Shown: in pieces, positions 1 to 64,000 of the stretch
How the letters are laid out: every line of letters starts with the position of its first letter
Position numbering within the stretch: the first letter of the stretch is position 1
Origin: Sphingobacterium thalpophilum
GTDB lineage: Bacteria; Bacteroidota; Bacteroidia; Sphingobacteriales; Sphingobacteriaceae
Length of the DNA stretch: 64,000 nucleotides
Assembly: GCF_901482695.1 (NCBI RefSeq)
Contig: NZ_LR590484.1
Span: forward strand, 4,712,001-4,776,000
Direction of reading: 5' to 3'
Notes under the pieces: generated by a model
The model's input: only the letters and a program-made list of their open reading frames with translations
The model's database searches: none
What the model was told of the DNA's origin: nothing
Made by a program: the position numbers and the translations under genes

Positions 1-565
1 CTACAACACCAACTTCATAGCGCGCATGAGCGTCATTGTATTGTTTTTGAAGACGTGCAATATTTTCCTGAACGATCTTGATTTGCTCTTCTGAGGTCAA
101 GATATCATAATAGGCTTTGCTGACGTCAACAACAGCGTCAATTTTTTGGCTTTCTGTGTTCTGCTTATTGCCCAGTCGAATCAGTTCAGCGGCTTTCTTG
201 GCCTGCATTAAGGCTGGATTTAAAAGTTGCTGGTCTGCCTGTAAGGTTAACGCACTGCTATTTTTGGTTCCCATGGGAATGTTGGCCCCATTAAAAAACA
301 TGGTTGGCAGTTTTACGTTATGATTAAAGTTGCCGGTTAAGCCGATCTGAGGATACCAGCCGGAAAGCGAAATATCGATATCCTTTTCGCCGATTGATTC
401 ATCAAGTTGTGCCTGTCTGATCGAAATCTTATTTCGCAGCGCGTAATCTATCAGCTGCTGAAGGGTCGCATTTGGCGGCAAGCTTTCAGACTGCTGTTGA
501 GCAAATCCTGTATTATTCAGCAGCGACAAGGTCACTAAGGAATATACGATTTTATTGAACTTCAT
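1..565 (-). CDS. TolC-family outer membrane efflux protein, N-terminal part (truncated by window edge)
   Basis: The first 188 codons are visible; the rest lies outside the window. The start (ATG at 565) is followed by a Sec signal peptide ending near GFAQ. Next comes a TolC-type helical segment: LQQLIDYALRNKISIRQAQLD resembles the usual opening of the outer membrane efflux domain, and SKAYYDILTSEEQIKIV resembles its coiled-coil part. Proteins of this family form the outer membrane exit duct of tripartite RND or ABC pumps. The gene starts 4 bp after the TetR stop codon, so the two are co-transcribed; inner membrane pump genes probably follow outside the window. Confidence 0.85.
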   Translation of the reverse strand, partial: MKFNKIVYSLVTLSLLNNTGFAQQQSESLPPNATLQQLIDYALRNKISIRQAQLDESIGEKDIDISLSGWYPQIGLTGNFNHNVKLPTMFFNGANIPMGTKNSSALTLQADQQLLNPALMQAKKAAELIRLGNKQNTESQKIDAVVDVSKAYYDILTSEEQIKIVQENIARLQKQYNDAHARYEVGVV

Positions 566-569
566 ATAT

Positions 570-1160
570 CTAATTAATTATTTTATTTCTATTAACAGCG
601 CCATCCCAGATTATTTCCATCAGTTCCTCCATATTTTGCTCGGAAAATTGAAGGTCTTTAAATTTGATGCTATGCACTGTCGACAACGCTACACCAATAT
701 AACTGGCTACCAGAAGGTGTACATTTACCTGTTTCAAAATTTTTCGATCAATACCTTCCTGCAGAAAGTCCACTACCTTATTCTGGCCACCTACAGGTTC
801 CTGTATTTCTGCCTTGTTCTTTTCGTAGTAGGGCGAAGAGAAAAACTGCTCAAAAAAACTGAATATCGGCCCGTTTTCCAGATAAAATTGAACGAAATTG
901 CGCCACACATGAAAAAAAGACGCTTTATAATCAAAATCATCTTTGATCCCGTCAAAAATATAATCGTTCAATAAAGAACGGCAATGTTTAAACAGCGCGA
1001 AAATCAGGTCATCTTTGGAGGGGAAATAATGGTAAATCGTTCCTATCGCAACATCAGATTCCTGAGCAATTTTACTCATCGGCGTCCCGTGGAAGCCATT
1101 GGTGTGTATCAGTTTAAGTGTGGCAGCAAAAACAGCTGCAATTTTTTCATTTGAATTCAT
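570..1160 (-). CDS. TetR/AcrR-family transcriptional repressor
   Basis: About 196 aa, the normal size for TetR regulators. The N-terminal helix-turn-helix is clear (MSKIAQESDVAIGTIYHYF followed by PSKDDL). The C-terminal ligand domain is not assignable. An in-frame ATG at 1175 would add five residues, but it falls inside a palindromic operator-like site and almost on the predicted transcription start. The ATG at 1160 is therefore preferred. It heads the efflux operon and probably represses itself and the TolC-like gene until an effector binds. Confidence 0.88.
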   Translation of the reverse strand: MNSNEKIAAVFAATLKLIHTNGFHGTPMSKIAQESDVAIGTIYHYFPSKDDLIFALFKHCRSLLNDYIFDGIKDDFDYKASFFHVWRNFVQFYLENGPIFSFFEQFFSSPYYEKNKAEIQEPVGGQNKVVDFLQEGIDRKILKQVNVHLLVASYIGVALSTVHSIKFKDLQFSEQNMEELMEIIWDGAVNRNKIIN

Positions 1161-1162
1161 CA

Positions 1163-1175
1163 ATCGAACGTTCAT
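1163..1175. promoter_or_regulatory. Candidate TetR operator
   Basis: The 13-bp sequence ATCGAACGTTCAT has a perfect 8-bp palindromic core (GAACGTTC) with AT on both outer flanks. It lies between the predicted -7 element and the preferred start codon of the tetR gene, where binding would block transcription. Autoregulation is inferred from position and symmetry. Confidence 0.55.
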
Positions 1176-1182
1176 TCGGTTG

Positions 1183-1210
1183 CAAAATTAGCGATTAAAT
1201 TGGTGTCAAA
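1183..1210 (-). promoter_or_regulatory. Bacteroidota-type promoter of the TetR/TolC operon
   Basis: On the minus strand TAATTTTG (1183-1190) matches the Bacteroidota -7 consensus TAnnTTTG. TTTG at 1207-1210 can serve as the -33 element, but the spacer of 16 is shorter than the usual 19-21. The start of transcription would fall just before the operator-like palindrome. Confidence 0.5.
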
Positions 1211-1338
1211 ATGTCAAATTATTGTTATAAATCAATAAATCCTAAAAGCCACTCCAAGCCAACAATACAATAAGGAAAAAAGGTTCAAATTGTTTTGCCA
1301 TCCACGACTATTTTTTCAAAAATTGATAGGCCTCCCAT

Positions 1339-1373
1339 AAAAAAAGGAACTTTGTTAAAAAGTTCCTTTTTTT
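1339..1373. terminator. Bidirectional intrinsic terminator
   Basis: Arms GGAACTTT (1346-1353) and AAAGTTCC (1359-1366) enclose a 5-nt loop. A runs precede and T runs follow the stem, so it can terminate in both directions. It closes the cytochrome c/SCO operon on the minus strand. Confidence 0.8.
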
Positions 1374-1791
1374 ATTGACAATTTTTCAATTGCTTTTCCA
1401 CCTCTTCAACAGGATAAATTTCCTTTCCCTTATTGATCTTGGTATTGATGTAGGTGAGTACGTAAGCGATGTCTACGTTGGAAAGATTTGAAGCGGGCAT
1501 GCTGTTATTAAATTTCTTCCCTGCCACTTCCAATTCTCCGCTGGTGCCATTTTTGATGATACAGGGCAGCTTCTGACGGTTTGCCGACAGGAAGTTGCTG
1601 TCAGTGAGGGGCGGGTAGAGGGTGCCGAGACCTTCGCCGCTTTCGCCATGACAATTTTGGCAATGTGCCACATATACTTTTTGGCCATTCACCGCATATT
1701 GGGCAGTTTTGATATCAACCTCGTTTTGGCAGCCGACGAACATAAGCAGCAGGAAACCAATAGTGCAGCAGGTCGTTACAAGTGTACGCAT
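1372..1791 (-). CDS. Class I cytochrome c, lipoprotein
   Basis: 139 aa. The N-terminus is a lipoprotein signal (LLMFVGC, Cys21). One haem c motif CQNCH lies near residue 44, and a Met in NNSMPAS near residue 97 is the likely distal ligand. It is therefore a single-haem, membrane-anchored periplasmic cytochrome that shuttles electrons. It follows the SCO gene by one base and is the last gene before a strong terminator. The SCO neighbour suggests a link to terminal oxidase or copper-enzyme maturation, but no oxidase gene is in view. Confidence 0.88.
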   Translation of the reverse strand: MRTLVTTCCTIGFLLLMFVGCQNEVDIKTAQYAVNGQKVYVAHCQNCHGESGEGLGTLYPPLTDSNFLSANRQKLPCIIKNGTSGELEVAGKKFNNSMPASNLSNVDIAYVLTYINTKINKGKEIYPVEEVEKQLKNCQ

Positions 1792-1792
1792 G

Positions 1793-2440
1793 TTATTTTT
1801 TGCTTTCGTTCAGTAGCTTGGGCAGATCGTTCAGTAACTTTTGCACCTGTTCATCATTGGTGCCGTCATAGGCCCCACGGATGCGTTTATCTTTATCTAC
1901 CAATACCAGATAGCCTTGATGATCATACCCGCCAGGAGCGTTTTTGTCCTCGGCTGTATACACCAAATAGTCATTGGCAATGCCGTATATGGATGCTTTG
2001 GTGCCCGAAACGAATTGCCAATGGTCATTGCTCACGCCAAGTTTATTGGCGTAATCTTTCAGGACATGAGGCTGGTCATACTTAAAATCTATGCTGTGTG
2101 AAAGAAAGCGTACGGCATCGTTGTCTTTATATTGTTCATAGATTTTCAGCAGATTACGGTTCATCGTCGGGCAGATACTTGGGCAATGCGTGAAAAAGAA
2201 ATTGGCGATATATACCTTATTTTCAAAGTTTTTCTCGGAGATCATCACACTGTCCTGATTTAAAAAGCTGAAGGCAGGTATGGTATGATAAATGGTGTCT
2301 ACTACTTTTTTGCCATCAACGGTTTTTTCGACGGCTTCACGTTCGCCGTAGATCGGTAAACTAGTCTGATTGTTGTTTTTGCATGAAAAGAAACCCAACA
2401 ATAGACTTGCAGCGCAACAAAAGTTAAAAATGGATTTCAT
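1793..2440 (-). CDS. SCO1/SenC-family copper chaperone/thiol protein, lipoprotein
   Basis: 215 aa with a lipoprotein signal (LLLGFFSC). The thioredoxin-like SCO domain has the copper-binding CxxxC motif in THCPSICPTM and the third ligand His in YDHQGYLVLVD. SCO proteins deliver copper to the CuA site of cytochrome c oxidase or act as thiol reductants. It sits between an unknown lipoprotein (2-bp gap) and cytochrome c (1-bp gap), so all three are surely one transcript. Confidence 0.92.
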   Translation of the reverse strand: MKSIFNFCCAASLLLGFFSCKNNNQTSLPIYGEREAVEKTVDGKKVVDTIYHTIPAFSFLNQDSVMISEKNFENKVYIANFFFTHCPSICPTMNRNLLKIYEQYKDNDAVRFLSHSIDFKYDQPHVLKDYANKLGVSNDHWQFVSGTKASIYGIANDYLVYTAEDKNAPGGYDHQGYLVLVDKDKRIRGAYDGTNDEQVQKLLNDLPKLLNESKK

Positions 2441-2442
2441 CG

Positions 2443-2859
2443 TTAAAAGTTCTTTAATTTTTCCTGGCTTTCTTTAGCAACATTGTCAAATATCTTCTTC
2501 ATGTCGGTTACCTTTTGCAGTTCAACTTCAAAATATTTGGTATCTGTCGTATCAGGATTGTAGCCCTTCATCCAATCCATCATATGATCAGTTGCACTCT
2601 CCAGATTAGCTTTCAGTATACTGAGCTCTTTTCGGGCGTCAGCCGTATCCAGCCCCGCGTTCGCTGCTTTAATGGACTTTAAATTGTTCAGGATGGAATC
2701 TATTTTGATGGCGTCACGGTCAAAGTGAGCAATCTGAGGCATGATCTCATCGTGGATTTTGATCGTTGAATCTTGCAGGGCTTTGACTTTGTTGGTACCC
2801 GCGTTTTCACATGCCGCTATTGCCAGGGACGCGATAGCCATGAAAGCGATTTTCTTCAT
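2443..2859 (-). CDS. Hypothetical lipoprotein in the SCO/cytochrome operon
   Basis: 138 aa from the ATG at 2859, which starts a classic lipoprotein signal (ASLAIAAC). A longer frame to 2895 only adds residues before the signal. The mature part is charged and mostly helical, with no Cys or His cluster. A short motif DHMMDWMKGY lies near the middle. I do not recognise a family. Its place 2 bp upstream of SCO suggests a role in the same periplasmic redox or copper process. Confidence 0.8.
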   Translation of the reverse strand: MKKIAFMAIASLAIAACENAGTNKVKALQDSTIKIHDEIMPQIAHFDRDAIKIDSILNNLKSIKAANAGLDTADARKELSILKANLESATDHMMDWMKGYNPDTTDTKYFEVELQKVTDMKKIFDNVAKESQEKLKNF

Positions 2860-2899
2860 GTTTCTATTTATTTGGTGATTGGACAAAGATATCAATTTC

Positions 2900-3397
2900 T
2901 TATTGTCCTGCCTCCCGATTTCTTGGTGGGAATGTAAAATTCAGGTCACGAATATAAGTCTCACAACGTACGACTGCGCATAATTCATCATAACGATCCT
3001 TTATCTCCAGACTGAAATTTTTGACGATCTTCCCTCTGCTACGAATCGCCTCGGTGCATTCGGACAAGAGCTGATCCGGAAGTTCCACCTTATAGCTCAA
3101 ACTGGTTTTTCCGGGCTTTTTAAATTCAATCGTTGAAGATTTGAGCCAGGCGACGGTCTTTTTAAATCCGGTCATTTGGAGATATTGATCGAGCAAGATC
3201 GGAAATATCGGGTCGGCAGCAGCAAATATGGTTCCACCAAAGAGAGTTTTGTTGGTGTTGATGTTAAATAATGTTTTATAAATTTTTACTTCTGCGCCTT
3301 TAAATCCCGGACTGATTTTTTTGACCCAGATGCCCTGAAAAAGAAAGGGCGGATAGACGCGTAATAGCCATGTAAGTGCAAGGGGACTGTATCTCAT
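2900..3397 (-). CDS. DUF4442 (hotdog-fold thioesterase-like) protein
   Basis: 165 aa, close to the usual length of DUF4442 proteins. The central stretch NKTLFGGTIFAAADPIF corresponds to the hotdog helix region, in which a small acyl-thioester ligand normally sits. No signal peptide, so cytoplasmic. The activity is not established; an acyl-CoA thioesterase role is inferred from the fold. It lies 40 bp upstream of the lipoprotein/SCO/cytochrome cluster on the same strand and may be its first gene. Confidence 0.75.
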   Translation of the reverse strand: MRYSPLALTWLLRVYPPFLFQGIWVKKISPGFKGAEVKIYKTLFNINTNKTLFGGTIFAAADPIFPILLDQYLQMTGFKKTVAWLKSSTIEFKKPGKTSLSYKVELPDQLLSECTEAIRSRGKIVKNFSLEIKDRYDELCAVVRCETYIRDLNFTFPPRNREAGQ

Positions 3398-3490
3398 GAT
3401 ACAAAAGTAACAGAATGTAGGCGATTATTCCCTGAAATCTTGGTTTTCTTGTTGCACTATGGTATTTTTACGGGATCAAAAGAACCTAAA

Positions 3491-4726
3491 ATGTCAACAC
3501 AGAGAGACGAACAGACGACAAGCAAAAAAGTGTGGTTATTGGTTACCATCGCTTCATTGGGCTATTTTGTCGATATCTATGATCTTATTATTTTTTCGAT
3601 TGTGCGGATACAGTCGTTTACGGATATTGGAGTGCCGGCTGAGGAGATGCGGGTCAAAGGTGAGTTTGTGCTCAATATGCAGATGGGTGGACTGTTATTA
3701 GGCGGGATTATATGGGGGATAATCGGCGATAAGTTTGGTCGCCTGAGAGTGCTGTTTGGTTCTATTCTGATGTATTCGCTTGCCAATATCGCGAATGGTT
3801 TTGTACATGATGTGCTGATGTATGGGATGATCCGATTTATTGCCGGAATAGGACTGGCTGGAGAATTGGGCGCAGGAATTACGTTGGTTTCAGAAAGTAT
3901 GCATAAATCCAAACGGGGCTACGGTACCATGCTTGTTGCGAGTGTCGGTGTGTTGGGGGCTATTTTGGCCTACTTTGTTTCCGAAGTGTACAATTGGCGT
4001 ACAGCATATTTCGTCGGCGGCGGCATGGGGCTATTACTGCTCTTGCTGCGTGTGGGTTCATTTGAATCCGGTTTGTTTAAGGAGCAAGCCGACAAGGTGG
4101 TTGTCAGGGGCGATTTCCGAATGCTTTTTACCGACAGAAACCGTTTGAAGCGCTATATGAATTGCCTATGTATTGGGCTTCCCATCTGGTTTGTGGTAGG
4201 CGTACTGGTTACGCAGGCCCCTGAAATCGGAAAAGCACTGGGTGCGGCAGAGACGCTGAGCGCTGGCAAGGGGGTAATGTTTGCCTATATTGGCATTTCG
4301 ATCGGGGATGTACTCGCGGGTGTTTTTGCGCAGGTATTAAAATCCCGCAAAAAAGTTGTTTTCATCTGTCAGCTGATTATTATTGGCAGTTCGTTATGGT
4401 ATCTTTTCAGTAACGGTATTTCGGCAAATAAATTTCTGATGCTGGCTTTTGTGATGGGACTGGGAGTGGGATATTGGGCTACCTTCGTCACGATTTCAGC
4501 AGAACAATTTGGTACCAATCTACGGGCGACTGTGGCGACGACAGCGCCCAATTTTGTCAGGGGGGCATTGATCCCCTCGACCATGTTGTACGGACTTTTG
4601 GTCAATTCTTTTGGTATCGTACCTGCAGCAATAGCCATGGTATTGTTGCTTTCCGGTATTGCCATTTATTCTTTGACACAGCTGGAAGAGAGCTTTGACA
4701 AAGACCTGAATTATTTGGAACATTAA
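3491..4726 (+). CDS. MFS transporter, sugar/metabolite:H+ symporter-like
   Basis: 411 aa from the ATG at 3491. A frame open to 3440 exists, but the extra residues do not look like MFS. About 12 membrane segments are visible. The loop 2-3 motif appears as GDKFGRLRVL, and FIAGIGLAGELGAG and YNWRTAYFVGG are typical of the sugar-porter/ProP branch. It probably imports a small organic solute with protons; the substrate cannot be read from sequence. It is monocistronic, divergent from the DUF4442 gene. Confidence 0.85.
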   Translation: MSTQRDEQTTSKKVWLLVTIASLGYFVDIYDLIIFSIVRIQSFTDIGVPAEEMRVKGEFVLNMQMGGLLLGGIIWGIIGDKFGRLRVLFGSILMYSLANIANGFVHDVLMYGMIRFIAGIGLAGELGAGITLVSESMHKSKRGYGTMLVASVGVLGAILAYFVSEVYNWRTAYFVGGGMGLLLLLLRVGSFESGLFKEQADKVVVRGDFRMLFTDRNRLKRYMNCLCIGLPIWFVVGVLVTQAPEIGKALGAAETLSAGKGVMFAYIGISIGDVLAGVFAQVLKSRKKVVFICQLIIIGSSLWYLFSNGISANKFLMLAFVMGLGVGYWATFVTISAEQFGTNLRATVATTAPNFVRGALIPSTMLYGLLVNSFGIVPAAIAMVLLLSGIAIYSLTQLEESFDKDLNYLEH

Positions 4727-4739
4727 TCCCCAGCCGTAA

Positions 4740-4922
4740 CTATTTTTTTCTTCCGGGACATTTTTTGCAGCGTTTTCCTTCTTTGTATTTCTTACAGCAT
4801 TTTTTAAAACACACGCAGGAAAAGTCGGAAAACGGATGCAATGCCGCACTTCTAAATTGAAATGGGCTTGCCTTGCTGTCCATTTGGTCGTGCTCTACAA
4901 CAGACTCAATAACTTCGTTCAT
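4740..4922 (-). CDS. Small Cys- and Lys-rich protein
   Basis: 60 aa. The N-terminal half is acidic; the C-terminal half is basic with five Cys in CVCFKKCCKKYKEGKRCKKC. The spacing suggests a small metal-binding (zinc or iron) tail. Similar short proteins ending in a CCKKY...CKKCP pattern are, as far as I recall, common in Bacteroidota, but I know no function. It is convergent with the MFS gene. Confidence 0.6.
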   Translation of the reverse strand: MNEVIESVVEHDQMDSKASPFQFRSAALHPFSDFSCVCFKKCCKKYKEGKRCKKCPGRKK

Positions 4923-4972
4923 AGGGCAAAGTTACTATTTGTTTAAAATAATTCTAAATAAAAATGCCGATT

Positions 4973-5545
4973 TTACATTTTTTTAAGAAGATTTTCGATC
5001 ACTTTCGGAAAATGCTGATGTTCGAGTTGCTGTCCTTTAAATTTTATGATGTCCAGGGTGTCACTGGGATCAATTTTAAACCGCGCCTGGTATATAATCT
5101 CCCCTTCATCAAAATGTTCGTTAGCAAAGTGGATAGTGATACCATGCTCTTCTTCTTTGTTAGCCAGTACAGCTTTGTGTACATGGTCGCCATACATACC
5201 CTTACCACCATACTTCGGAAGGAGAGCAGGATGGATATTGATGATTTGGTTTGGATAAGCTTTTAGCAGGTTGTAAGGTACCAGCCAGAGAAATCCCGCC
5301 AGGACAATAAGATCTATATTGAGATTCTTAAGAATATTTACGACATTGTCGGTGTTATAGAACTCGTTACGATCAAATATGTGGGAAGGTATTTCAAAAT
5401 TATCTGCCCGTTGAATAACGTAGGCATCTGGATTATTGGAGAGAACTAGAGCGACCTCAGCTTCATCTGAATATTTAAAATGTTCCATTATTTTCTGTGC
5501 ATTGGAACCTGAACCTGAAGCAAAAATGGCAATTCGTTTTTTCAC
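4973..5545 (-). CDS. purN: Phosphoribosylglycinamide formyltransferase
   Basis: 190 aa, the normal length for PurN. It converts GAR to formyl-GAR with 10-formyl-THF in purine synthesis, in the cytoplasm. Visible marks are the nucleotide-binding start FASGSGSNAQ, the folate-site motif LAGFLWLVP, and the catalytic block INIHPALLPKYGGKGMYG with His in the expected place, followed by GITIHFANEHFDEG. It is monocistronic and separate from other pur genes. Confidence 0.95.
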   Translation of the reverse strand: MKKRIAIFASGSGSNAQKIMEHFKYSDEAEVALVLSNNPDAYVIQRADNFEIPSHIFDRNEFYNTDNVVNILKNLNIDLIVLAGFLWLVPYNLLKAYPNQIINIHPALLPKYGGKGMYGDHVHKAVLANKEEEHGITIHFANEHFDEGEIIYQARFKIDPSDTLDIIKFKGQQLEHQHFPKVIENLLKKM

Positions 5546-5702
5546 GATTATTGGATATTTATAGATTTGATCGATTTAAAAATTAGTTCAAACTTACGCA
5601 TTTTTTGTAAAAAAACTAATATAATGACAGATGGAAGCGCCTTTTTAAGTATAATTGAGTAAAATTAATGCATTATTCATTGTTGCTTTAAAATTCTTTA
5701 AT

Positions 5703-6197
5703 ATGAAGTTGTTCCGTTTGCTTTTTTTTGTTGGTCTGTTTTTTATTCTTCAACCGCTGTTTGCTCAGGCGCCTAAAGTATTGCCGGCTTTTTCCTTTGG
5801 CGAGGTCTATCAGGCTGGCCGGTTCAGTTCGGATAAGTTGCCTAAGGCAGGTTATATCGTGCTTGATTTTTACGATCCGGGTTGCGGACATTGCCAGAAA
5901 ATGGGCGCGGGTATCGCCCAGAATTTGCCCAGATTTAAAAACGTCCATTTTTACTTTATCTCCATGAACGATAAACCTTATGTGGACGGTTTTATAAATA
6001 TGCATGCCAAGCCACTAAGGAACGCCCCGAATGTGAAATTTTTATTTGATCCGGGCACACAGTTTATTGAAAAGTTTAATCCTACGAATTATCCTTCGCT
6101 GTATGTATATGATGCCAAAACAAAGACCTTGTTGCAGCACCTGGACGGGGAAGATGATGTAAAGAAACTGTTGAAGTCAGTGAATGGTATAGACTGA
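5703..6197 (+). CDS. Secreted thioredoxin-like protein with CGHC active site
   Basis: 164 aa from the ATG at 5703, which opens a Sec signal peptide ending near LFAQ. The mature protein has a thioredoxin fold with the redox motif CGHC in FYDPGCGHCQKM, and a cis-Pro region in NPTNYPSLYVYD. CGHC is typical of oxidising (PDI-like) thioredoxin relatives, so a periplasmic thiol oxidase or isomerase role is plausible. It is followed by a strong bidirectional terminator shared with clpB. Confidence 0.85.
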   Translation: MKLFRLLFFVGLFFILQPLFAQAPKVLPAFSFGEVYQAGRFSSDKLPKAGYIVLDFYDPGCGHCQKMGAGIAQNLPRFKNVHFYFISMNDKPYVDGFINMHAKPLRNAPNVKFLFDPGTQFIEKFNPTNYPSLYVYDAKTKTLLQHLDGEDDVKKLLKSVNGID

Positions 6198-6210
6198 CTC
6201 TTTATAAAAT

Positions 6211-6246
6211 AAAAAAAAAGCGTTGCGATAGCAACGCTTTTTTTTT
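6211..6246. terminator. Bidirectional intrinsic terminator between thioredoxin-like gene and clpB
   Basis: GCGTTGC (6220-6226) and GCAACGC (6231-6237) form a perfect stem with loop GATA, flanked by nine A on the left and nine T on the right. It serves both convergent genes. Confidence 0.93.
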
Positions 6247-8845
6247 ATGCTTCCTGTTTGTTAATGAAGACAAATTTCCCATTGAAAACATCCAGCCGGA
6301 TGACCGAATCTCGGCTTACTTTCCCTGATAAGATCTCCTTGGAGAGCTCATTAAGGATACGTTTTTGAATCACACGTTTCAGCGGTCTTGCACCATATAC
6401 TGGATCATACCCTAGCTGGGCCAGCCAGTCCATGGCTTCATCGGATGCTGTGATAAAGATATTTTGTTCAGCCAGTTGTTTTTGAACATGGGCGAACTGC
6501 AGACGAACGATATCGCCGATTTCGTCCCTGCTCAGCGGTGTGAACATAATGACCTCATCGATACGGTTTAAGAACTCTGGACGGATCGACTGTTTGAGGA
6601 GTTCGAAAACTTCGTTGCGAGTTTTCGCAATGATTTCATCTTTATAGTCTTCCCGCAAATGACTGAAATTTTCCTGAATGACATGCGAGCCGGTATTGGA
6701 CGTCATAATAATAATCGTATTCTTGAAATTGACAGTACGCCCTTTGTTGTCTGTTAAATGTCCATCATCAAGTACCTGCAAAAGGATGTTAAATACATCT
6801 GGGTGGGCCTTTTCAATTTCATCCAATAGCACCACAGAATAGGGGCGTCTTCGGACAGCTTCAGTCAACTGACCGCCTTCATCATAACCAACATATCCGG
6901 GAGGCGCACCGATAAGGCGAGACACGGCATGTCTTTCTTGGTATTCGGACATATCGATACGCACCATCGACTGCTCGTCATCGAACAGAAATTCGGCAAG
7001 CGCTTTGGCGAGCTCTGTTTTTCCGACGCCTGTTGTTCCCAAAAATATAAAAGAACCGATAGGGCGCTTAGCGTCATTCAGGCCAGCTCTTGAACGGCGT
7101 ATTGCGTCAGAGATAGCTTCTATAGCTTCGTTCTGTCCTGCAACACGTTTGTGCAGTTCTTCTTCCAGATTAAGAAGCTTTTCACGTTCCGACTGGATCA
7201 TTTTGCTTACGGGTATGCCAGTCCATTTGGCCACTACATCGGCAATGTCCTCGGAGGTCACCTCTTCCTTCAGCATACGCTTGCTTTCCTGCTTTTCAGC
7301 AAGTTCGGCTTTTAGCCTTTCCACCTTCTCCTGCGCTTCTTTAATGCGTCCGTAACGCAGCTCAGCTACTTTTCCATAGTCGCCGGAGCGTTCCGCCTGT
7401 TCCGCTTCGAGCTTATAATTTTCAATATTTTCAATCTCTTGGTTGACATGGTCTACGAGATTTTTTTCTTCCTGCCATGAAGCACGCAAGGTATCACGTT
7501 CGGCCGACAGGTTGGCAATGCTTTCCGAGAGTTCCTGGACTTTTTTGTCGTCGTTTTCGCGTTTTAGGGCCTCCCGTTCAATCTCGAGTTGCATGATGCG
7601 GCGCTCCAGTTCGTCCACTGCCTCTGGCACAGAGTCCATTTCCAGACGCAGTTTTGACGCAGCTTCATCGATCAGGTCGATTGCTTTATCCGGTAAAAAG
7701 CGGTCCGAAATATAGCGTTGCGACAGTTCAACGGCAGCGATGATGGATTCATCCAGGATACGTACCTTATGATGGGTTTCATAGCGTTCTTTCAGTCCCC
7801 GAAGAATAGAGATCGCGTCCTGGGTGTCAGGTTCTTCGACCATGACCTTCTGAAACCGGCGTTCAAGCGCTTTGTCCTTTTCAAAGTATTTTTGGTATTC
7901 ATTTAATGTGGTGGCACCGATGGCACGCAGTTCGCCTCTGGCCAAGGCGGGTTTCAGAATATTAGCTGCGTCCATCGCGCCTTCGCCGCCTCCTGCACCG
8001 ACAAGGGTATGGATCTCATCAATAAACAGAATAATCTCGCCGTTGGAGTCAGTCACCTCCTTGACGACTGCTTTTAAACGTTCTTCGAACTCACCTTTAT
8101 ATTTGGCTCCAGCAATTAGGGCCCCCATATCCAGTGAAAACACAACTTTTGTCTTGAGATTTTCGGGAGCATCACCTTTGATGATCCGATAAGCAATACC
8201 TTCGGCAATAGCCGTCTTACCCACTCCGGGCTCACCGACAAGAATGGGGTTGTTTTTGGTACGTCGGGAGAGGATCTGCATGACGCGCCTGATTTCCTCA
8301 TCACGCCCAATGACAGGGTCGAGCTTGCCCGACTCGGCATACTCGTTCAGGTTACGGGCATATTTTCCCAGTGCATTATAGGTTGCCTCAGCATTTTGGT
8401 CCGTCACACGGCTGTTGCCCCGCAGTTCCTTGATCGCAGTCTTTAAATCCTTTTCGGTGACGCCCTGTGCTTTCAGTAAGCTTGACGTTTTGTCCGAAGT
8501 GGCCAGCATCCCCAAAAGCAGATGTTCGACAGATACAAATTCGTCGTTGAATTCTTTAAGATATCCTTGTGCTTTCTGCAAGGCAGTATTGGCATCGCTA
8601 CTCAAATAAATATTGCTACCGCTGACTTTCGGGAAACTCTCAATCTGCTTATCTAGTTCCGTTCCAAGATAAGTAATATTCACATTTAATTTCTTCAGAA
8701 GGTGGCTAACCACATTTTCGTCCACGGAAAGCAAAGCTTTTAGGATATGAGCAGTTTCGATCGCCTGCTGCTGATGACCAGCAGCAATTTCCGAAGCTTT
8801 TTGTATGGCCTCCTGGGCCTTAATGGTATAGTTATTAAAATTCAT
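6245..8845 (-). CDS. clpB: ATP-dependent disaggregase ClpB
   Basis: 866 aa, full length for ClpB. Order: N-terminal Clp repeat domain (about 1-145), AAA+ domain 1 with Walker A GEPGVGKT, coiled-coil middle domain (about 410-525) that separates ClpB from ClpA/ClpC, AAA+ domain 2 with Walker A GTTGVGKT, and the C-terminal small domain ([15 protein letters not shown]). It works with DnaK to resolve aggregates after heat stress. No CIRCE repeat is visible upstream, so HrcA control is not supported here. Confidence 0.98.
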
Positions 8846-9038
8846 CCGTAAAATATCTTAATTAAAGTTTGTTGATATGTTTTGTTATAACAATTGGGAT
8901 GCCATTCAGTTTTTGGGTGTTAATACGGAAAAAATGGCATTGAAATTTATTGTTTCATGACAAATTTTCAGGTTATAAAAATAATAATGCTGATTTTTAA
9001 CGATTTGAAAACCTGAGTGCAAAAATTGCGAGATGGGA

Positions 9039-9070
9039 TTTGGATTTTTGGTCTAAGCTTTCGATATTTG
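9039..9070 (+). promoter_or_regulatory. Likely promoter of the tRNA-Thr pair
   Basis: TTTG at 9039-9042 and GATATTTG at 9063-9070 fit the -33/-7 pattern with a 20-nt spacer. They lie about 47 bp before the first tRNA. The -7 element departs from consensus at its first two bases. Confidence 0.45.
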
Positions 9071-9116
9071 CAGCATCTTAAAAGCGGTAACGTTTTGAAG
9101 GTTGAAAAGAAGTAAC

Positions 9117-9189
<73 letters not shown>

Positions 9190-9222
9190 CATCGAGTAAT
9201 ACTCATTAAACTTCTTTAAAAA

Positions 9223-9295
<73 letters not shown>

Positions 9296-9300
9296 CAAAA

Positions 9301-9338
9301 AGACCCCCAAGATTCATCTCTTGGGGGTCTTTTTTTTA
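9301..9338. terminator. Bidirectional terminator after the tRNA-Thr genes
   Basis: Perfect 12-bp arms AGACCCCCAAGA (9301-9312) and TCTTGGGGGTCT (9319-9330) with a 6-nt loop, then a T run. An A run on the left allows it to end the alkaline phosphatase transcript as well. Confidence 0.93.
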
Positions 9339-10748
9339 ATCTAAACTGAGCTGCGCAGCTTTGGCGATTTTCTTAGGAATATCGGTATTGTCCATTTTGT
9401 GGTTGAATAGCTCAGCTCCGACACCGATCGCGTACACCGGGGCGTATGCCGCCGAGTGGTTATTGGAAGCCCAAGCGATAGAAGCCATTCTGTTCAGTAT
9501 AGCAATACTTAAAGCTGCAATCTTATCGTCATTGGCATACAGGCTCTTTGCTGTTTCATTCTGATGGTTAACAAAGCTCTTCTGATAAGCCTCTCGCAAT
9601 AGTTTATCATCGTTTTCATTGACCTTGATGCCAGTATATAGACCTGTGTGAGTAGCTAGCAACTGTTTGAGCTGCTCCCAAGTTACGTTAACTTTGCTGT
9701 TGCGGAGATCGCCTATCTGTGCTGAAAGTGCACTATGCGATACGCTTTGTTCCGAAAGCAACTTTGTTTTTAAAGTAGAACTTCCATTACCTATTCCAAG
9801 GCCGCCAGTTTCGTGGTCCGCTGTCACGACGATAAGGGTTTCCGTTGGATGTTTCTGGTAAAATTCGTAAGCCAGAGCTGCCGCCGCGTTAAAATCAAGT
9901 ACCTCCTGCACTGTAGTGGCTGCATCATTCGCGTGGCAGGCCCAGTCAATCTTACCGCCCTCCACCATCAGGAAAAAGCCTTTATCATTGTGATGTTGGA
10001 GCGACTGAATGGCCGCAGCGGTGATATCGGCCAGTCTGAGGTCGCCGGGCTGTTGATCAATAGCATATTTTAGTGCTTCTTTTGGGCTACCGTCAGTGTT
10101 CATCAGGATAATTTTATCGGACTTCTCTTTGTGCTTTAGATAAGCATCTTTTCCCTTTAGAATTTGGTAACCAGCGTTTTTAAGTTGTGGAAAAAGAGAA
10201 GGAGCCTGCTTGCCGTCAAACGTCATTTCGGGTTTTAAAAAGTTGGAGCCTGCAAAGAAATCAAAATTGGAACGGATAATTTCTTGTCCGATTTCATAGT
10301 ACATATCCCTGTCGGGCTGATGGGCATAAAAGGAAGCCGGCGTTGCATGGTCTATGCTCACACTGGTCACAATCCCGACTTTTAGTCCCCGTTCTTTGGC
10401 TGCATAGGCGATACTCTTGTAGGAAGTTGTTCCGCTACTGTCCATGCCGATAACGCCATTTTTGGTCTTTTTACCAACGGCCAGGGCGGTGCCGCCAGCG
10501 CCGGAATCGGTGACGCCGTTGGACAGTGAGTGCGTAGAGGCAAAACCCGTGTGCGGGAACTGCGTAAAGACCAACGGCACCGTACTGTTTTTGTTTTGAA
10601 TCGCTGCCTGATTGATCTCAGTAAGATTAACCTGATTGAAGCCCATTCCATCTCCAATCAGATAAAAGATATATTTCGCCTCTTGACAGAAGGCTGGGAA
10701 TACCTGAATAACCGCAAGGAAAAAAAGAAATAAAAAGTGTTTTTTCAT
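9336..10748 (-). CDS. Alkaline phosphatase, exported
   Basis: 470 aa from the ATG at 10748, which begins a signal peptide ending near PAFC. PhoA-family marks: metal ligand in LIGDGMGFNQ, nucleophile Ser in VTDSGAGGTA, ligands in MVEGGKIDWACHANDA, and TADHETGG. It hydrolyses phosphate monoesters in the periplasm to supply phosphate. The nucleophile loop reads DSG where E. coli has DSA, which is common in this subfamily. No Pho-box could be recognised upstream. Confidence 0.93.
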   Translation of the reverse strand: MKKHFLFLFFLAVIQVFPAFCQEAKYIFYLIGDGMGFNQVNLTEINQAAIQNKNSTVPLVFTQFPHTGFASTHSLSNGVTDSGAGGTALAVGKKTKNGVIGMDSSGTTSYKSIAYAAKERGLKVGIVTSVSIDHATPASFYAHQPDRDMYYEIGQEIIRSNFDFFAGSNFLKPEMTFDGKQAPSLFPQLKNAGYQILKGKDAYLKHKEKSDKIILMNTDGSPKEALKYAIDQQPGDLRLADITAAAIQSLQHHNDKGFFLMVEGGKIDWACHANDAATTVQEVLDFNAAAALAYEFYQKHPTETLIVVTADHETGGLGIGNGSSTLKTKLLSEQSVSHSALSAQIGDLRNSKVNVTWEQLKQLLATHTGLYTGIKVNENDDKLLREAYQKSFVNHQNETAKSLYANDDKIAALSIAILNRMASIAWASNNHSAAYAPVYAIGVGAELFNHKMDNTDIPKKIAKAAQLSLD

Positions 10749-10841
10749 GTAAATAGTAGTTTCTTTCAATCCGCAAGTTACCCCGTCTGGATTACCTTGA
10801 TGTTAAGCTAATGTTATGAATTGCTTTAAGATACAGTCATA

Positions 10842-11486
10842 CTATTCGGAGAGGTCTTTAATATCGCTGACAGAGATGACATTGATTTTCTCACGGCAGC
10901 GACTCACTGATCTGAGCATTGCCAAAGCCACGCGGTCCACTGTCAGTGCTTCATAGCTCCTGAGAAGGCCTATACGATTGAAAATCCGCAGAGCACCTAT
11001 CGCTAGTTTTTCTCCGGCACGGTCGGTGTCTGGACGGATTAGGCCGCCGGGCTGCACTATAATCAGCCTGCTGAAATCTAAAGCTTTGATATGTTGTTCG
11101 AGACTGCCTTTCATGCGGTTATAGAAGATTCTTGAACCAGCATCTGCATTGACGGCGGACAGCAAAACAAAAACAGGGATCCCGTTCTTTTTGGCTAAGG
11201 CGGCAAAATGTAGATTGAGATCGTGATCTATTTTCCATTGAGCATCCTTACTTCCGGCATCCTTTCGCGTCGTCCCTAGGCAGGAAATCGCCAAGTCACC
11301 ATAAATAAGGCGTTCGACATCCTGAAGTTTGCCAAAATCTACGATAATCTGCTTCAATTTGGGGTGCGCAGGAAAGACCTCACGTCGCAACAGTAAGACA
11401 ATTTCCGTAAAATCGACAGAATTTAATAAATATTGGACAAGTGCTTTTCCGGTTGCGCCCGAACCGCCGATGATAACTGCTCGCAT
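10842..11486 (-). CDS. NAD(P)-binding Rossmann oxidoreductase (atypical SDR, HTATIP2-like)
   Basis: 214 aa. The N-terminal Rossmann motif is GGSGATGKALVQYLL. The middle stretches AISCLGTTRKDAGS and FVLLSAVNADAGS, and a Tyr in IFYNRMKGSLE, resemble the HTATIP2/YbjT atypical short-chain dehydrogenases, which bind NADP(H) but often lack the full catalytic set. Substrate unknown. The gene is followed by a small unknown gene upstream on the same strand. Confidence 0.8.
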   Translation of the reverse strand: MRAVIIGGSGATGKALVQYLLNSVDFTEIVLLLRREVFPAHPKLKQIIVDFGKLQDVERLIYGDLAISCLGTTRKDAGSKDAQWKIDHDLNLHFAALAKKNGIPVFVLLSAVNADAGSRIFYNRMKGSLEQHIKALDFSRLIIVQPGGLIRPDTDRAGEKLAIGALRIFNRIGLLRSYEALTVDRVALAMLRSVSRCREKINVISVSDIKDLSE

Positions 11487-11516
11487 ATATTGATGTGTTG
11501 TTCTATCAAGAGAACA

Positions 11517-11759
11517 CTAATCTTGATAGTTTGGTTTTCCGGGAGTGAACCGTACAATGGTTTGATCCAGCCGCAGTGTGTCAGCGACAGTGATCAGATC
11601 CTCTTCGACGATAAAGTTCTGCCCAATAGAAGTTTTAATGGTAGTGAAATCCTCCTGATCAGCGTCCTGAAAGTATAATAAGGACTGAATGGTGGATACG
11701 GCAACCAGCTCCAGCAAGTCATCTTCTCCTTCTAAGCCTACGTAGAAAAAATCTGCCAT
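11517..11759 (-). CDS. Small acidic hypothetical protein
   Basis: 80 aa, acidic, without a signal or membrane segment. It contains a run of alternating hydrophobic and acidic residues (GLEGEDDLLELVAVSTIQSL). I do not recognise it. It lies 30 bp upstream of the Rossmann oxidoreductase on the same strand and could be co-transcribed. Supported by a clean frame and an AT-rich upstream region only. Confidence 0.5.
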   Translation of the reverse strand: MADFFYVGLEGEDDLLELVAVSTIQSLLYFQDADQEDFTTIKTSIGQNFIVEEDLITVADTLRLDQTIVRFTPGKPNYQD

Positions 11760-11958
11760 AATATTTGATGTTTGATTTATTGCTAATATAGCTTATTTTA
11801 TTTTAAAATTAGCTGCCTGCTCATCAATCGTTTATATGTGTGGATTTTAATAGAACAACGAAAAGACATGCTTTGTTCATAAAACAAAATGCTATTGCAT
11901 TTGAAAAGCAATTTATTTAAGTTTGATAGGATCATTTTAAATAGATAATTATATCAAG

Positions 11959-12144
11959 ATGGATAGAGAACAGATACAAAATTGGCTGGACAAAGGGTAT
12001 GATATATTGCATCATGGCCGGCCGGTTAAAGTTGAGGGGGACCTGTGGGACTACATTGATGGGCTCGGCAGCTATGACAGCGTTTATGTATTGCGTGAAT
12101 TATTGTATTGGACGGAGGATGAGCTAGCGAAAATCGGAAAGTAG
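11959..12144 (+). CDS. Small hypothetical protein
   Basis: 61 aa, cytoplasmic, acidic, with aromatic residues (DLWDYIDGLGSYDSVYVLRELLYW). The composition looks protein-like and the upstream 200 bp are AT-rich. No family recognised. It is convergent with the Lrp gene and ends in a long stem-loop. Confidence 0.55.
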   Translation: MDREQIQNWLDKGYDILHHGRPVKVEGDLWDYIDGLGSYDSVYVLRELLYWTEDELAKIGK

Positions 12145-12183
12145 CTCTGAGGCCTTCAATGTCCCATTCAAGACCTTAGAGCT
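12143..12183. terminator. Long imperfect stem-loop between convergent genes
   Basis: AGCTCTGAGG (12143-12152) pairs with CCTTAGAGCT (12174-12183) with one G-U, and the inside can pair further (AATG/CATT). There is no T run, so it is either a weak terminator or an RNA end that blocks 3' decay for both genes. Confidence 0.5.
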
Positions 12184-12188
12184 TAAGA

Positions 12189-12641
12189 TCAGAAGATAAT
12201 ATTGCGTTTAAAAGCGCAGCCTAATTCGATGAGTGAATCGGTTTTTGCGATTCCGGGGATGTTATCTATTTTTTCATATAGCAGCTTACGCATATGCTCG
12301 TGATTTTTGGCGATTATTTTTATGTAAAGTGTATAGTTGCCGGTGATATAATAACATTCAGTCACTTCTGGAATTTTCTTTAGCTCTTCAATAATGCGGC
12401 CGGAATCGTGATCTTTTTCCAGACTAAGTCCAGTAAACGCACCCCAGTCATAACCTAATTTTTTCTCGTCCAATACGGGCTTAATTCCGGTTAATATACC
12501 TTGTTCCATGAGTCGGCTGATCCGTTGGTGTATCATGGTATTGGAGACCCCAAGCGCAGCGGCTATTGCTGAATAAGCCATGCGGCCATCTGTGTCAAGG
12601 TATTTTAAAATCTGTAGATCAAATTCGTCAATGCCGTTCAT
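12189..12641 (-). CDS. Lrp/AsnC-family transcriptional regulator
   Basis: 150 aa, typical for the family. The N-terminal winged HTH is clear (DEFDLQILKYLDTDGRM, VSNTMIHQRISRL), followed by the RAM ligand domain (VTECYYITGNYTLYIKI). It is divergent from rocD-rocF, so it most likely senses an amino acid such as arginine or ornithine and controls that operon. This assignment is by context. Confidence 0.9.
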   Translation of the reverse strand: MNGIDEFDLQILKYLDTDGRMAYSAIAAALGVSNTMIHQRISRLMEQGILTGIKPVLDEKKLGYDWGAFTGLSLEKDHDSGRIIEELKKIPEVTECYYITGNYTLYIKIIAKNHEHMRKLLYEKIDNIPGIAKTDSLIELGCAFKRNIIF

Positions 12642-12703
12642 AGTAAACAGGTTTAAAGTTAATTTAAATATTTCGATGCTAATTTAGTGTTAATTTGCCT
12701 TAT

Positions 12704-12736
12704 TTTGTTGTTGAAAAAGTAAAAATTGTATATTTG
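12704..12736 (+). promoter_or_regulatory. Promoter of rocD-rocF
   Basis: TATATTTG at 12729-12736 matches the Bacteroidota -7 consensus TAnnTTTG exactly. TTTG at 12704-12707 (or TTG at 12708-12710) supplies the -33 element with a 21- or 18-nt spacer. The start codon lies 26 bp further on. Confidence 0.7.
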
Positions 12737-12761
12737 TTCGTATTGAAAAAAATCAAAAATT

Positions 12762-14021
12762 ATGAGTAAAGTAAATATACAGGGAAAAGGAATGGCGTTT
12801 ATTGCCAAGGAAGAAAGATATGGAGCACATAATTACCATCCTTTACCGGTGGTACTGGAGCGGGGAGAGGGTGCCATGGTATGGGACGTGGACGGTCGAT
12901 CTTATTTTGATTTCCTGTCGGCTTATTCGGCAGTCAACCAGGGGCATTGTCATCCCCGTATTCTGGCTGCATTGACTAGGCAGGCGCAGCAGCTGACGCT
13001 GACTTCGCGTGCTTTCTATAACAATAGATTAGGCGACTTTGAAGAAATGATGTGCAAACTCTTCGGGTTTGACAAGGCCTTGGTGATGAATTCCGGAGTG
13101 GAAGCCGTGGAGACGGCGATGAAACTTTGCCGTAAATGGGCATATAAGGTAAAAGGTGTCGCTGCCAATCAGGCGAAAATTGTGTTTGCCAAAGATAATT
13201 TTCATGGTCGTACAATTTCTGTGATATCTGCTTCAAATGACCGTACCGCCACGGATGATTTCGGTCCTTTTGTGGAAGGTATTCTACTTGTGCCTTATAA
13301 TGATATTGAAGCTCTTGAACAGCTGTTCAAACAGGATCCTACAATTGCGGGCTTTATCGTTGAGCCAATTCAGGGGGAAGCAGGCATTGTGGTCCCCGAT
13401 GCGGATTATTTGAAGCGTGTACGCCAGCTATGTGATACACATCATGTATTATTTATTGCAGATGAGATCCAGACAGGTATTGCCCGGACTGGCAGTATGC
13501 TGGCTTCCTATGATATAAACAACCCAAACAGCGACAGTAAGCCTGATGTACTGCTATTGGGCAAGGCCTTATCCGGCGGTGTGTTGCCGGTGTCTGCGGT
13601 CTTGTCCAGTGACGAGATTATGTTATGCATCCGGCCGGGTGAGCACGGTTCTACCTATGGTGGCAATCCGTTGGCTTGTGCAGTGGCCATGGAGGCACTT
13701 CAAGTTGTATTGGATGAGGACCTCATTCAGAATGCGCAACGGATGGGAAACTTATTTTTAGAAGGCCTGCGAAAAATTGCTGCCAAATCTGATCTTATAC
13801 AGGAGGTTAGAGGTAGGGGGTTACTGACCGCAATTGTGATCAATGCGAGTGAAGAGAGCGATCTGGCGTGGAACATTTGCTTGAAATTTATGGAAAATGG
13901 TCTTTTGGCAAAACCGACGCACGGCAATAAAATTCGTTTGGCACCGCCATTGGTCATTACAGAAAGCCAGGTCAATACATGTCTGGGCATCATTGAGCAA
14001 TCGTTGAGTAATCTGAATTGA
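12762..14021 (+). CDS. rocD: Ornithine--oxo-acid aminotransferase
   Basis: 419 aa PLP enzyme of aminotransferase class III. It moves the delta-amino group of ornithine to 2-oxoglutarate, giving glutamate semialdehyde. Marks: SAYSAVNQGHCHPRI, NSGVEAVETAMKL, the PLP-binding DEIQTGIARTG, the Schiff-base Lys in LLLGKALSGGVLP, and GSTYGGNPLA. It is followed 3 bp later by an arginase-family gene, so both form an arginine-to-glutamate route. Confidence 0.93.
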   Translation: MSKVNIQGKGMAFIAKEERYGAHNYHPLPVVLERGEGAMVWDVDGRSYFDFLSAYSAVNQGHCHPRILAALTRQAQQLTLTSRAFYNNRLGDFEEMMCKLFGFDKALVMNSGVEAVETAMKLCRKWAYKVKGVAANQAKIVFAKDNFHGRTISVISASNDRTATDDFGPFVEGILLVPYNDIEALEQLFKQDPTIAGFIVEPIQGEAGIVVPDADYLKRVRQLCDTHHVLFIADEIQTGIARTGSMLASYDINNPNSDSKPDVLLLGKALSGGVLPVSAVLSSDEIMLCIRPGEHGSTYGGNPLACAVAMEALQVVLDEDLIQNAQRMGNLFLEGLRKIAAKSDLIQEVRGRGLLTAIVINASEESDLAWNICLKFMENGLLAKPTHGNKIRLAPPLVITESQVNTCLGIIEQSLSNLN

Positions 14022-14024
14022 TGT

Positions 14025-14990
14025 ATGAAGAAAATGATTGAACTGATCAAGAATAGATCTGATATTGGTGCAGGCACGCGTGGTTCGGATTTGGGGATTG
14101 ATGCAATCGAAATTGCAGCAATCAACAAGGGCAGCCAATATTTTATAAACTATCCCTTTGTTGACGTACCCACGCGCAACAACTCCATTTATCAGAATGA
14201 TAACCACCCTTTTGGTAAACATATCCAGCAGATCTATGAACAATGTAAGCAGGTGGCCTCTACCGTCGAAGATAGCCTGTCGGCCGGCAACTTTCCGTTG
14301 GTATTTTCAGGAGACCATTCCTCGGCCATGGGCACTATCAGTGGTATCAAATCTGCATATCCGGATAGGACCCTCGGTGTCATTTGGGTGGACGCGCATG
14401 CGGATATCCATTCTCCTTACACCACACCTTCCGGCAATATGCACGGGATGCCGCTGGCAGCCATGCTGAATGAAGACAACCTGTCCTGTTCAATCAATGA
14501 AATAGATCAGTCGACTCAGGAGTTGTGGAATAAACTCAAACGCATTGCTGGGCCTGTGGGCAAAATTAAGGCGGATCATCTGATCTATTTTGGTGTTCGC
14601 GACACGGAGGAACCAGAGGATATCGTCATCAACCGGCTGGAAATAAAAAATTATCGTGTTGAGGAAACGCGGCAACGTGGTATTAAGCCCTGCGTTGCAG
14701 AGGCGATGGAACGCTTAAGAGATTGCGATATGCTGTATATTTCCTTTGACGTGGACAGTATGGACAGCGAGCTCATTTCAGATGGAACTGGAACGCCGGT
14801 CCCTAAAGGTTTCCTGCCCAAAGAGATTGTTCTCATTCTTGAAGAGATCATTCGTTCAGAAAAGGTAGTCTGTTTCGAGATCGTGGAGGTAAATCCTCTA
14901 TTGGACAACAAAGGAAATAAGATGGCGGAAGTTGCTTTTTCAATCTTGGAGCATATCACACCCTTAATTGAACTTAAATCTCTGCGCTGA
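14025..14990 (+). CDS. rocF: Arginase-family ureohydrolase
   Basis: 321 aa. The manganese-binding motifs are all present: GDHSSAMG, WVDAHADIHSP and SFDVDSMDSE. The likely reaction is arginine to ornithine plus urea, feeding the neighbouring RocD; agmatinase is the less likely alternative given this partner. The start could also be the ATG nine bases later. A strong terminator follows. Confidence 0.9.
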   Translation: MKKMIELIKNRSDIGAGTRGSDLGIDAIEIAAINKGSQYFINYPFVDVPTRNNSIYQNDNHPFGKHIQQIYEQCKQVASTVEDSLSAGNFPLVFSGDHSSAMGTISGIKSAYPDRTLGVIWVDAHADIHSPYTTPSGNMHGMPLAAMLNEDNLSCSINEIDQSTQELWNKLKRIAGPVGKIKADHLIYFGVRDTEEPEDIVINRLEIKNYRVEETRQRGIKPCVAEAMERLRDCDMLYISFDVDSMDSELISDGTGTPVPKGFLPKEIVLILEEIIRSEKVVCFEIVEVNPLLDNKGNKMAEVAFSILEHITPLIELKSLR

Positions 14991-15025
14991 TGTCGCACAA
15001 GCTTTGCTGGCATAGCGTTTAAATG

Positions 15026-15066
15026 AAAACCCCTTTTAGTCCTGCTGGTCGCTGAAAGGGGTTTTT
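15026..15066 (+). terminator. Intrinsic terminator of rocD-rocF
   Basis: AAAACCCCTTT (15026-15036) pairs perfectly with AAAGGGGTTTT (15055-15065) around an 18-nt loop; the T run is part of the 3' arm. Confidence 0.8.
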
Positions 15067-15214
15067 AAGTGCTCAGGTGTGGGGAATTTTGTATATTTAT
15101 GCGGTTTATGTTAGTTTGTCGGGCTGTTTTATCTTCCAATGATAAGCAGGGCATCAAACTCAGAAGTAGCCATTATGGGACTAAGAAAAGTTATTGATAT
15201 TAAATGCACGAAAG

Positions 15215-15877
15215 ATGAATCAGTTTAAAATACTATTGGTTGAAGATCATATGGTTGTACGGAATGGTATTAAACTATTATTGGAGTCTCAGGAAGAATT
15301 TTTAGTTGTAGGTGAAGCTTCGGATGGGGATGAAGCGTTGCAGTTGATAGGGGATGGATTGTTGCCTGATATTATCTTGACGGATATCAGCATGGACAAT
15401 ATGGATGGCATGGAGCTGTTGCGGGCTGTTAAGCGGGAGTATGCTTCGATTAAGGTTGTTATCCTCTCTATGCTGAATCAGATTCACTACGTTGTTGAAG
15501 GGTTTGGCTACGGTCTTTCAGGATATTTATTGAAAAATGTGGATTATAATGAATTACTTTTTGGCTTGAAACATGTGGCGCAAGGAGGACAGTATATAAG
15601 TGCGGAGATCAGTATAGCTTTGTTGGACCATGTTGCCTCAGGTAAAAGCGGCCAGGTGCTTTCCAATCCGGCAATACCCGAATTGGAAATTAGTGAACGC
15701 GAGATGGAAGTCCTTAGGCTCATAGCAGATGGTTATACGAATGTGGAGATTGCCGACAAAATCTTTTTGAGCAAGCGAACGGTTGAAGGACATCGACAAA
15801 GTTTGATCGAAAAGACAAATGTCAAAAATACTGCTGAACTGGTCAAGGTGGCATTTCAATCCGGACTGCTGAAATAG
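15215..15877 (+). CDS. LuxR/NarL-family response regulator (orphan)
   Basis: 220 aa from the ATG at 15215. The receiver domain has the acidic pair ED (10-11), phospho-acceptor Asp57 in LTDIS, and the LSML and LLKN conserved sites. The C-terminal LuxR HTH is at EISEREMEVLRLIADGYTNVEIADKI. No kinase is adjacent: the gene sits between the arginase terminator and lgt. It is strikingly similar to the regulator at 46920-47576, with the same N-terminal stretch LLVEDHMVVRNGIKLLLESQ, so the two are paralogs. Confidence 0.9.
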   Translation: MNQFKILLVEDHMVVRNGIKLLLESQEEFLVVGEASDGDEALQLIGDGLLPDIILTDISMDNMDGMELLRAVKREYASIKVVILSMLNQIHYVVEGFGYGLSGYLLKNVDYNELLFGLKHVAQGGQYISAEISIALLDHVASGKSGQVLSNPAIPELEISEREMEVLRLIADGYTNVEIADKIFLSKRTVEGHRQSLIEKTNVKNTAELVKVAFQSGLLK

Positions 15878-15881
15878 CGGC

Positions 15882-16690
15882 CTAAGCTTTGTTACGACTG
15901 TTGACAATCAGTAAAATGAATCCGGCCAGGATAAACGGCAGACTCAGTATCTGGCCCATATTGATCGATAGAGCGTCTTCAAAACGTTCCTGATTAATTT
16001 TTAAATACTCATCAAAAAAACGGAAAGAAAATAGTAAAATCAGCAGCAGCGCAAAGCTGTTGCCGGTTTGATTTCTAAAGAAAGGTCTTTTCCATAAGCT
16101 GTATAGTAGTACGAACAGTAGCATGCAATAGAGTGCTTCGTATAATTGTGCAGGATGCCTTGGGATTTGATCAATATGTGTAAATATGAAAGCCCAGGGG
16201 AAATGTGTCGGCGTGCCAATCATTTCCGAGTTCATTAAATTTCCAAGACGGATACAGGCGCCGGCGATAGGCACCACCAGTGCTATTCAGCTACCCAGAG
16301 GAAAGAAAGCTTGTGTTTTCTTGCAAATAAGAAAATGCCGATAAGAATACCGATACCGCCACCATGGCTTGCCAAACCTCCTTCCCAAATAGCCAATATC
16401 TTAAAAGGGTGGCTCAGATAGTAGGCAGGATCATAAAAAAATATATGACCTAAACGTGCACCGATGACAGTTCCCACTAGGATATAAATACTTAATTGAT
16501 CAAGGAGTTCGGCTGGCCGGTATTCTTTTTTGAAGATAACCAGAAGTACCTGATAGCTTAATATTATTCCCAACAACCAAAACAGTCCATACCAGCGTAT
16601 GGAGTGATCGATGATCGGCAGGGTCAGGATATCGCTTTCAACGTTCCATACAATATAGTTTAAATGTAATGCAGAGCTGCTTGTTATCAT
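15882..16690 (-). pseudogene. lgt: Prolipoprotein diacylglyceryl transferase, split by a frameshift
   Basis: Two adjacent frames together make one complete Lgt. The first (to 16283) holds the N-terminal part: LNYIVWNVE, RWYGLFWLLG, GARLGHIFFY, WEGGLASHGG. It stops at a TAG right after WVAE. The second frame (to 15882) continues at once with IALVVPIAGACIRLGNLMNSE, HPAQLYEA and the C-terminal helices. One missing base near 16279-16285 explains the break. Lgt transfers diacylglycerol to lipoprotein Cys in the inner membrane and is normally essential, while this window encodes many lipoproteins. A sequencing error, a second copy elsewhere or recoding are therefore more likely than true loss. The start could be the ATG at 16690 or 16726. 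Confidence 0.88.
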
Positions 16691-16940
16691 GTCTGAATAG
16701 CTAAAGTGTGGACAATAGGTATGCACGAAGAGCGAATTGTTACAACTATCTTTCGATTTTTTAAATCATGTGAAGGGATTTGCTAAGCAGGTTGATCTGT
16801 CACGCTATTTAAATATCAGAAAAGAGAATTATTTTGCAGCCAGCCATGTCGTATTTTTCAGAATATTCCGATATTCGGTTAAAATCATGGTGCCGCAGGC
16901 CGGTGCCTGCTTGAGTTACGCAAGAAAGAACAATTTTCGA

Positions 16941-18863
16941 ATGAAAATACGTCAGACCGGAGCATTAGTACATCTTATCCTTATTGTACTGCTTTTGCAG
17001 CTGTTTTCTTGTCATCAAAACAGAAAGCCAGATACAGCAAAAGAGGAAGAAAAGCTTGTAGATTCACTGGATATGCGCTACCGAGATTTTTTATTAGACC
17101 ATCTGACCAAACAGGAATTGGAAGATAAGTCTATTGTCCGAAAAAAAAGAAATGAATTACTGCAGAAGGCGTATTTTGTGCGTTCCCCATATAATCCGAT
17201 ATACTTGGCCTATGCATACATGTTGGAGGATCGGCTTGATTCTATACCCATTGTGCTGCATGCGCTTGAAGGAAGACCATTGAATCCGGATCAGGCTGTT
17301 CTGAAAGATTATTTTATGATCAGGGCTGATTTTAGTTTTGATGAAATGACCAATGTGACGCTGATGAAAAAGCTCATTGATGCCAAGGAATTTGCCGCGA
17401 AGAACAAGAGCACTTTTACTTTCCTGTTTTATAATCTACTTTCCAATGCCAATTACCGGCGGGGAGACTATCGGCAGGCACTGCGCGATATTGAATCCTG
17501 GTATTTTTATCATCCAGAGAGAGCCGATCCGCGTGTTTCGCAGGTTTATCAGGAAGTCAAATTTATGCAATATATGGCTTTGCGTGACTTTGCGAAGCTA
17601 AAAGGATCTCTGGATAGCTGTAGACATTACGCCAGACTAACTGGAGATACTGCTACTATAATGCGCATGTATGATCTGCAGTCACAGTATTATTATAGTA
17701 TTAATGACAACAAAAGAGCAGTGGAAGCATCCAGAGCATATTTTGATTATTTGCGCTCATCCCGCGCGCTGAATGCTTATGCTTTTGCAAATCTGGCCAA
17801 AAATTTTATGAACAATCAGCAGATTGATTCGGCGATAAAGTATTTTAATGCTGGTCTCAGGTTTATCAAGGAAAATAAGATCAAGCATAATACCTTGTTT
17901 TATTACCAGAATCTGCAGGCGGCTTATGCTCTAAAAGGAGATTATGAACGGGCCTATTTTTCTTTGGATTCAGCCTTTCGTGGGTATAAGAATAATGCTA
18001 CCCGTATGGAATGGGAAAAAATGAATGATATCAATACCAAGTATGAAACCGAGAAAAAAGACCAGGCAATAAAACTGTTAAAAACGACCAATGCATTCAG
18101 CCACAAAATCATGGTACAGCAGCGCTGGATATTTGTCATTCTGCTCGCTCTAGTTTTTAGCTTGGCGTTTTTTATTTATTTTAGAAATAAGCAGAAATTA
18201 CTTCAAAATATCAATCAGCGCATTATGGCGGAAAATAAACAGCTGATCTTGGAGCAAAAGACTAGACAGAATCAGCTTAATCCGCATTTTATCTATAACG
18301 CGATAGCAAATCTTCAGGGGTTGATCAGTAGTGAGCAGAAGGCGAAAGCGAATCAATATTTACTTTTATTATCGCGACAAATCCGTGACATTTTGGAACT
18401 GAACAGGGAAGACTATATTTCTCTGGAACAAGAGATTAAATCCTTACATAATTACATCCTTCTGCAGCAGATGCGGTATCAGGATGTGTTTGATTTTGAA
18501 ATCAAGACTGGAGATCTGGATCTGGATAATGTAATGATTCCTCCTATGCTGATACAGCCATTTGTGGAAAATGCCATTGAGCATGCTTTTAAAAATTTAT
18601 CCCACAAGGGGCAGCTGCGAATTTCGTTCAGGGAAGATGATGAACAATTGCATATTACAGTCAGCGACAATGGATGGGGCGTGCAGATGCATACGGAGCA
18701 AGTGAAACACAAGACATCTTTATCACAAACGATTACCAGAGAACGTCTTGAACTATTGTTTGCAGAAGCAGAAGCCAGGGCCAGAATTGAAATAACACCA
18801 AATTATAACGAAGATAAAAGCGGTTATAAAGTGGACATTTATATTCCGCTTGTTTTATTTTAA
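16941..18863 (+). CDS. LytS/YehU-type sensor histidine kinase with TPR region, membrane-anchored
   Basis: 640 aa from the ATG at 16941, which begins a lipoprotein-like signal (LLLQLFSC). The frame is open further upstream, but those residues look random. A TPR-like helical periplasmic part follows, then one membrane segment (IFVILLALVFSLAFFIYF), a coiled coil, and the His_kinase domain with phospho-acceptor His in NQLNPHFIYNAI. The ATPase domain has QPFVENAIEHAF and DNGWG. It pairs with the LytTR regulator 11 bp downstream. The signal is unknown; the TPR part probably senses it through protein contacts. Confidence 0.9.
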   Translation: MKIRQTGALVHLILIVLLLQLFSCHQNRKPDTAKEEEKLVDSLDMRYRDFLLDHLTKQELEDKSIVRKKRNELLQKAYFVRSPYNPIYLAYAYMLEDRLDSIPIVLHALEGRPLNPDQAVLKDYFMIRADFSFDEMTNVTLMKKLIDAKEFAAKNKSTFTFLFYNLLSNANYRRGDYRQALRDIESWYFYHPERADPRVSQVYQEVKFMQYMALRDFAKLKGSLDSCRHYARLTGDTATIMRMYDLQSQYYYSINDNKRAVEASRAYFDYLRSSRALNAYAFANLAKNFMNNQQIDSAIKYFNAGLRFIKENKIKHNTLFYYQNLQAAYALKGDYERAYFSLDSAFRGYKNNATRMEWEKMNDINTKYETEKKDQAIKLLKTTNAFSHKIMVQQRWIFVILLALVFSLAFFIYFRNKQKLLQNINQRIMAENKQLILEQKTRQNQLNPHFIYNAIANLQGLISSEQKAKANQYLLLLSRQIRDILELNREDYISLEQEIKSLHNYILLQQMRYQDVFDFEIKTGDLDLDNVMIPPMLIQPFVENAIEHAFKNLSHKGQLRISFREDDEQLHITVSDNGWGVQMHTEQVKHKTSLSQTITRERLELLFAEAEARARIEITPNYNEDKSGYKVDIYIPLVLF

Positions 18864-18874
18864 TTGAGACTACG

Positions 18875-19612
18875 ATGATGAAAGTTTATGTTCTTGAAGA
18901 TGAGTATAATATATACTTATATGTTAAGTCCCTGCTGGACAGTATTCCTTATGTGAGGCTGGTTGGTTATAGCCCGAGCATTGCGCAGGCAGAGCGCGAG
19001 TTGCCAGCAGCAGATCCCGATTTGATTTTAGCTGATATCCAGCTTAAAGACGGTTCGAGTTTGTCTTTTCTTTCCGAGTTAAAATTGGATATCAGTACCA
19101 TTTTTATAACGGCATTCAACCAGTATGCGATTGAAGCATTAAATATTGGTGCCATTGCCTATCTCCTCAAGCCATTGGTTCCGGATCAATTTGTCGAGGC
19201 CATCGAAAAATGCTATAAAAAAAATAGCGAGTTTCGATTCAATAGTTGGCAGCTAGCTATGGCCGAAAATTATCTGAAGACCCCCGACAAACCACGTAAA
19301 ATAGCATTGCGGACTTTTGAATTTACACAAATAGTTCATATTGATGATATTCTGTACTGCCAGGGCGACAAGGGGTATACCACATTTTATATAAAGGATA
19401 ATAAACCAATGATGGTTTCCAAAGTGCTTAAACACTTTGAAACCATGCTTCCTGAAACCGAGTTTATACGATGTCATCAGTCTTATCTGATCAATGCAAA
19501 CCAAATCAAAAAATATTATAAGGATGGACAACTGGAAATGGCGGATGGCAAAATGATTCCTGTGGCTACACGAAAAAAAGATGTCATTCAGCAGTTTTTG
19601 AATGATATTTAA
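18875..19612 (+). CDS. LytTR-family response regulator
   Basis: 245 aa. The receiver domain has the acidic pair ED (8-9), Asp54 in LADIQ and the Lys in LLKPL. The C-terminal LytTR DNA-binding domain covers about 140-245 (ILYCQGDKGYTTFY, FIRCHQSYLINANQI). It lies 11 bp after the LytS-like kinase, so this is a complete two-component pair. The target genes are unknown; LytTR regulators often act on nearby genes or on themselves. Confidence 0.92.
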   Translation: MMKVYVLEDEYNIYLYVKSLLDSIPYVRLVGYSPSIAQAERELPAADPDLILADIQLKDGSSLSFLSELKLDISTIFITAFNQYAIEALNIGAIAYLLKPLVPDQFVEAIEKCYKKNSEFRFNSWQLAMAENYLKTPDKPRKIALRTFEFTQIVHIDDILYCQGDKGYTTFYIKDNKPMMVSKVLKHFETMLPETEFIRCHQSYLINANQIKKYYKDGQLEMADGKMIPVATRKKDVIQQFLNDI

Positions 19613-19661
19613 TTGTGCGGATCAGATACTGGTCTGGACATAACAAACAGCTGCTCGCGTC

Positions 19662-19722
19662 TTTAGTTTGATGAAAAACTAAAAATTATAGCAATTTAGT
19701 TTTATACTAAATATTTTAGTAT
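19662..19722. promoter_or_regulatory. Array of alternating TTTAGT/ACTAAA half-sites before the imu operon
   Basis: Five half-sites alternate in orientation: TTTAGT at 19662, ACTAAA at 19678, TTTAGT at 19695, ACTAAA at 19706 and TTTAGT at 19715. They build two perfect dyads: TTTAGTTT/AAACTAAA with a 6-nt spacer, and ATACTAAA/TTTAGTAT (19704-19722) with spacer TAT. The array ends 32 bp before imuA. A damage-controlled repressor is the natural reader, inferred from context. Confidence 0.65.
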
Positions 19723-19754
19723 TAAATTTGCTTAGATTTTAAGATGGAGGAGGC

Positions 19755-20501
19755 ATGAAATCAAATGAGAAACAAGCTTTAATCAGCAAGTTGAAAAAAG
19801 ATTTGCTGTTGTGGCAGGGAATCCCGCAGCGATCAGCCGACTTGCTTCAGATGGGATTGGGGCCATTAGAGGAAGCCTTTCCTAATGGTGTTTTTCCGCG
19901 TGGAGCAATTCATGAATTTGTCAGTTTTGATCGGATAGGTGCCGCGGTTTCCTGTGGTTTCATCAGTACTTTGCTAGGCAAGCTGATGCAGAATCATGGT
20001 GTCTGTATCTGGATAAGTACTTTTCACACTTTATTTCCAGCTTCTCTGAAAACCTTTGGCGTGGTTCCGGAAGATGTGATATTTGTGTGCATGCAGCGGG
20101 AGAACGATGTTTTATGGGCAATGGAAGAGGCATTAAAATGTGAAGGCATCACGGCTGTACTGGCAGAAGTTCACCATTTGAATTTTGTACAGTCCAGGCG
20201 TCTACAGCTGGCGGTTGAAAAAAGCCGTGTAACTGGGTTTATTCTGCAGCATAATCCTCGGCAATTGGGTGCAACCACCTGTGCCGCCCGATGGAAGATT
20301 TCTTCACTGCCCAGCATCACAGTTGACGGATTGCCGGGAATAGGCTATCCGGGCTGGAACGTTGAACTGTTGAAAGTGCGGAATGGTCAGCCGGGCTGCT
20401 GGCAGTTTTGCTGGACAGCAAATGGTTTTGAAGCCATTACGAAAGAGAAAAAAGTTATTGCAGACTGGGGTGGACGTTACCAAAATTTCAGTTTGGCATG
20501 A
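19755..20501 (+). CDS. imuA: ImuA-like protein of the mutasome operon
   Basis: 248 aa. ImuA is a RecA/SulA-like accessory protein of the ImuB-DnaE2 translesion system. Here the P-loop region is degenerate (FPRGAIHEFVSF), the family stretch ICIWIST-like is VCIWISTFHTLFP, and the C-terminal part holds NPRQLGATTCAARWKI. A good ribosome site (GGAGGAGG) precedes the start. Its last codon overlaps imuB by 4 bp (ATGA), so translation is coupled. Confidence 0.88.
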   Translation: MKSNEKQALISKLKKDLLLWQGIPQRSADLLQMGLGPLEEAFPNGVFPRGAIHEFVSFDRIGAAVSCGFISTLLGKLMQNHGVCIWISTFHTLFPASLKTFGVVPEDVIFVCMQRENDVLWAMEEALKCEGITAVLAEVHHLNFVQSRRLQLAVEKSRVTGFILQHNPRQLGATTCAARWKISSLPSITVDGLPGIGYPGWNVELLKVRNGQPGCWQFCWTANGFEAITKEKKVIADWGGRYQNFSLA

Positions 20502-22000
20502 AAAAGCGATTTGCATCACTGTGGTTTCGTCATCTTAAAACAGATTGGATGACAGTGTGCCGACCTCGGCTGGCTGAAATACCTTTTGTTTTAGCTATTT
20601 CTACACATGGAAAAATTGTCGTGAGTGCAAGCAGTCCGTTAGCCGAACAGGAGGGAGTCTTTCCGGGCATGGGCATCGCCGATGCAAAAGCTATTTTACC
20701 TGATTTAAAAGTCATCCATGAACGTGTCGGACTGGAACAAAAGCTGCTTCATGCCATAGCACATTGGTGTATCCGGTATACGCCGGTTGCAGCTCTGGAC
20801 CTCCCTGATGGTATTGTAATGGATATCAGTGGTTGTGCGCATCTCTGGGGTGGAGAAAAGGCTTATTTGGAGCATATTATCTCGAGATTAAAGCAGCATG
20901 GCTATGATGTACGCATGAGTATTGCAGATAGTATAGGTGGAGCATGGGCCGTAGCTCGTTATGGACAAGGTGATCCTATTGTTGTGCCCAAAACACTTTC
21001 TGAAGTGTTGAAAACTATGCCCGCACAGGCATTGCGGCTAGAACCCACCGTTTTGCAACGTCTTCAGGCCCTTGGATTAAAAACGATAGGAAGTTTCTCC
21101 AACATGCCGCGTGTTGCTTTGCGCCGGCGTTTTGGTCATCATTTGCTGCTCCGATTGGATCAGGCAATGGGGAATACGGATGAGTTTATTATGCCCATTA
21201 AGCCGATTGTTCCCTATGAAGAACGTTTACCTTGTTTAGAGCCCATCCAAACGGCTAAAGGGATTGAGCTAGCCGTCCAGGAACTACTGGTGAGAATCTG
21301 CACCCGTTTGTTGAGTGAAGGTAAAGGCCTGCGGGAAGCTGTGCTGCTTTGTCATCGCATGGATGGCAAAATAGAACAGGTCGCTATTGGAACCAATAGG
21401 GCAACCGCACAGGTGCAACATCTGTTTCAGTTATTTGCTCTTAAGATTTCCCAGATTGAGCCTGGATTAGGTATTGAGCTGTTTGTGCTGGAAGTACCCA
21501 AAGTGGAAGAGGCGCCCTCAGTCCAGGAGAATCTTTGGAGCGATCGTATCGGACTGGATCATCCGGCACTGACAGAACTTCTGGACCGGCTGAAGAGTAG
21601 AGATCCCAGCTGTGATATTTCCCGATATCTTCCTGCTGCGCGTTACTGGCCAGAAAGATCCATGCAGGCCGCCTGTTCACTTCAAGAACGGTCTACTGTT
21701 GACTGGCAACAGGGACGTCCCCGGCCAACCCGATTGCTGCATACGCCGGAGCCTATCGTTGTGACAGCACCAATTCCAGATTATCCTCCCATGCTGTTCC
21801 GCTATAAAGGGCGCGTCCATACCATTAAGAAAGCAGACGGGCCCGAGCGGATTGAACGGGAGTGGTGGATAGACAAAGGTGAACACCGTGATTATTATGC
21901 TGTTGAAGATGAAGAGGGCCAACGTTTTTGGCTTTATCGCTCGGGGCATTACGACGAGAGTTTGCCCAAGCAATGGTTTTTACATGGTTTTTTTGCTTAA
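20498..22000 (+). CDS. imuB: ImuB, Y-family polymerase-like mutasome subunit
   Basis: 500 aa. Y-family fold with LWFRHLKTDWM at the start, PGMGIADAKAILPDL, and DISGCAHLWGGEKAY. The first catalytic Asp of true Y polymerases is replaced (FRHL), as in other ImuB proteins, which are inactive adaptors linking DnaE2 to the sliding clamp. The C-terminal part is the DUF6504-like zone typical of ImuB (ERIEREWW...YYAVEDEEGQRFWLYR). It overlaps imuA by 4 bp and ends 2 bp before dnaE2. Confidence 0.92.
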   Translation: MKKRFASLWFRHLKTDWMTVCRPRLAEIPFVLAISTHGKIVVSASSPLAEQEGVFPGMGIADAKAILPDLKVIHERVGLEQKLLHAIAHWCIRYTPVAALDLPDGIVMDISGCAHLWGGEKAYLEHIISRLKQHGYDVRMSIADSIGGAWAVARYGQGDPIVVPKTLSEVLKTMPAQALRLEPTVLQRLQALGLKTIGSFSNMPRVALRRRFGHHLLLRLDQAMGNTDEFIMPIKPIVPYEERLPCLEPIQTAKGIELAVQELLVRICTRLLSEGKGLREAVLLCHRMDGKIEQVAIGTNRATAQVQHLFQLFALKISQIEPGLGIELFVLEVPKVEEAPSVQENLWSDRIGLDHPALTELLDRLKSRDPSCDISRYLPAARYWPERSMQAACSLQERSTVDWQQGRPRPTRLLHTPEPIVVTAPIPDYPPMLFRYKGRVHTIKKADGPERIEREWWIDKGEHRDYYAVEDEEGQRFWLYRSGHYDESLPKQWFLHGFFA

Positions 22001-22002
22001 GG

Positions 22003-25000
22003 ATGGCTTATTGTGAACTACAGATCACCAGTAATTTTACTTTTTTACAGGGGGCTTCCCATCCCGAGGAACTGATTGAGCGTGCCGCACAGTTGGGCTA
22101 TAGTGCTGTCGCTCTGACCGACCGGAATAGTTTTGCTGGCATGGTCCGCGCACATATTGCTGCAAAAAAGTGGGGGCTCCGGCTAATTCCTGCTTGTAGG
22201 CTGGATTTGCTGGATGGTCCAAGTTTGTTGGCTTATCCAAAGGATAAAGATGCTTATGGTAGGCTGTCTTCTTTATTGACAATAGGTAATCTTAGAGCTG
22301 AAAAAGGTAAATGTGAGCTGTACCGTGCCGATGTCTATCCATACAGTGAAGGTATGCAGTTTATCGTATGTCCACCAGATCGCCTGACAGCTTCATTCGA
22401 ACTGGATCAATTCTTTATTGATAGGGTAAAAGAATATAAAAAGCATTTGACGGACACACTTTATCTGGGCATGAAAAGGTTATACCTAGGGGATGATGCC
22501 AAATTACTGTTCAGGATCCAGCAGCTTGGCGAACGGTTGTCGATTCCTACTGCCGCTTTGGGGGATGTTTACTACCATATACCTGAGCGGCGTGAACTAC
22601 AGGATATTTTGACCTGTATCCGGGAAAAGTGCACGATTCATAACGCGGGATTTAAGCTTTATCCGAATGCAGAGCGATATTTGAAGCCCATGGCAGAAAT
22701 GGAGCGTCTGTTTGGAGCTTATCCTGAGGCTATTGCGCGCACGGAAGAAATAGCGCAGGCCTGCCAGTTTTCATTGGATGATTTAAAATATGTGTATCCA
22801 GACGAACTGTCGTCTCCAGGGCGTACTGTGCAGGAAGAATTGGCTCATTTGACATGGGAAGGTGCCAAAGAAAAATTTCATGGTCAAATTCCAGATGCCG
22901 TCAGGGAAACCATACAGATGGAACTGGATTTTATTGAACAGAAAAATTATGCCTCTTATTTTCTGACGGTCTATGATTATGTACGCTTTGCGAAAGAAAG
23001 AGGAATTTTATGTCAGGGAAGAGGCTCTGCTGCCAATTCTACTATTTGTTATTGTCTGGGGATTACCTCTGTAGATCCAGGGCAGTTTAGGCTACTTTTT
23101 GCACGTTTTATGTCCGATGCACGGGACGAGCCGCCTGATATAGATGTTGATTTTGAACATGAACGCCGTGAGGAGGTGATTCAGTATATTTACGAAAAAT
23201 ATGGCCGTAACCGTGCCGCTATTGTGGCGACAGTCACGCAGGTCCGTTCCAAAGGCGCCATCAGGGATGTCGGAAAAGCTATGGGCCTCTCTGTGGATGC
23301 TGTAAGCCGATTGGCCGCTGTGGTGAGTAGCCATTGGGACGATTATATTGATCTGGACCGTTTGGCTGAGCAGGGGTTTGATCCAGAGGATATCCATCTT
23401 CGAAAAGTGCTGGAATTAACTCATCAATACATTGGTTTCCCGCGGCAATTGGGACAGCACACAGGAGGTTTTGTCATTACACAAGGTAATTTACATGAAC
23501 TTTGTCCATTGATAAATGCCAGGATGGATAACCGGACTAATCTGGAGTGGAACAAAGATGATCTGGAGGCTCTTGGATTTCTAAAGGTAGACGTATTGGG
23601 ACTGGGTATGCTGACCTGCGTGCGTAAAGCTTTTGATCTTGCTAAAAAACATTATGGTCTGGACCTGTCCCTGGCCGAAATCGGTGCAACAGAGGATTCG
23701 AAAGTGTATGACATGATCTGTCATGCGGATACTTTGGGTGTTTTCCAGATTGAAAGCCGTGCTCAAATGTCGATGTTGCCCCGATTGCGGCCTCGAGAGT
23801 TTTACGATCTGGTCATTGAAGTGGCTATCGTTCGTCCGGGCCCCATTCAGGGGGATATGGTGCATCCCTATCTTCGGAGACGCAGTGGTGAGGAAGATAC
23901 TGACTATCCTAATCCTGAAATCAGGGAAATTCTCCGGAAAACCTTGGGAGTTCCCCTTTTTCAGGAACAGGCAATGGAAATAGCCATTGTGGCTGCAGGG
24001 TTTACGCCAGCTGAGGCAGATGAACTGCGCCGCAGTATGGCCACATTTAAATCCAAAGGACAGGTGTCGGTTTTCCGAAAAAAAATGGTGGACGGCATGG
24101 TCAAAAAAAATTACAGCGAAGAATTTGCTCTGCGGGTTTTCCAGCAATTGGAAGGATTCGGTAGCTACGGATTTCCAGAAAGCCATGCAGCCTCTTTTGC
24201 TTTGCTGGTGTATGTTTCTTCTTGGATCAAATGCCATTATCCCGATATTTTTGCAGCATCTTTGCTCAATAGCCAGCCTATGGGATTTTATCAGCCGGCA
24301 CAGATTGTCATTGACGCTCAAAAACATGGGGTAAAGGTGCTTCCGATAGATATTAATCATTCTTTTTGGGATAATACGCTCGAAGGCGAGCAGGGCAGGC
24401 CTCATCATCTACGTCTCGGATTACGGCAGATCAAAGGATTTTCGGAAGAAGATGCTGTTTTGCTTACGCTAAGACGCGGATTGGGCTACACATCCATCTT
24501 CAGCATGCTCGAAACAGGCTTGTCTTTGGCAGCGCTTGAGCTTTTGGCAGATGCTGATGCCTTTCGTTCACTTGGCATCGACCGACGAAGAGCGCTCTGG
24601 GAAATCAGCGCTTTGGGAGATTGCCCTATCGGACTGTTTGAACGACAACCGGTACAGTGCCCAGATGATAGCCATATCGAACTGCCACTATTGAGCCAGA
24701 GCCAGCATGTTGTGGCTGACTATGCGCGGACCTCATTATCTATTAAAGCACATCCTGTCAGTTTTTTGCGCAGTAGGCTGAATACCTTGCATGTGGTTCC
24801 GACAGGGAAATTAAATCAAATCAAAAACAATATGCCCGTGCGGGTCTGTGGACTGATTACTGTCAGACAGCGGCCGGGAACGTCCAAAGGTGTTTTATTT
24901 GTTACGATTGAAGATGAGACAGGCTTTGCTAATCTAGTTGTCTGGAGTAAAGTGTTTGAAAAGTATCGTAAAGAAATTCTAAGAGCCAAATTGCTCATGG

Positions 25001-25143
25001 TTGCCGGGAGGTTGCAGGTAGAAGGAGAGGTAATTCATGTGATTGTTCAGCATTGTTTTGATATGTCGGGGCTGCTCGGAGAACTGACAGCCGAACAAGA
25101 GGATGTATACAACGTCTTTCATAAGGGACGGAACTTTCATTGA
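22003..25143 (+). CDS. dnaE2: Error-prone DNA polymerase III alpha, DnaE2
   Basis: 1046 aa from the ATG at 22003; an upstream frame to 21928 overlaps imuB and is not needed. Order: PHP domain (YCELQITSNFTFLQGASHP), polymerase palm with QGRGSAANSTICYCLGI and the catalytic Asp pair in PPDIDVDFEHERR, third Asp in KVDVLGLGML, helix-hairpin-helix region, and a C-terminal OB fold (VRVCGLITVRQRPGTSKG). It performs damage-tolerant, mutagenic synthesis with ImuA and ImuB. The length and features match DnaE2, not the replicative DnaE. Confidence 0.96.
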   Translation: MAYCELQITSNFTFLQGASHPEELIERAAQLGYSAVALTDRNSFAGMVRAHIAAKKWGLRLIPACRLDLLDGPSLLAYPKDKDAYGRLSSLLTIGNLRAEKGKCELYRADVYPYSEGMQFIVCPPDRLTASFELDQFFIDRVKEYKKHLTDTLYLGMKRLYLGDDAKLLFRIQQLGERLSIPTAALGDVYYHIPERRELQDILTCIREKCTIHNAGFKLYPNAERYLKPMAEMERLFGAYPEAIARTEEIAQACQFSLDDLKYVYPDELSSPGRTVQEELAHLTWEGAKEKFHGQIPDAVRETIQMELDFIEQKNYASYFLTVYDYVRFAKERGILCQGRGSAANSTICYCLGITSVDPGQFRLLFARFMSDARDEPPDIDVDFEHERREEVIQYIYEKYGRNRAAIVATVTQVRSKGAIRDVGKAMGLSVDAVSRLAAVVSSHWDDYIDLDRLAEQGFDPEDIHLRKVLELTHQYIGFPRQLGQHTGGFVITQGNLHELCPLINARMDNRTNLEWNKDDLEALGFLKVDVLGLGMLTCVRKAFDLAKKHYGLDLSLAEIGATEDSKVYDMICHADTLGVFQIESRAQMSMLPRLRPREFYDLVIEVAIVRPGPIQGDMVHPYLRRRSGEEDTDYPNPEIREILRKTLGVPLFQEQAMEIAIVAAGFTPAEADELRRSMATFKSKGQVSVFRKKMVDGMVKKNYSEEFALRVFQQLEGFGSYGFPESHAASFALLVYVSSWIKCHYPDIFAASLLNSQPMGFYQPAQIVIDAQKHGVKVLPIDINHSFWDNTLEGEQGRPHHLRLGLRQIKGFSEEDAVLLTLRRGLGYTSIFSMLETGLSLAALELLADADAFRSLGIDRRRALWEISALGDCPIGLFERQPVQCPDDSHIELPLLSQSQHVVADYARTSLSIKAHPVSFLRSRLNTLHVVPTGKLNQIKNNMPVRVCGLITVRQRPGTSKGVLFVTIEDETGFANLVVWSKVFEKYRKEILRAKLLMVAGRLQVEGEVIHVIVQHCFDMSGLLGELTAEQEDVYNVFHKGRNFH

Positions 25144-25196
25144 TCAATTTAATTTTTGTGGAACATCATAAAAGCGCATTAACTCTTCAGTTTAAC

Positions 25197-25979
25197 CTAA
25201 TGTGATAAATTAGCGCGATATTGCTGTGGCGAAAGCCCAAAGTGCTCCTTAAACAAATTTGAAAAATTGGATGTACTGTCGTAACCGATCTGATATACAA
25301 TCTGCGATATCTGTAAATCTTTGTTTTCCAATAGCTGAAGGGCGCGCAAGAGCCTATGTTGTTTGATAAACTGGAATATGGTAAGCTGCAGTTCATCTTT
25401 AAACTGCCTGAATAGCGATCGTTGTGACATATTGAAGGCTTCTGCAATCTCGGCTATGGATATTTTGTTGTGGAGATTGTCCAATATATAGGTGCTGACA
25501 GCAATCATGACGTCGCTCTGTGCAGCGACAACTTCTGCCTGAAAAGATTTTGTCAGTAACAGTGGTACCATGGATTTAAAAGCCTGGATACTTGTCTGTG
25601 TCATGCTTTCGGCGGTATCCAAATTCCAGTGTTTTTCGCCAAATCGTAAAAAATGATCCAATAGTTCCTGCGGCGGGTACACACTGAGCTTATCCTGGAT
25701 TGGTTCCATATCCAGAAATATTGTTTTCAATAATAGACGGGGCGACCGGGATAGGAGTTTGTGTGGTGTCATGGCTGGGATCTGCACATAAAAACCATTT
25801 GGCACACAGACACTGTTTCCTTCGGTATAGATAAATAAGGTCCCATTTGCCGGACTCAGAATCTGGACTTGCTCATGATAATGCATGACGGTATTGAATT
25901 GACCATACTCCCGTAATTCAATCGTTCCATCCGGAAAAGACTTTGCACAGGAAAAATTCGTAATGGTAGATTTTGGCAT
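25197..25979 (-). CDS. AraC-family transcriptional regulator
   Basis: 260 aa. The N-terminal half is cupin-like (MHYHEQVQILSPANGTLFIY, VPNGFYVQIPAMTPHKL). The C-terminal two-HTH AraC domain is clear (ISIAEIAEAFNMSQRSLFRQFK, IVYQIGYDSTSNFSNLFKEHFG, LSPQQYR). It is divergent from leuA with 78 bp between start codons, in which a 10-bp palindrome AACAATTGTT (25988-25997) lies. It may regulate itself or leuA; the ligand is unknown. Confidence 0.92.
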   Translation of the reverse strand: MPKSTITNFSCAKSFPDGTIELREYGQFNTVMHYHEQVQILSPANGTLFIYTEGNSVCVPNGFYVQIPAMTPHKLLSRSPRLLLKTIFLDMEPIQDKLSVYPPQELLDHFLRFGEKHWNLDTAESMTQTSIQAFKSMVPLLLTKSFQAEVVAAQSDVMIAVSTYILDNLHNKISIAEIAEAFNMSQRSLFRQFKDELQLTIFQFIKQHRLLRALQLLENKDLQISQIVYQIGYDSTSNFSNLFKEHFGLSPQQYRANLSH

Positions 25980-26057
25980 TATTCAATAACAATTGTTTTA
26001 TTTTCAAATATAGTAAATCGGCTGGTAGTATTAGTTTTGACTCATAATAATATACTC

Positions 26058-27191
26058 ATGAAACAGGTAAAGATTTTTGATACGACCTTGCGGGACGGGG
26101 AGCAAGGGCCGGGTTGCCAACTGACGTTAGAAGATAAATTAGCGATAGCGGCTAAGCTGGATGCTATGGGCGTGGATGTAATAGAGGCTGGGTTTCCGAT
26201 CAGTTCGCCGGGGGACTTTAAGGCCGTTACTGAAGTAAGCGGCATTGTTGAAAACGCAACAGTATGTGCTTTGGCAAGGGCACATCAGAAAGATATCGAC
26301 AGCGCTGCTGAGGCCTTGCGCGATGCAAAAACAGCTCGTATACAGCTCGGGATAGGGGCTTCCGATATCCACATTAAATATAAATTCAACAGTAGCCGGG
26401 AAGAGATCTTGGAAAAAGCCTTTGATATGGTGTCCTATGCTTCAAGCCGATGCGATGAGGTCCAGTTTTTTGCCGAGGATGCGGGGAGGGCTTCCAATGA
26501 TTTTTTGGTCAGAATGACGGATACTGTGGTGCAAGCTGGTGCAAAAATTGTCAATCTGCCCGATACTAACGGCTTTTGTACGCCTTTTGAATATTACGAG
26601 AAGATTGCTTATGTCAATAAACACAGAAAGGATAAGGATAAGGCCATACTGTCAGTGCATTGTCATAATGACCTCGGGATGGCCACAGCCAATAGCATTG
26701 CCGGCGTGATGGCTGGTGCCGGACAAGTAGAAGGGACGGTCAACGGTGTAGGGGAACGGGCTGGAAACGCAGCCTTGGAGGAGATATTGCTGATACTCCT
26801 TGTTAAAGATAACTTATCAATAACAACAAAGGCTGACCCTAAGTTTATTGTAGAACTGAGTTCGATGGTATCCAAGGCAATGTCCAACCCCGTTCAGGCG
26901 AATAAAGCGATTGTAGGAAAAAATGCATTCGCCCACTCTTCCGGTATTCATCAGGATGGTGTATTAAAAGATCGCAGAAATTATGAAATTATAGATCCGG
27001 CGATCATCGGCGGCACATTGCCCGACCTCGTTTTGTCAGCGCGAAGCGGTCGGGCAGCATTGAAGGACCGCTTAAATGCTCTTTCCTTAACCTTTGCGGC
27101 AGACGATTTTGAAAAGATATATAGCAGATTTCTGGTTCTTGCCGACCAGAAGCGCTTTGTTGAGGACGAAGACCTGAAGTGGCTGCTGTAG
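26058..27191 (+). CDS. leuA: 2-isopropylmalate synthase (short Bacteroidota type)
   Basis: 377 aa from the ATG at 26058. DRE-TIM metallolyase family: FDTTLRDGEQGPG, VIEAGFPISSPGD, metal-binding His pair in LSVHCHNDLGMATANS, NGVGERAGNAALEE, and the late block HSSGIHQDGVLKDRRNYE. It condenses acetyl-CoA with 2-oxoisovalerate, the first step of leucine synthesis. The C-terminal allosteric LeuA dimer domain is absent, and the ARSGR motif is as I recall it from other Bacteroidota LeuA. No leuB, leuC or leuD lies nearby, so a second copy elsewhere or a related specificity is possible. Confidence 0.88.
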   Translation: MKQVKIFDTTLRDGEQGPGCQLTLEDKLAIAAKLDAMGVDVIEAGFPISSPGDFKAVTEVSGIVENATVCALARAHQKDIDSAAEALRDAKTARIQLGIGASDIHIKYKFNSSREEILEKAFDMVSYASSRCDEVQFFAEDAGRASNDFLVRMTDTVVQAGAKIVNLPDTNGFCTPFEYYEKIAYVNKHRKDKDKAILSVHCHNDLGMATANSIAGVMAGAGQVEGTVNGVGERAGNAALEEILLILLVKDNLSITTKADPKFIVELSSMVSKAMSNPVQANKAIVGKNAFAHSSGIHQDGVLKDRRNYEIIDPAIIGGTLPDLVLSARSGRAALKDRLNALSLTFAADDFEKIYSRFLVLADQKRFVEDEDLKWLL

Positions 27192-27227
27192 CCACTCAGG
27201 ACAAATACCCGCGTTATTGGCGTGCAG

Positions 27228-28649
27228 CTATGCATCAGAAGATGCTGGCTGGTGTGTACCAGCCGGCAAAAAAGCGATCGCGCAGGCAACCGTTAATAAC
27301 AGTACAATGGATAATGAGGTGGCATATCCATAGCCCGTTCGTAAGTTGTTCAGGCCAAAAAACGATACGTCGTTGTGATGTAAAAAAAGCCCGACGATAA
27401 AGGCTATTCCCAGGCAGATCGCAAGCTGTTGTACGGTAAGGTAGATAGCTGAGCCTACACCGATCAGCTCTTTGTCAAGATCCTTAAGAGCAAGCGTCAT
27501 TAATGCCGGCAGTACACTACCGCAACCTATGCCGTAGCAAAAGAACAGGACGTGAATCTGGCCCTCGGGCACCATTTGCTTGTCCAGCATAAATAGGTGA
27601 ACGGCAAGGCCCAGTATCATGATCAGTAAACCCGTCAACACCACCGCCTTTCCAAAGCGTTGTACCAACTTACCGACCAGCATACTGGCCAGTACATAGC
27701 CGACCCCTTGATAGACAAAAGCGATCCCGGTCATCGTCGGCGTAAAACCTTTGTGGGCTTGCAGGAAGTTGGAATTAATAATAAAATAGGCATCTTGAAC
27801 CATATAGTAGCTCAATGCCGCCAAGAGCCCTAGATTGAAGGTTCTGCTACGGAATAAGGAAAAGTTAAGGAGTACTTGTCGACTGGTTTTATACAGTCGG
27901 CGCTCTCTTTTTATAAAAAGAACAGTTAACATAATGGATGCTCCCAATAACAGTACTGTCCAGAAGGGCCAGTGCAATTCAGGTCCCATAATTAAAGGAT
28001 ATATGATACCCATCAATAAAACAAATAATCTGACCATCGGGGATAGGGCGATCTTAGTTCGGGCACTGGCGTGATCCAGGGGTATATTGCGGTAGGCCGC
28101 AGCAAAAGCCAGGATGCCGATCGGAATGTTGATTAAAAAAATAAGACGCCAGCTTTCACTTATCCAGTCCTGATCCGGAAGGATGCCTCCCATAAGCTGT
28201 CCGATTACAGAAGCAAGCCCTGCGATGGTTCCATAGACTCCTAGAGCCATAGTGCGTTTGCCGGGATCTTCGAAAAGTACAGTGATGAGTGCAATTCCCT
28301 GCGGCACCATCAAACCCGAACTGATGCCTTGTAGCAAACGCCCAAGTAACAGCAAATAGATATTGCCGGAAAGTCCGCAGACAACTGAAGCCACTGTAAA
28401 CCCAGCCATGCCCAGCAAGTATAGTCTTTTTTTGCCATAGTGATCGCCGGCATTGCCTGCATTGATCAGCAGACTGGCGTATCCGATGACATAAAGCACG
28501 ATAATCCATTGGGTCGCACTGTTGTCCAGCTCTAAAGCATGCTGCATAGTGGGGAGAGAGACATTGATGATGAACAGGTCGATGACAAATAAAAAAATAC
28601 CAACGGAAAGTAAGCCTATCTGGATTAATTCTTTGTTGAGTAGTCGCAT
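27228..28649 (-). CDS. MFS multidrug transporter, DHA2 (14-TMS) family
   Basis: 473 aa with about 14 hydrophobic segments. Family marks: the start LFVIDLFIINVSLPTM with ATQWIIVLYVIGYAS, motif A as AGNAGDHYGKKRLYLLG, and LQGISSGLMVPQGIAL. These match EmrB/QacA-type drug:H+ antiporters of the inner membrane. The gene is divergent from an HxlR regulator with a perfect operator between them, so it is very likely under that repressor and induced by a toxic compound. Confidence 0.9.
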   Translation of the reverse strand: MRLLNKELIQIGLLSVGIFLFVIDLFIINVSLPTMQHALELDNSATQWIIVLYVIGYASLLINAGNAGDHYGKKRLYLLGMAGFTVASVVCGLSGNIYLLLLGRLLQGISSGLMVPQGIALITVLFEDPGKRTMALGVYGTIAGLASVIGQLMGGILPDQDWISESWRLIFLINIPIGILAFAAAYRNIPLDHASARTKIALSPMVRLFVLLMGIIYPLIMGPELHWPFWTVLLLGASIMLTVLFIKRERRLYKTSRQVLLNFSLFRSRTFNLGLLAALSYYMVQDAYFIINSNFLQAHKGFTPTMTGIAFVYQGVGYVLASMLVGKLVQRFGKAVVLTGLLIMILGLAVHLFMLDKQMVPEGQIHVLFFCYGIGCGSVLPALMTLALKDLDKELIGVGSAIYLTVQQLAICLGIAFIVGLFLHHNDVSFFGLNNLRTGYGYATSLSIVLLLTVACAIAFLPAGTHQPASSDA

Positions 28650-28717
28650 ATAAAGAGTTTTTTAATAATTTTATCGTTAAAAGTAACAGGGTTATTTTAC
28701 TTAGTCAAGTAGTTATA

Positions 28718-28740
28718 AAAACCATACTAAGTATGGTTTT
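28718..28740. promoter_or_regulatory. Perfect 10-bp inverted repeat, likely HxlR operator
   Basis: AAAACCATAC and GTATGGTTTT are exact inverse copies around spacer TAA. The site lies midway between the divergent MFS and HxlR genes, 29 bp before the HxlR start. HxlR dimers bind such dyads; that this one is the binding site is inferred. Confidence 0.8.
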
Positions 28741-28768
28741 ATGAACTAATGGTCAGAATGAGCAGATT

Positions 28769-29107
28769 ATGGAAGAAAAAAAAATAGAAAATTTTGGCAG
28801 TTGTTGCGATGTCAATGGAATATTTAAGATTATAGGCGGGAAGTGGAAAGTGCTTCTCATCAAAGCGATTGCTCGGGAATGTCCGAAACGATTTGGTAAA
28901 CTGAGACGGGAGATGGAGGACATGGCGCAGACGACCTTGACGCTACAGTTGCGTGAACTGGAACGGGATGGTATATTATGCCGGCAGACCTATGCGGAAT
29001 CGCCGCCTCGGGTTGAATATAAATTGAGCGAACTGGGCAAAACTTTACTACCAGTTATTGAGCAGCTCGACCAATGGTGGGCGAGCTACAGGAAGGAACG
29101 TCCATAA
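28769..29107 (+). CDS. HxlR-family winged-helix transcriptional regulator
   Basis: 112 aa, normal for HxlR. It has the N-terminal Cys pair (GSCCDVNGIFKIIGGKWK) and the winged helix LINGKRRFGELRR-like segment FGKLRREMEDMAQTTLTLQLRELE. Members respond to aldehydes, quinones or disulfide stress through such Cys residues. It is divergent from the DHA2 transporter with a perfect dyad between them, so local control is expected. Confidence 0.92.
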   Translation: MEEKKIENFGSCCDVNGIFKIIGGKWKVLLIKAIARECPKRFGKLRREMEDMAQTTLTLQLRELERDGILCRQTYAESPPRVEYKLSELGKTLLPVIEQLDQWWASYRKERP

Positions 29108-29121
29108 TGCATGACATTCGA

Positions 29122-30114
29122 TTACAACAACACTTCTGTATCTGTCTTGCCGGTGGTCAATAGATCTGATATACTCTTTAAAGTGCGTTCGGCGATCTGT
29201 GTCAGGGCCTCTGTAGTAAAAAAAGCCTGATGTGCTGTGACCAGCACATTTGGAAAGCTCATGAGCCGTTGAATGGTGTCATCCTCAATAATCGTCGTGG
29301 AGAGATCTTTGAAGAACAATTTATCTTCCTGCTCGTAGACATCTATGCCCAGCAATCCGATCTTGTGTTCTTTCAACGCTTGAATAGCATGATTTGTATG
29401 GATAAGGTTGCCTCTGCTGGTATTGATAATCGTAACACCATCTTTCATTTTGGCCAGTGTCTCCTGGTTAATCAAATAGTGATTGTCTGCTGTTAGCGGA
29501 CAATGTAATGAAATAATATCTGATTCTCCAAATAATTCGTCGAGCGACTTATACTGAACTCCCATACTGATCAGACTGGGGTCGGGATATAAATCGTAGG
29601 CAATGATCTCTGCTCCGAATCCCATGGCAATTTTGATAAATGCTTTTCCGATTTTTCCGGTTCCAATAACGCCGATTTTCTTTTGGAAGATGTTAAAGCC
29701 CAACAGGCCATTCAGGGCAAAGTTCTGTTCGCGAACACGGTTATAGGCTTTGTGGGTTTTACGGTTGAGCGTCAGTAACATCGCCATGGTGTGTTCAGCA
29801 ACTGCTTCGGGAGAATAGGCCGGAACACGGCAAACCTGGAGGCCACATTCTTTAGCAGCCTGTAGATCGACATTATTGAATCCTGCACAGCGCAGTGCGA
29901 TCAGCCGGACACCTTTTTCAGCGAGCACCTGTATTACCTGACGATTGAGTTTATCGTTCACAAAGGCACAGACGACCTCTTCTCCATCAATAGCATTGAC
30001 GATATGCGGGCCGAGGTGCGTTTCATAAAAATGTAGCTGAAAGCCATAGTTTTCGTTTTCGCGCTCAAAAAATGTGCGGTCATAGGGCTTGGAAGAAAAG
30101 AATGCTATTTTCAT
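29122..30114 (-). CDS. ldhA: D-lactate dehydrogenase / 2-hydroxyacid dehydrogenase
   Basis: 330 aa. NAD-binding Rossmann motif GTGKIGKAFIKIAMGFG with an Asp at the end of the next strand (IAYD) for NAD preference. The catalytic residues fit the D-hydroxyacid family: Arg in INTSRGNLI, Glu in GIDVYEQEDKLFF, and His in VLVTAHQAFFT. The VYEQED...FFKDLS stretch is typical of fermentative LdhA, which reduces pyruvate to D-lactate. Monocistronic. Confidence 0.92.
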   Translation of the reverse strand: MKIAFFSSKPYDRTFFERENENYGFQLHFYETHLGPHIVNAIDGEEVVCAFVNDKLNRQVIQVLAEKGVRLIALRCAGFNNVDLQAAKECGLQVCRVPAYSPEAVAEHTMAMLLTLNRKTHKAYNRVREQNFALNGLLGFNIFQKKIGVIGTGKIGKAFIKIAMGFGAEIIAYDLYPDPSLISMGVQYKSLDELFGESDIISLHCPLTADNHYLINQETLAKMKDGVTIINTSRGNLIHTNHAIQALKEHKIGLLGIDVYEQEDKLFFKDLSTTIIEDDTIQRLMSFPNVLVTAHQAFFTTEALTQIAERTLKSISDLLTTGKTDTEVLL

Positions 30115-30269
30115 AAAATAAATCTTTAACTAAAGATACTGCATTTCGCTTGATTCTACTAATTGTTATCGCCAATAAATGACATTTAGTACTGTAAATT
30201 GCATCATAAAAGCCGTAACTTGCTTTGCAATTCTAGTGAGCTGTTGGTCAATAGTAAAAATAAGTTAGT

Positions 30270-31349
30270 ATGAACTGGTCTACTCAAGTTACGCAATTAT
30301 TAGGAACTGCATATCCGATTATACAAGCACCGATGTTTGGTGTTACGACCCCGCAAATGGTCGCTGCTGCTTCTGGCGCAGGCGCACTGGGATCCCTAGC
30401 TTTGGGCGATTTACCTTACAAAGAATGCATTAAAGCTATAGAGTTAACGAAAAAATTAACAGATGGTCCATTCGCCGTGAACATTTTCGTCAATTCAATA
30501 CCCGAAGCTTCCGAAGAACTCCAGGCAAATTATAAGCAGACGAAGACTTTCATCGAATCCTTGGCGCAAGCACATCACATGGAAGTTGAGCTGCCTGAAT
30601 TTAATGAAATCCGGTTGACGGATTATCACGAACAAGTAGAGGCTATTATAGAGAAAGGATGCAAAATTGTCAGCTTTACTTTTGGAAATTTAGATGCCGA
30701 AAGCATCCGTATACTGAAGGAGCACGATACCATACTTATTGGCACCTGCACCGCTGTTGAGGAAGCGCAGCTATTGCAAACATCAGGCATAGATATCATT
30801 TGTGTACAGGGATTAGAAGCAGGGGGGCATCGCGGAAGTTTTGACGATATGGATATCCCCCAGATTGGTGGTCTTTCTTTACTGTCCAAGGTACGAGAAC
30901 AGGTGGACAAACCATTAATCTATGCAGGGGGGATATATAATGCAAATACTTTACTTGCCACAAAAGTGCTAGGGGCCTCGGGGTTTCAGGTGGGGAGCCT
31001 GCTTCTGTGTTCGGAAGAAAGCGCATTGCTGGATTTTGAGAAGCAACGTTTGGCACAGGTCCGAGAAGGTGATATTGTGCTGACACGAAGTTTTTCAGGG
31101 CGTTATGCCAGAGGAATCCGAAATGCTTTTATTGATGCGGTGGATAATTCTCCCTATATTCTCCCTTATCCCTATCAGAATAAGCTAACAAATCTGCTTC
31201 GGAAGATTGCTAAATCCAGTCGTAATGCTGATTTTGTCAGTCTCTGGGCCGGACAGTCCATCCATCCATATAGTAAAGAATCCACAAAAGATATCTTAGG
31301 TAACTTGATTGTTCAAGTTGAAAAATTGCATCATGGGCTCGCGGGTTAA
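30270..31349 (+). CDS. Nitronate monooxygenase (2-nitropropane dioxygenase family)
   Basis: 359 aa FMN-dependent TIM barrel. Marks: YPIIQAPMFGVTTPQMVAAA at the start, CVQGLEAGGHRGSF with the catalytic-region His, and the phosphate-binding YAGGIYNANTLLATKVLGASG plus QVGSLLLCSEES. Such enzymes oxidise toxic alkyl nitronates. It has no close partner gene; ldhA is divergent. Confidence 0.9.
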   Translation: MNWSTQVTQLLGTAYPIIQAPMFGVTTPQMVAAASGAGALGSLALGDLPYKECIKAIELTKKLTDGPFAVNIFVNSIPEASEELQANYKQTKTFIESLAQAHHMEVELPEFNEIRLTDYHEQVEAIIEKGCKIVSFTFGNLDAESIRILKEHDTILIGTCTAVEEAQLLQTSGIDIICVQGLEAGGHRGSFDDMDIPQIGGLSLLSKVREQVDKPLIYAGGIYNANTLLATKVLGASGFQVGSLLLCSEESALLDFEKQRLAQVREGDIVLTRSFSGRYARGIRNAFIDAVDNSPYILPYPYQNKLTNLLRKIAKSSRNADFVSLWAGQSIHPYSKESTKDILGNLIVQVEKLHHGLAG

Positions 31350-31381
31350 TCGTTTTTCTACATTACCACTCCTGTTGGATC

Positions 31382-31537
31382 GCAGGTGATGAGCTCCTAG
31401 ATTGTGTCTGAGTCATTCCCTGAGTTGCGGGAATGGCGTTATCACCCGCCCGGAAGTCGTCCATAGTCAGTGATGGAAGGTACTTAGAATAACTTGCCTC
31501 ATGGACTATGGCAAGTTTCTGTAGATATTGTTCTACA
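31382..31537. ncRNA. Candidate structured RNA in the gap before the aquaporin gene
   Basis: This gap carries several nested stems. GGTGAT (31385-31390) pairs with ATCACC (31441-31446), extended by GC/GC, and encloses hairpin CATTCCC/GGGAATG (31414-31435). CCATAGTC (31461-31468) pairs with GACTATGG (31504-31511). AACTTGCC (31491-31498) pairs with GGCAAGTT (31510-31517) and overlaps the previous stem. TGTAGA/TCTACA (31520-31537) follows. The strand is not certain; no known riboswitch or RNA class was recognised. Confidence 0.4.
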
Positions 31538-31611
31538 ATAATTTATTCGTTTTTCGTCTTTTATACGGAAAATGATTAAATTAGAGTTAACTAAATTATA
31601 AACAGATTCAT

Positions 31612-32328
31612 ATGGAAATTAAAACATCTTCAAAATTTGTGGCTGAATTAATCGGCACATTTGGTTTGGTTCTATTTGGCTGCGGGGCTGCTGCAATTGC
31701 TGGCGCGAATACCATGGGCGGGCTTTCTGGTCTGGGACTACTGGGCATAGCCGTGGCTTTCGGCCTTTCAGTGGTTGTATTCGCGTATGCTATCGGCGGT
31801 ATTACAGGCTGTCATATTAATCCTGCTGTAACTGTAGGAGTATTATTGGCGGGCAGGATGTCTGCTAAGGATGCGGTGGTCTATATTGTAGCGCAATTCA
31901 TTGGAGCTCTCTTGGGCGCCTTTGTGCTGCAACAGCTTTTAAATGGTCAGTTGGCAGGCTTTACAGCAGGTGAGTGGGCTTACGGATCCAATGGCTGGGG
32001 AGCAGGCTACCAGAATGAATATGGAACTGCCTCTGCTTTTCTTATCGAAGCTATTTTAACATTTCTTTTTTTATTTGTCATACTGGCGACGACTTCAAAA
32101 GTAGGAAATAGCACGATGGCAGGCTTAGCGATCGGTTTTACCCTGCTTCTGATCCACCTTGTTGCCATCCCAGTTACGGGTACATCTGTTAATCCTGCCC
32201 GTTCCTTCGGACCAGCTATCCTTGCAGGCGGCAAAGCGTTGTCGCAGTTGTGGTTGTTTATCGTTGCGCCAGTAGTCGGTGCTGCTGTGGCTGCGATTGT
32301 GTGGCGCGCTGTCGAACCAAAGGATTAG
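31612..32328 (+). CDS. aqpZ: Aquaporin Z-type water channel
   Basis: 238 aa with six membrane segments and both pore motifs: NPA in HINPAVTVG and NPA in TSVNPARSFGP. His and Arg of the selectivity filter are in the expected places (His in LLLIHLVAIPVTGTS and Arg after the second NPA), which points to a strict water channel, not a glycerol facilitator. It allows fast water flow across the inner membrane in osmotic shifts. Confidence 0.95.
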   Translation: MEIKTSSKFVAELIGTFGLVLFGCGAAAIAGANTMGGLSGLGLLGIAVAFGLSVVVFAYAIGGITGCHINPAVTVGVLLAGRMSAKDAVVYIVAQFIGALLGAFVLQQLLNGQLAGFTAGEWAYGSNGWGAGYQNEYGTASAFLIEAILTFLFLFVILATTSKVGNSTMAGLAIGFTLLLIHLVAIPVTGTSVNPARSFGPAILAGGKALSQLWLFIVAPVVGAAVAAIVWRAVEPKD

Positions 32329-32349
32329 TCCACTCAGCGAGATAGCGGA

Positions 32350-32377
32350 GCGTGCCGGGAAATACCCTCCGGTGCGC
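32350..32377 (+). terminator. Possible terminator after aqpZ
   Basis: GCGTGCCGG (32350-32358) and CCGGTGCGC (32369-32377) pair over 9 bp with two G-U pairs around a 10-nt loop, but only three T follow. A weak terminator or an RNA end. Confidence 0.45.
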
Positions 32378-32425
32378 TTTGTTGCTATATGCTATTTCCT
32401 CTATAACAGTGCTATCTTTTGACAA

Positions 32426-33451
32426 CTAGACCCCATTTAAATCCTCAATAAAGGCTGTGACCATCTCTTCATCAGTGGCCCAGGACGTAATAATGCGAAC
32501 TGCTGCGCGGTCCGAATCGATAGATTTCCAGATGTAGAATTGATACTTTTGACTTAAATGCTCAATCACCTCATTGGGCAGTATGGGGAAAATCTGATTG
32601 GTCGTGGACTCCGTTAGAAAGCTGTACCCTTTGTCGCTGACGGCCTTCGCGATACGCGCAGCTAATGCATTTGCTCGTTGCGCCAGATCAAAATAGAGAT
32701 TATCTTTGAAGAGCTCTAAAAATTGAATGGAAAGCACACGTCCTTTAGCGAGCATAGCCCCTTTTTGCTTTATGGCATAATCAAAATCAATAGCCAGATC
32801 CGCACGGTTAAAAATCACAGCTTCACCCAGAAGTGCGCCGTTTTTGGTGCCGCCGATGTAAAAAACGTCCGTGAGGTGCCCCAGTGCTTCCATGGTCAGA
32901 TCATTATTTTTGGCCGCAAGTGCGTGCCCTAAGCGGGCTCCATCCAGATAAAGCAGCAGATCATGGGCATGGCAAAACTTAGAGAGCGCTTCGAGCTCTC
33001 CAAGGCTATAAATGGTACCAATTTCTGTGGAATTGGAGATGTAAACCATTTTTGGCTTTACAACATGTGGTGCCAACATGTGCGCCTTTAAGACATTTTC
33101 AATATCCGCTGTCCGCAATTTACCATCTGCGGTTTCAGCGGTGATCACTTTATGCCCTGTTGCTTCGATGGCTCCCGTTTCGTTTGCTGCAATATGTCCG
33201 GTCTTTGCGCTGATTACAGCTTCATGTACCCGCAAAAGAAAGGAGATAACCAACAGATTTGTCTGCGTGCCGCCCGAGACAAAATGAATTGCGGCATCCG
33301 GATTTTGAAGCCTGTCTCTCAAAATTGCCTTAGCTTGCTGTGCATATTCGTCTTCACCATAGCCAGCCTGCTGCACCAGATTGGTCTGGATGAGTTTATC
33401 TAGAATCCTTGGATGTGCACCTTCGGAATAATCGTTTTTAAAATTATACAT
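32426..33451 (-). CDS. ltaE: Low-specificity L-threonine aldolase / beta-eliminating lyase
   Basis: 341 aa PLP enzyme of fold type I. Marks: FKNDYSEGAHPRIL at the start, FVSGGTQTNLL, HIAANETGAIE, LYLDGARLGHAL, and the PLP Lys in FYIGGTKNGALLGEA. It splits L-threonine or allo-threonine into glycine and acetaldehyde. Monocistronic. A related aromatic-amino-acid lyase role is less likely given the short length. Confidence 0.88.
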   Translation of the reverse strand: MYNFKNDYSEGAHPRILDKLIQTNLVQQAGYGEDEYAQQAKAILRDRLQNPDAAIHFVSGGTQTNLLVISFLLRVHEAVISAKTGHIAANETGAIEATGHKVITAETADGKLRTADIENVLKAHMLAPHVVKPKMVYISNSTEIGTIYSLGELEALSKFCHAHDLLLYLDGARLGHALAAKNNDLTMEALGHLTDVFYIGGTKNGALLGEAVIFNRADLAIDFDYAIKQKGAMLAKGRVLSIQFLELFKDNLYFDLAQRANALAARIAKAVSDKGYSFLTESTTNQIFPILPNEVIEHLSQKYQFYIWKSIDSDRAAVRIITSWATDEEMVTAFIEDLNGV

Positions 33452-33674
33452 ATTTATTATTTCTTATTGCTGCGTTCTTACTTCACATTTGTTGCCGGAT
33501 ATGGCAGAGCCTGCTGCTATGTTTCAAAAATAGACTTAATTTCTTACTTGGTGTATGTAAAAAAGTGGTATCATCATCGATGTACTTTTAGCATATGAAA
33601 AAACGTGAAGGACGCACCTTTCAGAATCAGATATCTGAAATGAAGCTGTAGATAAACGGTAGAGTTGCTTAGAA

Positions 33675-33703
33675 ACGGGGCTATCGAACTTTTTGGGCCC
33701 CGT
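33675..33703 (-). other. GC-rich stem-loop beside the PUL
   Basis: ACGGGGC (33675-33681) pairs with GCCCCGT (33697-33703) in the non-coding gap between ltaE and the end of the PUL operon. A second stem TTTCAGA/TCTGAAA lies about 50 bp further left-to-middle of the gap. There is no T run; it may be the 3' end of the susCD operon transcript. Confidence 0.4.
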
Positions 33704-33717
33704 GTCGATGCCGGAAA

Positions 33718-35769
33718 TTACCTTAAAAGCTCGTACACGCGTACATAGTCGATTTCAAAAGTAGCGGGAAATACCGAGTCGTCCACTCCTTCTTTTCCAC
33801 CCCAGTTGCCGCCCACGGCCAAGTTGATCAGCAGGTGAAACTTCTGATCAAAGGGCCATTCGCTAAAACTTTTATGCTCATTGTCAAAGTGGAAGATCTC
33901 AACATTATCGACAAAGCCCTTGATATAGGATGGGGTCCAGTCCACGCGATAAAGATGGAAATTATCGGTAGTACCCAGTACGCGCTTATTTCCCGTTTTT
34001 TGTGTATTTATACCATGATTATAAGCTTTGCTGTGTGTAGAAATATGCACCATATCCTGATCGTATCCGACATGCTCGATTATATCAATCTCGCCAGAGT
34101 TGGGCCAACCTCCGTAGGTACAGTCTGTAGGCAGCATCCAGACAGCTGGCCATGTTCCGCGGCCTTTAGGGAGTTTGGCGCGGACCTCAAATCTGCCGTA
34201 AGTGAAGTCACCTTTATTTTTGCTGACTAATCGGGCTGATGTATATGCCTTACCTTCTCTGCTTTCTTTGATTGCCCTTATTTTCAGCACGCCGTTCTCC
34301 ATGATCGAATTTTTGAGTGAAGCGTCCATATAATATTGCAGTTCATTGTTTCCCCAGCCGTTGTGTAACGATCCTACGTCGTATGACCATTTGGTCTTGT
34401 CAGGCAAACCTTTGTCATTGAATTCATCAAACCATACAGGAGAGTCCGAAAAGCGGAAGACGAGAGCCTTGGTTTTGGTCGTATCACCGGTGACGTAAAA
34501 GGGGATGTTGGCGGTAGCTACGTTATTGTGACCATCGCTTGTATACACAAAGATGCGGTAGGCTCCTTCTTGTAGGGGACTTGTTAAGATGGCCCTCTGT
34601 CTGGACTGTTTTTTGATATGTCCTCCGAGCGAGTCAGGGCGTTCCTCACGGTCGCCTCCTTCTTTTAAGTCGGTACTTTCATGGAGCAGTTCCCAGCGTG
34701 TTTGCAACTGATCGCCATCAGGATCGCTGACAAATACCTCCAATGGGTAGTCCCTGCCGGGCTGCAAATAGATGAAGTCTTTCGCCTTTCTATTATCCAG
34801 AATGAGAGAATCCAGTCTCGGAGCTTTATTGGCAGGCCATTGGCCAGACCAAAGAAATTGCATCACATCCACTACTTCATTTTCTTCCCCAGCTTCTGTA
34901 AATAGACCGTACCATGTGGGTGTACGTTCCTGTTTCTGCCCCCAGAGGAAGACGTAGGACCCTAGACAATTCTTGTCCTTGCCTACAGAAGTCTCATATC
35001 TATTCTTATAAACGGTGGCTTTCTCGTGGCTGCTCTCCTCTATGGCGGCACCCCAAGGGGTTTGTATGCTTTCCCAATGCCCAGTAGGCCCCCATTCGGT
35101 TACAATATAAGGCTTGTCCCAGCCTGCTCTTCGTAGCTGCTGAGGTACAGCAGCGAGTCCACCGTAGACCTGTACGGCGATCAGGTCTAACTCGGGACAT
35201 TTCTCCTTGATATAATCGATTTCTTTTTGATTGACCCCAGCCAGCATTGTAGTAATCAGATGATTTGGATCGATCTCGCGAATCATTTTCGCAATTGCAT
35301 TGACAGCGTCCCAAACTTTGGGATTGCTGTAGTGCAGGTTGAGCTCATTACCGATTCCCCATGTCAACAGTGCAGGGTGGTCCTTATATTGGCCAACTAC
35401 GGTACGCAGGTATTCCAATTGCCTGGCGACTGCGACTTCATCGTTATAGTCAAAACCATGCCGTTCGGTTTTTACATCAAGCCCCAAGGTCACAGTGAGT
35501 CCCAGCTGCTGCGCCTTGTTCAGGATTTCTGTGCCATTTTGTGGGCTCCAGGTGCGTATGGAGTTTCCTCCATACGCTTTCAGTTTTTCCATGTTACTGG
35601 TACCGCCGGCACCTCTAATAAAGTACGGCTGTCCGTCACGCATGATGGTGTAGCCCTCCTTCAGTTTGACAATTTCTGTCTTGACTGCCTGTTGTTCCTG
35701 CGCCCATGTCCAGTTTAGCAGCAAGAGCTGTATCGCTGCAAAAATTAATATTCTTTCAGATATCATCAT
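33718..35769 (-). CDS. Secreted two-domain glycosidase: GH2-like TIM barrel plus GH16 beta-glucanase
   Basis: 683 aa with a Sec signal peptide ending near WTWAQ. Residues about 30-310 form a clan-A TIM barrel of the GH2 C-terminal type, with acid/base Glu142 in WGIGNELN and nucleophile Glu225 in IVTEWGPTG. A linker/Ig-like part (320-430) follows. Residues about 440-683 are a GH16 laminarinase/lichenase domain with the ExDxxE catalytic motif GEIDIIEHVG (Glu560, Asp562, Glu565). GH16 cuts internal beta-1,3 or mixed beta-1,3/1,4 bonds. Both active sites look intact. The start directly abuts the susD stop codon, so it is the third gene of the PUL operon. Confidence 0.9.
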   Translation of the reverse strand: MMISERILIFAAIQLLLLNWTWAQEQQAVKTEIVKLKEGYTIMRDGQPYFIRGAGGTSNMEKLKAYGGNSIRTWSPQNGTEILNKAQQLGLTVTLGLDVKTERHGFDYNDEVAVARQLEYLRTVVGQYKDHPALLTWGIGNELNLHYSNPKVWDAVNAIAKMIREIDPNHLITTMLAGVNQKEIDYIKEKCPELDLIAVQVYGGLAAVPQQLRRAGWDKPYIVTEWGPTGHWESIQTPWGAAIEESSHEKATVYKNRYETSVGKDKNCLGSYVFLWGQKQERTPTWYGLFTEAGEENEVVDVMQFLWSGQWPANKAPRLDSLILDNRKAKDFIYLQPGRDYPLEVFVSDPDGDQLQTRWELLHESTDLKEGGDREERPDSLGGHIKKQSRQRAILTSPLQEGAYRIFVYTSDGHNNVATANIPFYVTGDTTKTKALVFRFSDSPVWFDEFNDKGLPDKTKWSYDVGSLHNGWGNNELQYYMDASLKNSIMENGVLKIRAIKESREGKAYTSARLVSKNKGDFTYGRFEVRAKLPKGRGTWPAVWMLPTDCTYGGWPNSGEIDIIEHVGYDQDMVHISTHSKAYNHGINTQKTGNKRVLGTTDNFHLYRVDWTPSYIKGFVDNVEIFHFDNEHKSFSEWPFDQKFHLLINLAVGGNWGGKEGVDDSVFPATFEIDYVRVYELLR

Positions 35770-37320
35770 TTATCTAAAATTAGGGTTAGCATCAATCTGT
35801 GTTTGTGGAATAGGCAAATATTCACTTACGCCGGGTATAAATTTACCGCCGAATACATCTTTTGCACGCCCTGTGCGCACGAGATCATTAAAACGTTCGC
35901 CCCACCATTCGCAGGCGAATTCAGCTCTGCGTTCGTCTAAAATCTGGGAGAGTGTAACGTTGTGTATCGGTGCTAACTTGGCCCGCTCCCGGACCAGTCC
36001 AAAAGGTTCGTCGCCATTTTGCCCTTTTCTGACTTTCGCTTCGGCGTTGAGCAGCAACACATCTGCATAGCGCAATATACGGACATTATTGTTGGCCCCA
36101 TACTCCATCCTTCCGGGCGTCATCTGCGATTTTGGTAGATAGGCTTTGCCATTAAAATATTTGATGCCAAAGGGGTTTCCATAGACTACATCTCCGCTCG
36201 GAGTTGTGGCGGTCGTTGCCGGATTGCCATTGATGCCACAGTGGAGAATAGTCGTCTTTAAACGTTCGGTCTCGCCACGGCCGGTCAGAAAATCCACAAC
36301 ATCCTGCGAAGGAGGCACCCAGCCGGCACCAGAAATCGGACTGCCTTTCTGATCCCCGGATGGACCTTGCCATTTAAAGAAGGTGCCCCAATCCACCCCC
36401 GGCCGTACGATGTCACCGGCCCCTAGTCCGAAGTCCGAATATTGTAATTCAAATAATGATTCATTGGCTAATTTCCCTGGTATTTTGAAGAGTTCATAAT
36501 AATTAGGATACAGTGAAAATTTGCCGCTTCCTATAATTTTGTCTGTTGCATCCAATACCTCATTCCAGTAAACACTGCTATTGTCATTAGCTGCCAGATC
36601 TGCAGCAGCTTTCGCTTTTAACAGTAACGCAGAATATTTTGTGACAGCGCCAGCATGCTTGGATTGGTTGGGACGGGCATCTTCGAGATCTTCTGCACAG
36701 CTGTTCATTTCATCAATGATAAACTGTCGGACTTCCGCTGCGGTACTTTTGTTGATAGTAGCCAGACGTCCTATATTGTCACTGTCGGTCAGTATTGGGA
36801 CATTCCCAAAAAGACGCGAAGCCATCAGATGAGCGTAAGCTCGAAGAAATCGCACTTCGGCTTTATACTGTTTGTTGAGCTTAAGATCCGCTGTATTTGT
36901 TGCCGGAATTTTAGCGGCAAACTGATCTAGTTCAATTAAGGCGTTGTTGGCCGCGATGACTAAACTATAATAGCTGATCCAAGATTGATTGAGTCCCCAG
37001 TAGGACTGTACGGTGACATCATTCTGAAAATTCTTGATGGCCATCAGTTCAGGATTATCGTTCGGACTTGGAGCGCCCTGCTGATAGTCGTCGTCTCGCA
37101 TGCATCGGATGGAAAGATCGATCCAGTGAACGAGGTTATCATCGGCAGCAGAACGGTAGACACCTGATACAGGACCATACATCAGTGCGGTGTTGCTGTA
37201 ATCTATTTCTTCGGAACGCTGTTGATTTTCCAACGGTTTATCTAAAAAGTTACTGCAGCTGTTCATGCACAATGAAAGGCCTAAGCAACTTGCGATCAAG
37301 ATATATCTGAAGTTTTTCAT
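35770..37320 (-). CDS. SusD/RagB-family surface glycan-binding lipoprotein
   Basis: 516 aa with a lipoprotein signal (LCMNSC) and the SusD helical-repeat fold: RFLRAYAHLMASRLFGNVPIL and ILRYADVLLLNAEAKVR are typical, as is the C-terminal RRAEFACEWWGERFNDLVRTG. It caps the partner SusC barrel on the outer surface and delivers oligosaccharides to it. It lies 21 bp downstream of susC and directly before the GH gene. Confidence 0.95.
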   Translation of the reverse strand: MKNFRYILIASCLGLSLCMNSCSNFLDKPLENQQRSEEIDYSNTALMYGPVSGVYRSAADDNLVHWIDLSIRCMRDDDYQQGAPSPNDNPELMAIKNFQNDVTVQSYWGLNQSWISYYSLVIAANNALIELDQFAAKIPATNTADLKLNKQYKAEVRFLRAYAHLMASRLFGNVPILTDSDNIGRLATINKSTAAEVRQFIIDEMNSCAEDLEDARPNQSKHAGAVTKYSALLLKAKAAADLAANDNSSVYWNEVLDATDKIIGSGKFSLYPNYYELFKIPGKLANESLFELQYSDFGLGAGDIVRPGVDWGTFFKWQGPSGDQKGSPISGAGWVPPSQDVVDFLTGRGETERLKTTILHCGINGNPATTATTPSGDVVYGNPFGIKYFNGKAYLPKSQMTPGRMEYGANNNVRILRYADVLLLNAEAKVRKGQNGDEPFGLVRERAKLAPIHNVTLSQILDERRAEFACEWWGERFNDLVRTGRAKDVFGGKFIPGVSEYLPIPQTQIDANPNFR

Positions 37321-37341
37321 ATGATTAAATTTAGGGTGTAA

Positions 37342-40300
37342 TTAAAAAGACACTTTTATACCAACACTATACGTTGACGCCACTGGATAGACGTTAGCAT
37401 CGAATCCCATCCCTCTGACGTCAGGAGCTAATCCAGTAGCGTTAATTTCAGGCGTAAATCCATTATACTTGGTAAAAATAAAGGGGCGGTCAGCTGTTGC
37501 AAAAATACGAACTGGTATTTTATTGAGATCAAAGCTATACCCGAGCTGGATATTCTGTATCCGCAGATAGGCACCACTTTCCACAAAAAATGAACTCGCT
37601 TGCAGATTCCAGGAGGCCACCGAACCTCCGGCAGAAGGATGTGTATTGCTGCTGCCTTCGCCTGTCCAGAGACTTTCGATAAACGCAGCGTCAGCATTCA
37701 TCTGATTATACTTTCGGCGCATGGCGCGGTTCAGGTTGTGGATCTTATTGCCAGCTACGCCCTGAAAGGCAATACTAAGGTCAAATTTCTTATAATCAAA
37801 TGCAAGATTAAAGCCGTATGTGATTTTCGGAAGATAGCTACCAAGGTTGACCCGGTCTTTTTCATCCAGTTCACCATTATTGTTCTGATCCTTGTATTGG
37901 AGGTAGCCCGGCAGGATGGGTGAATTGGGGTTTTGCTGATTGTATTTTTTGGCAATGGGGTCAGCGTCAATCTGGGCCTGATTTTGATACACACCCGCTA
38001 CTTCGTAGCCATAATAGAAGTTGATTGGTTGGTTGAGCTCGATGCGCGCTGGAAATTCAGCTGACCATTCGGGGTAACCATTCATGATATTTTCCAGTCC
38101 TCCTAGATCCTTGACGCGATTCTTGAGCGTCGTTGCATTGGCTGCGATCGCATAGCCGAAATCACCGGTTTTGTCTTTCCATTGTAGCCCAAATTCCCAA
38201 CCACTGTTGGCCACACGTCCCCAGTTACCATAAACACGGTCCCAGGAGAATGGGATCGGCCTGCTGAAAGCGAGATCATTAGTTGTACGGTGATAGTAGT
38301 CTATGGTACCGTTCAGGCGATTGTTGAACATTGCAAAATCAATACCACCATCCCATTCTTCAACAACTTCCCAGCGTACTTGTGTGAAAAAACGGCCGAT
38401 ACGATAACCCGGTACACGGGTTCCATTTGTTGTGCCCTCGCTTCCAAAAATTCCGGAGAAATTATTGCCAGAATACACGGTCGCGTAACCTGCATTGGGC
38501 TGTATGCCGTCATTACCCAGTTTACCCCAGCTCCCGCGAATCTTCAACTGGTTAAAAAGATGCTGATTTTCCATAAACTTTTCACGGGTCAGCACCCAAC
38601 CTAAACCTACCGATGGAAAATAGCCCCATTTAGTTTGGTATTTTGAACTTCCATCGGTACGGAAAGTGGCCGTTAGCAGATATTTGTTGTCATAATCATA
38701 AGTGCCTCTGGTAAAGTAGGAAATACCGGCATTCCGTGAGCCGTTTTCACCATAACCAGTCGCAGATCCAATACCTTGAGCGCCTACACCCACATACCAG
38801 AATTCTTCCGATGCCGGAACGTCATTAGCTTGTACCCACGTTTCGCGCCAGCGTTCCTCACGGGAGGATTGCCCCAGCAGTACGGACCAGTGATGCTTGC
38901 CGGACTGATCTTTGTACGTCAGGAGATTGTCTAGTATATAGTTGTTGTTGCGTGCCTGGGCGGAGCGTAAGAAGGAGCGATCATTGCGTTGGTCATTATC
39001 AATATAATAGACGGGATCGTAATTAATGTTATGGGTAGACTGGTAACGTTGGCTAAGCTGTGAACGAAATGTGATCTTGTCTTTCCACAATGCGGCTTCT
39101 AGGTAGATGGTAGGCAAAATCTGAAAGCCTCTGGTCTGATTTGTGTTATAAAATGCCGTGGCAATGGGGTTGTTGTACCAGAATCCCGACTGCATACCGA
39201 TCGCTGTACTGGATCCAAATTTCTCCGGTTTAGCGAGTTCAAGTGACGGATCGTAGACTGGATAGAGGGGCGATGCAAAATAGGCCTGTCTAAAAGCGGC
39301 ATTGTCGGGCGAGTAAGTCTTGAAATTGTTAAAATGTGCCGTAAATCCTGCTTTTAGCCAATCGGTTACTTTAGCATCCATCTGCATTCGGATATTGTAC
39401 TTTTGATTCATATTGCTGGCATCCATAATTCCTTCCTGCTTGCTATAGTTGAGCCCCATTGAATAGCTTATTTTCTCAGCACCGCCCATGATGTCGAGGT
39501 TATGGTTAGTAAGGAGAGCTTTACTGCGCAGCAGTTCTTTAAACCAATCTGTATCCATTGCTGGATGGGATTCGGTGCCCCCAAACTTTTCCACCGAGCT
39601 TTTGACAAAAGCTTCATTTCCTGTCGCGACTGCGTAAGCTGCATACTGCTGTGCGTTCGCCATCTTTAGAACATTGGTGGGCGTCTGAAAACCGGCAAAA
39701 CCGTTGTAGGTAATTCTGGGTTGCATATTTAGGCGGCCTTTTTTGGTGGTGACCAGGATAACGCCATTAGCTGCTCGTACACCATAGATCGCGGCACCGG
39801 ATGCATCTTTCAGAATGGAGATATCAGCAATATCATTTGGATTCAAAAAATCGATGTTATCCATAAACATGCCGTCAACGACATATAACGGACTATCATT
39901 ATTAAACGATCCAACACCGCGAACACGCACGGATGGACTCGATCCGGGGGCTCCGGAACTGACAATCTGGACGCCGGTGACTGCTCCCTGGAGAGCGTCC
40001 ATAGGATTTGTAACCGTTCTTTTGCTCATCTCTTCCATATTCACAGTGCCGATGGGTGCTGTCAGATCTCCCTTACGTTGGGTGCCATAGCCTACGACTA
40101 CCACTTCCTCCAAGTTGAAATCTTCTTTAGGTTTCAGCTCAATGTTCAAAATATCGCCACCGATGGATACTGTTCTTGTTTCGTACCCTAATGAAGAGAT
40201 GACAAGATCGCCGTACTGCTGAGCAAGCGACAGCGTGAACTCCCCGTTTTCGTTGCTGCTTGTACCAACTTTGGAGTTGCCCTGTACAATAATACTGGCC

Positions 40301-40422
40301 ACGACAGGTGCCCCCTGTTCGTTGGTAATCCGCCCCCTGATCGTCCTGCTCTGCGCGTTTACATTGTTGGTCAGGCAGGAGAATAGGGCAGCACTGGCAA
40401 TAATACTGATTGTATTTCTCAT
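37342..40422 (-). CDS. SusC/RagA-family TonB-dependent transporter
   Basis: 1026 aa outer membrane barrel. Signal peptide ending near NVNAQ, an N-terminal carboxypeptidase-regulatory-like domain (IRGRITNEQGAPVVASI), TonB box LEEVVVVGYGTQ, plug domain (DALQGAVTGVQIVSSGAPG, VVDGMFMDNIDFLNPNDIADISILKDASGAAIYG) and a long barrel ending with GIKVSF. It imports glycan fragments with TonB energy. First gene of the susC-susD-GH operon, divergent from the sensor/regulator at 40599. Confidence 0.96.
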   Translation of the reverse strand: MRNTISIIASAALFSCLTNNVNAQSRTIRGRITNEQGAPVVASIIVQGNSKVGTSSNENGEFTLSLAQQYGDLVISSLGYETRTVSIGGDILNIELKPKEDFNLEEVVVVGYGTQRKGDLTAPIGTVNMEEMSKRTVTNPMDALQGAVTGVQIVSSGAPGSSPSVRVRGVGSFNNDSPLYVVDGMFMDNIDFLNPNDIADISILKDASGAAIYGVRAANGVILVTTKKGRLNMQPRITYNGFAGFQTPTNVLKMANAQQYAAYAVATGNEAFVKSSVEKFGGTESHPAMDTDWFKELLRSKALLTNHNLDIMGGAEKISYSMGLNYSKQEGIMDASNMNQKYNIRMQMDAKVTDWLKAGFTAHFNNFKTYSPDNAAFRQAYFASPLYPVYDPSLELAKPEKFGSSTAIGMQSGFWYNNPIATAFYNTNQTRGFQILPTIYLEAALWKDKITFRSQLSQRYQSTHNINYDPVYYIDNDQRNDRSFLRSAQARNNNYILDNLLTYKDQSGKHHWSVLLGQSSREERWRETWVQANDVPASEEFWYVGVGAQGIGSATGYGENGSRNAGISYFTRGTYDYDNKYLLTATFRTDGSSKYQTKWGYFPSVGLGWVLTREKFMENQHLFNQLKIRGSWGKLGNDGIQPNAGYATVYSGNNFSGIFGSEGTTNGTRVPGYRIGRFFTQVRWEVVEEWDGGIDFAMFNNRLNGTIDYYHRTTNDLAFSRPIPFSWDRVYGNWGRVANSGWEFGLQWKDKTGDFGYAIAANATTLKNRVKDLGGLENIMNGYPEWSAEFPARIELNQPINFYYGYEVAGVYQNQAQIDADPIAKKYNQQNPNSPILPGYLQYKDQNNNGELDEKDRVNLGSYLPKITYGFNLAFDYKKFDLSIAFQGVAGNKIHNLNRAMRRKYNQMNADAAFIESLWTGEGSSNTHPSAGGSVASWNLQASSFFVESGAYLRIQNIQLGYSFDLNKIPVRIFATADRPFIFTKYNGFTPEINATGLAPDVRGMGFDANVYPVASTYSVGIKVSF

Positions 40423-40466
40423 GTGTAACGAATTAAAATTTAGGAATTGTTTATAATTATCAATTT

Positions 40467-40497
40467 CAAAATTAAGTGTAGTGGCTGCAATATCGAA
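40467..40497 (-). promoter_or_regulatory. Promoter of the susC operon
   Basis: On the minus strand TAATTTTG (40467-40474) fits TAnnTTTG. TTCG (40494-40497), a one-base variant of TTTG, lies 19 nt upstream. The susC start is 45 bp further downstream. Confidence 0.55.
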
Positions 40498-40528
40498 TTT
40501 TAGTGGTACTTCAACACTACATCATATC

Positions 40529-40557
40529 TTGGTATCTCTCAAAAATCAATATATTTG
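40529..40557 (+). promoter_or_regulatory. Promoter of the PUL regulator
   Basis: TATATTTG (40550-40557) is an exact -7 element. TTGG at 40529-40532 is a partial -33 element with a 17-nt spacer. It leaves a leader of about 35 nt before the ATG at 40599. Confidence 0.55.
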
Positions 40558-40598
40558 GGGTACGTCAAGTTTACGTCAGCCAATTGAAGGGAATTATT

Positions 40599-43481
40599 AT
40601 GAAGTATTTTGTCATCCTTTTTTTCATCCTCTCGACTTTGTTTTCATGCCGGCTCTGGGGCCAGGATCTGCTTGGTCTTCCCCTTGTCTATAATTATGGT
40701 AAATCTGTCTATCAGGGAGGGAGCCGTACTTGGGATATTAAACAGGATAGTCACGGTATCATGTATTTTGGCAATAGTGAAGGTTTGCTTACCTTTGATG
40801 GAAGATATTGGAAGACTTTCCCTCTGCCCAATCATACGAACATCCGCTCGCTATGGGTGGATGACAACGATCGCATTTATGTTGGAGGGCAGGGTGATTT
40901 TGGGTACTTTGAGCGCTCGGCACAAATGGGGCTGAAGTATACTTCACTAAGACATTTGGTCCCTCAAAAGTATCGTAACTTTGCCGATATCTGGAATACG
41001 GTTGGGTTGGGGCAATCTATTTTTTTTCGGGGTACAGATGTTATTTTTGAATTAAAAGGGCAAACAATACAATGTCATCCTGCTGCTGCTGAATGGTTCT
41101 ATATCGGAAGGTCCGGAGACAGGTTATTTGCACAGGACAGGCAGCATGGTATTATGGAATACCATGAGAATAAATGGATTCCTTATCTGCCGGATCTACC
41201 GTTTAAAAATACTAAAATAGCATCTATATTACCTTCGACAGCTAACCGTATGCTATTGTCGACTTTAAATAATGAGAGCTATGCCCTTCAAAATGGAAAA
41301 TTAACTCCTCTCAATTTGTCGTCCTGGGATGGTAGTTATACACCATCCCTGGCGAAAATAGATGATTCTACCTTTGTATCCGGCAATGCGAAAGATGGTT
41401 GCCATATTCGAGATGTTCATGGCCATACCTTACAACGGATCGGTATTCGCGAAGGCCTGCACAACAAGAATGTCACAGCAGTCTTTGTCGACCGGCAAAA
41501 AAATATCTGGGTGGGGACAGATAACTTCATTTCCGTTATCAGCCATGGTAGTGCCATACGTTATTTCAGACCAAATTTGGAGAACGATGTGACTGGTTAT
41601 TCGTCACTGATTTTTAATCAACGGCTTTATCTTTCTTCTTCAAATGGCGTTTATCATGCAGCGATAGAACAGGGGATATCGGATCATAGCCGGTCTCCGG
41701 CCTCATTTTCGCTGCTCCAGCGGAGTGACGGGGGTGAGGCCTGGCGCCTCGAACAGCTTAATGGACGTCTGCTTTTGGGGCATAACAAAGGCCTTTTTGA
41801 GATCAGGGAAGGACATCTTCTACCGCTCTCACAGGACATAGGCACTTGGAGGCTTTTGCCCCTTAGCATGGTTTATCCTGTTGAAAATACATTGGTTGGC
41901 ACTTATCAAGGGCTGGGATTACTGGGGTTTAAAGAAGGAAATTTTTTTTCAAGTGGACTGTTGAAAGGATTGTCAGACTCATTTCGTTTTCTTGAACAGG
42001 ATGAACATGGAACAATTTGGGCTTCACATCCTTATAGAGGAATATATCGTATCCTGCTATCGTCGGACCGACGGTCGTATCATACCAAGCTTTATACAAA
42101 GAAGCATGGTCTGCCAGCCGACTACCAAAATTATGTATTCAAAGTTAAGAATCAAGTTGTGTTCGCGACCGAGAAAGGCCTATATCGATATGACTATGAC
42201 CAAGAGAAATTTGTGCCTGCGGAACACTTTGCCGCCTTTAAAAATTTGACGATACGGTATTTGCGGGATGATCAGGATGGTAATGTTTGGTTCTGCACAA
42301 AAAAAATGGTGGGCGTTGGGAAATTTGACTCCAAACGTGGAAATTACCAGCTGATTAATTTTCCCGAAATTGAAGGTATGAACACCTCCGGATTTGAACA
42401 TATTTATTGTTTTAATAGAAACAATATCTACATAGGTGCTGAAAAAGGCGTTATTCATATCAATTTTGATAAGTATATTAAACAGCCTTCTAAACCAGTG
42501 GCGATGTTGTCACGGGTCGTGGCGACCGGCAAGAAGGACAGTCTTATTTTTGCCGGCTACTTTTCGGAAGCGTTAACTACAAACGTAGAAAAATCTCCGG
42601 AACTGCCTTCTGAATTTAACGCTTTCCGATTTAATTTTTCTTCGCCGAGTTATGGGATTTATCAGCACCTGGAATTTAGTTATAAGCTTGTCGGTTATGA
42701 TGAGCAGTGGTCCTCCTGGTCGTCCCAATCTGATAAATCCTATACGAACTTACAGGAAGGTCAATATACGTTTCTACTCAAGGTGCGAAACAATCTGAAT
42801 CAGGAGTCAGCAGTTACATCTTACCGCTTTGTCGTACTACCACCATGGTACAAGACCATATGGGCAGAGATGCTGTACGGTCTACTTGCCGTTCTCTGTG
42901 TTATTGGACTTATGCGCTGGCAGCAACTACGGTGGACCAGACAACAACAGAAGCATGAGCAACAGATGGAACAGCTTCGTTACATCCATCAGCTGGAAAT
43001 AGAAAAAAATGAAAAAGAGATTGTGAAACTGAATAACGAGAGGCTGGCAAACGAAGTGATCAATAAAACCAAGGAATTGGCAAGTACCAGCATGCAGCTG
43101 CTTGAAAATTCAGGTGCCCTAATCAAAATCAGGGATGAGCTGGCAAAACTTGATACTGGAGATGACGAGGATTCTAATTTGAGGCGCATCAATAACCTGC
43201 TCAAAGATATTGATAAAAACAGTGCGAACTGGAATCAGTTTGCCTCTCATTTCGACGAACTCAACGACGGTTTTTTGAACAAATTAAAGGCGAGACATCC
43301 TGGCTTATCGCGAAATGATCTTAAAGTATGCGCTTACCTCAAGCTTCATTTTACTTCCAAACAGATTGCGCAATTGCAGAATATTACTGTCAGAGGAGTT
43401 GAGATCCACCGCTATAGACTTCGAAAGAAACTGCAGATCGGTACGGAACTGTCTTTAAGTGATTATCTGAACACCCTTTAA
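40599..43481 (+). CDS. Membrane-tethered sensor/transcription factor: propeller + Y_Y_Y + LuxR-type HTH
   Basis: 960 aa from the ATG at 40599, which opens a signal peptide (LFSCRLWGQ). The periplasmic part is a regulator propeller with repeats such as GTWRLLPLS and IWVGTDNF, then a Y_Y_Y domain (FSYKLVGYDEQWSSWS). One membrane segment at about 754-774 leads to a coiled coil and a C-terminal LuxR-like HTH (LKVCAYLKLHFTSKQIAQLQN, RGVEIHRYRLRKKL). No kinase or receiver domain is present, so ligand binding outside must act straight on the DNA-binding part. It is divergent from susC and is surely the PUL regulator. Confidence 0.92.
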   Translation: MKYFVILFFILSTLFSCRLWGQDLLGLPLVYNYGKSVYQGGSRTWDIKQDSHGIMYFGNSEGLLTFDGRYWKTFPLPNHTNIRSLWVDDNDRIYVGGQGDFGYFERSAQMGLKYTSLRHLVPQKYRNFADIWNTVGLGQSIFFRGTDVIFELKGQTIQCHPAAAEWFYIGRSGDRLFAQDRQHGIMEYHENKWIPYLPDLPFKNTKIASILPSTANRMLLSTLNNESYALQNGKLTPLNLSSWDGSYTPSLAKIDDSTFVSGNAKDGCHIRDVHGHTLQRIGIREGLHNKNVTAVFVDRQKNIWVGTDNFISVISHGSAIRYFRPNLENDVTGYSSLIFNQRLYLSSSNGVYHAAIEQGISDHSRSPASFSLLQRSDGGEAWRLEQLNGRLLLGHNKGLFEIREGHLLPLSQDIGTWRLLPLSMVYPVENTLVGTYQGLGLLGFKEGNFFSSGLLKGLSDSFRFLEQDEHGTIWASHPYRGIYRILLSSDRRSYHTKLYTKKHGLPADYQNYVFKVKNQVVFATEKGLYRYDYDQEKFVPAEHFAAFKNLTIRYLRDDQDGNVWFCTKKMVGVGKFDSKRGNYQLINFPEIEGMNTSGFEHIYCFNRNNIYIGAEKGVIHINFDKYIKQPSKPVAMLSRVVATGKKDSLIFAGYFSEALTTNVEKSPELPSEFNAFRFNFSSPSYGIYQHLEFSYKLVGYDEQWSSWSSQSDKSYTNLQEGQYTFLLKVRNNLNQESAVTSYRFVVLPPWYKTIWAEMLYGLLAVLCVIGLMRWQQLRWTRQQQKHEQQMEQLRYIHQLEIEKNEKEIVKLNNERLANEVINKTKELASTSMQLLENSGALIKIRDELAKLDTGDDEDSNLRRINNLLKDIDKNSANWNQFASHFDELNDGFLNKLKARHPGLSRNDLKVCAYLKLHFTSKQIAQLQNITVRGVEIHRYRLRKKLQIGTELSLSDYLNTL

Positions 43482-43600
43482 GGATATGGGATATGGATGG
43501 AGCAGCAATACCCAAAAAGGAACTTTAGGAAGGAATCTTAGGACAGTTATATAAACTAATAGCGTCTTTGGCGTATTTAATGATAAGCAAAAGCTGCGCG

Positions 43601-44935
43601 TTATTTTAAAAAATCAGCATACCAGCGTCCGGAGGACTTTAGTATACGCTGTTGGCTTTCAAAATCTACATACACGAGTCCAAAACGTGGTCTATAGCCT
43701 TCTGCCCATTCAAAATTGTCTAAGAAGGTCCAGACGAAATAACCGTCTACTCGTATACCTTCCTGCTTGGCCCTGTAAACCTGTTGGATAGCCTGTTGTA
43801 GATATGCTGTTCTTCTGGGATCATTGACGAGGCCATTTTCAACGGTATCTGCAAATGCGGCACCATTTTCCGTAATGATGAGGGGGGGCATATTAGGGTA
43901 GGCGCCAAACTTTTTTAACACTTGATAAATCGATTCGGGATAGACTTCCCAGTTCATCTCTGTCATATCGACTTTCCGTTCTTTGGCGGATACAATCTTT
44001 GCCTGAAGGTAGGGGACAAACAGAGCATAGCGGATGATTTCGCGGGTATAATTTTGGATACCGATAAAATCCATGTTAAATCGTAATTCCTTCTCATCGT
44101 TTGGCTTCATATATTTTTCAATGCGGCGAAGAATGCTGATCTCCTCGGTTGGATACCCGAGCCCCAATAAGGGCTCTATAAATAGTCTATTGAGGAGTAC
44201 ATCCGCCTTTTTTGCTGCCACGATATCTCTACTTTTGTCGGAAAAGGGCTCGACATGAGAACAGGAGAACGTTGTACCTACATAGCTATCCGGCAATATA
44301 GATTTGATTATATGGCCTCCATAAGCCTGTGACAGCGCTGCATGATGCGTAGCGGCCAGAAAGTTGCCCAAGCCTTTCCGCTCCGGTGCATGTACACCAA
44401 AAAAATATCCTGCCGCAGTGAATACGGTGGGTTCATTCAACACCATCCAATGCTTCACACGATCGCCATAAGCACGGACGCACTTGGCGACAAATTCCCC
44501 AAACCACTCTTTCACATCGCGGTTTACCCAGCCTCCTCTTTTTTCGAGTGCATGCGGGAGATCCCAATGATAAAGGGTGACCCACGGCGTGATTCCCAGT
44601 TCAAGCGAAAGATCAATCAGCCTATCGTAAAAATCTAACCCATACGCGTTAATAGCTCCAGTCCCCTGTGGAATTATGCGACTCCAAGAAAGTGAAAACC
44701 GATAATTCGGGATATGCATATTTCGCATCAGCGATAGATCATCGCTGTACCGATGATAAAAGTCGCACGCTATATTGCCATGCTGATTCTGAAATATACG
44801 GTTCCTTTTTTGTACAAAGACATCCCAGATCGAAGGCCCTTTCCCATATAGATCATGTGCCCCCTCGATCTGATAAGCCGCGGTAGATACTCCCCAGATG
44901 AAATCTTTGCCAAAGGCATCTTTGGTTAAATGCAT
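43601..44935 (-). CDS. Family GH1 beta-glucosidase, cytoplasmic
   Basis: 444 aa, usual length for GH1. Acid/base Glu168 in MVLNEPTVF, nucleophile Glu356 in LIITENGAAF, and YQIEGAHDLYGKGPSIWD at the start. No signal peptide, so it acts on imported di- and oligosaccharides, releasing glucose or another sugar from beta-linked chains. It is convergent with the PUL regulator and 9 kb from the GH16 gene, and completes the beta-glucan route. Confidence 0.94.
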   Translation of the reverse strand: MHLTKDAFGKDFIWGVSTAAYQIEGAHDLYGKGPSIWDVFVQKRNRIFQNQHGNIACDFYHRYSDDLSLMRNMHIPNYRFSLSWSRIIPQGTGAINAYGLDFYDRLIDLSLELGITPWVTLYHWDLPHALEKRGGWVNRDVKEWFGEFVAKCVRAYGDRVKHWMVLNEPTVFTAAGYFFGVHAPERKGLGNFLAATHHAALSQAYGGHIIKSILPDSYVGTTFSCSHVEPFSDKSRDIVAAKKADVLLNRLFIEPLLGLGYPTEEISILRRIEKYMKPNDEKELRFNMDFIGIQNYTREIIRYALFVPYLQAKIVSAKERKVDMTEMNWEVYPESIYQVLKKFGAYPNMPPLIITENGAAFADTVENGLVNDPRRTAYLQQAIQQVYRAKQEGIRVDGYFVWTFLDNFEWAEGYRPRFGLVYVDFESQQRILKSSGRWYADFLK

Positions 44936-45348
44936 TTATCGTTAAAATAATTGCCGAATTACTTATCCAGCTTGATACGTTTACGTTTTATGGAATCGAA
45001 GCGGTGAATAGAAAGAACTGAATCGGCGTAAGAACATCCGTAATATCATCCGCTGGAAAAAATAGCTGATCGTCTTCATTTGTTTTTAATTATTTCCTGA
45101 CTATATGAATTCTCCTATAATAAAGTAACGAAAACGGTATTACTTGGATATGAATTAATTATTAAAAGTAAGTAAATTCACTTTATATGCAATCAATACG
45201 CGGTCATGAAAAATTGGATTATTTTTGTACTTGCCCTTCAACGGCAGGTAGAAGCATGTCTCACAAGGTCTGTAACATAGGTTTCCCAAAAGAAAGCAAG
45301 GCGTTTCCCATCTGAACGCCCTGCTTATACTATAAAATCTTACCCTAT
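44936..45348. other. Non-coding gap with GH1 upstream region
   Basis: About 410 bp between the start of the GH1 gene and the end of the first ECF sigma gene. It is AT-rich. I see no exact -7 element for GH1 and no convincing gene. A 24-codon frame at 45205-45279 and a small stem TTGCC/GGCAG near 45231 are the only other items. The sigma gene terminator lies at its right end. Confidence 0.5.
45295..45325 (-). terminator. Terminator of the first ECF sigma gene
   Basis: AGCAAGGCGTT (45295-45305) pairs with AACGCCCTGCT (45315-45325) with one A-C mismatch and a 9-nt loop. On the minus strand a T-rich stretch (TTTCTTTT) follows. Confidence 0.7.
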
Positions 45349-45855
45349 TTAGAATATGCTTTTTGAGTACGTCTTGAGTTGCTTCTGAAGGGATTTCCGG
45401 GCCATATGTATACGTGTTTTCACTGTTCCTTCCGGAATCTGCAAATGCTCGGCAATCTCATAGTATTTAAAACCTTCCAAAAACATTGCAAATGCGTTGT
45501 AGTGATCTTTAGGAAGACAATGGAGCGCATGTTGAATATCAGAAGCAACAAAATTGTTCTCACCTCTATTGCCGGTAATTTCGTTAGCATAGCCCATACT
45601 TATATATTCATTTCGGTAATTTTCCAGCCGTTTGTTGCGCGTATACTGATTGATATAGGTATTCTTCATGATGATATAAAGCCAGGACATCAATTTTGGG
45701 TGCTTCAAGAACTTTTCTATGGAAGATAGCGATCTCACCATGGTCTCCTGTACCAAGTCCTCTCTTTCGTCTGGATCATTGGTAAACTGCGCCGCTAAAT
45801 ATTTTAATGCAGGTCTTTTTTCTTTAAACAGTTGATCGATTGTGATATTTTCCAT
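45349..45855 (-). CDS. ECF-type RNA polymerase sigma factor (first of two paralogs)
   Basis: 168 aa. Region 2 has EREDLVQETMVRSL and HPKLMSWLYIIMKNTYINQY; region 4 has FKYYEIAEHLQIPEGTVKTRIHMARKSL. It closely resembles the sigma factor at 57872-58384 (shared HPKLMSWLY and EGTVKTRIHM, similar length). No anti-sigma gene with a FecR or zinc-binding domain is adjacent on either side, so control must come from elsewhere. An AT-rich leader of unusual structure precedes it. Confidence 0.92.
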   Translation of the reverse strand: MENITIDQLFKEKRPALKYLAAQFTNDPDEREDLVQETMVRSLSSIEKFLKHPKLMSWLYIIMKNTYINQYTRNKRLENYRNEYISMGYANEITGNRGENNFVASDIQHALHCLPKDHYNAFAMFLEGFKYYEIAEHLQIPEGTVKTRIHMARKSLQKQLKTYSKSIF

Positions 45856-45941
45856 ATGCTCTAATTTTAGTGTATATCAGTGCGTAAGTAACTACAATTA
45901 AGGTGCTAGAAAATTCAGCAAGCACCCACTGGACAAACTAT

Positions 45942-45963
45942 AAAAAACTCAGCCAACTGAGTT
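45942..45963 (-). terminator. Terminator-like hairpin in the leader of the ECF sigma gene
   Basis: AACTCAG (45946-45952) and CTGAGTT (45957-45963) form a perfect stem with a 4-nt loop. On the minus strand it is followed by six T, as in a true intrinsic terminator. It lies 90 bp upstream of the sigma start codon, so it ends a short RNA or attenuates a longer sigma mRNA. Confidence 0.5.
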
Positions 45964-46110
45964 CTTGTATTGTGTAAATGATTGTGTGACAATTTATTAA
46001 TGGTTTGTTTCTTGCTCGTATGAGCATGAGGTTAAATCCGAATTAAGGTGTTTTTTACTTTAACAACAAGTGTTTTCCCAGAGTTTTATCCCCACCTTAA
46101 TGGAGGCGAA

Positions 46111-46126
46111 TACGTATTTATACGTA
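46111..46126. promoter_or_regulatory. 16-bp perfect dyad, copy 1 (CGTATWWATACG family)
   Basis: TACGTAT and ATACGTA flank TT. The inner core CGTAT..ATACG is shared with the dyad at 60225-60240. The gene start lies 88 bp downstream. Confidence 0.55.
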
Positions 46127-46213
46127 GTCCTTTAAAGGAGACAACTTTATGATTTTTTAAAAACAGTTGCTGCATGAAAACGGTTATTAGTTATAACATG
46201 AAAGCGAAATACT

Positions 46214-46912
46214 ATGGGGGACGATAACAAAGGTATCTATATAGATCCGTCGCGGGCAGAACAGCGTCTGCAGGATACAAATCAACTATGGGAGGGAAGC
46301 CAGGAAGATTTTTATAAATCTATTATACGCAGTCAACAGGATGATCTGGGCCGGATAGGTCGTTACTTTCGTGATGAGCTTGCCCAAGAATTATACGGAA
46401 TGCGGATCTCATTGCAAAATTTTACCAATAGACATGGTGACTTTGAAGAATTACGTTGCCTTCGGGATGCGTTGACCACGCTCGTAATAGAACTGCGCAA
46501 CAAAGCTGTTTTACTGTATAATCCGATTTTGAATGATCTGGGGATCTTTCATGCAGTAGACGAGGTCGTGGCGTCTTACAAGCAGCGACTGGGTTTATCT
46601 ATTGATATCCTGCTTGATCCAAACCTTAAAGAAATGCCACATTATATGCAAGTTCATCTTTTCAAACTTCTGACTACATTGTTTGAATATCTGAAAGATG
46701 AACTTACCGTACAAGCCATTTCCTTATCGGTTCAGCTTATCGATTTTGCAGTCATTATCAAAGTACTTCCTTATTTTCGAAAGGATGGCTCAAGAGCTAG
46801 TGCCAAAACGAGTAGTTCTCCTTTGCGATTACGAAAAATCGCGGAGCTATACAGCGCAGATATCCTCAATGAAACGGTAGAAACAGGTATTTTATTGAAA
46901 TTAACGATTTAA
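46214..46912 (+). CDS. Histidine-kinase-like protein without phospho-acceptor His (pseudo-kinase)
   Basis: 232 aa, soluble. Residues 40-70 align with the HisKA_3 dimerisation helix of NarX/DesK-type kinases: DLGRIGRYFRDELAQELYG stands where RIARELHDxLGQxL is expected. The His is Arg53, with the following Asp kept. The later part (about 145-232) follows the ATPase domain layout, but the N box lacks its Asn and no G boxes are visible. It therefore cannot act as a normal kinase. It lies 7 bp before a LuxR response regulator and is probably its partner or inhibitor. Confidence 0.75.
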   Translation: MGDDNKGIYIDPSRAEQRLQDTNQLWEGSQEDFYKSIIRSQQDDLGRIGRYFRDELAQELYGMRISLQNFTNRHGDFEELRCLRDALTTLVIELRNKAVLLYNPILNDLGIFHAVDEVVASYKQRLGLSIDILLDPNLKEMPHYMQVHLFKLLTTLFEYLKDELTVQAISLSVQLIDFAVIIKVLPYFRKDGSRASAKTSSSPLRLRKIAELYSADILNETVETGILLKLTI

Positions 46913-46919
46913 AAAAACA

Positions 46920-47576
46920 ATGATAAAAATCTTATTGGTGGAGGACCACATGGTGGTACGTAACGGCATTAAGTTACTACTGGAATCGCAAGACGACTTT
47001 GAAGTAGTAGGAGAAGCGTCAAATGGTCGTGAAGCACTGAACTTCTTGTATACCCATACTTCTCCCGATATCGTTTTAACAGATATCAGTATGGAGGAGA
47101 TGGACGGCATGGAACTTTTGCAGCAGTTGAAAGAGGCTTATCCGGATGTCAAAGTCGTTATCCTATCTATGTTAAACCAAATTAACTATGTGATCGAGGC
47201 GTTTGAATATGGCCTTGCGGGATATTTGGTCAAGAATGTCGGTTATAACGAGCTACTATTTGCTTTGAAGCACATTGCCACCGGAGGGCGTTATATGAGT
47301 GAGGAGATTTCGATGTTGTTGCTAGAACAAGTGCGTTCAGGGCAAACGTATATACAATCATCTACGGTTTTACAAATGGACTTCGATATTTCCGAACGTG
47401 AACTGGAAGTTCTGAAATTAATTGCCGAAGGATACACGAATATAGAGATCGCCGATAAAATATTTTTGAGCAAGCGCACCGTCGAAGGACATCGCCAGAA
47501 TTTAATAGAAAAGGCTGGGGTGAAGAATACAGCACATTTGGTAAAATTTGCTTTTGAACACGGCATTTTAAATTAA
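46920..47576 (+). CDS. LuxR/NarL-family response regulator (pseudo-kinase partner)
   Basis: 218 aa. Receiver with acidic pair ED (8-9), phospho-acceptor Asp55 in LTDIS and the conserved Lys in LVKN; HTH at DISERELEVLKLIAEGYTNIEIADKIF. All phosphorylation residues are intact although the neighbour lacks kinase residues, so phosphate must come from another kinase or small donor. Paralog of the regulator at 15215-15877. The translated pair is tightly spaced (7 bp). Confidence 0.92.
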   Translation: MIKILLVEDHMVVRNGIKLLLESQDDFEVVGEASNGREALNFLYTHTSPDIVLTDISMEEMDGMELLQQLKEAYPDVKVVILSMLNQINYVIEAFEYGLAGYLVKNVGYNELLFALKHIATGGRYMSEEISMLLLEQVRSGQTYIQSSTVLQMDFDISERELEVLKLIAEGYTNIEIADKIFLSKRTVEGHRQNLIEKAGVKNTAHLVKFAFEHGILN

Positions 47577-47611
47577 AAGTCTATTCGTATTGGTTGTCTA
47601 AGATAATGGTG

Positions 47612-47941
47612 CTACGTCAGTAGTTTGTTGCAGGCAATTGCACAAGCCTCACAGGCCTTGGCACAGGCCTGACAATGGATATTCTTGTGTTGGTAACATT
47701 CTGTTGCACAGTTGGAACAGATCTCAGCGCAAATGCTCAGCAGCTTCTTAGCATAGAAACTTTCCATGGACATCAATTGTGCGAGCATGGAACAAATGGT
47801 TGAACACTCCATACTCAGGGCAATGCATTGGGCCAGGACCGCGATATCTTTTTCCGCTGTGCATCTCATAACACAGTGCTGACACGCCGTTAAACACCTC
47901 CAGCAAGCTTCGATGCAATCCTGATGTAATTGTATATTCAT
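47612..47941 (-). CDS. Cys-rich four-helix-bundle copper-binding protein (DUF326/Csp-like)
   Basis: 109 aa with 18 Cys (about one in six), arranged along helices in CxxC and CxxxC patterns (ACWRCLTACQHC, CQACAKACEACAIAC). This matches the DUF326 copper storage proteins, whose four helices hold many Cu(I) ions in the core. No signal peptide, so it would store or buffer copper in the cytoplasm. It is next to an exported lipoprotein gene on the same strand. No copper exporter or regulator is adjacent. Confidence 0.88.
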   Translation of the reverse strand: MNIQLHQDCIEACWRCLTACQHCVMRCTAEKDIAVLAQCIALSMECSTICSMLAQLMSMESFYAKKLLSICAEICSNCATECYQHKNIHCQACAKACEACAIACNKLLT

Positions 47942-47966
47942 GACTGTCTTTAGTTATAGATAAAAG

Positions 47967-48437
47967 CTAACGTGTCGATTGCGCAGCCACAAGGCAGTCA
48001 GCAAGATACTTCCGTATCTGATCAACATCTTCCTGCGTGATTTTTCCCGATTGCAATTTATTTAATAGCTCGTTTTTAATCTCAGTGATTGCGTGCTCTT
48101 TATCCATTGCTTCCGCGGCTGTTTTAACGTTAATACGGTCCACAATTGTGCGTCCCAGCTTTTTGTATAGTTTTTTTGCTTCCTCATTGGACAGTACCGG
48201 TGCAGGTATATTAGCCACAGCCTCATTGGCTGCAGCGATATTCGCGTAAACAACGGCCTCTGTGTTTTTTGCAGCTGCGTCTTCAGCCGTCGCCATTGCA
48301 TCTTCGGAGGCTAGGGCAGCTTTTTCTTCAGCATGTTGCATCCGGTCTTCAGCTTTCTGTTGTGGAGTCTGGTTATCACATGCCATTACCAACACGATGC
48401 TGGTGACAAATGGAAGAATCATAGAAATTCGTGTCAT
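47967..48437 (-). CDS. Hypothetical lipoprotein, helical
   Basis: 156 aa with a lipoprotein signal ending LVMAC. The mature part starts with a long charged Ala/Glu helix (KAEDRMQHAEEKAALASED) and carries KLYKKLGRTIVDRINV near the middle, then a C-terminal helix pair. No family recognised. It lies 25 bp upstream of the Cys-rich copper-binding gene and may be co-transcribed with it. Confidence 0.7.
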   Translation of the reverse strand: MTRISMILPFVTSIVLVMACDNQTPQQKAEDRMQHAEEKAALASEDAMATAEDAAAKNTEAVVYANIAAANEAVANIPAPVLSNEEAKKLYKKLGRTIVDRINVKTAAEAMDKEHAITEIKNELLNKLQSGKITQEDVDQIRKYLADCLVAAQSTR

Positions 48438-48585
48438 AACACATGCATTTAAAGTTTTATAAATAGTCCATATTATTTTAAATAGAACAGGTGTAGAGAG
48501 TAAAACGTTTTTTATTTTAGTCCAACTAACATCGTCCGGCTATGGTTCTTTGGGTAAATATTGTTTCATATTTAAAAATCAGCTC

Positions 48586-48756
48586 ATGAAAACACAAACT
48601 AATTTCAAGACTACACGTACTGGTAAAGGCAATACGGTGCTCAATAAGAATAATCTTGATAGCAGAGAGTCGACCGAAAATATGTTTAAAGGCGAGGATA
48701 TAACACACAACAAAAAAGAAATCAGAAGCGAAAACAAGAAAAAAGATACAAAATGA
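48586..48756 (+). CDS. Very small hydrophilic protein
   Basis: 56 aa from the ATG at 48586, rich in Lys, Asn, Thr and Glu, with no hydrophobic core (FKTTRTGKGNTVLN, ENMFKGEDITHNKKE). It is likely disordered. Such short stress-type proteins are common but not assignable. Supported only by the frame and its A-rich upstream region. Confidence 0.4.
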   Translation: MKTQTNFKTTRTGKGNTVLNKNNLDSRESTENMFKGEDITHNKKEIRSENKKKDTK

Positions 48757-48813
48757 TTATTAATTGATACGATTGTACCCCGTGCTACTGAAATAATTTA
48801 GCCAATTTAGGGT

Positions 48814-49857
48814 ATGACTTATATCCTTCAGCAAATAAAAAAGATCGTTCCATTGCTTTTCATTGGTTACGCACTGGTGTCCTTGTGCTCTTCAAAAGAT
48901 GCTCAGCCCTTTGACTTTGCCACATCGCATGTGTCGGGACTCTCTTCTGAAAAAGAAAACGGGATTTTTCAGGCAGATCCCACCATTTTCTATTACAAAG
49001 GCTATTATTACCTTTATGGTACAAATGTCGACGCTGATAGCCTTAAAGGATTCAAAGTCTATCGATCAGCAGATCTACACCATTGGACTGGTCCAATAGG
49101 AGCGAACGCGGGTTTCGCTTTAATTAGTAAGGATGTATTTGGGACAGTAGGATTTTGGGCTCCGCAGGTTTGGGAGGAAAACGGACGGTTCTACATGGCT
49201 TATACCGCAAATGAAAACATTGCGATTGCAGAAAGCGATTCACCGATCGGCCCCTTTAAGCAAGAGACAGCCAAACCTATTATTGCGGAAGGCAAGCAGA
49301 TTGATCCTTTCGTATTTGTAGACAAAGATGAAAAAAAGTATTTATTCCATGTCCGGCTCACTGATGGAAACCGAATATTTATAGCCGAACTAAAAGATGA
49401 TTATTCAGGTATTAAGGAAGAGACGCTTAAAGAGTGTCTTCATGCGGAACATGGCTGGGAAAATTCAGCCGCTGTGACGTGGACCGTGAGTGAGGGACCT
49501 ACCATACAACGTTTCGGTGAACTATACTACATGTTCTATTCAGCTAATGATTTTAGGAATCCCGACTACGCTGTGGGCGTGGCTGTTGCGAAGCAGGTTT
49601 ATGGGCCATGGACCAAGCTCGAAGGAAATCCTTTCCTAAGCCGAAGGAACAGTGGTTTTTCTGGAACTGGTCACGGTGATTTATTCCGAAGCGGAGAACA
49701 GTGGTATTATGTTTGCCATACCCATTATTCGAATTCTCAGGTAGCCCCTCGGCGGACCGCGATCATACCAGTTGATTTTGTGGCAAATAGTAGAAACCTA
49801 TTGGTGCCGAAGTTTAATGGTGAAAAATTTAGACTGTTGGAAGCCGAGGACCGTTGA
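48814..49857 (+). CDS. Family GH43 glycoside hydrolase, exported
   Basis: 347 aa. The five-blade GH43 catalytic residues are visible: base Asp55 in QADPTIFY, pKa-modulating Asp164 in KQIDPFVFVD and acid Glu227 in SEGPTIQRF. GH43 enzymes release arabinose or xylose. An N-terminal hydrophobic stretch ends near LVSLCSS; whether it is a lipoprotein signal is unclear because the residue before Cys is Leu. It stands alone, without transporter or regulator, about 4 kb from the beta-glucan PUL. Confidence 0.88.
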   Translation: MTYILQQIKKIVPLLFIGYALVSLCSSKDAQPFDFATSHVSGLSSEKENGIFQADPTIFYYKGYYYLYGTNVDADSLKGFKVYRSADLHHWTGPIGANAGFALISKDVFGTVGFWAPQVWEENGRFYMAYTANENIAIAESDSPIGPFKQETAKPIIAEGKQIDPFVFVDKDEKKYLFHVRLTDGNRIFIAELKDDYSGIKEETLKECLHAEHGWENSAAVTWTVSEGPTIQRFGELYYMFYSANDFRNPDYAVGVAVAKQVYGPWTKLEGNPFLSRRNSGFSGTGHGDLFRSGEQWYYVCHTHYSNSQVAPRRTAIIPVDFVANSRNLLVPKFNGEKFRLLEAEDR

Positions 49858-50107
49858 ACTCTCAAAGATTCCACGCTGCTATTACCAGATGAAGAGCAGA
49901 GAAATTCTAATTGGAAAAATATTATTCAACAATGGGACTGGGGTGATTTCGAAGAAACATCCAATCATCCCCGAACTGCCCCGCAAGACCGAAGCTGAGG
50001 TACAATCCACCGGATAATAAATGAGTTTGTCTTCCAATTGTTAGATCAGGTAGACAGAGATCCGGTCTATGCGGCTTAGATCGGAATATGAATCCAACTA
50101 AGGTAAG

Positions 50108-50362
50108 CTAATCAGTCTTTTTGGGAATTGCCGGATTTTCGACATTTTCGTCCCAATCCAAATTATCGTCTTGACGATTACGGCTGGCCTCCTGAGGCGC
50201 CTCGCGCTCCATTTTCCCGGGCTTGGAGTTCTCGGCTTCTTTGTCATTTGAGTCCTTTGTTTCAGGTCCGTTGAATAATCGCTTTCCAAACCACCTATTG
50301 CTGAAATAGTATGCAATAATTAAACCTTGTTTTACTATCGTATGCTTTACAATGCTTTCCAT
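50108..50362 (-). CDS. Small hypothetical protein with membrane-proximal helix and charged tail
   Basis: 84 aa from the ATG at 50362. A short hydrophobic stretch (KQGLIIAYYFSNRWFGKRLF) is followed by a long polar tail rich in Glu, Asp, Lys and Asn. It may be a peripheral membrane protein. The 250 bp between the GH43 gene and its end hold no clear feature. No family known. Confidence 0.4.
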   Translation of the reverse strand: MESIVKHTIVKQGLIIAYYFSNRWFGKRLFNGPETKDSNDKEAENSKPGKMEREAPQEASRNRQDDNLDWDENVENPAIPKKTD

Positions 50363-50540
50363 CTGATATTGAATTTTGATAGGGGTGCGCTTGATGCAAG
50401 CCTTCACTTATCCATAGAACAACTTTGATTGGCGATTGGTTTAACGTAGTCGTGTCTGATAACGGCAATTTTACATATTCATAAAAACCACATAGCAGGA
50501 ACGGCGGTTCTCATACTGATGTTCTGAAACGGAAGAAGTT

Positions 50541-50732
50541 ATGCAAGTAAGACTTATATTGAGTGTTATCGCGCTGATTGTTGATGTACAAACAGAAAAA
50601 ACGACCGAAGCGCTGAATACTGGTAATTCCAATGAATGGTATACAGAGCCAGGGGTGTGGCTTTTTGTATTCATTTTTATTTTTGTCATGACACTGGTAA
50701 TTGTAAGAAAGTACCAGAAGAAAAAAGAGTGA
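50541..50732 (+). CDS. Small single-span membrane protein
   Basis: 63 aa. A strong ribosome site (GGAAGAAG) lies 2 bp from the start. The N-terminus looks like a short signal or anchor, and one clear membrane segment (WLFVFIFIFVMTLVIV) sits near the C-terminus, followed by a basic tail RKYQKKKE. Function unknown; the topology fits a small inner membrane regulator. Confidence 0.55.
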   Translation: MQVRLILSVIALIVDVQTEKTTEALNTGNSNEWYTEPGVWLFVFIFIFVMTLVIVRKYQKKKE

Positions 50733-50768
50733 TGTAAAATAGAGGATCAAAATCCATTTTGCTGTTTA

Positions 50769-52940
50769 TTATAAGTCATTCAGCATATGATCCGGAAAAG
50801 GTTTGACGATAGGAAAGTAAAGGTGTACTATTGTGCCTTCGTTTACTTGGGAATTAATTTCTATACGTCCACCCAGCCGTTCCATGATGCGTTTGACAAG
50901 GGACAGACCGATTCCTGTTCCCTTTATATTACCCACATTATCGGCTCTCGAAAACATCTCATAGATATGTGGCAAATGTGCAGAAGGGATGCCGATGCCA
51001 TTATCAATAACACAGTAATGGGTGTGTTCATCCTCAAGGATACTTTCGATTCGGACAGTGGGATTGTCTGCCTGAGCTGAGTATTTAATGGCATTCACAA
51101 TCAGATTGGTGAATATTTGATAAACCGCACTTTTTTCACCCCACACTGGGAAGAGCTGTCCGAAAGATGGCTGACAATTGGTAGCGTTGTAAAGGATTTT
51201 GTTTTCCTGAAAAATCCGCTGAATGGTATATGAAAGTGGCAGAGGCTCCTTGTCCAGAGCATTGGCACGGTGCTGGCTGAGCTGGACCATATTGTTGATA
51301 ATGTCTTCAATATTACTGATGCTGCGATTAAAATTCTGATACCATTTATTGGATTTGGTCCTGTCCATATTGTCAGTATGCTGTTGCAAAAACTGTATAC
51401 CCATTTTCAGAATCGAGAGTGGATTTTTTAAATCATGTGATAGCGTATAGGTAAACATTTCCAGTTCGTTGTTTAAGCTGAGTAGCTCTTCATTAAGGAG
51501 CTGTCGCTCTTTAAGCTTTCTGAATATCGACTCTTTAATGATGTGGTTGAGTCGAAGCACAAAATTGATTTCGGCATCATTCCACGGTCTGGCTGTATCA
51601 TATTGGATATCTTCCGAAATTCTGAGCCCCTGACTGTCTTGCATTTTGAGTTGAATGACACGGCTCTCCTCTTCTTTTCTGAACCAGACCAGATAATAAT
51701 CATTTTCCAAACCTATTTTAAGGTACATTAGACCAGCAAAATTCAGTTTTTCACGAAACGTAGGCTGATGGTTTAGTCTGAAATTATAGTCTTTAAATAG
51801 TGCTTTATCTGTATGTTGCTGTAGGAAATGGACGATTTCATAAAATTGTGACTTCGGAGGTACCTGTCCGTAATGAAATACATCCCCTTGGTTGAAAATC
51901 GCCAGTCCGTCGGCATGAACAAGCTGGGTCAGGATATCCATATGCTGTACTAGTGCGCAGTTGACCATCATATTTTCTGACAGACTTTTCTTTAATTCAT
52001 CCTCAGCAATTTTGAGCAGCTCTGATCGCTCGAGTAGATTTTGTTTGATATGGCTTTCATACTTGCTAGCCGCTGCTTGTATCGCGAAAGCGCAGAGTTT
52101 ACGTTGTTGTAAGTCGATCTGTTTTTTCTTCGTATGCCGTGCGATGACCAGGCCCCAAAATTGCCCATCGATACAGATGCGGAAAAAGAGTGCACTTTTG
52201 GCATTGATCTGCTGGAGGAAAAGCTGATGGAGAGCGGGGATCGGCTGGAGCAAACTCGAAACTGTGTCTAGATCTTCTTCTATATAAATAAAGTTCTGTT
52301 GATTTTCGTCGATATGCGGGACATAGCGATAAGAATAAGCGCTGTAATATGCTATCACATCAGGAGGCATAAAATCACGGGAAAACGCCTTATTTCTATA
52401 GCAGGCAGTGCCGTCTGCTGTGTGTTCTGCAATGACTTTGCTGAAACCAGTTTCTTGGATCTGTAAAACGAAAACATGGTCGTAACCTAATAGTTTATTG
52501 ATTGCGAAACATACGCGCTCCCAGCTATCAGGATGAATTGTATCGAGCAGGAAGTTGAACTCGTTTATCTTTTTGGCTGATATGTATTTTTTATGTTGCC
52601 TTTCCCATTCAACATATAGAAAACTCTGATGGTTTCGAAATTTAAAATATAAACGTTCGCCATCTACCTTTAATGGTAAGATATGCCGAGACTGGCCGCT
52701 TTCACGGAACTCGTTAATAGCGTTTTGGATTTTTACAGCATTGTCACCAAATACATTTGAAAAACCAGCCAGGAACTTTCTGCCTAATAGCGCAGTACTA
52801 GCGAATTTTGTTTTCTTTGCCGCTTGGTCACTAACACCGACAATATGGTCATGTTGGTCTAAGACCAGGAGACAGCCGAAATGCTGAAGTTTGATGGTCT
52901 TAAGATCGCAAGTTTGAAAAATAGTCTCCATATTCGCCAA
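50769..52940 (-). CDS. Phytochrome-like sensor histidine kinase (PAS-GAF-PHY-HisKA-HATPase)
   Basis: 723 aa. Residues 1-120 match the phytochrome PAS_2 domain, with Cys11 (QTCDLKTIKLQHFG) in the place of the bilin-binding Cys of bacteriophytochromes. The GAF part has FMPPDVIAYY in place of PASDIP (its Asp kept), a His in PALHQLFLQQ matching the chromophore His, and GQFWGLVIARH. A PHY-like part follows, then HisKA with His in YTLSHDLKNPLS and the ATPase boxes NLIVNAIKYS, DNGIGIP, GTGIGLSLV. No membrane segment. No bilin-forming haem oxygenase or response regulator is adjacent, so real bilin binding is open. Confidence 0.88.
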   Translation of the reverse strand: MANMETIFQTCDLKTIKLQHFGCLLVLDQHDHIVGVSDQAAKKTKFASTALLGRKFLAGFSNVFGDNAVKIQNAINEFRESGQSRHILPLKVDGERLYFKFRNHQSFLYVEWERQHKKYISAKKINEFNFLLDTIHPDSWERVCFAINKLLGYDHVFVLQIQETGFSKVIAEHTADGTACYRNKAFSRDFMPPDVIAYYSAYSYRYVPHIDENQQNFIYIEEDLDTVSSLLQPIPALHQLFLQQINAKSALFFRICIDGQFWGLVIARHTKKKQIDLQQRKLCAFAIQAAASKYESHIKQNLLERSELLKIAEDELKKSLSENMMVNCALVQHMDILTQLVHADGLAIFNQGDVFHYGQVPPKSQFYEIVHFLQQHTDKALFKDYNFRLNHQPTFREKLNFAGLMYLKIGLENDYYLVWFRKEEESRVIQLKMQDSQGLRISEDIQYDTARPWNDAEINFVLRLNHIIKESIFRKLKERQLLNEELLSLNNELEMFTYTLSHDLKNPLSILKMGIQFLQQHTDNMDRTKSNKWYQNFNRSISNIEDIINNMVQLSQHRANALDKEPLPLSYTIQRIFQENKILYNATNCQPSFGQLFPVWGEKSAVYQIFTNLIVNAIKYSAQADNPTVRIESILEDEHTHYCVIDNGIGIPSAHLPHIYEMFSRADNVGNIKGTGIGLSLVKRIMERLGGRIEINSQVNEGTIVHLYFPIVKPFPDHMLNDL

Positions 52941-53094
52941 AAACTCCTTGTGCTATCATAAATGTACAAAAAAATTACAACAATACCGGATTATTTTCCA
53001 ACCAGTTGTCGTATTTTTTATTATAATGGGGAATAATTTGACGTCAAATTAAAATCAGCAGGCAGCGCCTGATAGTCTAACAGCGATGTGAAAA

Positions 53095-53706
53095 CTATCT
53101 TTGACTGACGCTATTGGCTAGACCTTTAACCAGCGATTTCCATTGCGGATATGATGCGCCAACTTTAGCCCCCAAACCGATAATAAAGTTTCTGATGTTG
53201 TCTGTCAGATGGCTATTTTCAACATTAACAATTTCATTTCTTCCTGCATATTGTATGAGAATACTGTTTCTCCGCTGCTCGATTAGAAAGGTGGACGAAG
53301 AAACTCCTTCAAAAAAGTGGGCTGTATCTCTATTGTCGGGATGTCTAGGATCCGGGCATGGTTTGAGTGTTAGCGCATAAAGCTTTAATTCTTCGGTACC
53401 CTCATCGACAATATTGACCACAGTTACCCAGTCGTAACCATCGCTGCTCGGTAATCCAGGGCCAGGTATATCTAACCGGATATAGTCATGTAGTTGGATA
53501 GGGCGGTCTATAGGCTGCCCGCTTCGGTCGGTCAGTTGAAACGTAGTGGCTGGGATTTCTGCCAGTTCATACCACTGGTTGACACGTGCGAGATGTGCGC
53601 AGACAGTGTCAAAGGCATGGCTTGCTGCCGCTGTACTCTCAAAATCGACAGTTTCAAAACAGTCGAGCTTTTTACCTTCTTTTTGTTCCGGGATGATATT
53701 TTTCAT
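53095..53706 (-). CDS. Hypothetical protein, unknown family
   Basis: 203 aa from the ATG at 53706, chosen because it is preceded by an A-rich stretch; the frame is open to 53799. The protein is soluble. Recognisable parts are VNQWYELAEIPATTFQLT, IRLDIPGPGLPSSDGYDWVTVVNI and a C-terminal GLGAKVGASYPQWKSLVKGL. It looks like a well-folded, conserved domain, but I do not recognise it. It lies 150 bp downstream of Ku on the same strand. Confidence 0.65.
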   Translation of the reverse strand: MKNIIPEQKEGKKLDCFETVDFESTAAASHAFDTVCAHLARVNQWYELAEIPATTFQLTDRSGQPIDRPIQLHDYIRLDIPGPGLPSSDGYDWVTVVNIVDEGTEELKLYALTLKPCPDPRHPDNRDTAHFFEGVSSSTFLIEQRRNSILIQYAGRNEIVNVENSHLTDNIRNFIIGLGAKVGASYPQWKSLVKGLANSVSQR

Positions 53707-53855
53707 GTTTTTTGTAGAGAACATAGCTCGCTTAGATTTAGTTTGGCGGAGAATCGCCAGTGTTGTATTAATCATACACTCTTTGTGTAGATCCCACATC
53801 AGGAACCAGAAGCTTTATCATTGGGATTCCAATAGATTGAGGTTTTCTCAGTACG

Positions 53856-54611
53856 TTAACCTAAACTAGCCCGTAACTTTGCAAGCAAATCGTCTGCCTT
53901 TGTATTTTCGACTTTAATTTTTCTGATTGTCGGTCGCTTACCTTTATCTTTTTGTTTGATGATCTTCATCAGATCTTCCATGTATTCATTTTTGTATTTG
54001 CTGATATCAAAACTAGAACTGTGCTGCTGGATCAATTGTGTAGCCATATCCATTTCCGCTTTCTGAATTTTGACTGAGGTGGGCAATTTAAGTTCATCGA
54101 GCTCCCTGATTTCTTGTTGATATCTTATCTTATTGAGGACAAGTGCATTCTGGTATGGTTTGATGATAGCAAGATGTTCGACATTGCGCATGACAAAAGC
54201 TCCGAGGCCCGCGGTCTTTGTTTTGTCCAGAGCTTTGACCAGCAGCTGATAGGCTTTTTCACCGCCCTTTTGAGGCTCTAGATAATATGGAGTCTCGAAA
54301 TAGATGCTATCAATATCTGACAATTTAACAAATGTATGCAGATTGACCATCTTTGTTTTTTCTGGACTGGCATCTTCAAAATCAGCGTCCTCAAGGACCA
54401 CATAATGATCTTTCATAAAATACCCTTTGACGATATTATCCCATTTTACTTCCTTACCTGTCTGTTCGTTTACCCGTTTGAATTTAATATTGGCCAGATC
54501 TTTACGGTCGAGCATATCAAGATCCAAACTGCTGCTTTCCGTTGCGCTGTATAATTTTATTGGAATGTTTACCAAGCCGAATCCGATTGCTCCTGTCCAA
54601 ATTGCTCGCAT
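53856..54611 (-). CDS. ku: Ku protein for bacterial non-homologous end joining
   Basis: 251 aa, typical of bacterial Ku homodimers. The start MRAIWTGAIGFGLVNIPIKLY is diagnostic, followed by RVNEQTGKEVKWDNIVKGY, the DNA-ring region IDSIYFETPYYLEPQKGGEKAY and the basic C-terminal tail. It binds double-strand break ends and recruits ligase D. No ligD is in this window, so its partner is elsewhere. Divergent from the FAD oxidase gene; a half-site-like CGTATAAA occurs between them near 54668. Confidence 0.95.
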   Translation of the reverse strand: MRAIWTGAIGFGLVNIPIKLYSATESSSLDLDMLDRKDLANIKFKRVNEQTGKEVKWDNIVKGYFMKDHYVVLEDADFEDASPEKTKMVNLHTFVKLSDIDSIYFETPYYLEPQKGGEKAYQLLVKALDKTKTAGLGAFVMRNVEHLAIIKPYQNALVLNKIRYQQEIRELDELKLPTSVKIQKAEMDMATQLIQQHSSSFDISKYKNEYMEDLMKIIKQKDKGKRPTIRKIKVENTKADDLLAKLRASLG

Positions 54612-54749
54612 ATTTAGCTTCGATTTTAGTTAATAAATCTTTGATAGTGATGTTTAGACTAATAACTCGTATAAACCCCGAAAAGTTTAGACTTTGAAAA
54701 AAAACTTTTCCGTTGTGAAGTGGTTATAATGACGATTGCTGAATTTATT

Positions 54750-55952
54750 ATGGACTTGAAATCACATGAACCATTTTGGATGGTTAAAAATGGCCTGTTG
54801 GCAAGCTATCCCTCGTTGCATGAAAACAAATCCTGCGATATTCTGATTGTGGGCGGGGGCATTACCGGTGCTTTAATTGCCCATCAATGTGTGTCAATGG
54901 GCAAAAAATGTATTGTTATTGATAAGCGAGAACTTGTAAACGGAAGTTCTGCCGCCACAACATCGATGCTACAGTATGAAATCGATATGCCACTTTACAA
55001 ATTGAAGGAGCTCATCGGCGCAACTGGAGCACTCGCCAGTTACAGGGCATGCAGCGAGGCTATCGATACCCTCGGACAGCTTTCGAAAGAGATCGGATCC
55101 AAAGCAGGCTTCCGCAGAAAAGATTCTCTTTATTATGCCTCTCGCAAGAAGGATGTCGCTTGGCTAAAGACAGAATTTGAAGCGCGGAAAGCTGCCGGAT
55201 TTGATGTGCAATGGTTATCGGAAGAGCAGATCAGATCTCGTTATGACCTGACGGGAGCCTATGGCGGAATTATATCCAAGCAGGGGGGCAGTATGGATGC
55301 GTTTTGCTTTGCCCATGAGCTATTCCGCCATAATGCAGAAAAAGGTCTAGAAATTTTCGATAAAACAGAGCTTTTGTCAGTCCAATGTAATGCACGCAGC
55401 AATTTGGTCCGTGTGTCTACCGGCGTGGAGATCAGTGCAAAAAAAGTCGTCTATTGTACCGGTTTTGAGACAGTACAATTGATTCCGGAGCGATTTGTGA
55501 AGTTGCTGAGCACTTTTGCTATTGTCTCTGAGGTCGACCCTATATTGTATAAACAGTATAATGATTTGTTGGTCTGGAATACCTCAGACCCGTATTTATA
55601 TATGCGGACAACGGATGACTGTCGATTTTTGATAGGAGGTGAAGATGAGGAATTCCAGGACGCAAAAAAAAGAGACGCATTGATTGAACAAAAGTGTTTA
55701 AAACTGGAGAAGTCTTTTCATAAGATTTTTAACAGGGATTTTTATCGCGATTTTAACTGGGCGGGCACTTTTGGTGCGACGAAAGATGGTCTACCATATA
55801 TTGGAGAGCACAAAAAATATAAGAACAGCTATTTTGTGTGTGGCTTTGGCGGAAACGGTATTACGTTTTCCGTTGCTGCGATGGACATGGTGTGTCACTG
55901 GATAAACAACAAAAAACATCCGCTTTCTGAATGGTTTCGTTTTGGTCGGTAG
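54750..55952 (+). CDS. FAD-dependent oxidoreductase (DAO/glycine oxidase family)
   Basis: 400 aa from the ATG at 54750; two earlier ATGs in frame are less likely. The FAD-binding Rossmann motif is ILIVGGGITGALIAHQC, with IDKRELVNGSSAATTSM following, and the late FAD block CGFGGNGITFSVAAMDM. DAO-type enzymes oxidise amines or amino acids; the substrate is not readable. It is divergent from Ku and 2 bp convergent with topoisomerase IB. Confidence 0.88.
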   Translation: MDLKSHEPFWMVKNGLLASYPSLHENKSCDILIVGGGITGALIAHQCVSMGKKCIVIDKRELVNGSSAATTSMLQYEIDMPLYKLKELIGATGALASYRACSEAIDTLGQLSKEIGSKAGFRRKDSLYYASRKKDVAWLKTEFEARKAAGFDVQWLSEEQIRSRYDLTGAYGGIISKQGGSMDAFCFAHELFRHNAEKGLEIFDKTELLSVQCNARSNLVRVSTGVEISAKKVVYCTGFETVQLIPERFVKLLSTFAIVSEVDPILYKQYNDLLVWNTSDPYLYMRTTDDCRFLIGGEDEEFQDAKKRDALIEQKCLKLEKSFHKIFNRDFYRDFNWAGTFGATKDGLPYIGEHKKYKNSYFVCGFGGNGITFSVAAMDMVCHWINNKKHPLSEWFRFGR

Positions 55953-55954
55953 TG

Positions 55955-56920
55955 CTAACTATATTTGAGCAGGAAGCGAAATAGCTTAAATTCAAGCTTT
56001 TCCAAAGGAATCTCTTTGTTTATTACTGGAAATTTACTTTCCATGTAAACCCGTTGGATTGTTGGATGGACATAGTATTTTTCAGAAACAGCTTTGGTGT
56101 TGCCCAATTCCTTCGCGACGGCTTTTATGACAGAGTTTAATTGTCTTTTGCGTGCCTTAGGCTCATCAGGCTGTTTAGCTTTGCAAAGTAGTTTGAATGC
56201 TTCCCTGCTGGCCCCCCATATGCGGATGTCCTTGCAGCTGATATTTCCGGGACAATGTGTACGCAGGTAACTGTTGAAGGTGCGCCCGCAAAAGCGGCCT
56301 TCACAATTTGTTTTGTCAAGACAGAAGACCGTTTTCCCCTTAATTTGCATCAGTTGTCCTAATAAACACGCGAGTTGTTTGTTACGCCAGGTCTTCTCCT
56401 GAAAGACACCTTTCTTTCCTTTATAGGCGAGCGTGATGGTGTTACCGCTGATTTTAACGTGTCTTTTTTCCAATGTGCTCAGGCCATATGATTTATAAGC
56501 CAACGTATAGCGTTTGTTGCCTATGCGGATGAGGGTGCTGTCCATTATTTTGAAGGCTACAGCACATAGCTTTTCCATATTCCAGGTCTCCTGTTTGAGC
56601 TGGCGTGAACTGATCTTCCGCAATTCCTGAAGATACTGACCCACGTATAGAATCTGTTTAAATTTTTCGGATTGCTGTTGGTTGACAAACTTTGGATGAT
56701 AAACGTATTGTTTACGGCCCTTTTGGTCGTAACCATAAGCCTGTAAATTACTACGCGGGCTTCTAGAAATCCAGACCTCCTTCCAGTTGGGCGGGATGAC
56801 AAGGGCACCAATCCTTTTTAAAATCTTGGCATCCTCGATCACCTGACCCGATGGATCGTAATATTTGAATTTATTTCTGATTTTTCGTCTTGTATAACCT
56901 TCGGTATGCTTCGTCTTCAT
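55955..56920 (-). CDS. Type IB DNA topoisomerase (poxvirus/bacterial type)
   Basis: 321 aa from the ATG at 56920. Family marks: RKIRNKFKYYDPSGQVIED at the N-terminus, IPPNWKEVWI, catalytic-site block YKGKKGVFQEKTW with its Lys, CSGKDIRIWGA-like segment SCKDIRIWGASRE, and the nucleophile Tyr region GNTKAVSEKYYVHPTIQ. It relaxes supercoils through a 3'-phosphotyrosine link. Nearby Ku suggests a DNA repair/stress grouping. Confidence 0.92.
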   Translation of the reverse strand: MKTKHTEGYTRRKIRNKFKYYDPSGQVIEDAKILKRIGALVIPPNWKEVWISRSPRSNLQAYGYDQKGRKQYVYHPKFVNQQQSEKFKQILYVGQYLQELRKISSRQLKQETWNMEKLCAVAFKIMDSTLIRIGNKRYTLAYKSYGLSTLEKRHVKISGNTITLAYKGKKGVFQEKTWRNKQLACLLGQLMQIKGKTVFCLDKTNCEGRFCGRTFNSYLRTHCPGNISCKDIRIWGASREAFKLLCKAKQPDEPKARKRQLNSVIKAVAKELGNTKAVSEKYYVHPTIQRVYMESKFPVINKEIPLEKLEFKLFRFLLKYS

Positions 56921-56964
56921 AAGGCAGGGTAACGTTATAATAGTATAGAAAGTCAACTTGACCG

Positions 56965-57432
56965 TTAAGCGTTGTCCCGTAATGTCTTGATATACTCATG
57001 TGCTTCGAGCTGTATACCGAGCTGTTTTTCGATCAGTAGCAAGAGATCATGGGTAATTTCCCAGTCTTCATTGTCCACGACGTCCTTATAAGTCTTTTTA
57101 AAAGCATCTTCACCTTGTTCGCAGCTAGCCAGTAAGCTTTTTGCATCGTTGCCGGAAACCGCAACTCTAATTTCCATCCAGATTCTAAATAATTTCCCGC
57201 TGATCATGGTTCCGTCTGTAGCTGCTTCGGACTGCTGTTCGAGATAAGGTGTAAGTTCTTCAATAAACATCTGAGATTGGTTTATATAGGATGAGAAAAT
57301 GTTATTCAAGCCCCCCTCGAGGTGATGACGGTTCGCAATCTCTATTGCTTTTTGGTAACCGGCAATTCGGTCATTGTTGATCTGGATTAGATCGTTGATC
57401 AGGCTGCTGTCATTTATTGTAGTGGATTCCAT
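56965..57432 (-). CDS. PA2169/DUF2383-family four-helix protein
   Basis: 155 aa from the ATG at 57432. The ferritin-like helix pattern fits the PA2169 family: LINDLIQINNDRIAGYQKAIE at the start, a helical middle (IFSSYINQSQMFIEELTPYL) and CEQGEDAFKKTYKDVVDNED. Such proteins are produced under stress and their chemistry is not known. It lies 44 bp upstream of topoisomerase IB on the same strand. Confidence 0.85.
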   Translation of the reverse strand: MESTTINDSSLINDLIQINNDRIAGYQKAIEIANRHHLEGGLNNIFSSYINQSQMFIEELTPYLEQQSEAATDGTMISGKLFRIWMEIRVAVSGNDAKSLLASCEQGEDAFKKTYKDVVDNEDWEITHDLLLLIEKQLGIQLEAHEYIKTLRDNA

Positions 57433-57540
57433 GGTTCTATTTTTTTGTTTTATATTATTTTCAGATTTCAATATGTTGTTCAGGGAAAGAACCTGTGTGG
57501 TAAGCTTTCAGTTTACCAAGGACTGGAAAAATGTGTTCCT

Positions 57541-57577
57541 GAAAAAAAGAATGGGCTGTCCAATTTTTGAACAGCCC
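57541..57577 (-). terminator. Terminator of the small gene at 57611-57802
   Basis: GGGCTGT (57553-57559) pairs perfectly with ACAGCCC (57571-57577) around an 11-nt loop. On the minus strand a T run (TTTTTTTC) follows after ATTC. Confidence 0.75.
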
Positions 57578-57610
57578 TAGCGACCTGACGGGCCTGATTA
57601 TCTTAGCTAG

Positions 57611-57802
57611 CTATTTGGTCTTGACTGCTAAAGAAGGCTTTTTTTGTTTCTCGTTATTGCCTTCCATTTGTTTCTTTGTTATTGAAGTCACCGCTGCGTC
57701 CCGGGGAATTTCTTTGTTGCTATTTTTTCCAATAGGTCCGCCGCAGATTATTAATAATATCGGCATGTGCCCGGCATTGCGTATTGTTATTTCGGATTTC
57801 AT
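57611..57802 (-). CDS. Small hydrophilic basic protein
   Basis: 63 aa, with a short hydrophobic stretch (MPILLIICGGPIG) in the first third and a Lys-rich C-terminal tail. A clean terminator follows on the same strand, which supports a real gene. Function unknown. The opposite strand also has an open frame here, but it lacks these signals. Confidence 0.5.
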   Translation of the reverse strand: MKSEITIRNAGHMPILLIICGGPIGKNSNKEIPRDAAVTSITKKQMEGNNEKQKKPSLAVKTK

Positions 57803-57871
57803 ATATGTGTTATTTTTTGATGTATGTTGTTAGATCTTTAGTAAAGTAACGTTAGCAGTAGCATTTTGGTT

Positions 57872-58384
57872 TTAATCAAGTCGATATACTTTTAATTGCC
57901 GTTGCAGCTTCTTGCGTAGCATATGTATTCGTGTTTTGACAGTGCCTTCAGGCATCGCTAAATGAGCGGCTATTTCGTGATATTTATAACCATCAAGAAA
58001 CAACCGGAAGAGCTGGTAATTTTCGTCGGACAGACTACACATCGCTTTTTCGATATCATCAGCGATAAACCTATTCTCTGCTTTGTTGTTTTCAATGGTA
58101 TTGCTTGATTCAAGATCAATATAGGTGTCATGTATTTCGCTACCGCGCCTCGCTTTCCGATACCGGTTGATATAAACATTTCTCATGATGACATACAGCC
58201 ATGACATAAGTTTCGGGTGCTTGACGAGGTCATCTATAGATCGCCATGCTCGGATCAGCGTTTCTTGGACGAGGTCTTCCTTTTCATCAGGGTCGGCGGT
58301 AAACTTGCTCGCAAAATGCTTCAATAAACATTTTTTTTCTTCGACAAGGATGTTTATACTGGAATTGTTCATAATAGCATTCAT
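57872..58384 (-). CDS. ECF-type RNA polymerase sigma factor (second paralog)
   Basis: 170 aa from the ATG at 58384 (ATG at 58372 also possible). Region 2: EKEDLVQETLIRAW and HPKLMSWLYVIMRNVYINRY; region 4: YKYHEIAAHLAMPEGTVKTRIHMLRKKL. It is a clear paralog of the sigma factor at 45349-45855. Again no anti-sigma partner is visible. A 367-bp non-coding region lies upstream. Confidence 0.93.
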   Translation of the reverse strand: MNAIMNNSSINILVEEKKCLLKHFASKFTADPDEKEDLVQETLIRAWRSIDDLVKHPKLMSWLYVIMRNVYINRYRKARRGSEIHDTYIDLESSNTIENNKAENRFIADDIEKAMCSLSDENYQLFRLFLDGYKYHEIAAHLAMPEGTVKTRIHMLRKKLQRQLKVYRLD

Positions 58385-58751
58385 TTTTGTAGGATGTTCT
58401 CTCCTTGAGCTTACCACAATTAAAATGCTAAAATTGTATAGCGAAATAGAGCTTAAACTTGTTTAGACACTTAAATGTGGAAAATACGTGGCACGGAAAC
58501 TTGGCTATGTCATCGCTAAAGCGCTGCAGAAATGACTTGTTCAAGACCTATCTTTTAACCCACAGAAAATTATACGCTTACAAAAAGGGTATTTAACTCT
58601 GGATAAATGTCTGAATTACGGGTGTGGCGATTTCTTGGCGGTGAAGCACTTTGCTCAGTTTTTTAAACAGTAAAAGAGTATTTTTAATTTTTTTGAACGA
58701 AAGATATACTAGATCCGTTCCTTCTATAAAATGAACACAATTCAAATTACT
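58385..58751. other. Non-coding region between the second ECF sigma gene and a lipoprotein gene
   Basis: About 370 bp, AT-rich, divergent. I see no gene, no exact -7 element and no strong dyad. It must hold the promoters of both flanking genes. Confidence 0.4.
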
Positions 58752-58997
58752 ATGAAACAGATAAATAAAGTTTTACTGGCAGTTTGTCTGACTGTATCCT
58801 CTGGCGCGTCGATGTTATCTTGCACAGATTCAAAAAATAATCCTGAAAAAAGCACTCAGTCCGATAATATTCCACCAAGTGATGTTGACGAGACGAGATA
58901 CAATTTGAGCGAACAACAAAAACTGAGTATGCAGAAAGATACCACATTGGTAGATACTGCCAACAACAAAGATAGTATATCCGGTCCGACCCGCTAA
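58752..58997 (+). CDS. Small lipoprotein
   Basis: 81 aa from the ATG at 58752. The lipoprotein signal ends SGASMLSC. The mature part is 55 polar residues rich in Asp, Asn, Ser and Thr, so probably disordered and anchored to a membrane. No family known. A perfect terminator follows. Confidence 0.65.
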   Translation: MKQINKVLLAVCLTVSSGASMLSCTDSKNNPEKSTQSDNIPPSDVDETRYNLSEQQKLSMQKDTTLVDTANNKDSISGPTR

Positions 58998-59067
58998 TTG
59001 ATATAACATTCGCTGAAATGTCCACCGACTACAGGCAGGGCAATATGATAATCAGGATTGAATAAAA

Positions 59068-59101
59068 GAATTAAGGGCCATTAATAAACGGCCCTTAATT
59101 C
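59068..59101. terminator. Bidirectional terminator
   Basis: GAATTAAGGGCC (59068-59079) and GGCCCTTAATTC (59090-59101) are perfect 12-bp arms with a 10-nt loop, between convergent genes. AT-rich arms serve as the U tracts in both directions. Confidence 0.85.
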
Positions 59102-59104
59102 ATG

Positions 59105-59452
59105 TTACAGACCTCGTTCCTCAACGTCTTCGTCAGGATCAGATTCTGGCGTATAAATATCTTCATCAAGATGATCAATCTGCCCATGATCTCTTTCGTG
59201 ATCTGGATCTATGTCTTCAAGCTGATCTCTGTCCCGTTGTTCCTCTTCAGTAGGGTCCGGACCTTCGGCATTTTCGGGATAGTACCGATCAGGTGTGACT
59301 TCATCCAAGTCCGGAACTTTAGGCGGCCTGCGTGTTGGAGCGCCATCATCGGTACCGGGATTATTGCCTAAAGGGTCTATTTCGTTTAAAAGTATGAATG
59401 CATCCTCCATTGTTAAAGGCATGCCGCTTCGAAATTGGATTGTCGTTCTCAT
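59105..59452 (-). CDS. Highly acidic, Pro-rich small protein
   Basis: 115 aa from the ATG at 59452; the frame is open to 59551 but without a good start. The N-terminal 30 residues look folded (FRSGMPLTMEDAFILLNEIDP). The rest is dominated by Asp, Glu and Pro, with repeated DPD/DED patterns (EDIDPDHERDHGQIDHLDED). It is probably disordered and may bind cations or basic proteins. Unknown family. Confidence 0.55.
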   Translation of the reverse strand: MRTTIQFRSGMPLTMEDAFILLNEIDPLGNNPGTDDGAPTRRPPKVPDLDEVTPDRYYPENAEGPDPTEEEQRDRDQLEDIDPDHERDHGQIDHLDEDIYTPESDPDEDVEERGL

Positions 59453-59633
59453 AATCTTTTTTAAGGTGAACAGTTGGCAAAGAAATTTGGTTGTTTTTTT
59501 TATAAAATTGACGGCCTTTACTATATCTATCGAAGACAATTGAATACACATTGAATCACAGTAATTAATAATAAATTCAAAACTTTTCTGCTATTAATCT
59601 TGTTGTTAAGTTAAAGTAATTATTAAACAGTAT

Positions 59634-60212
59634 ATGATGAAAAAACTAACGCTATTTTTATTAATTGCCACTGGTGTTGGACACGCCAGCGCCCAGAAAA
59701 TTGAGACGACACCACAAATGGTATCCGAGGTGGGTATCGAACCGATCCGCCAAGGAAATTGGATGGTTGGTGGATCAATCGGTAGTATCGGATATAGTTT
59801 CGAAGGTAAGTCGTTCAACGCCGCTCTACAGCCAAGGGCAGGATATTTTGTCTCAGACGGCCTTGCTATTGGTGCACAAGCTAACGTGGGGCTTATCACA
59901 GTGAAGGATGCTAAAGACAACTGGACATATGGTATAGCTCCATTTGTGCGTTATTATTTCCCTAATGCAGGCTCATCGACTGGCCGTTTTTTTGGCCAGG
60001 GAGACATTGGTATATCTGGGAGCTCTGTCGGTAAGGGTGCATCGCTAGCGGTTGGAGCGAATCTCGGCTACGCTCATTTTATCACCCGTACGGTCGCATT
60101 GGAAGCTACCTTCGGATATAATTATAGTAAAGCGAATATCAATACCGGCAGTGGTGCAAGTGGTCTCGGCGTAGGTGTCGGATTCCAGATTTACTTACCT
60201 GGACGCCGGTAA
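59634..60212 (+). CDS. Outer membrane beta-barrel protein
   Basis: 192 aa with a signal peptide ending GHASA. The mature protein alternates polar and hydrophobic residues and is rich in Gly and aromatic residues, ending with GVGFQIYLPGRR. It fits a small OmpW/outer-membrane-beta-barrel domain (porin-like family). Role unknown. It precedes the CsbD cluster on the same strand. Confidence 0.8.
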   Translation: MMKKLTLFLLIATGVGHASAQKIETTPQMVSEVGIEPIRQGNWMVGGSIGSIGYSFEGKSFNAALQPRAGYFVSDGLAIGAQANVGLITVKDAKDNWTYGIAPFVRYYFPNAGSSTGRFFGQGDIGISGSSVGKGASLAVGANLGYAHFITRTVALEATFGYNYSKANINTGSGASGLGVGVGFQIYLPGRR

Positions 60213-60224
60213 GCTGTGTATGCG

Positions 60225-60240
60225 TCCGTATAAATACGGA
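60225..60240. promoter_or_regulatory. 16-bp perfect dyad, copy 2 (CGTATWWATACG family)
   Basis: TCCGTAT and ATACGGA flank AA. It shares the core CGTAT..ATACG and the total length with the dyad at 46111-46126. It lies 94 bp before the start of the next gene and just after the outer membrane protein stop codon. Confidence 0.55.
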
Positions 60241-60266
60241 ATCCGGAAAATAAACACTGATTCCGT
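60236..60266 (+). other. Stem-loop overlapping dyad copy 2
   Basis: ACGGAATC (60236-60243) pairs exactly with GATTCCGT (60259-60266) around a 15-nt loop. It shares its first arm with the dyad. No T run, so it is not a standard terminator. Confidence 0.4.
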
Positions 60267-60333
60267 GGAGGAGAGTGGTGAAGGTCGAAACTTTTGTATG
60301 TCCAAAACTGTTTTTATTTAAAAGATCAGGAAA

Positions 60334-60603
60334 ATGAGAACGAGAAAAGACATTGGGTTGGTTCTACGGGACCGCATGGGGAAATGGTCTTCTTACAACA
60401 TTCCCTTGTTGAAGGAGTGCCGCTTGCAGGATAAGGTCGTCCGAAGTAATGAGCATGAAGGTATCTTCGTCATCGGAAGTCTTGCAACGGGGATGTATAT
60501 ATTCTCGCTTTATAAGAACAAATTCATTGATCTAATGGGCAAACGGATTGGTATGGAAGAGGTATGTGAGCATTTTGACAGGTATAAACAAACTTTAATT
60601 TAA
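60334..60603 (+). CDS. Small hypothetical protein before csbD
   Basis: 89 aa, basic start (MRTRKDIGLVLRDRMGKW), a short hydrophobic patch (IFVIGSLATGMYIFSLY), and a C-terminal helix. No family recognised. It lies 30 bp upstream of csbD on the same strand, so both are likely one transcript under the dyad promoter. Confidence 0.6.
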   Translation: MRTRKDIGLVLRDRMGKWSSYNIPLLKECRLQDKVVRSNEHEGIFVIGSLATGMYIFSLYKNKFIDLMGKRIGMEEVCEHFDRYKQTLI

Positions 60604-60633
60604 TTATATAATTCACTAAAACAAAGGAGTATT

Positions 60634-60819
60634 ATGAGTAATTTAACTTGGAAAGGACGTTGGAACGAATTAAAAGGAAAGGTGAAACAACAATATGCTG
60701 ATCTGACCGATGACGATTTGCTCTATGCCGAAGGCAAAGAAGATGAGCTATTGGGCAAGCTGCAACAAAAGACTGGTAAGACAAAAGACGAGGTGGAAGA
60801 TTGGTTAAACAACATGTAA
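60634..60819 (+). CDS. CsbD-family stress protein
   Basis: 61 aa, full length for the family, with the conserved start [21 protein letters not shown] and the end [14 protein letters not shown]. CsbD proteins are induced by general stress in many bacteria; the molecular role is unknown. A good ribosome site (AAAGGAG) and a strong terminator frame it. Confidence 0.93.
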
Positions 60820-60851
60820 GCAATTCCACTAATTAAACTTAAATAGGAGAG

Positions 60852-60885
60852 AAGCGATCAATATGAATTATTGATCGCTTTTTTT
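60852..60885 (+). terminator. Intrinsic terminator after csbD
   Basis: AAGCGATCAAT (60852-60862) pairs perfectly with ATTGATCGCTT (60870-60880), then a T run. Confidence 0.92.
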
Positions 60886-60893
60886 ATGAATTC

Positions 60894-62708
60894 TTACAAA
60901 GAAAAGATGGGCTTATCCAGTTTGATTGCGAGGCGATAGACGGCGTTCATAAGACCCACATGACTATATGCCTGCGGGAAGTTGCCCCATTGGCTACCAT
61001 TATCCTCGGTGACATCCTCACTAAATAAGCCCAAGTGGTTGCTGTACGTCAGCAGGCGGTCGAGTATTTCCTGCGCTTCGCTGACTCTTCCGACGCATGC
61101 AAGGGCTTCCACGTACCAGAACGCACATACAAGGAAAGTAGATTTCGGTTTGCCAAAATCGTCCTGATGTTTGTACCGATAAAATAATCCGTTTTCACCT
61201 TTCAGTTCTTTTTCCAGCATTGCTAAATGGGCCTGTGCCCGTTCCGACTTCGGATCCAGATAATCCATGACAATCAGTTGCAGTGTACTGGCATCCAAGT
61301 TTTTACTGTCAAGTGCATTTTGGTATACTTTCCGTTCTTCATCATAGCATGCTTCGATATAAGCTTCGGCTTTTTTGAGCAATACATTGGCCCGTTCCTC
61401 CATATCTTGATATCCATTCTGACGAGCAATCAGCAAGGCTGCTTTACAACCGACCCATTGAAATAGGTTGGAATAACAATGATGGTTGGCAAAATTTCTG
61501 AACTCCCAGATTCCCGCGTCTTTTTCATCAATAGTCGCTTCAATCTTTTCCAGAATAAAGTTTACCCAGCCTAAGACATTCTTATTTTCATGAATCTTGA
61601 AACGCTGGTCCGTAAATAAGGGAAGAAGAGCTATCATCGCCTGACCATAGACGTCGTTCTGGATATGTTCAAATGCCTGATTTCCGATGCGTACAGGTCC
61701 ATTATCCAGATAGCCTTTTAGATATGGCAGTATCTGCTCGGTGAGTTCAGAGGTGCCCAAAATGCCATAAAGCGGTTGCAGTCTTCCGGGATTGTGGTGG
61801 GTAATACCAGCAATATAATTAGCGAAACTCTCCATCTCTTCAAATTGACCGATATGCGCTAATGCGGTCAGGACGTAATAACTGTCGCGTACCCAACAGT
61901 ATCGGTAATCCCAATTTCTTCCAGAGCCAGGATGTTCGGGCAAGCTGGTGGTTGATGCTGCTATAATAGCGCCAGTGTCTTCATATTGGTGCAATTTAAG
62001 CACTAACGCAGAACGAATAACTTCAGCCTGATAGATGTTGGGGATACTGCAACGCTTAATCCAACGCTGCCAGTAGCTGAGTGTCTTTTGTAGGAAGTCC
62101 TCACAGGTAGTGGCGATAGCGGATTCAAAAGCAGCGTCGTAGGTGAGAATCAAATATTTGTTCTCACTGATAATTGTCCAGCTGTCCAGCTGAAAAAAAT
62201 GTGATATCGGAACATCGGTTGTCAGACGGATACGGTCGCCGATACCATCGCTACTATACATTATATGGTTGCTCCCACGAGTAGCTTTTAGACTTTTGCG
62301 TCCATAATCCGCAGTCGGCTGACAGCGGATATTAACGCTAGGTGCACCGCGCAGCGGTTCAATTTTGCGGATTAACATTAACGGTTTAAAGTACCGACCA
62401 AATTGTTCAAACCGGGGAGCGAAGTCAGTAACGCGATATGCAAAGGACTCGGTGTGAATTTCTGTACAGAGGATATTAGAGTTTTTGATGTAATATTGTT
62501 TTGTTTCGACTACCTCTTCTTCGGGGCGTATAGCAAATGAGCCGCCACTGTTTTGATCAATTAAACCACCAAATACAAAACTATCTTCAAAAGAGGGCCA
62601 GCACAGCCAGGATATATTTGTATCAACGCCGACGTGCGCAATATAGGAGCAATTGCCGATGATACCTGTTTGGTATACGTGCCTATTTGTTTTCATATTT
62701 TCCGCCAT
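60894..62708 (-). CDS. Family GH15 glycoside hydrolase (trehalase/glucoamylase-like)
   Basis: 604 aa with no signal peptide, so cytoplasmic. The N-terminal super-sandwich part has GIIGNCSYIAHVGVDTNISWLCWPSFEDS, and the (alpha/alpha)6 barrel has SGRNWDYRYCWVRDS with the catalytic region Glu nearby. Its start codon overlaps the stop codon of the TPS/TPP gene by one base (TAATG), so the two are translationally coupled. Together they suggest a trehalose or glucan turnover route. GH15 of this type is often a trehalase. Confidence 0.9.
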   Translation of the reverse strand: MAENMKTNRHVYQTGIIGNCSYIAHVGVDTNISWLCWPSFEDSFVFGGLIDQNSGGSFAIRPEEEVVETKQYYIKNSNILCTEIHTESFAYRVTDFAPRFEQFGRYFKPLMLIRKIEPLRGAPSVNIRCQPTADYGRKSLKATRGSNHIMYSSDGIGDRIRLTTDVPISHFFQLDSWTIISENKYLILTYDAAFESAIATTCEDFLQKTLSYWQRWIKRCSIPNIYQAEVIRSALVLKLHQYEDTGAIIAASTTSLPEHPGSGRNWDYRYCWVRDSYYVLTALAHIGQFEEMESFANYIAGITHHNPGRLQPLYGILGTSELTEQILPYLKGYLDNGPVRIGNQAFEHIQNDVYGQAMIALLPLFTDQRFKIHENKNVLGWVNFILEKIEATIDEKDAGIWEFRNFANHHCYSNLFQWVGCKAALLIARQNGYQDMEERANVLLKKAEAYIEACYDEERKVYQNALDSKNLDASTLQLIVMDYLDPKSERAQAHLAMLEKELKGENGLFYRYKHQDDFGKPKSTFLVCAFWYVEALACVGRVSEAQEILDRLLTYSNHLGLFSEDVTEDNGSQWGNFPQAYSHVGLMNAVYRLAIKLDKPIFSL

Positions 62709-64000
62709 TACTTTAGTATAAGTTGATTTAAAAATTGAATGACATCCTCCTGTTGGTCCAGGTAATATTTTGCTGCCGACTTGTTGCTGCCCACCTTAAT
62801 GCTTATTGTAGAGGCGGGAAGATAACGAAATAGATCTTCATCCGTGACATCGTCGCCGATGGCCAGTAAAAAATCAGCTTTGATGTGGCCTGCGATTTCG
62901 AGTGCGGCTTTGCCTTTATTAACCTCAGTATTCTTTACCTCAATGACAGCATTCCCATCGAGAAGTTGCAGTCCATAATCGTTCAACATCGGATTCAGGC
63001 TTTCCTTTAGTGCGGCCGCTTTCAGTTCGCCGAGACCGAGTTCTACCTTCCTGTAATGCCAGGCCAGAGAGTAGGGTTTGGCTTCAATATAGGCGCCGGG
63101 CGTCTGATCGGCTAATTTCTCCATGAGTTTTTTGACTTCAGGCATCCAATGTAAAGCCAGTCCTTTTTTATAAGACCAATTGAAGTTTGGAAAGTTGGAC
63201 CAGATTCCATGCTCTGCGACCAAGTAATAAGACCGGCCATCGAACCAAGAGGATAGACTTTCCTGTGATCGTCCGCTAATGATTACTAATGTGTTGAGCG
63301 GATCGGAGATAATATTGTCCAGCAAGTTATATAAGACAACAGTTGGACTTGCCTTTTGGGCGTGGTTCTGAAATTTGACAAGTGTCCCATCATAATCTAG
63401 AAAGAACAGCCTATTATGGCTTTTTCGATAGCGGTCTGCAATACTATTGAAGACCTTGTCGGAAATACGTCTAGCCCATTCATCGCGTTGTATGGCTTTG
63501 GTTTCAGCAAGTCTGCTGGTAAACAGCTGTACCCAGTGCTGTATATTAAATTTACGTATAATCTGAAGGTTGGCTTCTGTCCGTTCACGAATTTCCTCGG
63601 GCGACATCCGTAGCGCATGGAAGATGCTGTCTGCTGTTTCCGCCCTGTTAAATGGGTTAATGATTAGGGCGTCGACTAGTTCCTTTGATGCGCCGGCAAA
63701 CTCGCTCAAGATTAACACACCTTCTGAGGCTGTTTTACAGGCAATATATTCTTTGCTGACCAGGTTCATGCCGTCCCTGGTTGACGTAATCATACAAACG
63801 TCCGAAGCCACATACAATCCGACCAGTTCCTCGAAAGGAAGTGATTTGTAGAAATACAGAACCGGTGTCCAGCTTAGATTACCATAAATGGAATTGATTT
63901 CACTTACTTTGCGGTTTATTTCATCTTTGAGTTTTTTATATTGAGAGACTTTGTCTCTTGAAGGAACTATCAGCATATAAAGGACGACCTTACCATGCCA
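62708..64000 (-). CDS. Trehalose-6-phosphate synthase/phosphatase fusion (OtsA-OtsB), truncated by window edge
   Basis: 430 codons are visible and the frame runs off the right edge. The left part of the protein is the C-terminal half of OtsA (KSLPFEELVGLYVASDVCM, TSTRDGMNLVSKEYIACK, ILSEFAGAS). It is followed by a HAD-type OtsB phosphatase (FLDYDGTLVKF, ISGRSQESL, GDDVTDEDLF). It makes trehalose from UDP-glucose and glucose-6-phosphate through trehalose-6-phosphate. It is coupled to the GH15 gene and points to osmotic or desiccation protection. Confidence 0.93.
   Translation of the reverse strand, partial: WHGKVVLYMLIVPSRDKVSQYKKLKDEINRKVSEINSIYGNLSWTPVLYFYKSLPFEELVGLYVASDVCMITSTRDGMNLVSKEYIACKTASEGVLILSEFAGASKELVDALIINPFNRAETADSIFHALRMSPEEIRERTEANLQIIRKFNIQHWVQLFTSRLAETKAIQRDEWARRISDKVFNSIADRYRKSHNRLFFLDYDGTLVKFQNHAQKASPTVVLYNLLDNIISDPLNTLVIISGRSQESLSSWFDGRSYYLVAEHGIWSNFPNFNWSYKKGLALHWMPEVKKLMEKLADQTPGAYIEAKPYSLAWHYRKVELGLGELKAAALKESLNPMLNDYGLQLLDGNAVIEVKNTEVNKGKAALEIAGHIKADFLLAIGDDVTDEDLFRYLPASTISIKVGSNKSAAKYYLDQQEDVIQFLNQLILK

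Follow-up and report, generated by a model that had tools for sequence, protein, structure and literature searches.

A HisKA_3-derived pseudokinase encoded beside an intact NarL/LuxR-type response regulator in Sphingobacterium

The gene pair and its surroundings

The window, i.e., the whole stretch of 64,000 nucleotides that was analysed, lies in a genome of 5.96 Mb assembled as one contig. It carries, on the + strand, a HisKA_3-derived pseudokinase gene (46214–46912; 232 aa) followed by the gene of an intact NarL/LuxR-type response regulator (46920–47576; 218 aa), the latter open reading frame starting 7 bases past the pseudokinase stop. The pseudokinase is a soluble protein with neither a PAS domain nor a transmembrane segment. 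A Pfam scan of the regulator matched Response_reg (3e-28) and GerE (3e-17). In agreement with the earlier note on this DNA, which had described a regulator with Asp55 and all receiver residues, the protein keeps the acidic pair (E8, D9), the Asp (D55; codon 47082–47084), the Ser (S83) and the Lys (K105) of a REC domain, together with the GerE helix-turn-helix. These receiver residues were intact in all complete regulator copies read at related loci.

An ECF sigma factor gene (45349–45855, − strand) is divergent from the pair and syntenic at most related loci. About 3.2 kb past the regulator lies the gene of a phytochrome-like HisKA kinase (50769–52940, − strand), a candidate phosphate donor whose H, N and G boxes are intact but whose bilin motif is degraded. 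At 15194–15877 (+ strand) lies the gene of an orphan response regulator that shares 68% identity with the partner of the pseudokinase; its receiver is intact and no kinase adjoins it. Two other neighbours were observed. A 992-aa protein (40503–43481) has Reg_prop-sensor-like repeats and a LuxR-like C-terminal helix-turn-helix, with no kinase domain seen, and its gene adjoins that of a SusC-like transporter. A small Cys-rich protein resembling copper-binding Csp/DUF326 proteins is encoded at 47612–47941, convergent with the regulator, and only some of the ortholog loci have one.

Loss of catalytic residues and descent of the pseudokinase

The DHp helix of the pseudokinase reads IGRYFRDELAQELYGMRISLQNF. 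Alignment with kinases from related loci placed its Arg53 (codon CGT, 46370–46372) opposite the His of HDSVAQ/HDSIAQ-type H boxes, and the structural register with DesK placed it at the phospho-acceptor His188; both bear out the earlier view of a kinase-like protein with a recognisable dimerisation helix and Arg in place of the His. Arg53 was present in 22/22 close orthologs, the window protein included, which rules out an isolated mutation as well as an error of sequencing; the gene pair was likewise kept across the clade, in line with the conservation checks proposed in the earlier note. Immediately downstream, Asp54-x-x-x-Gln58 (46373–46387) corresponds to the HisKA_3 DxxxQ phosphatase motif as defined in the literature (PMC3510030, PMC5231405), with the acidic residue at H+1 and the Gln at H+5 of DHp helix 1. 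The ATP boxes, as had been noted, are all absent in the alignment: the N box (NNxxKH) is replaced by EYLKDE, G1 (DNGxGF) by LPYFRKD and G2 (GTGL) by SPLRL.

This degree of decay was reflected in the database searches. A single-sequence Pfam scan of the pseudokinase returned zero families even at an E value of 10, hence no HATPase_c match, and a PDB sequence search with the same single sequence gave no match. NCBIfam gave a weak match to the MctS sensor histidine kinase (E 8e-7, residues 27–152), far under the model cut-off. When 28 relatives were scanned against Pfam with E up to 1, HisKA_3 was matched in just 6 and HATPase_c in 6. A family profile, by contrast with the single sequence, picked up VraS and DesK chains among the PDB sequences without recourse to structure. 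Since the single-sequence Pfam and PDB searches were empty, recognising the relation to kinases required relatives and a profile. The earlier note had named the lack of any relation to histidine kinases as refuting its reading; intermediates, the family profile and the fold establish this relation.

The AlphaFold2 model, built on the alignment of 28 intact and decayed sequences (A3; pLDDT 76.6), comprised helices 30–74 and 78–101, which form the DHp part (residues 30–101; 46301–46516), and then a CA-type alpha/beta domain (residues 103–232; 46520–46909). Its best structural matches were the CA domain of VraS (4gt8; Z 12.0, 121 residues, 3.3 A) and DesK (e.g., 5iul; Z 11.4), with residues 20–232 of the model on residues 155–367 of DesK. 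With an offset of 135, R53 corresponds to His188, D54 to Asp189 and Q58 to Gln193 of DesK. Foldseek TM-scores against whole kinases were low (0.3–0.4) and the whole-chain rmsd was large because the DHp–CA angle differs; the Z scores show that the match holds per domain. The earlier note had held that a normal ATP-binding site in a predicted structure would speak against its reading; the model predicts a CA fold with no ATP-binding boxes left. The claim of missing ATPase boxes is therefore refined: the boxes are gone, yet the HATPase_c fold itself is kept in degenerate form.

When 400 genomes of the family were searched, close orthologs (65–74% identity, all within Sphingobacterium) turned up in 22 genomes including that of the window, alongside more distant forms. 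Most of the loci read have the same order, with the divergent ECF sigma factor followed by the kinase-like gene and the regulator. At 12 loci (group A) the kinase-like gene encodes a normal HisKA_3–HATPase kinase that is about 360 residues long, has HDSxAQ, NNxxKH, DNGxGF and GxGL and carries a PAS-like part at its N-terminus, where "PAS" was assigned to N-terminal parts by reading the sequences and not by profile search. The proteins of a further six loci (group B) are catalytically intact too. The single group C protein (L078) has kept the His and lost the ATP boxes, and the nine group D proteins have kept the N-terminal part but carry Arg instead of the His and lack ATP boxes. Group E comprises proteins of 204–218 residues without ATP boxes, in which the His position is occupied by His (L068, L102, L103, L105), Arg (L084, L086) or Asn (L067). 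The window protein and its close orthologs make up group F and are short, with Arg and no ATP boxes; these proteins align with canonical kinases almost without gaps across the whole CA domain, and the ATPase fold is therefore degenerate rather than absent. By sequence and locus, the window protein descends from HisKA_3 kinases. As a side observation, the five proteins with the His kept and the ATP boxes lost (L068, L078, L102, L103 and L105) may represent intermediates that act in phosphotransfer, like Spo0B/ChpT, or as phosphatases.

Because the regulators show no decay, losses were counted on a tree built from them. This tree supported the F clade (100/100), B + C + D (91/83) and B + D (93/82), and rebuilding it without outgroups gave the same grouping (B + D, 88/74). 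The fewest changes of the His amounted to four (F, D, L084/L086 and L067). A single origin of the Arg in F and D was not rejected on this tree (AU p 0.18), and our claim is accordingly at least three losses of the His, not four. For the ATPase, unordered parsimony gave two changes but required its regain in group B, which we regard as implausible; replacement of the locus by transfer may also have occurred. If regain is impossible, the ATPase would have been lost four times or more on the best tree (E, C, D and F), subject to topology. The occurrence of L102, L103 and L105 (His, no ATPase) beside L084 and L086 (Arg, no ATPase) suggests that the ATPase was lost first and the His later.

Despite this decay, the pseudokinase gene is under purifying selection. 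The median dN/dS, calculated from 21 aligned ortholog sequences over unsaturated pairs, was 0.08 for the whole gene, 0.03 for helix 1, 0.11 for helix 2, 0.12 for the CA remnant and 0.39 for the 28-residue N-terminus; these values are rough, synonymous sites being near-saturated in most pairs and only 29/210 pairs usable for the whole gene. The pN/pS over all pairs agreed with this pattern (helix 1, 0.075), and the regulator gave a dN/dS of 0.05 in the same ortholog set. R53, D54 and Q58 were invariant in the 21 aligned orthologs. Across alignment A3 the invariant residues were G49, A57, Q58, L60, Y61, Q68, G75, L101, G110 and A114, with Gln58 the sole residue of known catalytic role kept throughout. 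The low dN/dS of the whole gene, and of helix 1 in particular, indicates that the gene is not junk, and very probably the pseudokinase has a conserved function and is not a relic. Taken together, the window protein is almost certainly a HisKA_3 kinase descendant that has become a pseudokinase. It has the features of a bacterial pseudo-histidine kinase, namely a kept fold, lost catalytic residues and purifying selection; judging from its residues, the usual ATP binding and autophosphorylation are beyond its predicted reach.

Function of the pseudokinase and source of phosphate

The earlier note had offered a phosphatase-like, sequestering or scaffold role for this protein. The retention of Gln58 and Asp54 favours the phosphatase-like option, although sequence alone leaves the choice unsettled. 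The best explanation is a pseudokinase of the phosphatase type, or at the least one that binds the regulator, and we put the chance that the window protein is a phosphatase-type pseudokinase acting on the LuxR regulator at about even. Such a protein would still form a DHp dimer and dock the regulator, with Asp54 and Gln58 positioning the attacking water as in HisKA_3 kinases when these dephosphorylate regulators. It would bind the phosphorylated regulator encoded next door, and perhaps also the orphan paralogs of this regulator, and strip off the phosphate, serving as a dedicated off-switch without a sensor domain of its own; any regulation would therefore act via its expression or via partners. 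The DesK H188V variant is kinase-dead with normal phosphatase activity toward the phosphorylated regulator, and Gln193 positions the attacking water (PMC5231405). For the phosphatase activity of NarX, the His proved nonessential (PMC5231405), and DxxxQ, which is conserved in HisKA_3 proteins, is required (PMC3510030).

Several observations count against a phosphatase. G49, L60, Y61 and Q68 of the DHp part are conserved as strongly as Q58, whose conservation could stem from docking alone. In part of the other decayed lineages Glu or Asn takes the place of Asp54, and the Asp189–Arg84 salt bridge of DesK has no counterpart in the window regulator. The window protein keeps the CA fold without ATP boxes, and there are kinases whose phosphatase activity depends on nucleotide. 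Furthermore, the ChrS pseudokinase of C. glutamicum, in which the CA domain is truncated, appeared to lose phosphatase activity (PMC9491836). A less likely but realistic alternative is that the protein is a non-catalytic partner that sequesters the regulator, or that it acts on another kinase by mixed dimerisation or allosteric tuning, in the manner of DivL, RocA and the ChrS frameshift. Kinase-dead precedents exist in DivL and in the ChrS frameshift pseudokinase, whose presence raises cross-phosphorylation by HrrS (PMC9491836), as well as in RocA–CovS (PMC7028121). Constraint in the window protein peaks at the DHp docking helix, and the protein has neither a sensor domain nor a nucleotide site. 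However, none of the decayed lineages has changed the catalytic Gln of the phosphatase motif though every kinase residue is gone, and pure docking needs no specific Gln. In addition, the genome search found no HisKA_3 paralog near enough for obvious heterodimers, the best HisKA_3 relatives being about 30% identical to an intact kinase of this locus.

If the window protein acts as a phosphatase, the phosphate on the regulator would be supplied from elsewhere, and the earlier suggestion of another kinase as the source is plausible, with a linked candidate now found. Seven HisKA_3 kinases over the Pfam cut-off are encoded in the genome, all away from the pair; six directly adjoin a LuxR regulator, and the seventh (at 1503249) lies about 2.6 kb from the nearest LuxR-type regulator. 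On this basis, a full kinase paralog that serves the window regulator was rejected among these seven.

Linkage and kinase competence instead make the phytochrome-like HisKA kinase at 50769–52940 the best donor candidate, with acetyl phosphate as an alternative source. Its HisKA and HATPase boxes are intact, and its ortholog lies within the 6-kb flanks at 18/20 of the other F loci; of the two exceptions, one ends at a contig edge and in the other (genome G017) the ortholog is about 340 kb away. Absence of this kinase from G017 was thus ruled out, a broken copy 16 kb from the pair being a different paralog. The latter (L223; G017 665500–672500) is split over two frames, shares about 34% identity with the window copy over the kinase part and looks like a broken paralog. 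In group E, orthologs lie beside the pair at about 0.4 kb (L084, L086, L102 and L105) or 1.7 kb (L103), and in four D genomes they lie 8–11 kb away. The linked copies of F, D and most of E form one clade (99 SH-aLRT) that has lost the DIP bilin motif; the linked copies of group B belong to another clade with DIP kept, and the kinases adjoining the pair in L067 and L068 come from a different part of the tree. No linked copy was found in one D genome (G308), the C genome (G001) and most A genomes. There are just 1–4 phytochrome-like proteins per genome. In the window copy and those of L047–L066, DIP is changed to FMP and there is no canonical chromophore Cys motif, with the kinase boxes intact; these proteins are probably not red-light sensors. 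Part of the linkage is explained by shared ancestry of the region. It also counts against this kinase as donor that its ortholog is unlinked in G017 and that phosphate flow from a HisKA phytochrome to a NarL-type regulator would be out of the ordinary. We propose only tentatively that the linked kinase may donate phosphate to the regulator.

The regulator itself belongs to an expanded family. The window genome encodes four further members (68, 53, 48 and 47% identical) with intact receivers, none of them with a directly adjoining kinase; 4–6 copies were found in the six F genomes examined and 1–2 in the other groups. The 68% copy (15194–15877) was an orphan in four other F genomes read, too. 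A second orphan of the family (53%; L178, 4107–4760) lies 2.7 kb from another phytochrome-like kinase, which keeps DIP (7431–9611), an association not seen in the other genomes examined. It is possible that several of these regulators share one pseudokinase. The growth of the family and its members without adjoining kinases, together with a long stem branch of the regulator (about 1 change per site), are also what might be expected if the regulator were in practice phosphate-independent and the pseudokinase a relic or a phosphorylation-independent binding partner. This is unlikely: every member read has kept the catalytic residues of the receiver, and purifying selection acts on the pseudokinase, so that neither half looks relict.

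It is highly improbable that a new phospho-acceptor such as H113 relays phosphate received from a separate kinase, as in Spo0B or ChpT, whose CA domain is likewise degenerate: H113 is invariant among the aligned close orthologs and both proteins are structural matches of the model, yet H113 is limited to the window clade and lies off the DHp acceptor turn, no receiver-bearing donor kinase is linked, and Arg53 replaces the canonical DHp His that Spo0B and ChpT retain.

Returning to the phosphatase-type pseudokinase, a broader scenario that we regard as rather doubtful would be that, within one genus, the kinase was repeatedly stripped from a bifunctional HisKA_3 form to a sensor-less phosphatase dedicated to its intact regulator, while the input moved to the linked phytochrome-like HisKA kinase without a bilin motif. 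In the clade of the window this would have been accompanied by duplication of the regulator into orphans sharing one pseudokinase.

Significance and comparison with known systems

A single sensor usually unites kinase and phosphatase activity, which makes the two difficult to tell apart. At this one locus, related species carry intact kinases, ATPase-less forms with the His and ATPase-less forms without it, with the regulator intact throughout. Such a series allows one to ask which residues the kinase needs, as opposed to those for the phosphatase or docking, and how a two-component pathway rewires after the death of its kinase. It also illustrates that what looks like a two-component pair may lack a kinase, and that proteins of this sort can escape single-sequence profile searches entirely. 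Bacterial pseudo-histidine kinases are already known, and the added value here is the graded natural series at one locus. Within the limited literature covered, our search found neither a natural stand-alone HisKA_3 phosphatase nor a description of this Sphingobacterium system.

Among auxiliary phosphatases of the CheZ/CheX type, acidic and amide residues similarly position the water, and DxxxQ occurs in CheZ (PMC3510030); their folds are unrelated, however, and they act on CheY, not on a DNA-binding regulator. DivL of Caulobacter and RocA of group A Streptococcus are pseudo-histidine kinases conserved for non-kinase roles, but the targets described for them are other kinases (CckA and CovS, respectively), whereas the window pseudokinase is encoded with its own regulator. 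In fold and register the protein resembles DesK, which shares the DHp and CA domains and the exact correspondence of R53/H188, D54/D189 and Q58/Q193, and whose H188V form has phosphatase but no kinase activity (PMC5231405). DesK has a membrane sensor, ATP binding and the His; the window protein has neither a sensor nor an ATP site, and its Arg is natural. NarX, ChrS and other HisKA_3 kinases with the phosphatase Gln resemble the window protein in DxxxQ (NarX) and in a NarL/LuxR-type regulator partner, but these are bifunctional kinases, in contrast to a protein without kinase residues. The laboratory-evolved ChrS-Ala245fs of Corynebacterium glutamicum is likewise a sensor kinase that is kinase-dead, while its regulator is intact and fed by a different kinase (PMC9491836). 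That case, however, concerns one laboratory strain in which the CA domain is truncated, the His is kept and the phosphatase is apparently lost, whereas the window protein is natural and clade-wide and keeps both the CA fold and DxxxQ, with input from another kinase only proposed here.

Follow-up and report, generated by a model that had tools for sequence, protein, structure and literature searches.

In DrBphP, the bacteriophytochrome against which the sequences of this study were aligned, Asp207, His260 and the other residues listed below are positions that we take to hold biliverdin. Bilin phytochromes also need His260, Arg222 and Tyr216. One bacteriophytochrome reportedly turned from a light sensor into a redox sensor (Vuillet 2007, listed in PMC6879726). 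This is said to be RpBphP4 of Rhodopseudomonas palustris, an alphaproteobacterial protein that reportedly lost its pigment and took on another signal.

The closest Cys-bearing relatives of the kinase described here are found in the genus Sphingobacterium itself and have the same domain architecture. These Cys-bearing phytochromes are also odd, as PASDIP is replaced by PE[FS]DIP, and they share with the group described below a Phe that mostly takes the place of His38 and a Gln that often takes the place of His290 (77 of the 77 listed Cys-bearing sequences have this Gln). No description of the Cys-less group itself was found in the open-licence literature.

The kinase gene and its altered pigment site

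The gene lies in a window, by which we mean the whole stretch of 64,000 nucleotides of Sphingobacterium thalpophilum DNA that was analysed (Table 1). The open reading frame at 50769-52940 is intact and has 723 codons if counted from the TTG. However, a Met stands close to the position of the ATG in the aligned orthologues, which makes the ATG the likelier start, and the residue that the first-pass annotation had numbered Cys11 thus becomes Cys8. The PHY domain scores 63.8 bits, above the Pfam cut-off, HisKA and HATPase_c also pass their cut-offs, and PAS_2 and GAF are weak and remain below theirs, while in L005 (4431-6611), which is the Cys-bearing paralogue in this genome, all five domains pass. 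As expected of a HisKA-class kinase, H499, N613, G645 and G647 are invariant in alignment A2. In the comparison of the whole clade, some of the rows that miss other kinase motifs are truncated ORFs (e.g. L149 and L046).

Table 1. Positions in the window of the kinase gene, of its discussed residues and of the neighbouring island genes.
Feature	Position	Strand	Remark
Phytochrome-derived histidine kinase gene	50769..52931	minus	720 aa from ATG; alternative start: TTG at 52940
Cys8 (Cys11 of the first-pass annotation)	52908..52910	minus	DrBphP position 28, not Cys24
FSRDFMP (residues 183-189), counterpart of FPASDIP	52365..52385	minus	from alignment with DrBphP
His235, equivalent to DrBphP His260	52227..52229	minus	kept in 46/58 listed clade members
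His499, phospho-acceptor in SHDLKNP	51435..51437	minus	invariant in alignment A2
ECF-type sigma factor, island gene	45349..45855	minus	
HisKA_3-like companion of the regulator	46214..46912	plus	no recognised ATPase domain; Arg for phospho-acceptor His
NarL-type response regulator (receiver and GerE), candidate partner	46920..47576	plus	family in 37/56 clade loci
Gene directly upstream of the kinase, no known domain	53095..53799	minus	present in 23/27 close loci
Ku, island gene	53856..54611	minus	
FAD-dependent oxidoreductase, DAO family, island gene	54720..55952	plus	
Bacterial topoisomerase IB, island gene	55955..56956	minus	
DUF2383 protein, island gene	56965..57471	minus	
Second ECF-type sigma factor, island gene	57872..58417	minus	

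The structure model of the window protein (pLDDT 85.1, input alignment of 39 sequences) matches the photosensory modules of phytochromes, with Z values of 32.4 for Agp1 and about 30 for DrBphP, and the match extends from residues 11-13 to about 465-480; the predicted fold is partly carried in, since the alignment used by the predictor included canonical phytochromes. Taken with the Pfam matches, the model bears out a PAS-GAF-PHY-histidine kinase architecture, in line with the phytochrome-like kinase of the first-pass annotation, and the fold that the annotation presupposed, as judged from the photosensory module as a whole.

The pigment site turned out to be less well preserved than the annotation had it. 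A Cys had been placed at the bilin-binding position, with three residues missing after it, but in the alignment with DrBphP this Cys falls four positions off Cys24 and stands 8 residues before a conserved Gln, as opposed to 12 for the bilin Cys, so four residues differ and not three. The structural alignment agrees, as the first model residue to pair is residue 12, with residue 32 of DrBphP (5mg1). In the nearest listed orthologues (66-73% identity) the position of Cys8 is mostly N or S, and it may be absent. The Asp that had been described as kept aligns with Ser206, one column before Asp207: in the window protein Asp186 occupies position 206, which in the listed orthologues is mostly D, S, T or E, and Phe187 occupies position 207. 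The His, on the other hand, was identified correctly. The typical PHIPG and PASDIP motifs are lost, as had been noticed, and the PRxSF tongue motif is also absent from the window protein. Exchange of the three residues among homologues had been named as evidence against the annotation's reading, and this is what we find for the Cys and the Asp, whereas the His is largely kept. The annotation was right to set the protein apart from bilin phytochromes, and another ligand may be bound, but the accompanying suggestion that a bilin is bound in an unusual way is unlikely since Asp207, Arg254, Ser257, Ser272, Ser274 and the tongue motif are lost in nearly the whole clade.

The Cys-less clade and its relatives

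For comparison, 139 ORFs of the genus were aligned with DrBphP (the reference sequence is identical to 8sgk in 507 of 507 residues), to which we added 21 phytochromes from other named records (mainly of Sphingobacteriaceae) and two more from other genera of the family. Six of 145 ORF matches, including some broken clade members, were omitted as fragments shorter than 560 aa (from L054, L106, L125 and L146). The group counts given here describe 140 places among the matches listed and not the whole genus.

A well-supported clade, hereafter clade A, includes the window protein and comprises at least 58 sequences, nearly all of them from Sphingobacterium (the members in G190 and G159 are from outside the genus). 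Among the matches listed, Cys24 is found in none of the 58 members of clade A, in 76 of the 77 Cys-bearing Sphingobacterium sequences (the lone exception, L107, is truncated at its start) and in all 21 of the other records. The respective counts, in the same order and with the same scope, are 0/58, 77/77 and 21/21 for Asp207, 0/58, 76/77 and 21/21 for PRxSF, 1/58, 77/77 and 21/21 for Ser257, 1/58, 76/77 and 21/21 for Ser272, 2/58, 77/77 and 20/21 for Ser274, and 6/58, 77/77 and 21/21 for Arg254. An aromatic residue at position 207 shows the reverse distribution (56/58, 0/77 and 0/21), while His260 (46/58, 77/77 and 21/21) and Arg222 (50/58, 77/77 and 21/21) are common to most sequences. In other words, the Cys-bearing phytochromes of the genus keep Cys24, Asp207, His260, Arg254 and PRxSF, whereas clade A lacks Cys24, Asp207 and PRxSF. 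This is not an erosion of everything, as a specific set of residues is lost and some pocket residues stay. The own genome contains a second clade A kinase (L006, 4721-6844) in which the Cys, the Asp and the His are all lost.

With the trait columns removed, a single branch separates clade A from all other sequences in both trees, with a support of 1.0 in one and of 100 in the other, which was built on 51 chosen rows. The fork that sets clade A inside the Cys-bearing group has only a moderate support of 91 and is drawn open. The Cys label needs two changes on the tree, one for clade A and one for a group of six, and we read both as losses because the outgroups carry the Cys. This second, separately Cys-less group of the genus, group C (L141, L142, L143, L144, L148 and L170), resembles clade A in the loss of the Cys and of PRxSF, but the loss is a separate one on the tree, and Asp207 is kept in 4 of the 6 members and His260 in all 6. 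In a published study, Bacteroidetes phytochromes, including one of Sphingobacterium spiritivorum, are at the base of the phytochrome trees (PMC4422448). Such a root could be open to bias from long branches and from Cys-less Sphingobacterium paralogues.

The sensor half of the protein is under strong purifying selection, with omega at about 0.07: the value is 0.070 in close clade A (17 close pairs) as compared to 0.085 in the Cys-bearing group (36 pairs), and the corresponding values for the kinase half are 0.046 and 0.060. These rates are those of the groups, since the synonymous sites of the window gene itself are saturated with respect to its nearest relatives.

The surrounding island and a candidate partner

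The segment 45349-58417 of the window is a recurrent island that contains two ECF sigma factors, the regulator, Ku, topoisomerase IB, a DUF2383 protein, a DUF326 protein and a DAO oxidoreductase; it has the look of an island for general stress in Sphingobacterium. Linkage was followed in 51 of the 55 clade loci (27 close and 24 other ones), in 25 Cys-bearing loci with longer flanks and in 20 control stretches, which were set at round coordinates in five genomes and are not random. The NarL-type regulator is nearby in 23/27 close loci, 11/24 other clade loci and 6/25 Cys-bearing loci, and the first ECF sigma factor in 24/27, 14/24 and 6/25, respectively. The hypothetical gene upstream of the kinase (23/27, 6/24 and 0/25) and Ku (17/27, 3/24 and 0/25) are absent from the Cys-bearing sample, and topoisomerase IB (20/27, 4/24 and 3/25) and DUF2383 (14/27, 3/24 and 4/25) are found there a few times. 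Each of these six genes scored 0/20 in the control stretches. A candidate promoter or regulator-site motif of the island, GTCTAAAC, has 3 copies in the window island, but it was discarded as it is no commoner in the orthologous loci than in the controls.

From gene linkage we infer that the kinase and the regulator are a pair. Members of the regulator family are the directly divergent neighbour of a clade A kinase in 10 places. In addition, the regulator is flanked in 25 of 25 loci by a short HisKA_3-like protein, whose phospho-acceptor His is an Arg in the window as well as in the 18 nearest relatives (some distant ones have the His). With such a neighbour, the regulator would depend on another kinase, and the closest one that may serve is the phytochrome-like kinase. 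On the other hand, the regulator is absent from the examined stretch in 17 of the 51 clade loci, it is also linked to 6 of 25 Cys-bearing phytochromes, and in the window it is several genes away from the kinase. Both HisKA kinases and NarL-type regulators often have partners of other classes.

Possible signals and comparison with known systems

Our best explanation, to which we give a probability of roughly two thirds, is that the gene encodes a sensor kinase of phytochrome descent which no longer carries a bilin, still has the phytochrome fold and a complete kinase half, and feeds a stress regulator. The signal is probably other than light, because the pigment-holding residues are lost and the gene is found among stress-response genes; it might be redox, a protein partner, or a hydrophobic ligand that occupies the refilled pocket. 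The signal would travel along the PHY region and the helical spine, reach His499 and then be handed to the NarL-type regulator, which in turn may control stress genes, e.g. those for Ku, topoisomerase IB and the ECF sigma factors. A clade-specific Cys, C325, is found in 41 of 56 clade sequences, in 27 of the 28 of the close group and in none of the 77 Cys-bearing ones among the matches listed; this is only a hint from the sequences, but it makes thiol redox sensing conceivable. A more detailed scenario, which we consider tentative and somewhat less probable than its opposite, is that a Sphingobacteriaceae phytochrome was duplicated, that light sensing was lost once as the Asp was replaced by an aromatic residue, and that a new signal, i.e. 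thiol redox or a hydrophobic ligand, drives the stress island through the NarL-type regulator.

Several observations count against a bilin-free protein and would fit a kinase that is still a light sensor, if an unusual one, with biliverdin bound either non-covalently or via the displaced Cys8. His260, Arg222 and Tyr216 are kept in 28 of the 28 closest relatives among the matches listed, the phytochrome fold is kept in the model, and biliverdin may be present in the cell because the genome contains a haem oxygenase: a genome search gave one PF01126 match about 0.5 Mb away, and, as the annotation had stated, none adjoins the gene in the window. In the genus, 77 of the 93 genomes have a PF01126 match. 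A linked haem oxygenase is common in bacteriophytochromes, though not required. However, a haem oxygenase adjoins none of the 55 clade A genes as opposed to at least 6 of the 77 Cys-bearing ones, the flanks of most of the latter being shorter; the BLAST queries were 16 of 30 haem oxygenase loci together with that of L007, and the figure of 6 is a lower bound since BLAST missed a PF01126 match beside L173. Moreover, in three genomes of 99% completeness (G050, G190 and G159) the clade member is the sole PHY protein and PF01126 has no match, while in two others (G047 and G064) it is the sole PHY protein and a haem oxygenase is present. A missing haem oxygenase was rejected as proof of a missing bilin, as G001, G011, G015, G032 and G068 have Cys-bearing phytochromes but no PF01126 match, and biliverdin may thus come from other enzymes or sources. 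As for the site itself, Cys8 is not common to the orthologues, Phe stands on the Asp207 position, and among the 28 closest relatives listed Ser257, Tyr176, Ser272, Ser274 and PRxSF are absent from all and Arg254 from 23, which leaves biliverdin binding improbable.

Another possibility is that the old pocket was remodelled to take up some other small ligand, which would then be the signal. The clade-specific and nearly fixed residues F187, P232, Y201 and Y203 in or near this pocket and the purifying selection on the sensor half would agree with this, but the changes D207F, S272A and S274F go from polar to hydrophobic, just as expected if the pocket were simply filled, and we regard a dedicated ligand site as unlikely, though the least so among these alternatives. 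Both kinds of protein co-occur in the own genome and in others of the genus, so one could also think of a heterodimer in which the clade A protein is a partner or modulator of the Cys-bearing phytochrome and not an independent sensor. Yet the clade member is the sole PHY protein in G047, G050, G064, G190 and G159, and there are clade-fixed differences in the DHp helix; we see this possibility as slim, on a par with retained biliverdin. Finally, a few copies are broken or truncated (L054, L125 and L106/L198, the latter from S. deserti), as would be seen in a decaying gene, but the ORFs are intact in most loci, the kinase residues are kept, and an omega of about 0.07 speaks so clearly against decay that we give it hardly any weight.

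The preferred reading, a bilin-free sensor kinase, has some consequences. If the duplication scenario were true, a phytochrome relay would work without any bilin. The 58 listed clade A sequences stand beside 77 listed Cys-bearing relatives as a natural set, with both kinds present in one genome, and, as the pigment site is gone while the signalling fold is still selected, a comparison would allow one to ask which parts of the relay depend on bilin and what else a phytochrome fold can sense. In these bacteria, light sensing should not be concluded from a PHY domain or from a match to PAS-GAF-PHY.

In comparison to the bacteriophytochromes of the DrBphP type, clade A has the PAS-GAF-PHY fold and the histidine kinase output in common, but it is without Cys24, Asp207, DIP and PRxSF. 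By analogy, the nearest published idea for such a protein would be the light-to-redox phytochrome of R. palustris. Clade A differs from RpBphP4 in that it is a separate clade of Sphingobacteriaceae, with at least 58 sequences, 56 of which have an aromatic residue in the place of Asp207.
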